DNA of 34,049 nucleotides, from positions 1-34,049 of the forward strand of contig JAHBZS010000051.1 of assembly GCA_019635285.1 (NCBI GenBank). Reading direction: 5' to 3'. Source of the DNA: Rubrivivax sp. (GTDB lineage: Bacteria; Pseudomonadota; Gammaproteobacteria; Burkholderiales; Burkholderiaceae_C). Of the stretch, positions 1 through 34,049 are shown piece by piece. A program made the position numbers and the translations under genes. The notes below the pieces were generated by a model. It was given only the letters and a program-made list of their open reading frames with translations, was not told the origin of the DNA and did no database searches. Numbering within the stretch: position 1 is the first letter of the stretch; each line of letters begins with the position of its first letter.

Positions 1-182
1 CGATCGGGGGACATGAGCGGATGCGCTTGCCCGTCAGCCTCGGCTCGCGCGGGCCTTGAAAGGCAACTTACCAAGGGCAGCAAAGCGCCGATTGCCGCCG
101 CAGTCTGCAGCCGGGCCTTGTAGTCCGGCACGCACGCCTGGCGCACCTGGTGCTGGATGACCCGCGTGACCGCCTCGCTCAG
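1..182 (-). other. Possible partial reading frame downstream of mobA (uncertain)
   Basis: On the minus strand, a frame stays open from the mobA stop to the window edge. Its beginning would read SEAVTRVIQHQVRQACVPDY, which faintly resembles the first strand and helix of antibiotic-biosynthesis-monooxygenase (ABM) proteins. The only in-frame start candidate that overlaps the mobA stop is a CTG at 182. After about 25 codons the resemblance fades into an Ala/Leu-rich stretch. It could be the 5' end of a coupled gene, a decayed remnant, or chance in GC-rich DNA. No other gene is visible in 1-178. Confidence 0.22.
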
Positions 183-2083
183 CGCCGGGCCTCGCGCATG
201 AACGCGGCGAAGAACGCGGCCAGCGCGGCATGCGCCTGCAGCGGCAGCACGTGGGCGATGTACTGGTCGGGGCGCACCACCACCAGCGCGCCTTGCGCGC
301 GGTCGACGCCGCGTTGGTCGAAGATGTCGGCGCCCTTCGGGTCGGGGCAGAACACCTTTTCGTAGTCGATCAGGCCGTGGCGCCCCTTGCGCGGCCGCAG
401 CAGCGCGGGCAGGGTCTCGAAGGCGATCTCGCCATGCGGCCGCTGGAAGACGGCGCGCAGGTCGAACACCGCGTCCACGTCCTGGCCGGGCGGGGTGTGG
501 CGGCGCAGCGGCGAGTCCGCGGCCTGGTCCAGGAAGTCGCACAACGCGCGCAGGCCTGCGTCGTCGGTGCCGGCGAAGGCATACAGCCGCCAGCGGCCGT
601 CGGCCTTGCCGGCATGGCCCAGCTGCAGCGGCTTGGCGTCGGTGACGCGCAACACCGGCGCGGAATGGAAGCGCGTGCCGATGACGAAGCCGCGGGCCAG
701 ATGCTGGTGCGTGGCCTCGCCGCAGATCAGCGACGGCCGGTAGTGCGTGCCCATGCCGGCGGTGAAGCGGCCGTGGCGCTCGAAGTAGCGCTGGAATTCC
801 TTCGGGTCGACGCCGGCACTGCCGCTGCCGTCGCTGGGCCGGTCGCTGAACATCTTGGCCCACTCGCGGTCGAAGTCGATCAGCTCCTGCGCTGCCGGCT
901 GGCGCTCGGCCGAATAGCTGTGCAGCAGCGCCGGGTCGCACTGGCCGCGCAGCACCGCGGCCAGCTTCCAGCCCAGGTTGAAGCCGTCCTGCATCGAGAA
1001 GTTCATGCCCTGGCCGGCCTTGGGGCTGTGCGTGTGGCAGGCGTCGCCGGCGATGAACACGCGCGGCAGCCGCCGGCCGACCTCCGCCGCCGGCACGTCG
1101 TCGTACTTGTCGCAGATGCGCTGGCCGATCTCGTACACCGACCACCACGGCACCTCTTTCACCTCCAAGGTGTACGGGTGCAGGATGCGCCGCGCCGCGG
1201 CGATGAGCTGCTCGACGCCGATCTGCCGGCTGGCCACGCGCTCCTCGTCGCCCAGCTTGTCCATCTCCACGTACAGCCGCACCAGGTAGCCGCCTTCGCG
1301 CGGGATAACCAGCAGGTTGCCGTGCGCCGACTGCACCGCCACCTTGTGGCGGATGTCGGGGAAGTCGGTCACCGCCAGCAGGTCCATCACGCCCCAGGCC
1401 TGGTTGGCCGAGTCGCCCACCAGCTGCCGGCCGATGGCCTTGCGCACCACGCTGCGCGCGCCGTCGCAGCCGACCACGTAGCGCGCGCGCACCGTCTCCA
1501 CCTGGCCGGCGTGGGCCGGGTCGTCGCGCTCGATGCGCACGCTCACCGGGTAGTCCGCCGCCACGGCGTCCACCGTCACGTCGAGCACGCGGCGCGCGTA
1601 GTGCGGCTGCAGCCGGCTGGGCGAGTGGCGCATGCCTTCCAGGTAGAAGTCGTGCACGCGCGCCTGGTTGAGCACCACGTGCGGGAACTCCGACAGCCCG
1701 TCCTCCACGTCCTGCACGCGGCCGTGGCGCAGGATGCGCTGCGGCGCCTGCGGGTCGGGCTTCCAGAAGGTCACCTCGTTGATCCAGCAAGCCTCCTTCA
1801 TCACCCGCTCGGCGAAGTTGAAGGCCTCGAACATCTCCATCGTGCGGCAGGCGATGCCGTCGGCTTGGCCCAGCTGCAGCGGCCCGTCCTTTTGCTCGAC
1901 GATGCAGCTGCGGATGTCGGCAAAGGCCGCCAGCTGCGCCGCCAGGGTCAGGCCGGCGGGGCCGCAGCCGACGATGAGCACGTCCACCTGCGACGGCAGC
2001 GCGTCGGCATGGGGCAGCGCGTCGGCCGACGCCTCGCACACATGGGGGTCGCCGGGCTTGAACCCCTCCAGATGGAACTGCAT
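179..2083 (-). CDS. mobA: 3-hydroxybenzoate 4-monooxygenase (MobA-type flavoprotein hydroxylase)
   Basis: This is a flavin-dependent aromatic hydroxylase expected to convert 3-hydroxybenzoate to protocatechuate using NADPH and O2 in the cytoplasm. It has the three FAD motifs of the family: GCGPAG near residue 39, GCDGA near 205 and GDACHTHSP near 346. A thioredoxin-like C-terminal domain follows, as in phenol 2-monooxygenases. The sequence closely resembles Comamonas MobA as I remember it. Numbered from the ATG at 2083, residues Asp75, His135, Lys247 and Tyr271 fall exactly on the positions I recall as its active site. That favours this start (MQFHLEG) over the ATG at 2089, which adds two residues; a GAGAG stretch lies just upstream. 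At 634 aa the protein is full length. It is the last recognisable gene of the minus-strand run, 61 bp after glcF, and may have its own promoter (GACAAT at 2113-2118). Confidence 0.9.
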   Translation of the reverse strand: MQFHLEGFKPGDPHVCEASADALPHADALPSQVDVLIVGCGPAGLTLAAQLAAFADIRSCIVEQKDGPLQLGQADGIACRTMEMFEAFNFAERVMKEACWINEVTFWKPDPQAPQRILRHGRVQDVEDGLSEFPHVVLNQARVHDFYLEGMRHSPSRLQPHYARRVLDVTVDAVAADYPVSVRIERDDPAHAGQVETVRARYVVGCDGARSVVRKAIGRQLVGDSANQAWGVMDLLAVTDFPDIRHKVAVQSAHGNLLVIPREGGYLVRLYVEMDKLGDEERVASRQIGVEQLIAAARRILHPYTLEVKEVPWWSVYEIGQRICDKYDDVPAAEVGRRLPRVFIAGDACHTHSPKAGQGMNFSMQDGFNLGWKLAAVLRGQCDPALLHSYSAERQPAAQELIDFDREWAKMFSDRPSDGSGSAGVDPKEFQRYFERHGRFTAGMGTHYRPSLICGEATHQHLARGFVIGTRFHSAPVLRVTDAKPLQLGHAGKADGRWRLYAFAGTDDAGLRALCDFLDQAADSPLRRHTPPGQDVDAVFDLRAVFQRPHGEIAFETLPALLRPRKGRHGLIDYEKVFCPDPKGADIFDQRGVDRAQGALVVVRPDQYIAHVLPLQAHAALAAFFAAFMREARR

Positions 2084-2112
2084 GGGCATGCTCTCAGACT
2101 TGGGAAGCCGCG

Positions 2113-2144
2113 ATTGTCCTCCCGGCCGGCGCGCCGCCGGCGCG
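2113..2144 (-). promoter_or_regulatory. glcF-mobA spacer: GC hairpin and candidate -10 box for mobA
   Basis: Immediately after the glcF stop the spacer has 7-bp inverted arms (2130-2136 and 2138-2144) made from two GCCGGCGCG repeats. There is no T-tract, so it is at best a pause or partial terminator. Further along on the minus strand, GACAAT at 2118-2113 could be a -10 element placing a transcript start around 2106, about 20 nt before mobA. No convincing -35 was seen. Confidence 0.3.
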
Positions 2145-3440
2145 TCAGCCCAGGGCGTCGTCCAGCACTTCCACCCAGTGCCGCACCGGTGTCGCCGTGC
2201 CGCTTTGCAGGTGCTGGATGCAGCCGATGTTGCCGGACACGATGGTGTGCGCCTGCAGCGGCGCCAGGTGCTCCAGCTTGCGGTCGCGCAGCCGGTAGGC
2301 CAGCTCGGGCTGCAGCACGCTGTAGGTGCCGGCCGAGCCGCAGCACAGGTGGCTTTCGGCGGCGGCCAGGCGCACGTCGAAGTCCAGCGCGTCCAGGTGG
2401 GTCTCGACGCCGCCGCGCAGCCGCTGGCCGTGCTGCAGCGTGCAGGGCGGGTGGTAGGCCAGGCGCACCGCCTTGCGTGGCGCGGGTGAGGAGCTGGCGC
2501 TGCCGCCCCGCTCGCCTTCCGCGCGGGGCAGGGCCAGCTTCTTCCGCAGCGGCTCCACCAGGTCGGGCAGCAACTCGCTCAGGTCGCGCGTCAGCGCGCT
2601 GACGCGGCGTGCCCGCTCCGCATAGGCCGGGTCGTGGGCCAGCGCATGGCCGTAGTCCTTGACGGTGACGCCGCAGCCGGAGGCGTTCATGACGATGGCC
2701 TCGACCTTGCCCACCGAGGTCAGCCCCTCGGCCAGCGGCCACCAGGCGTCGATGTTGCGCCGCATGTCGGCCAGGCCGCCGTCGATGTCGTTCAGGTGCG
2801 TGCGGATCGCGCCGCAGCAGCCGGCTTCGTCGGCCACCAGCGTCTGGATGCCCGCGGCATCGAGCACGCGCGCCGTGGCGGTGTTGATGTTGGGCATCAT
2901 CGCCGGCTGCACGCAGCCCTGCAGCAGCAGCACCTTGCGCGGGTGTTCGCGCGTCGGCCACAGCCTGGCGCGCGGGCCCACGGCGGCCGGCACCTTGTGC
3001 TTCAGCGCTGCCGGCAGCAGCGGGCGCACGGCGCGGCCCAGCGCCATGGCCGGGCCGAACAGCGGCGAGGTCAGGCCTTCCTTCAGCAGCCAGCGCACGG
3101 CCTTTTCGCCGCGCGGCCGCTCCACGCGTTCTTCGACGATCTTGCGGCCGATGTCCACCAGATGCCCGTACTCCACGCCGCTGGGGCAGGTGCTCTCGCA
3201 GTTGCGGCAGGTCAGGCAGCGGTCCAGGTGCAGCTGCGTGCTGCGCGTCACCGGCGCGCCTTCCAGCACCTGCTTCATCAGGTAGATGCGGCCGCGCGGC
3301 CCGTCCAGCTCGTCGCCCAGCAGCTGGTAGGTGGGACAGGTGGCGGTGCAGAAGCCGCAGTGCACGCAGCGGCGCAGGATGGCTTCGGCCGCGTCGCCGT
3401 CGCGCGTGTTCTTGAACTCGGGGGCCAGGTGGGTCTGCAT
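2145..3440 (-). CDS. glcF: Glycolate oxidase iron-sulfur subunit GlcF
   Basis: This is the iron-sulfur electron-transfer subunit of membrane-associated glycolate dehydrogenase (GlcDEF), which oxidises glycolate to glyoxylate and passes electrons to the respiratory chain. The N-terminus carries two 4Fe-4S clusters: CVHCGFCTATCP (Cys25, 28, 31, 35) and CLTCRNCESTCP (Cys75, 78, 81, 85). Two cysteine-rich CCG motifs follow, DEAGCCGA and SHLCCGSAG. The 431 aa length is typical. The ATG at 3440 shares one base with the TGA of the upstream methyltransferase (TGATG), so translation is probably coupled. A longer in-frame extension exists upstream but runs antiparallel to no homology and crosses the methyltransferase gene, so the short start is preferred. 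Confidence 0.95.
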   Translation of the reverse strand: MQTHLAPEFKNTRDGDAAEAILRRCVHCGFCTATCPTYQLLGDELDGPRGRIYLMKQVLEGAPVTRSTQLHLDRCLTCRNCESTCPSGVEYGHLVDIGRKIVEERVERPRGEKAVRWLLKEGLTSPLFGPAMALGRAVRPLLPAALKHKVPAAVGPRARLWPTREHPRKVLLLQGCVQPAMMPNINTATARVLDAAGIQTLVADEAGCCGAIRTHLNDIDGGLADMRRNIDAWWPLAEGLTSVGKVEAIVMNASGCGVTVKDYGHALAHDPAYAERARRVSALTRDLSELLPDLVEPLRKKLALPRAEGERGGSASSSPAPRKAVRLAYHPPCTLQHGQRLRGGVETHLDALDFDVRLAAAESHLCCGSAGTYSVLQPELAYRLRDRKLEHLAPLQAHTIVSGNIGCIQHLQSGTATPVRHWVEVLDDALG

Positions 3441-4081
3441 CAGGCTAGGGCGTAGCTCAGCACCCAGTAGTGCGGGTGCTCGATCCATTCGACGTCGCGC
3501 GCGTGCGCGTCCAGCACGGCCAGCGCCTCGTCGCGGCTGGGGAAGTTCTTCAGCACCTCGTGCACCGAGCCGTCGTCCAGCGGGCGCAGCTGCCAGCTGT
3601 CGCCGGCCGCGTCGGTGCGCGCGATCGGCGTGCTGCTGCCGGGCACGAAGCGGTTGTCGATGAAAGCCACGCGCGCGCCGGGCCGCAGGCAGGCGTGCAA
3701 CTGGTCCAGCCAGCCGGCCAGACGGGCGCGCTCGACGTGGCTCCACCAGAAGCCGGCGAAGGCGCCGTCGAAACGCTGCGCGCCCAAGGTGGGCAGGCCC
3801 CAGGCGTCGTGTTCGGCCAGGCGCACGCAGGCCGGCAGGGCCTTGGTGCGGGCGATGGCCAGCGTCTCGGGGTTCAGGTCGGTGGCCAGCCAGGACGCGG
3901 CGTCGCGCGCGCCGTGCGGCGTCCACCAGCCGGTGCCGCAGGCCACCTCGAGCACGTGGCGGCCGGCGAACACGCCGGGCAGCCAGGCTTCCAGCGCGCG
4001 CAGCTCGGCCTGCCGCTCGGCCTTGTGATACACGCGTTCGTAGCTGCTGGCGCGCTGCGCGTAGTAGCTCTGCAGGCTCAT
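3440..4081 (-). CDS. Class I SAM-dependent methyltransferase inside the glc operon
   Basis: A 213 aa protein with a Rossmann-type SAM-binding motif I, VLEVACGTGWW (residues 43-53), an acidic motif II (TDLNPE), and a methyltransferase_11/25-like body. It resembles small bacterial methyltransferases that act on small molecules or lipids, but the substrate cannot be read from the sequence. It sits between glcE and glcF. Its ATG shares the ATGA overlap with the glcE stop, and its TGA overlaps the glcF ATG, so it is translated as part of the glycolate oxidase message. The aromatic-rich segment FDGAFAGFWWSHVER (residues 104-118) replaces the usual motif IV region. A role in GlcDEF biogenesis, such as quinone, heme or protein modification, is only a guess from position. 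Confidence 0.85.
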   Translation of the reverse strand: MSLQSYYAQRASSYERVYHKAERQAELRALEAWLPGVFAGRHVLEVACGTGWWTPHGARDAASWLATDLNPETLAIARTKALPACVRLAEHDAWGLPTLGAQRFDGAFAGFWWSHVERARLAGWLDQLHACLRPGARVAFIDNRFVPGSSTPIARTDAAGDSWQLRPLDDGSVHEVLKNFPSRDEALAVLDAHARDVEWIEHPHYWVLSYALA

Positions 4082-5214
4082 GGGCACATCGCCGGGTACA
4101 TGCGGCCGAGGTTGAACACGCCGTCCGGATCGAAGGCGCGCTTCAGCTCGCGGTGGATGCGGTCTAGCGGGCTCTGCAGCGGCGCGAACACGCCGGCGCT
4201 GCGGTCCTGGCCCATGAACAGCGTGGCATGGCCGCCGGCCGCGGCGGCGGCGTCGCGCACCTCGGCCGCGGGCAGGCGGCTGCTCAGCCAGCGCTGCGCC
4301 CCGCCCCATTCGACCAGGCAGTCGCCGGCCAGCGCCAGCGGCGGCGCCACCTGCGGCAGCGACAGCCGCCACAGGGTGGCGCCCTCGTCGACGGCCGCAC
4401 GTGCGGCGACGAAGTACTCGTCGGTCTGGTCGCGCAGCCCCTGCCAGAAGCCGGCGGCCAGCTCCGGCGGCACGAACTCGCCGCCGAGCGTGCGCGCCGC
4501 CGCCTCGACGGCCGCCGCCGCGCCGGCCAGGCGCAGCACCAGCAGGCCCTGCCACCAGGCGCTGGCATGCAGCGGCAGCGGCCGGCCGGCCCATTCGTTG
4601 AGCTGCCGGATGGCGCGGGCCTGGTCCATCTCGAAGCGCAGCGTGGCCACGGCCGCGGGCCGCGGCAGCGCCTTCAGCGAGACCTCGCAGATCGCCCCGA
4701 ACACGCCCAGCGAGCCGGCCAGCACGCGCGACACGTCGTAGCCGGCGACGTTTTTCATCACTTGGCCGCCAAAGCTGAGCAGCTCGCCCTTGCCGTTGAG
4801 CAGCGTGGCGCCGAGCACGTGGTCGCGCACCGAGCCGGCCGCGGCGCGCGACGGGCCGCTCAGCCCGGCGGCGACCATGCCGCCGACGGTGCCGCCGCGC
4901 ACGCCCGGGTTCGCCGGGTTCTCGAAGCGCGGCGGCTCGAAGGCCAGGCACTGGCCGCATTCGTCCAGCGCGGCCTCCAGCTCGGCCAGCGGCGTGCCGG
5001 CGCGCACCGTCACCACCAGCTCGGTGGGCTCGTAGCTGCTGATGCCGCGCAGCCCGCCCATGTCCAGCGCGTCGCCGCGCGGCGGGCCGCCGTAGAAGGC
5101 CTTGGTGTTGCCGCCGTGGATGCACAGCGTGCCGCGCGTCGCCCGCGCCTGCTGCACGCGCTCGATCAGCTCGCGCAGCGCGGGGTCGTGGTCGGCCACC
5201 GGCGTGTCGCTCAT
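4078..5214 (-). CDS. glcE: Glycolate oxidase FAD-binding subunit GlcE
   Basis: This is the second flavoprotein-like subunit of glycolate dehydrogenase. The protein (378 aa) carries a single PCMH-type FAD_binding_4 domain. A glycine-rich FAD segment, RGGTVGGMVAAGLSGPSR, lies near residues 93-110, and KNVAGYDVSRVLAGSLG follows near 146. It lacks the FAD-oxidase C domain seen in GlcD, as is normal for GlcE. The start at 5214 (MSDTPVADHD) overlaps the glcD stop by one base (TGATG), and its end overlaps the methyltransferase start by four bases (ATGA). The gene therefore belongs to one coupled glcD-glcE-methyltransferase-glcF unit. Confidence 0.94.
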   Translation of the reverse strand: MSDTPVADHDPALRELIERVQQARATRGTLCIHGGNTKAFYGGPPRGDALDMGGLRGISSYEPTELVVTVRAGTPLAELEAALDECGQCLAFEPPRFENPANPGVRGGTVGGMVAAGLSGPSRAAAGSVRDHVLGATLLNGKGELLSFGGQVMKNVAGYDVSRVLAGSLGVFGAICEVSLKALPRPAAVATLRFEMDQARAIRQLNEWAGRPLPLHASAWWQGLLVLRLAGAAAAVEAAARTLGGEFVPPELAAGFWQGLRDQTDEYFVAARAAVDEGATLWRLSLPQVAPPLALAGDCLVEWGGAQRWLSSRLPAAEVRDAAAAAGGHATLFMGQDRSAGVFAPLQSPLDRIHRELKRAFDPDGVFNLGRMYPAMCP

Positions 5215-6719
5215 CAGAAGCGCGGCAGCTCCGGGAAGGGCAGCAGGCCCTTCCTGACGTGCATCTTGCCGTACTCGGCGCAGCGCGACAGCAGCGGGAT
5301 CACCTTGCCGGGGTTCAGCAGCTCGGCGCTGTCGAAGGCGCGCTTGACGGCGAACATCTGCTCGCGCTCCTCGGGCGAGAACTGCACGCACATCGAGCTG
5401 AGCTTCTCGATGCCCACGCCGTGCTCGCCGGTGACGGTGCCGCCCATGGCCACGCTGGTCTCCAGGATGTCGGCGCCGAAGAGCTCGCAGCGGTGCATCT
5501 GGTCGGGGTCGTTGCAGTCGTACAGGATCAGCGGATGCAGGTTGCCGTCGCCGGCATGGAAGACGTTGGCGCAGCGCAGGCCGTACTTCTGCTCCATCGC
5601 CTGGATGGCCAGCAGCATGTCGGCGAGGCGCCTGCGCGGGATGGTCGAGTCCATGCACATGTAGTCCGGGCTGATGCGGCCCGACGCCGGGAAGGCGTTC
5701 TTGCGCCCGCTCCAGAACTTCAGGCGCTGCGCCTCGTCCTTGCTGACCTCGAGCCGCGTCGCGCCGCAGCCGGTCAGCACGTCCAGCATGCGCACGATCT
5801 CCTCGTCCACCTCCTCGGGGGTGCCGTCGCTTTCGCACAGCAGGATGGCCTCGGCGCTGAGGTCGTAGCCGGCGTTGACGAAGGCCTCGACCGCCGCGGT
5901 CATCGGCTTGTCCATCATCTCCAGCCCGGCCGGGATGATGCCGGCGCCGATGACCTGGGCCACCGCGTCGCCGGCCTTGCGGATGTCGTCGAAGCTGGCC
6001 ATGATGCAGCGCGCCACCAGCGGTTTGGGCACCAGCTTGACGGTGACCTCGGTGATCACCGCCAGCATGCCCTCGCTGCCCACCACCAGCGCCAGCAGGT
6101 CCAGCCCGGCGCAGTCCAGCGCCTCGGAGCCGAACTCCACCGCTTCGCCCTCGACGGTGTAGCCGCGCACGCGCAGCACGTTGTGCAAGGTCAGGCCGTA
6201 CTTCAGGCAGTGCACGCCGCCGGAGTTCTCGGCCACGTTGCCGCCGATGCTGCAGGCGATCTGGCTGCTCGGGTCGGGCGCGTAGTACAGCCCCAGCGGC
6301 GCCGCGGCCTCGCTGATGGCCAGGTTGCGCACGCCGCACTGCACGACCGCGGTGCGCGAGTACTTGTCCAGCTTGAGGATCTTGTTGAACTTGGCCAGCG
6401 ACAGCGTCACGCCCAGCCGGTGCGGCAGCGCGCCGCCGGACAAGCCGGTGCCGGCGCCGCGGGCCACCACCGGCACCTTCAGCTCGTGGCAGCAGCGCAG
6501 CACCGCGGCCACCTGGGCCTCGGTCTCGGGCAGCGCCACCAGCAGCGGCTGCTCGCGGTAGGCGGTGAGCCCGTCGCATTCGTAGGGCACCGTGTCCTCG
6601 CCGCGCCACAGCAGCGCATGCGCAGGCAGCAGCGGCTGCAGCGCCGCCAGCACGTCGGCCTGGCGCTGCGCGCGCGCCGCCGCATCGTCGAGCGCGGCGG
6701 TGGGCAGGGGCGCGTTCAT
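5214..6719 (-). CDS. glcD: Glycolate oxidase catalytic subunit GlcD
   Basis: This FAD-linked oxidase subunit (501 aa) carries the glycolate-oxidising site. FAD-binding PCMH motifs include ARGAGTGLSGGALP (near residue 85) and SSQIACSIGGNVAENSGG (near 137). The C-terminal FAD-oxidase domain has NVFHAGDGNLHP and GTVTGEHGVGIEK, which hold the conserved His and Glu residues of the D-lactate/glycolate dehydrogenase family. It is the first gene of the glc unit and starts at ATG 6719. No Shine-Dalgarno is visible. Instead a TAAAGT hexamer ends 7 nt before the ATG, suggesting a leaderless transcript. A perfect palindrome sits where the -35 would be. Confidence 0.95.
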   Translation of the reverse strand: MNAPLPTAALDDAAARAQRQADVLAALQPLLPAHALLWRGEDTVPYECDGLTAYREQPLLVALPETEAQVAAVLRCCHELKVPVVARGAGTGLSGGALPHRLGVTLSLAKFNKILKLDKYSRTAVVQCGVRNLAISEAAAPLGLYYAPDPSSQIACSIGGNVAENSGGVHCLKYGLTLHNVLRVRGYTVEGEAVEFGSEALDCAGLDLLALVVGSEGMLAVITEVTVKLVPKPLVARCIMASFDDIRKAGDAVAQVIGAGIIPAGLEMMDKPMTAAVEAFVNAGYDLSAEAILLCESDGTPEEVDEEIVRMLDVLTGCGATRLEVSKDEAQRLKFWSGRKNAFPASGRISPDYMCMDSTIPRRRLADMLLAIQAMEQKYGLRCANVFHAGDGNLHPLILYDCNDPDQMHRCELFGADILETSVAMGGTVTGEHGVGIEKLSSMCVQFSPEEREQMFAVKRAFDSAELLNPGKVIPLLSRCAEYGKMHVRKGLLPFPELPRF

Positions 6720-6726
6720 GGGCGCG

Positions 6727-6732
6727 ACTTTA
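6727..6732 (-). promoter_or_regulatory. Candidate -10 box of glcD (leaderless)
   Basis: On the minus strand the hexamer TAAAGT is followed by seven bases and then the glcD ATG. Transcription starting about 7 nt after this box would begin at or next to the ATG, giving a leaderless message. This fits the absence of a Shine-Dalgarno. Its expected -35 region falls inside the palindrome at 6739-6762. Confidence 0.4.
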
Positions 6733-6738
6733 GCGCGC

Positions 6739-6762
6739 CGTATTCACGGTACGGTGAATACG
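6739..6762. promoter_or_regulatory. Perfect 9-bp palindrome upstream of glcD (candidate operator)
   Basis: CGTATTCAC (6739-6747) and its exact complement GTGAATACG (6754-6762) flank the 6-nt spacer GGTACG. The element overlaps the last codons and stop of the FIST gene. It is centred about 31 bp upstream of the glcD start, so it would cover the -35 of the putative glcD promoter. The sequence also encodes TVFTVP at the end of the FIST protein. I read it as a dimeric-regulator site; a short transcript hairpin without a T-tract is the alternative. Confidence 0.45.
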
Positions 6763-7952
6763 GTGAGCACGCCGGTGTAGCCGTACAGATGGTGGCGCGC
6801 GATCTCGCCGCTGGCAAAGAAGCCGACCAGCGGCACGTCGCCCAGCGCATGGCGCACGATCTGCGCTTCGGCCGACGGCGCGCCGAAGTGCGGCCCGCCG
6901 CGCCCGGCGCAGCTGATGTAGATCGCCCCGGCGATGGCCCGCGTGGCCGCGTCGGCGGGTGCCGCGGCCCCGGGCGCCGGCTGCGTGGCGCCCACCGCGG
7001 CACCGCGGTCCAGCGCCTGCGTCTCCAGTTCGTCGCGGATCTCGCTGCAGATGCGCACCAGGTCGCGCCGCGCGGCCTGCACATCGCGGCCGCAGAAGGC
7101 CAGGCGCATGCCCGGCTGCACGCGCTCGGCCACGGCGACGACTTCGCGCGCCGGGTCGACGCCGACCAGGTGGCGCACGCGCGTGTCGGTGCCGAACAGG
7201 GCACCGCGCGCCAGCATGGCCTCGGTCTCCTCGCTCAGGCCGACCAGCGTGCTGCGCAGCCGCGGCAGCAGCTTGCGCGGCTCGTCCAGCGTCATGCCCA
7301 GGTCACGCAGCAGGCAGCGCAGCGCCGGCTCGCCGTCCAGCGCGAGCACGGCGTGGTCCTCGGCCGCGGTGATGCGGCGCACCGGCCCGATCGGCTGGCA
7401 GCCCTGGGTGACGCGCGACAGCAGCGCCACGTCCTGCGTGAAGGCCACGCCGGACAGCGCGCCCTGCCACACGCCGTCGGCCAGGTGGCGCACGCCGTTG
7501 CGCGACGCCGCCAGGCCGCCGAACAGGTAGCCCGAGGCGGTGCGCTGGCTCAGCTCCGGCAGCAGCTCGGCCAGCTCGGGCGTGCCGGGGTCGGCATGCA
7601 CCAGCGCGCTGAAGGCCGCGAAGCCGGCCAGCGGCTGCGCGCCGGAGAACACGCGGAACTGTTCGCGCGGCAGCGGCGCCAGCAGCAGGGCCAGCGCGGG
7701 CTCGTCGAAGTATTCGACGCCGCTGGCCAGCACGCCCACGCCCACGCTGCCCACCCAGGCCACCCCCGGCCAGCGGGCGCGCAGCGCGGCCAGCAGCGCC
7801 TCGGCCTGCGCCGCATAGTGGTCGCTGAAATAGGCGAAGCCGAGCGTGAAGCCCTGCGGCGCCTGCGGCTGCGCGTCGATCTGGGCGGCGGCCATCGTCA
7901 AGGCCATGCGCCAGTCGGGGTGCGCGGCATGGCCGCAGGCGAATGCGTTCAT
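6744..7952 (-). CDS. FIST domain-containing protein (FIST_N + FIST_C)
   Basis: A 402 aa soluble protein with the two-part FIST architecture. The N-terminal sensory part holds the glycine-rich stretches AWVGSVGVGVLASG (residues 70-83) and SGYLFGGLAASRNG. The C-terminal part ends in CAGRGGPHFGAP...VGFFASGEI...YGYTGVLTVF, typical of FIST_C. FIST proteins are thought to bind small ligands, perhaps amino acids, and feed signalling proteins, but this one has no attached output domain. The start MNAFACGH at 7952 lies 4 bp after the phaM stop, so the two genes form one unit. Longer upstream in-frame extensions overlap phaM and are rejected. Its end overlaps the glcD-proximal palindrome. Confidence 0.87.
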   Translation of the reverse strand: MNAFACGHAAHPDWRMALTMAAAQIDAQPQAPQGFTLGFAYFSDHYAAQAEALLAALRARWPGVAWVGSVGVGVLASGVEYFDEPALALLLAPLPREQFRVFSGAQPLAGFAAFSALVHADPGTPELAELLPELSQRTASGYLFGGLAASRNGVRHLADGVWQGALSGVAFTQDVALLSRVTQGCQPIGPVRRITAAEDHAVLALDGEPALRCLLRDLGMTLDEPRKLLPRLRSTLVGLSEETEAMLARGALFGTDTRVRHLVGVDPAREVVAVAERVQPGMRLAFCGRDVQAARRDLVRICSEIRDELETQALDRGAAVGATQPAPGAAAPADAATRAIAGAIYISCAGRGGPHFGAPSAEAQIVRHALGDVPLVGFFASGEIARHHLYGYTGVLTVFTVP

Positions 7953-7956
7953 GCGC

Positions 7957-8598
7957 TCATGCGCGGCGCTTGCGGGACGCCTTGGCGGCGGGTTTCGCTG
8001 TCTTTTTGGCTGCCGGCGCCTTGGCCGCCGGTGCGGCCGCGGCCGCGGCGCGGGCCGCCAGATTGCGCGCCGCGATGGCACCGCCATCCTTCATCGCCTT
8101 GGTGGCGATCTCGGTGAACTGCTGGGTCAGCGCGCCCCACCATTGCATCGGGTCGACGGCCGGCTTGGCGGGCGCGGCGTCGGCGGTGGCTTCGGCGGGG
8201 GAGGCGGCCGCTTGGGCCTGCGGCTTCGGCGGCGGGGCCGGCGGGGCTGGCGGTGAGGCGCGGGCCGGCGCGAGGGGCGGCTCCGCGGCGGCAGGCCGGG
8301 TGGGCAAGCTCAGCGCGTTGCGCAGGTCGGCCATCGGCAGGTTCATGGTCTGCAGGGTCGACAGCGTCATGCGCTGCACCTCCAGCGCCTGCACGGTCAT
8401 GCCGATCATGCGCGCGTTCTGTTCCAGCCAGAACTGCAGCGTCTTCATCTCGCTGATGCGCTTTTCCAGCTCGTCGGGGTTCAGCGTCGGCGCAACCCAC
8501 TGGCCCATGGCCGGCGCCGCCTGGCCGGCGCTCTGCATCAGGTTGTTCAGGAAGTCGAAGCCGGGGACCAGCTTCGCGAACGCGTTGGGGTCGATCAT
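7957..8598 (-). CDS. phaM: PhaM-type polyhydroxyalkanoate granule regulatory protein
   Basis: A 213 aa protein resembling Ralstonia PhaM, which activates PHB synthase and links PHB granules to the nucleoid. The N-terminal half matches the family: GQWVAPTLNPDELEKRI, then LQFWLEQNARMIGMTVQALE (residues 55-74). A Pro/Ala linker leads to the conserved VDPMQWWGALTQQF. The tail is Ala/Lys-rich (PAAKKTAKPAAKASRKRRA), like the histone-like DNA-binding tail of PhaM. The start at 8598 has a strong AAGGAG Shine-Dalgarno 4 nt upstream, which rules out the in-frame ATG at 8631. FIST follows after 4 bp. PHA synthase is not in this window. Confidence 0.88.
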   Translation of the reverse strand: MIDPNAFAKLVPGFDFLNNLMQSAGQAAPAMGQWVAPTLNPDELEKRISEMKTLQFWLEQNARMIGMTVQALEVQRMTLSTLQTMNLPMADLRNALSLPTRPAAAEPPLAPARASPPAPPAPPPKPQAQAAASPAEATADAAPAKPAVDPMQWWGALTQQFTEIATKAMKDGGAIAARNLAARAAAAAAPAAKAPAAKKTAKPAAKASRKRRA

Positions 8599-8629
8599 GG
8601 CGCTCCTTGCCGTGGCGGGGACGAGGGCC

Positions 8630-8635
8630 ATTGTG
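8630..8635 (-). promoter_or_regulatory. Candidate -10 box of phaM
   Basis: CACAAT on the minus strand would start a transcript near 8623, leaving a leader of about 25 nt that contains the AAGGAG ribosome-binding site (8608-8603). No clear -35 is seen, so support is weak. Confidence 0.25.
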
Positions 8636-8674
8636 CGCGCCGTGGCAGGCGCTGCAAAGCGCGGCGTCGCGCCT

Positions 8675-9163
8675 TCAGTCGGCGGCCGTGCCCAGGTCGA
8701 AGATCAGTTCGCCGTCGGCCTGGCGCCAGTGCAGCCGGCTGAGCACGTCCATGCCCAGCAGCGGCGCGCCCAGCGCCGGCAGCGCGGTGATGCGCAACTG
8801 TTGCGCGCGCACGCCGCCCTGCAGTTCCAGGTCGGCGCGCACGACCTCGCCCTGCACCGTGCCGCCGGCGGTCTGCGATCGTGTCTGGCCTTCCACCGGC
8901 AGCTGCAGCCGGCGCGCCAGCTCGGCCGGCAGCGCGCTGCGCGTGGCGCCGGTGTCGACCAGGAAATCCACCGCGTGGCCGTTGACCCGGGCCGGCCAGT
9001 GGTAGTGGCCGTCGGGGCCGCGGCGGATGACGACCTCGCCGCCGGCGACCTCGAAGCGCGCGCGCTGCTGCTGCGACAGCAGGGCCTGCACCGCCAGGAA
9101 CAAGGCCACGCCGACCAGCAGCCACACCGTGACCACCTTCAGGCTGCGCGGCAGTTCGTTCAT
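8675..9163 (-). CDS. Membrane-anchored retropepsin-like aspartic protease (clan AA)
   Basis: A 162 aa protein with one N-terminal transmembrane segment (about residues 8-29). A retropepsin-like domain follows, with the catalytic FLVDTGATRS (Asp70-Thr-Gly-Ala) and a C-terminal LLGMDVLSRL motif. Clan AA proteases of this size (TIGR02281-like) act as homodimers, since each chain supplies one Asp. The topology puts the protease domain in the periplasm. Substrates are unknown. The ATG at 9163 overlaps the restored stop of the upstream FAH-family gene as ATGA, so the two are probably co-translated. The following gene, phaM, is 76 bp away and has its own ribosome-binding site. Confidence 0.85.
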   Translation of the reverse strand: MNELPRSLKVVTVWLLVGVALFLAVQALLSQQQRARFEVAGGEVVIRRGPDGHYHWPARVNGHAVDFLVDTGATRSALPAELARRLQLPVEGQTRSQTAGGTVQGEVVRADLELQGGVRAQQLRITALPALGAPLLGMDVLSRLHWRQADGELIFDLGTAAD

Positions 9164-10141
9164 GCAGCGGCGGCGACACGCTGGTCGATGGCGCCGAACA
9201 CGCTCTGGCCCTCGCCGTCAAGCGCCTCGATGCGCAGCCGGTCGCCGAAGGCCATGTAGGCGGTGCGCGGCTCGCCGTGTTCCAGCAGCTCGCGCGCGCT
9301 GCTCGATGAGGCAGCCAACGCCGGCCGCCGCGTCGCGCTGGCTCAGCGTGCCGCTGCCGACGATGCTGCCGGCGCGCACGTGGCGCGTGCGCGCCAGGTG
9401 CGCGATCAGCTGGCCGAAGTGCAGGCTCATCTCGGCGCCGCTGTCCAGGTGGCCGACGCGCCGGCCGTTCCAGTGCACGTCCACCGTCAGGTGCGCGCGG
9501 CCGCCGCGCCAGGCGCCGCCCAGCTCGTCGGGCGTCACCGCCACCGGCGCGAAGGCGGTGGCCGGCTTGCTCTGCAGAAAGCCGAAGAGCTTGGCCAGTT
9601 CGGCGGGGATCAGCTCGCGCAGGCTCCAGTCGTTGGCCAGCATCAGCAGGCGCACGCCGTCCAGCGCCGCGTCGGGGCCGGCGCCCATGCGCACATCGCC
9701 GGTGATCACCGCCAGCTCGGCCTCGAAGTCGATGCCCCAGGCGGTGTCGGCGAAGAGCGCGTCGTCGTGCGCGCCGAGCAGGTCGTCGCTGCCGCCCTGG
9801 TACATGCGCGGGTCGTCCATGAAGTCGGCCGGCGGCTCGGCGCCGCGCGAACGGCTGATCAGGTCGATGTGGTTGGGGAAGGCGGAGCCGTCGGCCCACT
9901 GGTAGGCGCGCGGCAGCGGCGCCATGCACTGCTGGGGGTCGAAGGCGAAGGCGTGGCGCGCCTTGCCGTGGTTGAGCGTCTGGCTCAGGTCTTCCAGCTG
10001 CGGCGACAGGAAATTCCAGTCGTCCAGCACCTGTTGCAGGCGGGTGGCGATGCCGGTGGCGAAATGGGCGGTCTGCAGGTCGCGCGAGACGACCACCAGC
10101 TGGCCATCGCGCGAACCGTCCTTGTAGGTGGCGAGCTTCAT
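9160..10141 (-). pseudogene. Fumarylacetoacetate hydrolase family gene with C-terminal frameshift
   Basis: From MKLATYKDGSRDGQLVVVSR the product follows FAH-family proteins closely, including the GIDFEAELAVITGDV metal-site segment. The original frame runs into a nonsense tail after CLIEQRAR and stops at 9218. Shifting frame at the CG repeat (9291-9298) restores ELLEHGEPRTAYMAFGDRLR and then GQSVFGAIDQRV, ending at a TGA at 9160-9162 that overlaps the next gene's ATG. The repaired protein would be 327 aa, the usual length. The change equals loss of one CG dinucleotide (four units where five fit). It may be a real mutation, phase variation or a sequencing error. The ATG at 10141 has a GAGG site 6 nt upstream. 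The family includes ring-cleavage pathway hydrolases, but the exact substrate is unknown. Confidence 0.88.
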
Positions 10142-10164
10142 GCAAGTCCTCGGTTGGTGGCACC

Positions 10165-10170
10165 ATTGTC
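10165..10170 (-). promoter_or_regulatory. Candidate -10 box of the FAH-family gene
   Basis: GACAAT on the minus strand lies 23 nt before the ATG at 10141, leaving a leader of about 17 nt with the GAGG ribosome-binding site. It sits in the 31-bp gap shared with the divergent DUF3108 gene, so any regulation here would touch both directions. Confidence 0.3.
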
Positions 10171-10172
10171 CG

Positions 10173-11219
10173 ATGCAGGCGAAGCGGCGGTCGACGGCCC
10201 GCGGCGGCGCGGTGGCGCTGCTGGGCTTGGCCGTGCTCGCGCTGCACCTGCTGCTGTTGCACGGCGTGTGGCCGTTGCCGGCACCGCCCGGCGCGTCGGG
10301 CACGGTGGCGCTGCAGGTCCGGCGCATTGCCGCGGCGTCGCCGCCGGTGGCCGAGGTGCCAGCGGTGCCCGAGCCTGCGCCCGCCGCCCCGCCGCCGGTG
10401 GCCGCAGCGGTGCGCCCGCAGGTGCCGGTGAAGGCCCCGCCGCCGTCCCCGGCCGTGCAGGCCCCGGTGCCGATGCCCGCGCCAGCGCCTGCGCCATCCG
10501 GCGAAGCACCCGCGCCATCCGGCGAGGCGCCGTGGCCCGTCTATGCGACGCGGCTGCCGGAGGCCGCCGAGCTGCACTACCGCGTGCAGCGTGGCGACCG
10601 CGTCGGCAGTGCCCAACTGCAGTGGCAGCCGGGCGACGCCGGCTACCGGCTGCGCCTGGACACGCGCTGGCCGGGCCAGGCGCCGCGTGGCCTGGCCAGC
10701 CACGGCCGCGTCGACGCCGAAGGCGTGGCGCCGGTGCGCCATGCCGAACTGCAGCGTGCCCGCGAAGTGCGCGCCGTGAACTTCCAGCGCGAGGCCGGGC
10801 GCATCACCTTCTCCGGCCCGCAGCTGGCCTATGAGCTGCAGCCGGGCGCGCAGGACCGGCTGAGCTGGCTGATCCAGCTGCCGGCCATCCTGCAGGCCGA
10901 CGCGACGCTCGCGCGGCAGGGGACGACGGTGCGGATCTTCGTCGTCGGCACGCGCGGCGATGCCGAGCCCTGGCGCTTCGAGGTGCAGGCGCACGAGGCG
11001 CTGGAGCTGCCGGCAGGCGCGGTGGCGCGGGCCCTGTACCTGCGGCGCGAGCCGACGCGACCCTACGACACCCGGGTCGAGGTCTGGCTGGACCCGGCAC
11101 GCGAGCACCTACCGGTGCGTGCGCGCTTCACCACCGTGCCCGGCGGCGTGCCGCTGCAGATGGATCTGGCCTCCGCCGCGGCGGAGGACCTTGAAATCGG
11201 CGCGCCGGCACCCAGGTAG
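10173..11219 (+). CDS. DUF3108 domain envelope protein with TonB-like proline-rich linker
   Basis: A 348 aa protein. The N-terminus is basic and followed by one hydrophobic segment (GGAVALLGLAVLALHLLLLH, about residues 11-30), so it is probably anchored in the inner membrane. A Pro/Ala/Val-rich linker of about 80 residues resembles the periplasm-spanning arm of TonB and includes a doubled APAPSGEA unit. The C-terminal 230 residues form a DUF3108-like domain (AELHYRVQRGDRVGSAQLQW... through GVPLQMDL). Function is unknown; DUF3108 proteins are usually periplasmic. The start at 10173 (MQAKRRS) is preferred over 10128, which would run across the FAH-family start. It is divergent from that gene. 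Confidence 0.8.
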   Translation: MQAKRRSTARGGAVALLGLAVLALHLLLLHGVWPLPAPPGASGTVALQVRRIAAASPPVAEVPAVPEPAPAAPPPVAAAVRPQVPVKAPPPSPAVQAPVPMPAPAPAPSGEAPAPSGEAPWPVYATRLPEAAELHYRVQRGDRVGSAQLQWQPGDAGYRLRLDTRWPGQAPRGLASHGRVDAEGVAPVRHAELQRAREVRAVNFQREAGRITFSGPQLAYELQPGAQDRLSWLIQLPAILQADATLARQGTTVRIFVVGTRGDAEPWRFEVQAHEALELPAGAVARALYLRREPTRPYDTRVEVWLDPAREHLPVRARFTTVPGGVPLQMDLASAAAEDLEIGAPAPR

Positions 11220-11239
11220 CCCTGCAGGGGGGTCACCTC

Positions 11240-11506
11240 ATGCAAATGCTCTACAACTCGGACAGCTTCGCGGTACTGCAGATCGAATTCGGCGAGCCGG
11301 CCACCGGCACCGAGGGGCCGGCGCGCGGCGGCTACGAAATCGTCGACAAGTTCGCCCGCAAGGGCATCTTCATCGAAGGCGCCGTCGCGCAGAGCTTCCA
11401 CGACGGCGTGCGGGCGCTCATCGACAAAGGCCCCACCGAAGAGGCGCTGGACGAGTACATCGCCGGCTACACCACGCTGGCCCAGCAGCCGATGCACCTG
11501 CATTGA
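11240..11506 (+). CDS. DUF3567 family protein
   Basis: A small 88 aa protein beginning MQMLYNSDSFAVLQIEFGEP, with GGYEIVDKFARKGIFIEGAVAQSF in the middle and DEYIAGYTTLAQQPMHLH at the end. This matches the conserved pattern of DUF3567, a family I know from Burkholderiales genomes and for which no function is established. There is no signal peptide or membrane segment. It lies 20 bp after the DUF3108 gene on the same strand. A perfect tandem 10-bp duplication (11496-11515) spans its stop codon. Confidence 0.85.
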   Translation: MQMLYNSDSFAVLQIEFGEPATGTEGPARGGYEIVDKFARKGIFIEGAVAQSFHDGVRALIDKGPTEEALDEYIAGYTTLAQQPMHLH

Positions 11507-11515
11507 CCTGCATTG
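11496..11515 (+). repeat. Tandem 10-bp duplication over the DUF3567 stop
   Basis: ACCTGCATTG occurs twice without a gap; the first copy encodes the final Leu-His and the stop begins at its end. The second copy lies after the stop and does not change the protein. It looks like a simple slippage duplication. Confidence 0.8.
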
Positions 11516-11587
11516 GCGCCAGGGGCTTGCGGCCACCCCCGCACTGCGCCAAGATGCCGCGCATCGTGAAGCGCGGCAGGAGGTGCG

Positions 11588-13897
11588 ATGGCCCGAGGCC
11601 AAGGCGGAGCACGCTGGGTGCTGTCACCGGGGCTGGAAGAGGCGCCGGTACTCGACCGGCTGTGCTCGCACTTCGTGCTGACGCTGACGCTGCGCCAGGC
11701 GGGCCGCTTCAACCTGCGGCGTGACTGCAACAGCCTGCTGGCGCTGACCGGCCGCCACTTGGTCTGGCCGCCGGCGGTGCTGGCCCGGCTGCGTGCCTAC
11801 CTGAAGCTGCGCTGCAAGGGCAACGAAGCCTGGCGCGGCCACGAGGCCCTGAGCGACGAGGCCTTCATCGAGCGCTACGGCGCCTGGCGCGGCGCCTACG
11901 AGGAAGGCAGCCTGTTCTTCTACCTCGACGAATACGTCAAGGATGCGTCCAAGGACCTGCTCGCCGTGCTCGGCGCCAGCTGCGACTGGCTGGAGCGCCG
12001 GCTGAAGAAGGAAGCCACGCTGGTCGAGAAGAACATCGACGCGCTGGCCGGCCTGCTGCAGCTGAACCCGGCCGAGCGCGCGCTGCTGCTCTACGGCACG
12101 CTGGCGCGCTACCAGCGCGACCTGCGCGGGCTGCTGGTGGAGTTCAAGGTGTCCAGCGCGCAGGAAGCCTACGCCGCCATCGCCTCGGTGGCCGGCGTCG
12201 ACGCGCGCGACGTGGCCGAAGCGCTGCGCGCCGGCTCGCGGCTGGAGCGCGTGGGCATGGTCGAGAACCTGATCTCCGAACACAACATCACCGACCTGGC
12301 CGACCTGATGAAGGTCAGCGAGCAGCTGCCGCCCGTGCTGATGCGCGAGTACCCGCAGCCCGGCGACCTGATGGCGGTGTTCACCCGCCCGGCGACCAAG
12401 AGCGAACTCACGCTCGCCGACTTCGGCTTCGTCGCCGAGGACGCGAACATGCTGTGCGCGCTGCTGCGCAATGCCGTCGCGCGCAAGGAACCCGGCGTCA
12501 ACGTGCTGCTCTACGGCCCCCCCGGCACCGGCAAGACCGAGCTCGCCAAGGTCTGCGCGGCGGCCACCGGGCTGGAGCTGTACGAAGTGGAATACGCCGA
12601 CCGCGACGGCAACTCGTTGAGCGGGCGCGACCGCTACCGCAGCCTGCAGATCAGCCAGGTGTTCCTGAAGGGCAGCGCCGACGTGGCGCTGCTGTTCGAC
12701 GAGGTCGAGGACGTGTTCCCGCCGATCAGCACCGAGGCGGCGCAGTTGATCGCGCGGCTGGACAGCGCCGACGCCAGCCCCGGCAACATGAACAGCAGCG
12801 TCAGCGGCAAGGCCTGGGTCAACCAGATCCTGGAGACCAACCCGGTGCCGGTGATCTGGGTGACCAACCGCATCGAGCAGATCGACCCGGCCTTCCGGCG
12901 GCGCTTCCAGTACCACCTGCTGCTGAAGAGCCCGCCGCCGGGCGCGCGCGAGGCGCTGGTGGCGCGCGCGCTGGCCGGGGTGCCGGTGGGTGAGGGCTTC
13001 GCCGCCAAGCTGGCCGAGCGGCGCGCGCTGACGCCGGCGCAGATCCGCACCGCGGTGCGCTTCGCGCAGCTGGCGCACGACGGCGGCGGCGATTTCGAGG
13101 CGCTGATCCAGCGCCAGCTCGGCAACGCCGACCAGGCGCTGGGCAGCGCCGGCGAACGCGGCGCGCGGCCGGTGGTCACGGCCTACGACCTCGGTTTGCT
13201 GAACGTGGAATCGCGCTTCGAGGTGCCGCGCATCCTGGAGGCGCTGCGGCGCCGCGGCCACGGCAGCCTGTGCTTCCACGGCGCGCCCGGCACCGGCAAG
13301 ACGGCGCTGGCCGAACACATTGCCGCCGCGCTGCAGCGCCCGCTGATGATCCGCCAGGCCAGCGACCTCGCCAGCAAGTTCGTCGGCGAGACCGAGCAGA
13401 ACATGGCACGCATGTTCGAGGAGGCGCAGTCCGAGGGCGCGGTGCTGCTGCTGGACGAGGCCGACAGCTTCTTGCGCAGCCGACGCATGGCCGAGCGGCA
13501 CTACGAGGTGACCGAGGTCAACGAGATGCTGCAGGGCATGGAGCGCTTCGGCGGCGTGTTCATCTGCACCACCAACCTGTTCGACGATCTGGACGAGGCG
13601 GCGCTGCGCCGCTTCACCTTCAAGCTGCGCTTCCGTGCGTTGCTGGGCGCGCAGCGCGAGCGCATGTTCGTGCTCGAGGCGCTGGGCGGCGAGGCGCAGC
13701 GCCTGAGCGACGAGCAGCGCGCGCGCCTGGCGGTGCTGGACCAGCTGACGGCCGGCGACTTTGCCGCCGTCAAGCGCCAGGTCGAGATCCTCGGCGAGGC
13801 CTTCGCGCCGGACGAGTTCCTGTCGCAGCTGGAGAGCGAACACCGTGCCAAGCCCGAGGTGCGGCAGCGCCGCGGCATCGGCTTCGTGAAGGCGTAG
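11588..13897 (+). CDS. Tandem AAA+ ATPase (two AAA modules), function unknown
   Basis: A 769 aa protein. Residues 1-270 form an alpha-helical N-terminal region with no family I recognise. Module 1 has Walker A GPPGTGKT (310-317), Walker B LLFDEVED (368-375), a sensor-1 Asn near 427 and arginines 437-439. Module 2 has Walker A GAPGTGKT (565-572), Walker B LLLDEADS (620-627), sensor-1 TTN near 661-663 and FVGETEQN ahead of it, as in classic AAA proteins. Both modules look able to bind and hydrolyse ATP. The layout recalls two-ring remodelers such as CDC48/ClpATPases, but no substrate domain is recognisable. A good AGGAGG site precedes the ATG. The neighbours (DUF3567 upstream, convergent vsr downstream) give no clear role. 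Confidence 0.85.
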   Translation: MARGQGGARWVLSPGLEEAPVLDRLCSHFVLTLTLRQAGRFNLRRDCNSLLALTGRHLVWPPAVLARLRAYLKLRCKGNEAWRGHEALSDEAFIERYGAWRGAYEEGSLFFYLDEYVKDASKDLLAVLGASCDWLERRLKKEATLVEKNIDALAGLLQLNPAERALLLYGTLARYQRDLRGLLVEFKVSSAQEAYAAIASVAGVDARDVAEALRAGSRLERVGMVENLISEHNITDLADLMKVSEQLPPVLMREYPQPGDLMAVFTRPATKSELTLADFGFVAEDANMLCALLRNAVARKEPGVNVLLYGPPGTGKTELAKVCAAATGLELYEVEYADRDGNSLSGRDRYRSLQISQVFLKGSADVALLFDEVEDVFPPISTEAAQLIARLDSADASPGNMNSSVSGKAWVNQILETNPVPVIWVTNRIEQIDPAFRRRFQYHLLLKSPPPGAREALVARALAGVPVGEGFAAKLAERRALTPAQIRTAVRFAQLAHDGGGDFEALIQRQLGNADQALGSAGERGARPVVTAYDLGLLNVESRFEVPRILEALRRRGHGSLCFHGAPGTGKTALAEHIAAALQRPLMIRQASDLASKFVGETEQNMARMFEEAQSEGAVLLLDEADSFLRSRRMAERHYEVTEVNEMLQGMERFGGVFICTTNLFDDLDEAALRRFTFKLRFRALLGAQRERMFVLEALGGEAQRLSDEQRARLAVLDQLTAGDFAAVKRQVEILGEAFAPDEFLSQLESEHRAKPEVRQRRGIGFVKA

Positions 13898-13903
13898 CGC
13901 GCG

Positions 13904-14275
13904 TCAGCGCTGCCGCAGGCGCGCGGCCAGCGCGTCGACGGTGCCCGGCTGTTCGAGCTGGCATTCCCAGACGGTTTCGACCTGCCATCCGGCCTCGCGC
14001 AGCGCGGCCTGCTGCAGGTGGTCCTGCGCGCGGTTGGCGGCGATCTTCTCGGCCCAGCTGCCCACCTGGAACTGCGGCGCGGCGCGGCCCTGCGCGCAGT
14101 CGTGGCCGTGCCAGAAGCAGTCGTGCACGAAGATCACGCTGCGCCGGCGCGGCAGCACCAGGTCCGGCGGACCGGGCAGGTCGTGCGCCTTGCGCGAGAA
14201 GCGCAGCCCGGCGCGGTGCAGCTGGCGCCGCAACGACATGTCCGGCGCCTCGCCGTCGGAAAGAAGCCTTGTCAT
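13904..14275 (-). CDS. vsr: Vsr-type very short patch repair endonuclease (short N-terminus)
   Basis: The product (123 aa from ATG 14275) matches Vsr mismatch endonucleases, which nick next to T:G mismatches formed by deamination of 5-methylcytosine. LPGPPDLVL carries the Asp equivalent to E. coli Asp51 (here Asp38). VHDCFWHGHDC carries the His64/His69 equivalents (His51, His56), with Asp replacing the usual Gly. WECQLEQP matches the C-terminal WEC motif. The usual N-terminal RSxxMxxIRxKxT segment is missing or diverged, and the glutamate of PE is Asp (APDMSLRR). A GTG upstream in the same frame (codon at about 14320) could restore it. No Dcm-type methyltransferase gene is nearby. The stop lies 6 bp from the convergent AAA+ gene. 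Confidence 0.8.
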   Translation of the reverse strand: MTRLLSDGEAPDMSLRRQLHRAGLRFSRKAHDLPGPPDLVLPRRRSVIFVHDCFWHGHDCAQGRAAPQFQVGSWAEKIAANRAQDHLQQAALREAGWQVETVWECQLEQPGTVDALAARLRQR

Positions 14276-14441
14276 CGATAGGGGATTGTCGGCCAGGTCG
14301 CTGCGTGAGGAGGAAGCCACCTTACAGGATGGCGGCCCCGGCCACGGCTCAAGTTGTATCCGAGCGCGCCGATAGCAGACACGTCGTCGCCCCGCCTGCC
14401 GTCGTGGCCGCGGACGCCCAGCCCCCAACGCCGCACCGCCC
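14276..14441. other. Divergent intergenic region vsr / GGDEF-EAL gene
   Basis: A 166-bp gap between the Vsr start and the GTG of the cyclic-di-GMP gene. It should hold both promoters, but I could not pick a convincing -10/-35 pair, and there is no Shine-Dalgarno before the GTG. GACAAT on the minus strand just before vsr is a possible -10 box for it. Confidence 0.4.
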
Positions 14442-16565
14442 GTGAACCTTCCCGACATCAATATTCGCTACGACGGTTGGGTCGTCCTGCTGTCCTTCCT
14501 CATCGCCAGCCTGGCGTCCTATGTGGCGCTGGACCTGGCCAAGCGGGTGCGCACGCACGACCGCGTCATCGCCGTCGGCTGGTGGCCCGCCGGGTCGGTG
14601 ACCATGGGCACCGGCATCTGGGCGATGCACTTCATCGGCATGCTGGCGCTGAAGCTGCCGTTCGCCGTCGGCTACGACTACGCGATCACCGCGCTGTCCT
14701 GGTTTGCCGGGGTGGCGGTGTCGGCGATCGCGCTGCACGTCGCCGGCTACCGCCGGCTCACGCCGCTCAGCCTGTGCACCGGCGCGCTGGTGATGGGCGC
14801 GGGCATCTGTGCGATGCACTACACCGGCATGCATGCGCTGAAGCTGGCGCCGGGCATCCGCTGGGACGTGGGCTGGGTCACGGTGTCGGTGGTCATTGCG
14901 GTGGTCGCGTCGGCGGTGGCGCTGATGATCTTCTTCGCGCTGCGCCGCCTGTCCGGCGCGCGGGCGCGCCACGCGCAGATCGCCGCCGCGCTGGTGATGG
15001 GCGCGGCCATCGCGGGCATGCACTACAGCGGCATGGCGGCGGCCGGTTTCCCGGCCGATGCGGTCTGCCTCTCCGCGGGCGAGCTGCGCGGCGACCGCCT
15101 GGGGCTGATGGTGGCGGTGGCCGCGCTGATGCTGATGGGCCTGACGCTGGTCACCTCGGTGCTCGACGCGCGCCTGCAGGGCCGCGCGGCGCAGCTGGCG
15201 TCGTCGCTGCGCGCGGCCAACGACGAGCTGGAGCAGGTCGCCTTTCGCGACGCGCTGACCGGCCTGGCCAACCGCAGCCTGTTCGACGACCGGGTGACGC
15301 ATGCCGTGGAGCGCTGCCGGGGCGACGGCAGCAGCCTGGCCGTGCTGTTCGTCAACCTCGACGGCTTCAAGCCGATCAACGATTCCTTCGGCCACGACGT
15401 GGGCGACGCGGTGCTGCGCGAGGTGGCGCGGCGGCTGTCGGCGCAGGCGCGCGCCATCGACACCGTGGCGCGCGTGGGCGGCGACGAGTTCGTGCTGCTG
15501 CTCGAAGGCGGCCCGGATGTCACGGTCACCGCGCAGGTGGCGCAGCGCATCATCGACGCGCTGCTGCTGCCCTTCGAGCTGGGCCAGCGCGGGCTGCGGC
15601 TGTCGTGCTCCATCGGCATCGCCCTGTTCCCCACGGACGGCCCGCGTGACCAGCTCATGCCGCATGCCGACTCGGCCATGCAGGCGGCCAAGCGTGGCGG
15701 CGGCGGCGGCTACGCCTTCTTCGAGCCGCACATGAACGCCGGCGTGCGCGAGCAGGTGGAGTTGCAGCGGGACCTGCACACGGCGCTCGAACAGGGCGGC
15801 CAGCTCGAACTGCACTACCAGCCCAAGGTGCGCAACAACGGCCGCGTCATCACCGGCGCCGAGGCGCTGGTGCGCTGGCGCCATCCGACGCGCGGCCTGC
15901 TCGCGCCGGGCCTGTTCATCCCGGTGGCCGAGCGTTTTGGCCTGATCACGGCGCTGGGCAGCTGGGTCATCGACGAGGCCTGCCGGCAGACGGCCGAATG
16001 GCTTGAGCTGGGGCTGCGCATCCGCGTGGCCATCAATCTGTCGGTGCACCAGCTGCGCCAGGACGACCTGGTCGACCGCATCGCCCAGGCCATCCGGCGC
16101 CACGCGCTCGACCCCAAGCTGCTGACCTTCGAGATCACCGAATCGGTGGCCATGGAGGACGCCGACTCCGCGTCGCGGGTGTTCGAGCGGCTCGGCCAGC
16201 TCGGCGTGCAGCTGTCCATCGACGACTTCGGCACCGGCTACTCCAGCCTGGCGTACCTGCGCCGGCTGCAGGCCGGGGAGCTGAAGATCGACCGTTCGTT
16301 CGTGCACGACCTGGAAAGCAGCGCCGACGCGCGCGCCATCGTGCAGGCGGTGGTGCAGCTGGCGCACGCGCTGGGCCTGTCGGTGGTGGCCGAAGGCGTG
16401 GAAACCGAAGGCCAGCGCGCGGTGCTGCAGCACCTGCGCTGCGACGAACTGCAGGGCTTCCTGTTCGCGCGGCCGATGACCGCGCAGACCATGGCCGAAT
16501 GGGCGGCCGACATCGACCGGCCCTCGGCGCTGAGCTTCAGCCCTTCGGCGTTTCTCGAAGCCTGA
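14442..16565 (+). CDS. MHYT-GGDEF-EAL cyclic-di-GMP signalling protein
   Basis: A 707 aa membrane protein. Residues 10-240 form an MHYT sensor with seven predicted membrane helices and three signature motifs: MHFIGM (62-67), MHYTGM (125-130) and MHYSGM (193-198). MHYT domains are proposed to bind copper and sense O2, CO or NO. The GGDEF domain has an intact GGDEF (346-350) and an RxxD inhibitory site (Arg337-Asp340) five residues before it. The EAL domain keeps EALVRW (474-479), the ITES, DDFGTGYSSL and EGVE motifs, and the Lys near 615. Both diguanylate cyclase and phosphodiesterase activities therefore look possible. The start is a GTG whose product MNLPDINIRYDGWVVLLS fits family N-termini. 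It is transcribed alone, ending 44 bp before metH. Confidence 0.93.
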   Translation: MNLPDINIRYDGWVVLLSFLIASLASYVALDLAKRVRTHDRVIAVGWWPAGSVTMGTGIWAMHFIGMLALKLPFAVGYDYAITALSWFAGVAVSAIALHVAGYRRLTPLSLCTGALVMGAGICAMHYTGMHALKLAPGIRWDVGWVTVSVVIAVVASAVALMIFFALRRLSGARARHAQIAAALVMGAAIAGMHYSGMAAAGFPADAVCLSAGELRGDRLGLMVAVAALMLMGLTLVTSVLDARLQGRAAQLASSLRAANDELEQVAFRDALTGLANRSLFDDRVTHAVERCRGDGSSLAVLFVNLDGFKPINDSFGHDVGDAVLREVARRLSAQARAIDTVARVGGDEFVLLLEGGPDVTVTAQVAQRIIDALLLPFELGQRGLRLSCSIGIALFPTDGPRDQLMPHADSAMQAAKRGGGGGYAFFEPHMNAGVREQVELQRDLHTALEQGGQLELHYQPKVRNNGRVITGAEALVRWRHPTRGLLAPGLFIPVAERFGLITALGSWVIDEACRQTAEWLELGLRIRVAINLSVHQLRQDDLVDRIAQAIRRHALDPKLLTFEITESVAMEDADSASRVFERLGQLGVQLSIDDFGTGYSSLAYLRRLQAGELKIDRSFVHDLESSADARAIVQAVVQLAHALGLSVVAEGVETEGQRAVLQHLRCDELQGFLFARPMTAQTMAEWAADIDRPSALSFSPSAFLEA

Positions 16566-16597
16566 CCCTGCGCCGCGTGGGTGCAGGCGCGGCCTTC

Positions 16598-16603
16598 TAA
16601 AAT
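16598..16603 (+). promoter_or_regulatory. Candidate -10 box of the first methionine synthase gene (leaderless)
   Basis: TAAAAT ends 6 nt before the ATG at 16610 and no Shine-Dalgarno is present, so the transcript may begin at the start codon itself. There is no good -35. Confidence 0.45.
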
Positions 16604-16609
16604 CGCGGC

Positions 16610-17659
<1,050 letters not shown>

Positions 17660-17674
17660 AACGCCGCAGGTCAC

Positions 17675-17680
17675 TACAAT
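17675..17680 (+). promoter_or_regulatory. Candidate -10 box of the SAH riboswitch transcript
   Basis: TACAAT lies 7 bp before the first base of the riboswitch P1 stem (17688), exactly where a -10 box should be for a transcript starting with the aptamer. The -35 is poor. It gives the second metH gene its own promoter. Confidence 0.5.
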
Positions 17681-17687
17681 AGGGTGT

Positions 17688-17758
17688 CCCCAAGGAGCGC
17701 TGCGACGGCCGCACCGGCTGCCAGGCTTGGGAGCCCCCGTGTTCAACTGCGCTCACCC
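17688..17758 (+). promoter_or_regulatory. S-adenosylhomocysteine (SAH) riboswitch aptamer
   Basis: The sequence carries the conserved SAH riboswitch (ahcY motif, RF01057) blocks: GGAGCGCTGC (17694-17703), GCCAGGCT (17720-17727) and CAACTGCGCTCACCC (17744-17758). P1 pairs CCCAAG (17689-17694) with CTTGGG (17726-17731). The inner GCCG/CGGC hairpin forms P2. GAGCGC (17695-17700) pairs with GCGCTC (17749-17754) as the long-range helix or pseudoknot. Known members sit before ahcY, metH or metF and raise expression when SAH accumulates. Here it precedes the cobalamin half of split methionine synthase, matching that role. Confidence 0.88.
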
Positions 17759-17808
17759 GTCCTTCAGGCCGCGGTGAGCCCCGGCGGCCTTTGAATGAGG
17801 CTGCCGCC
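17751..17808 (+). promoter_or_regulatory. Putative expression platform of the SAH riboswitch
   Basis: Three competing helices can be drawn. Helix A pairs GCTCACC (17751-17757, the aptamer 3' edge) with GGTGAGC (17773-17779). Helix B pairs AGGCCGC (17766-17772) with GCGGCCT (17784-17790). Helix C pairs GGCGGC (17783-17788) with GCCGCC (17803-17808), enclosing the GAGG ribosome-binding site (17797-17800) and abutting the ATG. B and C cannot coexist, and A uses the B loop and the aptamer strand. This suggests control of translation initiation. The logic is inferred by hand pairing. Confidence 0.5.
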
Positions 17809-20538
<2,730 letters not shown>

Positions 20539-20578
20539 CGCCGATGCGCTGAACGCCGGGCCGCAGTTGTATCCGGCT

Positions 20579-20600
20579 GTCAGCCCGGAGGAGGGCTGAC
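20579..20600 (+). terminator. Hairpin after metH (candidate terminator)
   Basis: Perfect 8-bp arms GTCAGCCC (20579-20586) and GGGCTGAC (20593-20600) close a GGAGGA loop, 40 bp after the metH stop. The following bases (TACCTCTT) are only weakly T-rich, so termination strength is uncertain; no gene is seen between here and 20702. Confidence 0.5.
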
Positions 20601-20702
20601 TACCTCTTGATACGCAACGCGGCCGGCCCCTGCCGATGAACGTCGAGCGCCGCGTGCGCCGGGCACGCCGGCGCGCGCGCTGGCGCCCCGTGGGGGATCG
20701 AC

Positions 20703-22493
20703 GTGACCAAGCGAAGCACCATTTCCACGGCCGCGGCGCCGCTGCTGTCGCGGCTGGCGCTGTGCGGCGTGCTGCTGCTCGCCGCCTGCGGCGGCGGGGG
20801 CGGCGCGGACGGCGAAAGCGCCAGCGGCACCGCGTCGGGCAGTGGCCCGGGCGCGGGCACGCCCGCGGCCAAGGAGATGCCGGCCTCGCGCGAGCAGGCG
20901 GCGCGCTTCCTGACGCAGGCCACCTTCGGGCCGACCGAAGCCGATGTCGACCGTGTGATGGCCATCGGCTACGCCGCCTGGATCGACGAGCAGCTGGCCA
21001 AGCCGGCCACGTCGCACCGCGCCTACTGGGAAGCGGCCGACGCCGCCATCCAGGCTGCCAGCCCGGGCAGCAACGCCTGGCAGGACCAGGTCTTCGAGTC
21101 GTTCTGGAAGCAGGCCCTCAGCGGCGAGGACCAGCTGCGCCAGCGCATGGCCTACGCGCTGTCGCAGATCTTCGTCATCTCGATGCAGGACGGCTCGGTG
21201 GGCGACAACCCGCGCGCCGTGGCGGCCTGGCTGGACATGCTCGGCGACAAGGGGCTGGGCCGCTACCGCGACCTGCTCGAGGCGGTGTCGCGCCATCCGC
21301 TGATGGGCATGTACCTGTCGCACATGCGCAACCAGAAGGCCGACCCGCGGACCGGCCGCGTGCCCGACGAGAACTACGCGCGCGAGGTCATGCAGCTGTT
21401 CTCCATCGGCCTGGTGGCGCTGAACCGAGACGGCACGGTGCGCAGCGACGGCGGCAAGCCGATCGACACCTATGGCCCCAGCGACATTGCCGGCCTGGCC
21501 AAGGTGTTCACCGGCTGGAGCTGGGCCTGCCCGGACTGGCCGGACAACAACTGCTTCTTCTGGGGCTCGGTCAGCGGCAACGCCGACCCCGACCGCAGCT
21601 TCAAGAGCATGCTCGCCTATCCGCAGTACCACGCGGTCGAAGAGAAGAGCTTCCTCGGCACGACCATCGCGGTGCAGGCCACGTCGGACCCGCAGGCCAG
21701 CCTGCGCGTGGCGCTGGACACCCTGGCCGCGCACCCCAATGTCGGCCCCTTCATCGGCAAGCAGCTGATCCAGCGGCTGGTGACCAGCAACCCCAGCCCG
21801 CAGTACGTGGCGGCGGTGGCCTCGGCCTTCGACGCCTCGGGCGGCGACCTGAAGGCCATGCTGCGCGCGGTGCTGATGCATCCGGAGGCGCGCGTCACGT
21901 CCGACAGCGCCGGCAAGCTGCGCGAGCCGGTGCTCAAGCTGTCGGCCTTCCTGCGCGCCTTCGGCTTCAGCTCCGACAGCGGCGCCTACCGCGTCGGCAA
22001 TACCGACAACCCGGGCACCGCGCTGGGCCAGACGCCGCTGCGCGCGCCTTCGGTCTTCAATTTCTACCGGCCGGGCTACGTGCCGCCGGGCACCCAGGCC
22101 GCGGCCGCGGCGCTGGCCGCGCCGGAGATGCAGATCGCCCACGAGACCACGGCGGCCGGCTACGTGAACTACATGCGCGACAACATCGCGCAGGGCGTCG
22201 GCCAGTGGAACAGCGCCACCAGCCGGCGCGACCTGCAGGCCGACTACAGCGCCGAGCTGGCGCTGGCCGAGCAGCCCGCGGCGCTGGTCGAGCGCGTCAA
22301 CGCCAAGCTGCTGCTGGGCGCCATGCCGGCCGAACTGAAGGCCGAGATCCAGGGCGCGATCGAGAAGATGGCCATCCCGGCGCTGCGCAGCGATGCGTCG
22401 AACCAGCGGCAGGTCAACGATGCCAAGCGGGCGCGCGTCAACGCGGCGATCCTGCTGGCCGTCGTGTCCCCTGAGTTCCAAGTTCAGAAGTAG
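20703..22493 (+). CDS. DUF1800 domain lipoprotein
   Basis: A 596 aa protein starting at GTG 20703. The N-terminus has a lipoprotein signal: basic residues, a hydrophobic core, then LAAC with Cys29, followed by a Gly/Ser-rich linker. The DUF1800 body starts at ASREQAARFLTQATFGPTEADVDRV (about residue 61) and includes RVPDENYAREVMQLFSIGL (about 218-236) and a late PSVFNFYRPGY segment. DUF1800 proteins are secreted and of unknown function. They are commonly encoded next to DUF1501 proteins, as here (31-bp gap), so the pair is probably one operon. It is predicted to be anchored to an envelope membrane. Confidence 0.92.
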   Translation: MTKRSTISTAAAPLLSRLALCGVLLLAACGGGGGADGESASGTASGSGPGAGTPAAKEMPASREQAARFLTQATFGPTEADVDRVMAIGYAAWIDEQLAKPATSHRAYWEAADAAIQAASPGSNAWQDQVFESFWKQALSGEDQLRQRMAYALSQIFVISMQDGSVGDNPRAVAAWLDMLGDKGLGRYRDLLEAVSRHPLMGMYLSHMRNQKADPRTGRVPDENYAREVMQLFSIGLVALNRDGTVRSDGGKPIDTYGPSDIAGLAKVFTGWSWACPDWPDNNCFFWGSVSGNADPDRSFKSMLAYPQYHAVEEKSFLGTTIAVQATSDPQASLRVALDTLAAHPNVGPFIGKQLIQRLVTSNPSPQYVAAVASAFDASGGDLKAMLRAVLMHPEARVTSDSAGKLREPVLKLSAFLRAFGFSSDSGAYRVGNTDNPGTALGQTPLRAPSVFNFYRPGYVPPGTQAAAAALAAPEMQIAHETTAAGYVNYMRDNIAQGVGQWNSATSRRDLQADYSAELALAEQPAALVERVNAKLLLGAMPAELKAEIQGAIEKMAIPALRSDASNQRQVNDAKRARVNAAILLAVVSPEFQVQK

Positions 22494-22524
22494 TCCACCC
22501 CACGGCCTTCGGCTGCCCCCCATC

Positions 22525-24072
22525 ATGAGCCACCACGATGCCTCCCGCCGCCTGTTCCTGCGCCATGCCGGGGCCATGGCCTCGCTGCTCGGCCCGGCCG
22601 CGGCGCCCCTGGCGCTGAACCTGTCGGCGCTGGGCACCGCCGCGGCGCAGGCCGCGCCCGACTACAAGGCGCTGGTGTGCCTGTTCCTGTTCGGCGGCAA
22701 CGACGCGCTGAACATGGTGCTGCCCACCGACAGCGCGTCCTGGGCCAACTACGGCGCGGTGCGCAACCAGGCGCCGGATTCGATCGCGCTGCTCGCGCCG
22801 GGCACGGCGCCCAACCCCGGCGCGGCTGCGGGCTCGCCGGCGCGGCTGGGCGGGGTGCTGCCGATCCTGCCGACGCGCGCGCAAGGCCGCAGCTTCGCGC
22901 TGCATCCGGCGATGGGCAGCCTGCAGACGCTGTTCAACAACGACAAGCGGCTGGCCATCCTGCCCAACATCGGCCCGCTGATCATGCCGACCACCAAGGC
23001 GCAGTACGGCCAGAGCGCGCACCCCAAGCCGGCCAGCCTGTTCTCGCACAACGACCAGGCCAACACCTGGCAGGCGCTGGCGCCCGAAGGTGCCACGCGC
23101 GGCTGGGGCGGCCGCATGGGCGACGTGCTGGCGTCGATGAACGCGCGCCCGGTGTTCACGGCCATCTCCGCCGCCGGCAACGCGGTCTGGCTGGCCGGCG
23201 ACAGCGTGCAGCAGTACCAGGTCAGCGGCAACGGCGCGATCCGCATGGGCACCGACGGCAGCGGCCGCGTCTTCGGCTCGGCCGATGTCGGCGCGGCGCT
23301 GCAGCGCATCGCCGCGTCCACGCGCGGCACGCACGTGTTCGAGCGCGACCTGGCGGCGCTGGGCCGCCGCTCCATCGACGCCGAGACGGCGTTGCGCACC
23401 GCCTTGAAGCCGCCCAGCGACGCGCTGTTCGGCACCGCGCCCGGCAGCGGCAGCTACAACGCCAGCAGCGACCCGAAGCTGCAATACGACCACCCACTGA
23501 CCGGCGCCAAGGCCTTCAACGCGCTGGCCCAGCAGCTGCAGATCGTGGCGCGGCTGATCGACGCCAGCAGCGCCGCCGGGGTGCAGGCGCGGCGCCAGGT
23601 GTTCTTCGTCAGCCTGGGCGGCTTCGACACGCACGACAACCAGAACCGCAGCCATGCCGACCTGATGGCCAGGCTGGCCCACGCCTTGAGCTACTTCGAT
23701 GCCACGCTCGGCGCGATGGGCGCGCGCGATAGGGTCACGACCTTCACCGCTTCGGACTTCGGCCGCACCTTCACCAGCAACGGCGACGGCACCGACCACG
23801 GCTGGGGCGCGCACCATTTCGTGCTGGGCGGCGCGGTGCGCGGCGGCGACCTGTACGGCAACTTCCCGGTGCTCGGCGCGAAGAACGCCAACAACAACAA
23901 CTTCGATGCCAGCCCCAACCAGATCGGCAACGGCGCGCTGCTGCCCGAGACCTCGGTAGACCAGCTGGGCGCGACGCTGGGCCGCTGGTTCGGCCTGAGC
24001 GACGGCCAGCTGCTGGACCTGTTTCCCCACCTGGCGAACTACAGCCAGCGCAACCTGGGCTTCATGGCGTAG
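22525..24072 (+). CDS. DUF1501 domain protein with Tat signal
   Basis: A 515 aa protein beginning MSHHDASRRLFLRHAGAMAS. The SRRLFLR segment (residues 7-13) matches the twin-arginine motif and a hydrophobic stretch follows, so export as a folded protein is expected. The DUF1501 body starts near YKALVCLFLFGGNDALNMVLP and has SLGGFDTHDNQNRSH and SDFGRTFTSNGDGTDHGWG, which recall the metal-binding motifs of the alkaline phosphatase/sulfatase superfamily. Function is unknown. It follows its DUF1800 partner by 31 bp; longer upstream starts overlap that gene and are rejected. Its last 11 bp overlap the end of convergent comM. Confidence 0.92.
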   Translation: MSHHDASRRLFLRHAGAMASLLGPAAAPLALNLSALGTAAAQAAPDYKALVCLFLFGGNDALNMVLPTDSASWANYGAVRNQAPDSIALLAPGTAPNPGAAAGSPARLGGVLPILPTRAQGRSFALHPAMGSLQTLFNNDKRLAILPNIGPLIMPTTKAQYGQSAHPKPASLFSHNDQANTWQALAPEGATRGWGGRMGDVLASMNARPVFTAISAAGNAVWLAGDSVQQYQVSGNGAIRMGTDGSGRVFGSADVGAALQRIAASTRGTHVFERDLAALGRRSIDAETALRTALKPPSDALFGTAPGSGSYNASSDPKLQYDHPLTGAKAFNALAQQLQIVARLIDASSAAGVQARRQVFFVSLGGFDTHDNQNRSHADLMARLAHALSYFDATLGAMGARDRVTTFTASDFGRTFTSNGDGTDHGWGAHHFVLGGAVRGGDLYGNFPVLGAKNANNNNFDASPNQIGNGALLPETSVDQLGATLGRWFGLSDGQLLDLFPHLANYSQRNLGFMA

Positions 24073-25585
24073 CCGCGCGCTTGAGCTGCAGCGCCTCGGC
24101 CACGTGCGCGGTGGTGAGGGTCTCGGCGCCGGCCAGGTCGGCGATGGTGCGCGCCACCTTCAGCGCACGGTGCAGGCTGCGGCTGGACCAGCCCAGGCGC
24201 TGCGCCGCCCCTTGCGCAAAGCGCGCGGCGGCCGCGTCGGTGGCACACAGCGCATCGATGCGGCCGGCCTCGATGGCGGCATTCGGCAGCCCCTGGCGCT
24301 GCAGTTGGCGCTGCCGTGCCGCGGCCACGCGCGAGGCCACCGCGGCCGAGTCCTCGCCGTCGGGCTCGGCCATCAGCTGCTCGGCGCGCACCGCATGCAC
24401 CTCGACCTGCAGGTCGATGCGGTCGAGCAGCGGCCCGGAAATGCGCGCGCGGTAGCGCGCGATGCCCTCCGGCGTGCAGCGGCAGGTCTTGCCGGTGGCG
24501 GCGAACGCGCCCAGGTAGCCGCAAGGGCAGGGGTTCATTGCCGCCACCAGCTGGAAGCGCGCCGGAAAGGCCGCCTGCCGCGCGGCCCGCGAGATGGTGA
24601 TGTGGCCGTTTTCCAGCGGCTCGCGCAGCGCCTCCAGCGCGGCGCGCGGAAATTCCGGCAGTTCGTCGAGGAAGAGCACGCCGCCGTGCGCCAGCGAGAT
24701 CTCGCCCGGCCGCGGCGGTGAACCGCCGCCCACCAGCGCCACCGCGCTGGCCGAATGGTGCGGCGCGCGAAACGGCCGCCGGCCGAAGGCGCCGGCCTCG
24801 GCGCCCAATGTGGCCAGGCCCTGCAGCGCGGCGCTGTCCAGCGCCTCGGCCTCGTCCATCGGCGGCAGCAGGCCGGGCAGGCGCAGCGCCAGCATCGACT
24901 TGCCGGTGCCCGGCGGCCCGACCAGCAGCAGGCTGTGCGACCCGGCCGCGGCGATTTCCAGCGCGCGCTTGGCCGTGGCCTGGCCTTTTACATCGCGCAA
25001 CTCGGGCGGGGCTGCCACGACGGCGGGCGCGGGCGCTGCGGCCGGCGGCAGCGGCACCGCCGCCTCGCCCGGCTGCAGTGCGTGCACCACCTGCAGCAGG
25101 CTGTCGGCGGCGCGGATGTCCAGACCGCTGACGTGCGCGGCCGCCGCTGCACTGTCCCTGGGCAGCACCAGGCCACGGCGGTGCGGCGCGCGGCGCAGCG
25201 CCAGGGCCAATGCCAGCGCGCCGCGCACCGGCCGCAACTCACCGGCCAGCGACAGCTCGCCGGCGAACTCGAAGCCGTCCAGCCGGGCCGCGTCGATCTG
25301 CTCGGCGGCCGCCAGGATGCCCAGCGCGATCGGCAGGTCGAAGCGGCCGGACTCCTTCGGCAGGTCGGCCGGCGCCAGGTTGACGGTGATGCGCTTGTTG
25401 TGCGGGAAGGCAAAGCCGCTGTGCAGCAGCGCGGCGCGCACGCGTTCGCGCGATTCCTTGACCTCGGTATCCGCCAGCCCCACCAGCGTGAAGCTGGGCA
25501 GCCCGTTGGCCAGATGCACCTCCACGGTCACCGGCGGGGCTTGCAGCGCGTCGAGCGCGCGGCTGTGGACGACGGCGAGGGACAT
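24062..25585 (-). CDS. comM: YifB/ComM family Mg-chelatase-like AAA+ ATPase
   Basis: A 507 aa protein with three parts. The N-terminal ChlI-like domain begins SLAVVHSRALDALQAPPVTVEVH and continues LVGLADTEVKESRERVRAAL. The AAA+ domain has Walker A GPPGTGKS (223-230) and Walker B GGVLFLDELPEF (301-312), preceded by RPFRAPHHSASAVALVGGG. The C-terminal Mg-chelatase lid holds MNPCPCGYLG, a Cys-containing zinc-like element. ComM acts as a hexameric helicase that promotes branch migration during integration of DNA taken up by natural transformation. The start at 25585 gives full length. It is convergent with DUF1501 and overlaps it by 11 bp. Confidence 0.94.
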   Translation of the reverse strand: MSLAVVHSRALDALQAPPVTVEVHLANGLPSFTLVGLADTEVKESRERVRAALLHSGFAFPHNKRITVNLAPADLPKESGRFDLPIALGILAAAEQIDAARLDGFEFAGELSLAGELRPVRGALALALALRRAPHRRGLVLPRDSAAAAAHVSGLDIRAADSLLQVVHALQPGEAAVPLPPAAAPAPAVVAAPPELRDVKGQATAKRALEIAAAGSHSLLLVGPPGTGKSMLALRLPGLLPPMDEAEALDSAALQGLATLGAEAGAFGRRPFRAPHHSASAVALVGGGSPPRPGEISLAHGGVLFLDELPEFPRAALEALREPLENGHITISRAARQAAFPARFQLVAAMNPCPCGYLGAFAATGKTCRCTPEGIARYRARISGPLLDRIDLQVEVHAVRAEQLMAEPDGEDSAAVASRVAAARQRQLQRQGLPNAAIEAGRIDALCATDAAAARFAQGAAQRLGWSSRSLHRALKVARTIADLAGAETLTTAHVAEALQLKRAATP

Positions 25586-25645
25586 GGCTGCGCATCATGC
25601 CAGTGCCCAGGCCATGCCCCCGGGGAAGCGGGTGCCGCCGCGTCG

Positions 25646-25662
25646 CGCACTGTCGCGGTGCA
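25646..25662 (+). promoter_or_regulatory. Candidate NtrC binding site
   Basis: CGCACTGTCGCGGTGCA matches the NtrC consensus TGCACY-N5-RGTGCA at all but the first base. Its centre lies about 105 bp upstream of the expected sigma-54 start site, a usual enhancer distance. Only one clear copy was found; many nitrogen promoters have two. Confidence 0.6.
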
Positions 25663-25733
25663 TGGCGCGCTGCATTGGGGCGGCGTCGGTCGTTGTGGGG
25701 CGGGCGGCGCATCGATTCACCGAATTGGCGCAA

Positions 25734-25750
25734 TGGCACGGTTTCTGCAT
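25734..25750 (+). promoter_or_regulatory. Sigma-54 (RpoN) promoter, -24/-12
   Basis: TGGCACGGTTTCTGCAT agrees with TGGCACG-N4-TTGCW at nearly every position, and the invariant GG (25735-25736) and GC (25747-25748) are separated by exactly 10 bases. Transcription should start near 25759, leaving a leader of about 60 nt before the porin gene. The neighbouring NtrC site and the glnK-amtB genes downstream support it. Confidence 0.85.
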
Positions 25751-25819
25751 ATCGGCCGCTGTCATCGATCTTTCCCGGCCTTTCTTTTCGATCTCCCCCA
25801 CATCCTGGAGCCCTCACCC

Positions 25820-26957
<1,138 letters not shown>

Positions 26958-27047
26958 GGCGGCCTATCCACACGCCGCCGCCCGCTCCATGAAGACGGTG
27001 CCGCACAGGCGCCGGCCGGGGCAGCCGCGGCCCAGACGGAAGCAATC

Positions 27048-28550
27048 ATGAAGAAACTCATCGCAATCCTGGCCCTGGGCATCGCCGCCCTGGGCCTTTC
27101 GGGGGCGGCGCTGGCGCAGGACAGCGCGGCCTCCGCACCGGCAGCGGCCGCCTCGGCCGCAGCGGAACCGGCCGCCCCGGCGGCGGCGGCCGAAGCCGCA
27201 TCGGCGCCGGCCGCCGCCGCGCCCACGGCCAACAAGGGCGACGTCGCCTGGATGATGGTGGCCACGCTGCTGGTCATCATGATGACGGTGCCGGGCCTGG
27301 CGCTGTTCTACGGCGGCCTGGTGCGCAGCAAGAACATGCTGTCGGTCCTGATGCAGGTGATGGTGACCTTCTCGCTGATCGTCGTCGTCTGGTGCATCTA
27401 CGGCTACAGCCTGGCCTTCACCGAGAACAACAACTTCATCGGCGGCTTCGACCGGCTGTTCCTGAAGGGGCTGTTCGACCCGACGACGGGCAGCTTCGCG
27501 ATGGGCGCCACCTTCAGCAAGGGCGTGGTCATCCCGGAGCTGCTGTTCGCGGCGTTCCAGGCCACCTTCGCCGGCATCACCTGCTGCCTGATCGTCGGCG
27601 CCTTCGCCGAGCGCATCAAGTTCTCGGCGGTGCTGCTGTTCAGCGTGCTGTGGTTCACCTTCAGCTACGCGCCGATCGCGCACATGGTCTGGTTCTGGAT
27701 GGGCCCGGATGCCTACACCGCGGCGGGTGTCGTGGACGAGCTGAACGCCAAGGCCGGCCTGATCTGGCAGTGGGGCGCGCTGGACTTCGCCGGCGGCACG
27801 GTGGTGCACATCAACGCCGCTGTCGCCGGCCTGGTGGGGGCGTACATGATCGGCAAGCGCGTCGGCTACGGCCGCGAGGCGATGGCGCCGCACAACCTGC
27901 CGCTGACCATGGTCGGGGCCTCGCTGCTGTGGGTCGGCTGGTTCGGCTTCAACGCCGGCTCGGCCCTGGAAGCCAGCAACAGCGCGGTGCTCGCGTTCAT
28001 GAACACCTTCAGCGCCACCGCCGCGGCGGTGCTGGGCTGGTCGCTGGGTGAGACGCTGATGCGCGGCAAGGCCTCGATGCTGGGTGCGGCCTCGGGTGCG
28101 GTGGCCGGCCTGGTGGCCATCACGCCGGCGGCCGGCAACGTCGGCCTGATGGGCGCGGTGGTCATCGGCTTCATCGCCGGCTTTGCCTGCCTGTGGGGGG
28201 TCAACGGCCTGAAGCGCATGCTCGGCGCCGACGACTCGCTGGACGTGTTCGGCGTGCACGGCGTCGGCGGCATCGTCGGCGCGCTGCTCACCGGCGTGTT
28301 CAACACGCAGGACCTGGGCGGCCCCGGCCTGGTCACCGACTGGGTCACCGCCACGGTCGGCTCCAACGGCATCGCCGCGCAGGTGTGGATCCAGCTGAAG
28401 GCGGTGGTGCTCACCGTCGTCTGGTCGGCCGTGGTGGCGTTCATCGCCTTCAAGATCGTCGATCTGACCATCGGGCTGCGCGTCACCGAAGAGGAAGAGC
28501 GCGAGGGCCTGGACATCAGCTCGCACGGCGAGACGGCCTACAGCAAGTAG
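27048..28550 (+). CDS. amtB: Ammonium transporter AmtB
   Basis: A 500 aa Amt/Rh family ammonium channel in the inner membrane. A cleavable signal peptide (about residues 1-23, ALAQ) is followed by an Ala/Pro-rich segment of about 37 residues. The 11-helix Amt core then starts at DVAWMMVATLLVIMM. The twin pore histidines are in TVVHINAAVA (His254) and FGVHGVGGIV (His404), and GLALFYGGLVRSKN is the usual first-helix signature. The C-terminal cytoplasmic tail that meets GlnK is present (VDLTIGLRVTEEEEREGLD). It lies 90 bp after glnK, with a GGAAG site before the ATG. A strong terminator follows. Confidence 0.96.
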   Translation: MKKLIAILALGIAALGLSGAALAQDSAASAPAAAASAAAEPAAPAAAAEAASAPAAAAPTANKGDVAWMMVATLLVIMMTVPGLALFYGGLVRSKNMLSVLMQVMVTFSLIVVVWCIYGYSLAFTENNNFIGGFDRLFLKGLFDPTTGSFAMGATFSKGVVIPELLFAAFQATFAGITCCLIVGAFAERIKFSAVLLFSVLWFTFSYAPIAHMVWFWMGPDAYTAAGVVDELNAKAGLIWQWGALDFAGGTVVHINAAVAGLVGAYMIGKRVGYGREAMAPHNLPLTMVGASLLWVGWFGFNAGSALEASNSAVLAFMNTFSATAAAVLGWSLGETLMRGKASMLGAASGAVAGLVAITPAAGNVGLMGAVVIGFIAGFACLWGVNGLKRMLGADDSLDVFGVHGVGGIVGALLTGVFNTQDLGGPGLVTDWVTATVGSNGIAAQVWIQLKAVVLTVVWSAVVAFIAFKIVDLTIGLRVTEEEEREGLDISSHGETAYSK

Positions 28551-28578
28551 CGTCTTCAGCAGCATTTGGGCGAGTTGG

Positions 28579-28604
28579 GGGCTGCCTGCGGGCAGCCCTT
28601 TTTT
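28579..28604 (+). terminator. Rho-independent terminator after amtB
   Basis: GGGCTGCC (28579-28586) pairs fully with GGCAGCCC (28591-28598) around a 4-nt TGCG loop, and six T's follow directly (28599-28604). It separates the nitrogen operon from gshA. Confidence 0.93.
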
Positions 28605-28620
28605 GTGACCCTGCGCTCCT

Positions 28621-28626
28621 TAGAAT
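28621..28626 (+). promoter_or_regulatory. Candidate -10 box of gshA (leaderless)
   Basis: TAGAAT ends 7 nt before the ATG at 28634, in the gap after the amtB terminator. There is no Shine-Dalgarno, so transcription may start at or very near the start codon. The -35 is weak. Confidence 0.45.
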
Positions 28627-28633
28627 GCCAGCC

Positions 28634-29911
28634 ATGGTCCCGCATCTCATCACCTCGCTGAACGGCCCGATCAACGAGCTGGAGCAGCGCATCCTGGAGT
28701 CGATGCCGGCCATCGAGCGCTGGTTCAGGCTCGAATGGATGGAGCACACGCCGCCGTTCTATTGCGCGGTGGACCTGCGCAACGCCGGGTTCAAGCTGGC
28801 GCCGGTGGACACCGACCTGTTCCCCGGCGGCTTCAACCACCTGACGCCCGAGATGCTGCCGCTGGCGGTGCAGGCGGCGATGGCGGCCATCGAGAAGATC
28901 TGCCCCGAGGCCAAGAACCTGCTGCTGCTGCCCGGCACGCAGGTGCGCAACACCTTCTACCTGGCCAGCGTGCAGCAGCTGGTGTCGGTGTTCACGCAGG
29001 CCGGCCTGAACGTGCGCCTGGGCGCGCTCGACCCGGCGGTGAAGCAGGCGCAGCGGCTGCCGCTGGCCGACGGCAGCGAGCTGCTGCTCGAGCCGCTGGT
29101 GCGCACGCGCGGCCGCCTCGGGCTGAAGAACTTCGACCCCTGCACCATCCTGCTCAACACCGACCTCGCCGAAGGCGTGCCGGCGGTGCTGCAGAACCTG
29201 CACGAGCAGTACCTGCTGCCGCCGCTGCATGCCGGCTGGGGCGTGCGCCGCAAGTCGCATCATCTGCGCAGCTATGAGGAGCTGGCCAAGAAGTTCGCCA
29301 AGCTGCTGGGCATGGACCCGTGGCTCATCAACCCGATGTACGCGCATTGCGGCAAGGTCGACGTGGCGCAGCGTGACGGGCTGGACTGCGTGCGCGGCCA
29401 TGTCGAGACGCTGCTCGGCAAGATCAAGCGCAAGTACAAGGAATACGGCATCAACGAGCGGCCCTTCGTCGTCGTCAAACCCGATGCCGGCTCCAGCGGC
29501 AAGGGCATCCTGACGGTGCGCGACCCGAAGGACCTGGACGGGCTGCCGCAGTGCGCCGGCCAGGGCGAGCCGGCGGGCGGCGCCATCGTCGTGCAGGAAG
29601 GCGTGCCGACCTACGAGCGCATGAACGACGCGGTGGCCGAGCCGGTGGTCTACATGATCGACCGCTACGTCGTCGGCGGCTTCTACCGCATCCATGCCGA
29701 CCGCGGCATCGACGAGAACCTCAGCGCGCCCGGCTCGCGCTACGTGCCGCTGGCCTTCGCCTCCAGCGCGCAGCTGCCGCGGCGTGGCGAGAAGCCCGGC
29801 GCCAGCGCGCCGAACCGCTTCTACATGTACGGCGTCATCGCGCGCCTGGCCATGGTCGCCGCCAGCTACGAGCTGGAGGCCACCGACCCCGAGGCCGAGG
29901 TCTACGCCTGA
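28634..29911 (+). CDS. gshA: Glutamate-cysteine ligase, proteobacterial type
   Basis: A 425 aa enzyme that joins glutamate and cysteine with ATP, the first step of glutathione synthesis. It matches the GshA class typical of beta/acidithiobacilli-type proteobacteria (TIGR02049-like), not the E. coli class. Landmarks are [20 protein letters not shown] (about residue 63), [33 protein letters not shown], and the ATP-site-like [23 protein letters not shown] 28634 is preferred over the in-frame ATG at 28625, which would overlap the -10 box. It opens a run of four close genes ending in gshB, with kup starting 26 nt after its stop. Confidence 0.93.
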
Positions 29912-29937
29912 CCGCGGCGCCACGCGCCACGCCTGCC

Positions 29938-31821
29938 TTGAGTAACGCCTCCGCCCCGCGCAGCCCCGCTGCCCTGGCCGCGCTCACGCTCGGTGCCCTC
30001 GGCGTCGTCTACGGCGACATAGGCACCAGCCCGCTGTATGCGCTGAAGGAGGTGTTCCACGGCGGGCACGTGGCGACCACGCCGGAGAACATCCTCGGCG
30101 TGCTGTCGCTGATCTTCTGGACGATCACCATCATCGTCTCGCTGAAGTACGTGCTGCTCATCCTGCGCGCCGACAACAACGGCGAAGGCGGGCTGATCGC
30201 CATGCTGGCGCTGGCCACGCACGCGGTGCGCGACAAGCCCAGGCTGCGCGACGCGCTGATGATGGTCGGGCTGTTCGGCACTGCCATCTTCTACGGCGAC
30301 GGCGTCATCACGCCGGCGATTTCGGTGCTGTCGGCGGTGGAGGGCCTGGAAGTCGCCGCGCCGGCGCTGCACCACGTGGTGATCCCCATCACGCTGGTCG
30401 TGCTGACCGCGCTGTTCGCGGTGCAGCGCTTCGGCACCGCCGGCATCGGCAAGGCCTTCGGGCCGGTGACGCTGGTGTGGTTCTTCGTGCTGGTGGCGCT
30501 GGGGCTGCCGCACGTTCTGCACAACCCGCAGGTGCTGGTGGCGCTGAACCCGGCCTACGCGGTCGGCTTCTTCGCGCAGAACCCGCTGGTCGCCTTCATC
30601 GGCCTGGGCGCGGTGGTGCTGTGCGTGACCGGCGGCGAGGCGCTGTACGCCGACATGGGCCACTTCGGGCGGCTGCCGATCCGCATCGCCTGGTACGGCT
30701 TCGTCATGCCGGCGCTGGTCATCAACTACTTCGGCCAGGGCGCGATGCTGCTCGCCGATCCGGCGGCGATCGAGAACCCGTTCTACCTGATGGCGCCCGA
30801 ATGGGCGCGGCTGCCGCTGGTGTTCCTGGCCACCGCGGCCACGGTGATCGCCTCGCAGGCGCTGATCTCGGCGGCCTTCTCGGTGACCAAGCAGGCGGTG
30901 CAGCTGGGCATCCTGCCGCGCATGCGCATCCTGCACACCTCGGTGCGCGACACCGGCCAGATCTACGTGCCTTTCGTCAACTGGGGGCTGTACGTGTTCA
31001 TCGTGCTGGCGGTGGCGCTGTTCAGGAGCTCGTCGAACCTGGCCTCGGCCTACGGCATCGCGGTGACGCTGGACATGACCATCACCACGGTGATGACCTT
31101 CTTCGTGCTGCGCTACGGCTGGAAGTACCCGCTGGCGCTGTGCCTGCTGGCCACCGGCTTCTTCTTCGTCATCGACATCACCTTCTTCGCCAGCAACCTG
31201 CTCAAGCTGGTGGCGGGCGGCTGGTTCCCGCTGGTCATCGGCATCGGCATGTTCACGCTGATGGTCACCTGGCGCAGCGGCCGGCGGCTGATGGCCGAGC
31301 GCCTGAAGCACGATGCCATCGACCTGAAGAGCTTCCTCGACGCGGTGTTCATCAGCCCGCCGGCACGCGTGCAGGGCACGGCGGTGTTCCTCAGCGCCGA
31401 GCCCGACATCACGCCGAATGCGCTGCTGCACAACCTGAAGCACAACAAGGTCTTCCACGAGCACAACCTGTTCGTCGCCGTGCGCCACCACGACGTGCCC
31501 TGGATCGGCTTCGACAAGCGCATCGAGATGGAACCCTTGGGGCACGATTGCTGGCAGGTGATCCTGCACTTCGGCTTCAAGAACGAACCGGACGTGCCCG
31601 AGGCGCTGCAGCTGCTCGCCGGCCGCGGGGTGCCGATGGACGAGATGGACACCAGCTACTTCCTGTCGCGCGACATCGTCATGCCGAGCATCGGCGAGGG
31701 CATGGCGCTGTGGCGCGAGAAGCTGTTCGCCAGCATGCACCTCAATGCCGCGGCGGCCGCCGACTTCCTGAACCTGCCGGCCAACCGCATCGTCGAGCTG
31801 GGCTCCAAGGTCGAGATCTGA
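29938..31821 (+). CDS. kup: Kup family potassium transporter
   Basis: A 627 aa KUP/HAK/KT potassium uptake protein with about 12 membrane helices and a cytoplasmic C-terminal domain. Family landmarks are [19 protein letters not shown] (about residues 19-37), [34 protein letters not shown], and the end [18 protein letters not shown]. It lines up well with E. coli Kup along its length. No ATG exists between the gshA stop and the conserved N-terminus. TTG 29938 gives [16 protein letters not shown] and a normal length; no Shine-Dalgarno is visible, so it probably depends on coupling to gshA. The CTG overlapping the gshA stop is a poorer option. Its stop lies 2 nt before the benE start. Confidence 0.93.
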
Positions 31822-31823
31822 GC

Positions 31824-32993
31824 TTGCAGCGCTTCTGGCAGGACCTGTCGCTGTCCGCGGTGGTCGCGGGCTTCGTGGCCGTGCTCGTCGGCTTCACCAG
31901 TTCGGTGGTCATCGTCTTCGCCGCGGCGCAGGCGCTGGGCGCGACATCGGCGCAGACCACGTCGTGGATCTGGGCGCTGGGGCTGGGCATGGGGGCCACG
32001 TCCATCGGCCTGTCGCTGTGGACGCGCCAGCCGGTGCTGACCGCCTGGTCCACGCCGGGCGCGGCGCTCATCGCCGGCAGCAGCGGCTACGGCCTGGGCG
32101 AGGCCGTCGGCGCCTTCGTCGCCTGCAGTGCGCTGATCGTGCTGGCCGGCGTGACGCGCGGCTTCGAGCGTGTGATGGACCGCATTCCGCAGGCCATCGC
32201 CGCGGCCTTGCTGGCCGGCGTGCTGGCGCGCTTCGGCCTGGACGCCGTGGGGGCCGTGAAGACGGCGCCGCTGCTGGTGTGCGCGATGACCCTGGTGTTC
32301 CTGCTCGGGCGGCGCCTGTGGCCGCGCTATGCGGTGCCGGGCGTGCTGCTGGCGGGCATCGCCGTGGCCGCCGCGCAGGGGCGCATGAACACCGCGTCCA
32401 TCGTCTGGGACATGGCGCAGCCGGTGTGGACCACGCCGGTCTTCAGCCTCGGCGCGCTGGTCGGCCTGGGCCTGCCGCTGTTCGTGGTGACGATGGCCTC
32501 GCAGAACCTGCCCGGCGTGGCCGCGCAGCGCGCCGCGGGCTATGCGACGCCGGTGTCGCCGAGCATCACCGTCACCGGCGTGGCCGGCGTGCTGCTGGCG
32601 CCCTTCGGCGGCTATGCCTTCAACCTGGCGGCCATCACCGCGGCCATCTGCATGGGGCGCGAGGCGCAGGAAGACCCGGCGCGGCGCTACGTCGCCGCGG
32701 TGGCGGCGGGCGTGTTCTATGTCGCGCTGGGCCTGGTCGGCGGCGCCGTGGTCGGGCTGCTGCATGCCTTCCCGCGCGAGCTGGTGCTGGCCGTGGCCGG
32801 CCTGGCGCTGCTGGGCACCATCGCCGGCGGCCTGGCCGCGGCGCTGAAGGACGAGGCGCACCGCGACGCGGCGGGGCTGACCTTCCTGGTGACGCTGTCC
32901 GGCGTCACGCTGCTGGGCATCGGCTCGGCCTTCTGGGGCGTGCTCGCGGGCAGCCTGGCGCTGTTGATGCAACACTACCGACCCCGAGCCTGA
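31824..32993 (+). CDS. benE: BenE family benzoate/H+ symporter-like transporter
   Basis: A 389 aa inner-membrane protein with about 12 hydrophobic helices. The N-terminus QRFWQDLSLSAVVAGFVAVLVGF is the characteristic BenE start, followed by RQPVLTAWSTPGAAL and later FVVTMASQNLPGVAAQRAAGY and APFGGYAFNLAAITAAICMG. The family imports benzoate in Acinetobacter, but many members have unknown substrates, so benzoate here is not shown. The start is TTG 31824, only 2 nt after the kup stop; no ATG precedes the conserved region. It lies 12 bp before gshB. No benzoate degradation genes adjoin it; mobA is 30 kb away. Confidence 0.92.
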   Translation: MQRFWQDLSLSAVVAGFVAVLVGFTSSVVIVFAAAQALGATSAQTTSWIWALGLGMGATSIGLSLWTRQPVLTAWSTPGAALIAGSSGYGLGEAVGAFVACSALIVLAGVTRGFERVMDRIPQAIAAALLAGVLARFGLDAVGAVKTAPLLVCAMTLVFLLGRRLWPRYAVPGVLLAGIAVAAAQGRMNTASIVWDMAQPVWTTPVFSLGALVGLGLPLFVVTMASQNLPGVAAQRAAGYATPVSPSITVTGVAGVLLAPFGGYAFNLAAITAAICMGREAQEDPARRYVAAVAAGVFYVALGLVGGAVVGLLHAFPRELVLAVAGLALLGTIAGGLAAALKDEAHRDAAGLTFLVTLSGVTLLGIGSAFWGVLAGSLALLMQHYRPRA

Positions 32994-33005
32994 ACCGACC
33001 CTGCC

Positions 33006-33962
33006 GTGAACCTGCTGTTCGTTGCCGACCCGCTGGAGCTATTCAAGCCCTACAAGGATTCCACCTTCGCGATGATGCGCGAGGCCGCCGCGCGCGGCCA
33101 TGTCGTGTGGGCTTGCGAGCCCGCGCAGCTGCACTGGCAGCGCGGCGCGCCGGTGCGCGCGGCCGTGCGCCGCCTCGTGCTCAGCGGATCGCTGGGCCCC
33201 GATTGGTACGAGGCCAGCGACGCGGAAGTGCGCGGCCTGTGCGACTTCGACGCGGTGCTGATGCGCAAGGATCCGCCCTTCGACAGCGAGTACTTCTACG
33301 CCACGCACCTGCTGCAGCGTGCCGAGGCCGACGGCGCGCGCGTCTTCAACTCGCCGCGGGCGCTGCGCGACCACCCCGAGAAGCTGGCGATCATGGAGTT
33401 CCCGCAGTACATCGGCCCGACGCTGGTGACGCGCAGCGCCGACGACGTGCGCGCCTTCCATGCCGAGCACCGCGACATCATCCTCAAGCCGCTGGACGGC
33501 ATGGGCGGCATGGGCATCTTCCGCGTCAATGCCGACGGCCTGAACCTGGGCAGCATCATCGAGACGCTGAACCGCCAGGGCGAGCAGACGCTGATGGTGC
33601 AGCGCTACCTGCCCGAGATCGTCAAGGGCGACAAGCGCATCCTGGTGATCGACGGCGAGCCGGTGCCATTCTCGCTGGCGCGCATCCCGCAGGGCAGCGA
33701 GATCCGCGGCAACCTGGCCGCCGGCGGCAAGGGCGTGGCCCAGCCCCTGAGCGAGCGCGACCGCGAGATCGCCACGGCCATCGGCCAGGTGCTGGCACCG
33801 CGCGGCCTGCTGCTGGCCGGGCTGGACGTGATCGGCGACAGCCTCACCGAGATCAACGTCACCAGCCCCACCTGCTTCCAGGAAATCGCACAGCAGACCG
33901 GCTTCAACGTCGCTGGCATGTTCATCGACGCGCTGGAGCGCGCGCTGGCGGCCGGGCGCTGA
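33006..33962 (+). CDS. gshB: Glutathione synthetase
   Basis: A 318 aa ATP-grasp enzyme that adds glycine to gamma-glutamylcysteine. It begins MNLLFVADPLELFKPYKDST, a typical GshB N-terminus, then FDAVLMRKDPPFDSEY (about residues 81-96) and NSPRALRDHPEKL. The ATP-binding segment KPLDGMGGMGIF (about 160-171) and the late GLDVIGDSLTEINVTSPT follow, all highly conserved in the family. The start is GTG 33006. It is the last gene of the gshA-kup-benE-gshB run, so both glutathione steps share one unit. Confidence 0.95.
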   Translation: MNLLFVADPLELFKPYKDSTFAMMREAAARGHVVWACEPAQLHWQRGAPVRAAVRRLVLSGSLGPDWYEASDAEVRGLCDFDAVLMRKDPPFDSEYFYATHLLQRAEADGARVFNSPRALRDHPEKLAIMEFPQYIGPTLVTRSADDVRAFHAEHRDIILKPLDGMGGMGIFRVNADGLNLGSIIETLNRQGEQTLMVQRYLPEIVKGDKRILVIDGEPVPFSLARIPQGSEIRGNLAAGGKGVAQPLSERDREIATAIGQVLAPRGLLLAGLDVIGDSLTEINVTSPTCFQEIAQQTGFNVAGMFIDALERALAAGR

Positions 33963-33974
33963 GTTCGGCCGAGC

Positions 33975-34026
33975 GCGCATAGCGGTAGCGAGCGGAACAT
34001 TGAGGCTGCTTGCGGCGCATAGCGGT
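33975..34026 (+). repeat. Pair of 12-bp direct repeats after gshB
   Basis: GCGCATAGCGGT occurs at 33975-33986 and 34015-34026, 40 bp apart. The first copy is followed by AGCGAGCG and the second by CGCTCGTC, so the flanks are partly complementary (CGAGCG/CGCTCG). I see no gene in 33963-34049. This may be the edge of a repeat or a 3' hairpin region that continues past the window. Confidence 0.45.
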
Positions 34027-34049
34027 CGCTCGTCGACTTCGTGCGCGCC

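Follow-up and report, generated by a model that had tools for sequence, protein, structure and literature searches.

We found that the leader of metH2 in the window (the whole 34,049-nucleotide stretch of Rubrivivax sp. DNA that was analysed) is rather likely to be an SAH-activated translational riboswitch working by strand exchange, with the switching itself predicted. An extra conserved hairpin, present in many copies of this riboswitch, probably passes the signal to the translation start. The riboswitch class, reportedly first described in a 2008 paper, and its link with metH are already known, and the expression platform is the less familiar part. The leader holds an aptamer, a promoter-like box and three possible helices (A, B and C); among relatives, the pairing of helix B is pair-specific, and helix A occurs in both of the platform types that we distinguish below. 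The features are the following:

16610..17659, plus strand: metH1, the homocysteine S-methyltransferase half of methionine synthase (domain match)
17675..17680, plus strand: TACAAT, the probable −10 box of a promoter for metH2 (read from the sequence)
17686..17761, plus strand: SAH riboswitch aptamer, RF01057 (covariance-model match, 59.1 bits)
17751..17757, plus strand: aptamer 3′ strand, which is also the 5′ arm of helix A (Rfam match, folding)
17766..17772, plus strand: 5′ arm of helix B, the antisequester hairpin (folding, partner-swap tests)
17773..17779, plus strand: 3′ arm of helix A, GGTGAGC, which is the SD sequence in compact relatives
17782..17791, plus strand: 5′ arm of hairpin C in its best register (folding)
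17784..17790, plus strand: 3′ arm of helix B (folding, partner-swap tests)
17797..17806, plus strand: 3′ arm of hairpin C in its best register, beginning with the SD GAGG at 17797-17800 (folding)
17809..20538, plus strand: metH2, the pterin-binding, B12-binding and activation domains of methionine synthase (domain matches)

The sequence-only reading had placed an SAH aptamer before metH, and the covariance search confirmed this observation: the RF01057 match exceeds the gathering score of 37, covers all 78 model positions (1-78) and is the sole Rfam match in the window at gathering thresholds. The aptamer precedes a gene of the SAM cycle, as judged by the metH2 domains, and lies 26 nt 3′ of metH1 and 47 nt 5′ of the metH2 ATG (17809); a second RF01057 copy in the same genome precedes ahcY. 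RF01057 was matched in 293 of the 299 genomes sampled from the bacterial family, with two matches in most of those listed, and in 58 of the 60 genomes of a genus sample. SAH is the predicted ligand, which the window aptamer would bind in preference to SAM.

The TACAAT box predicts a transcript start at about 17687, which is the aptamer 5′ end, and of 99 metH-linked entries (a few duplicate genomes included), 91 carry a TA.AAT motif in the 25 nt or so that precede the aptamer. A generic −35/−10 scan of 17560-17960 found no promoter. The box in the window, together with the motif at the same place in relatives, suggests that metH2 probably has its own transcript beginning with the aptamer. Methionine synthase is split here, and the riboswitch, which lies between its two parts (16610-17809), could thus set metH2 apart from metH1. 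A metH1 match ending within 40 nt of the aptamer was also found in L149, L250, L251, L013 and L063; metH1 was visible in 18 of the 99 entries, in which the flanks are often only 400 nt. An MHYT-GGDEF-EAL signalling protein is encoded just 5′ of metH1 (14442-16565), and an open reading frame with a DUF1501 match occupies 22393-24072.

In the mechanism we propose, the promoter directly 5′ of the aptamer would start the metH2 mRNA, so that its leader would serve as an SAH sensor. In the absence of SAH, GCUCACC, the aptamer 3′ strand, would pair with GGUGAGC (helix A), occupying the 5′ arm of helix B, and the free B 3′ arm would pair with the pre-ATG region (helix C), thereby burying the SD GAGG and turning translation off. 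With SAH, the aptamer would retain GCUCACC, helix B would form once its 3′ arm is transcribed, and, by withholding this arm from helix C, it would turn translation on. The SAH-on direction fits the anatomy of the leader; we infer both this direction and the co-transcriptional trapping of helix B.

The platforms of relatives were compared in 90 metH2 upstream regions of the bacterial family, comprising the window and 89 from the best 91 rows (148 of 150 genomes matched); G107 was left out, and the set is not a random draw. The aptamer was present in 79 of these regions. By a regex rule, 49 of the 79 have a compact platform, 26 an extended one like that of the window and 4 neither; the rule also assigns to the compact class platforms that have a GTGA close to the ATG by chance (L315, L377), and judged by eye about 31 of the 79 are extended. 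In a typical compact platform, the aptamer 3′ strand GCUCACCUG pairs with CAGGUGAGC directly 5′ of the ATG, hiding the SD; examples are Variovorax (L032) and two Acidovorax (L037, L039). Extended platforms, for instance those of Albitalea terrae (L031) and Mitsuaria chitosanitabida (L035), retain GGUGAG at the edge of the helix B loop, 17-58 nt before the start by the regex rule; in the window the distance to the ATG is 30 nt. Most of the genus sample is compact, the extended platforms there being those of the window, L149, L177, L201 and L206. In the metH leaders of L348 and L379, both from one genus, GGUGAG is absent, and the aptamer strand CATCGAT is complementary to ATCGATG, which includes the start codon.

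The loop lengths of extended platforms differ, and an alignment did not hold helix B in register. Pairing was assessed by a partner-swap test, in which each 5′ arm is paired with the downstream strand of the same sequence and the resulting duplex energy is compared with the energies obtained when partners are exchanged between sequences. The first set started from 33 metH platforms with GGUG at least 14 nt before the ATG, of which 29 remained when repeats (L018, L227, L259, L257) were dropped. As 23 of the 29 match a search pattern fixing the aptamer strand and GCGGTGA, helix A and part of the B 5′ arm were selected in these, and the B 3′ arm and helix C were not. Many pattern matches were due to chance; 20 were fetched by eye, and tblastn then sorted metH-linked from ahcY-linked ones. 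A further set held 24 extended platforms with anchors picked by eye (23 for helix C, for which L328 has no room), and a reduced set held 17, about one per genus-like group with four from the window's genus. For L232, L226 and L017, the start was moved to the next ATG in the CDS-rank and equilibrium-ensemble computations; the partner-swap (29 platforms), anti-SD, mini-ORF and nascent-fold tests used their earlier starts.

Helices A and B are perfect complements just as had been read from the sequence, with computed energies of −10.8 kcal/mol for GCTCACC/GGTGAGC and −13.8 kcal/mol for AGGCCGC/GCGGCCT. Helix B is a hairpin with GGUGAG at its loop, and its arms are matched within each sequence: in permutations that ignore relatedness (only the 17-platform set is thinned), none of 5000 was as good as the true pairing in the 29 platforms, 1 of 20000 in the reduced set and none of 20000 in the 24 further platforms. 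It also surpassed letter shuffles at 0.05 or below in 23 of 29. Compensating changes in helix B, which the sequence-only reading had left to be sought among relatives, are kept in extended platforms, where both arms change together (CCACGG/CCGTGG, GCTGCGG/CCGCAGC, GGTCGCGG/CCGCGGCC and the AGGCCGC/GCGGCCT of the window). Helix B thus behaves as a conserved antisequester.

These data also bear on plain direct occlusion, in which helix A alone would matter, as in compact relatives, and helices B and C would be GC-rich by-products. Such a reading draws on the presence of helix A in both platform types, on the weak support for helix C described below and on a weaker, ungapped-length test, in which helix B did better than shuffled sequence at 0.05 in just 12 of 29 platforms (median 0.07); however, helix B passes the partner-swap test in two sets, and the window's GGUGAG is 30 nt away from the ATG, so that we consider it improbable.

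Helix A beats letter shuffles at 0.05 in 25 of 29 platforms, and 276 of 5000 partner-swap permutations were as good; the core of its 5′ arm is fixed by the aptamer, and covariation is therefore hardly expected. In the unbound ensembles, 23 of 29 platforms and 19 of 24 in the further set have at least five expected A pairs, as befits an anti-aptamer helix. A and B have no core-arm nucleotides in common. The two helices exclude each other because the free-fold extension of A (17758-17759/17770-17771 and 17761-17762/17767-17768) uses the B 5′ arm and because the core helices are mutually pseudoknotted.

Helix C was borne out in part. The arms first proposed, GGCGGC/GCCGCC, are complementary (−10.0 kcal/mol), but the best register is a different one (17782-17791/17797-17806, −18.6 kcal/mol), which buries the SD GAGG in the stem. 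In the extended platforms of relatives, where its covariation had been looked for, C is not consistently conserved: in the set of 29, 792 of 5000 partner-swap permutations were as good and only 3 of 26 were better than letter shuffles, which gives no support, and in the further set 587 of 20000 permutations were as good. When the energy of pairing between the B 3′ arm and the sequence just before the ATG was ranked against stretches of the same CDS, the mean rank was 0.258 in the 29 platforms (9 at 0.05 or below; 0.0 for the window), 0.269 in the reduced 17 (2 at 0.05 or below; KS p 0.0026) and 0.304 in the further set (4 of 23; KS p 0.0085). Helix C is thus enriched before the ATG, only modestly beyond chance, and its covariation is not convincing. 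It is strong where the pre-ATG sequence approximates GAGGCYGCC (the window, L149, L306, L317, L365 and L308) and uneven elsewhere. The SD at its usual place has a mean strength of −3.0 (n = 29) or −3.4 kcal/mol (n = 24) in extended platforms vs. −6.1 kcal/mol (n = 61) in compact ones, which indicates that helix C often has little SD to hide.

The same rank test for helix C on ahcY platforms gave no enrichment (the mean rank is 0.41, and 9 of 76 platforms reach 0.05 or below). Another conserved helix was observed in the SAH riboswitches of L014 (G000:C89:45886-45963) and 75 other ahcY-linked loci, where the post-aptamer strand CCTGCAC pairs with GTGCAGG upstream of the SD. It beats letter shuffles at 0.05 or below in 69 of the 76, with the variants CCCGCAC/GTGCGGG and CCTGTAC/GTACAGG.

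The minimum free energy (MFE) structure of 17686-17830 contains helix A and the best-register C. In folds of nascent RNA that ended with the B 3′ arm, a free aptamer strand gave helix A in 21 of 29 platforms, including the window, and helix B in 8, including L149 and L031; a blocked aptamer strand, which mimics the ligand-bound state, gave helix B in 26 of 29. The bound-state equilibrium computed with 20 nt of CDS gave another picture: at least five expected B pairs in 9 of 29 and 5 of 24 platforms, and persistence of C in 21 of 29 and 15 of 24. In the window itself, blocking the aptamer strand leaves C in place (9.9 expected pairs vs. 0.0 for B), contrary to what had been anticipated for this fold, and the SD accessibility is 0.01 in both states, so the equilibrium folds alone show no switching. 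For L149, the fetched relative nearest in MetH2, the corresponding values were 9.2 pairs for B and 0.4 for C, with the SD accessibility rising from 0.25 to 0.38. With helix B forced, −10..+3 gained more than 0.1 in accessibility in 16 of 29 platforms and lost as much in 1.

With 6 nt of CDS, helix B is the bound-state MFE in 21 of 53 platforms, one has no B, and for the remaining 31 the direct-path barrier from B to the MFE has a median of 13.3 kcal/mol (range 2.8-26.4). The window belongs to the latter, with B 2.3 kcal/mol above the bound MFE and a barrier of 13.4 kcal/mol, a value which, as direct paths overestimate barriers, goes no further than allowing B to be trapped. Several platforms, among them L031, L035, L225, L240 and L372, are dominated by B with 6 nt of CDS and by C with 20 nt, thus indicating a delicate balance that depends on the stretch folded. 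Since C beats B at equilibrium in the window even with the aptamer strand blocked, the switch logic needs helix B to form first, co-transcriptionally, and then to be trapped. The logic put forward in the sequence-only reading is consistent with the RF01057 match and the covarying helix B of extended relatives and at odds with the equilibrium, which favours C over B in the bound state; it would therefore stand as a kinetic rather than an equilibrium model.

The persistence of C at equilibrium would also suit a different role for this hairpin. GGUGAG (17773-17778) might still be the working SD, with C, lying between it and the ATG, shortening the distance to about five unpaired bases; SAH would then free GGUGAG from helix A, and C would be folded in both states and would help. 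In phage T4 gene 25, a hairpin between the SD and the ATG likewise shortens the spacing. GGUGAG is indeed the strongest anti-SD match, with a mean of −7.6 kcal/mol vs. −3.0 kcal/mol at the usual place (n = 29), and its accessibility grows from 0.07 to 0.39 upon blocking the aptamer strand; 17 of 29 platforms gain more than 0.2, and 1 loses as much. Nevertheless, the pair-specific conservation of helix B, which half-hides GGUGAG, would be unexplained, pairing with the aptamer strand would conserve GGUGAG anyway, and the window and several relatives have GAGG at the normal SD distance inside C. Because of the unexplained B conservation and the GAGG of the window, we rate this arrangement lower and regard it as unlikely. 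If it were true, the riboswitch would act on a remote, hairpin-bridged SD.

Some other riboswitches act by transcription attenuation, and an intrinsic or Rho-dependent stop might replace translational control here as well. A search for intrinsic terminators at 17560-17960 found none, no U tract follows C, and C ends at the ATG, which makes attenuation a very unlikely mode of action for this leader. Two other candidates near the start were rejected. A mini-ORF (ATG AGG CTG CCG CCA TGA, 17795-17812) overlaps the metH2 ATG and is also found in L149, but an ATG-started frame with the same overlap occurs in only 6 of 29 extended platforms, near chance given ATGA by a rough, uncomputed estimate. As an upstream in-frame start near GGUGAG, the window offers only a TTG at 17791, with none consistent in relatives.

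Returning to the SAH-activated strand exchange, one aptamer before orthologous metH genes appears to work through either of two platforms. One sequesters the SD directly; the other exchanges strands among three helices, the former SD would there have turned into a switch strand, and GGUGAG has an outside chance of being an SD bridged by C. This provides a natural series, in which the same aptamer and gene come with the compact or the extended platform depending on the genus, allowing one to test the passage from direct occlusion to strand exchange and the need for kinetic control where the off hairpin has the greater stability.

As regards known systems, the window shares with the RF01057 SAH riboswitch an aptamer scoring above the curated threshold and the context of a SAM-cycle gene; its platform is of the extended A/B/C type, whereas the 78-position model spans the aptamer and not the platform. 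An SAH riboswitch upstream of metH has been published for Comamonadaceae (PMC4239095), with the same riboswitch class and target gene in related bacteria, but the main text portion consulted gives no expression platform. We met no description of the extended SAH platform in the literature, covered mostly at the level of titles and abstracts and including PMC2864571, which is weak evidence of novelty. Pairs of sequester and antisequester hairpins under kinetic control belong to general riboswitch knowledge (PMC10907184, portion consulted). Just as in the add adenine riboswitch described there, the hairpins proposed here would be mutually exclusive, the ligand would turn translation on, and the control would be kinetic; the add aptamer is unrelated, however, and in the window the strand that pairs with the aptamer resembles the SD of compact relatives.
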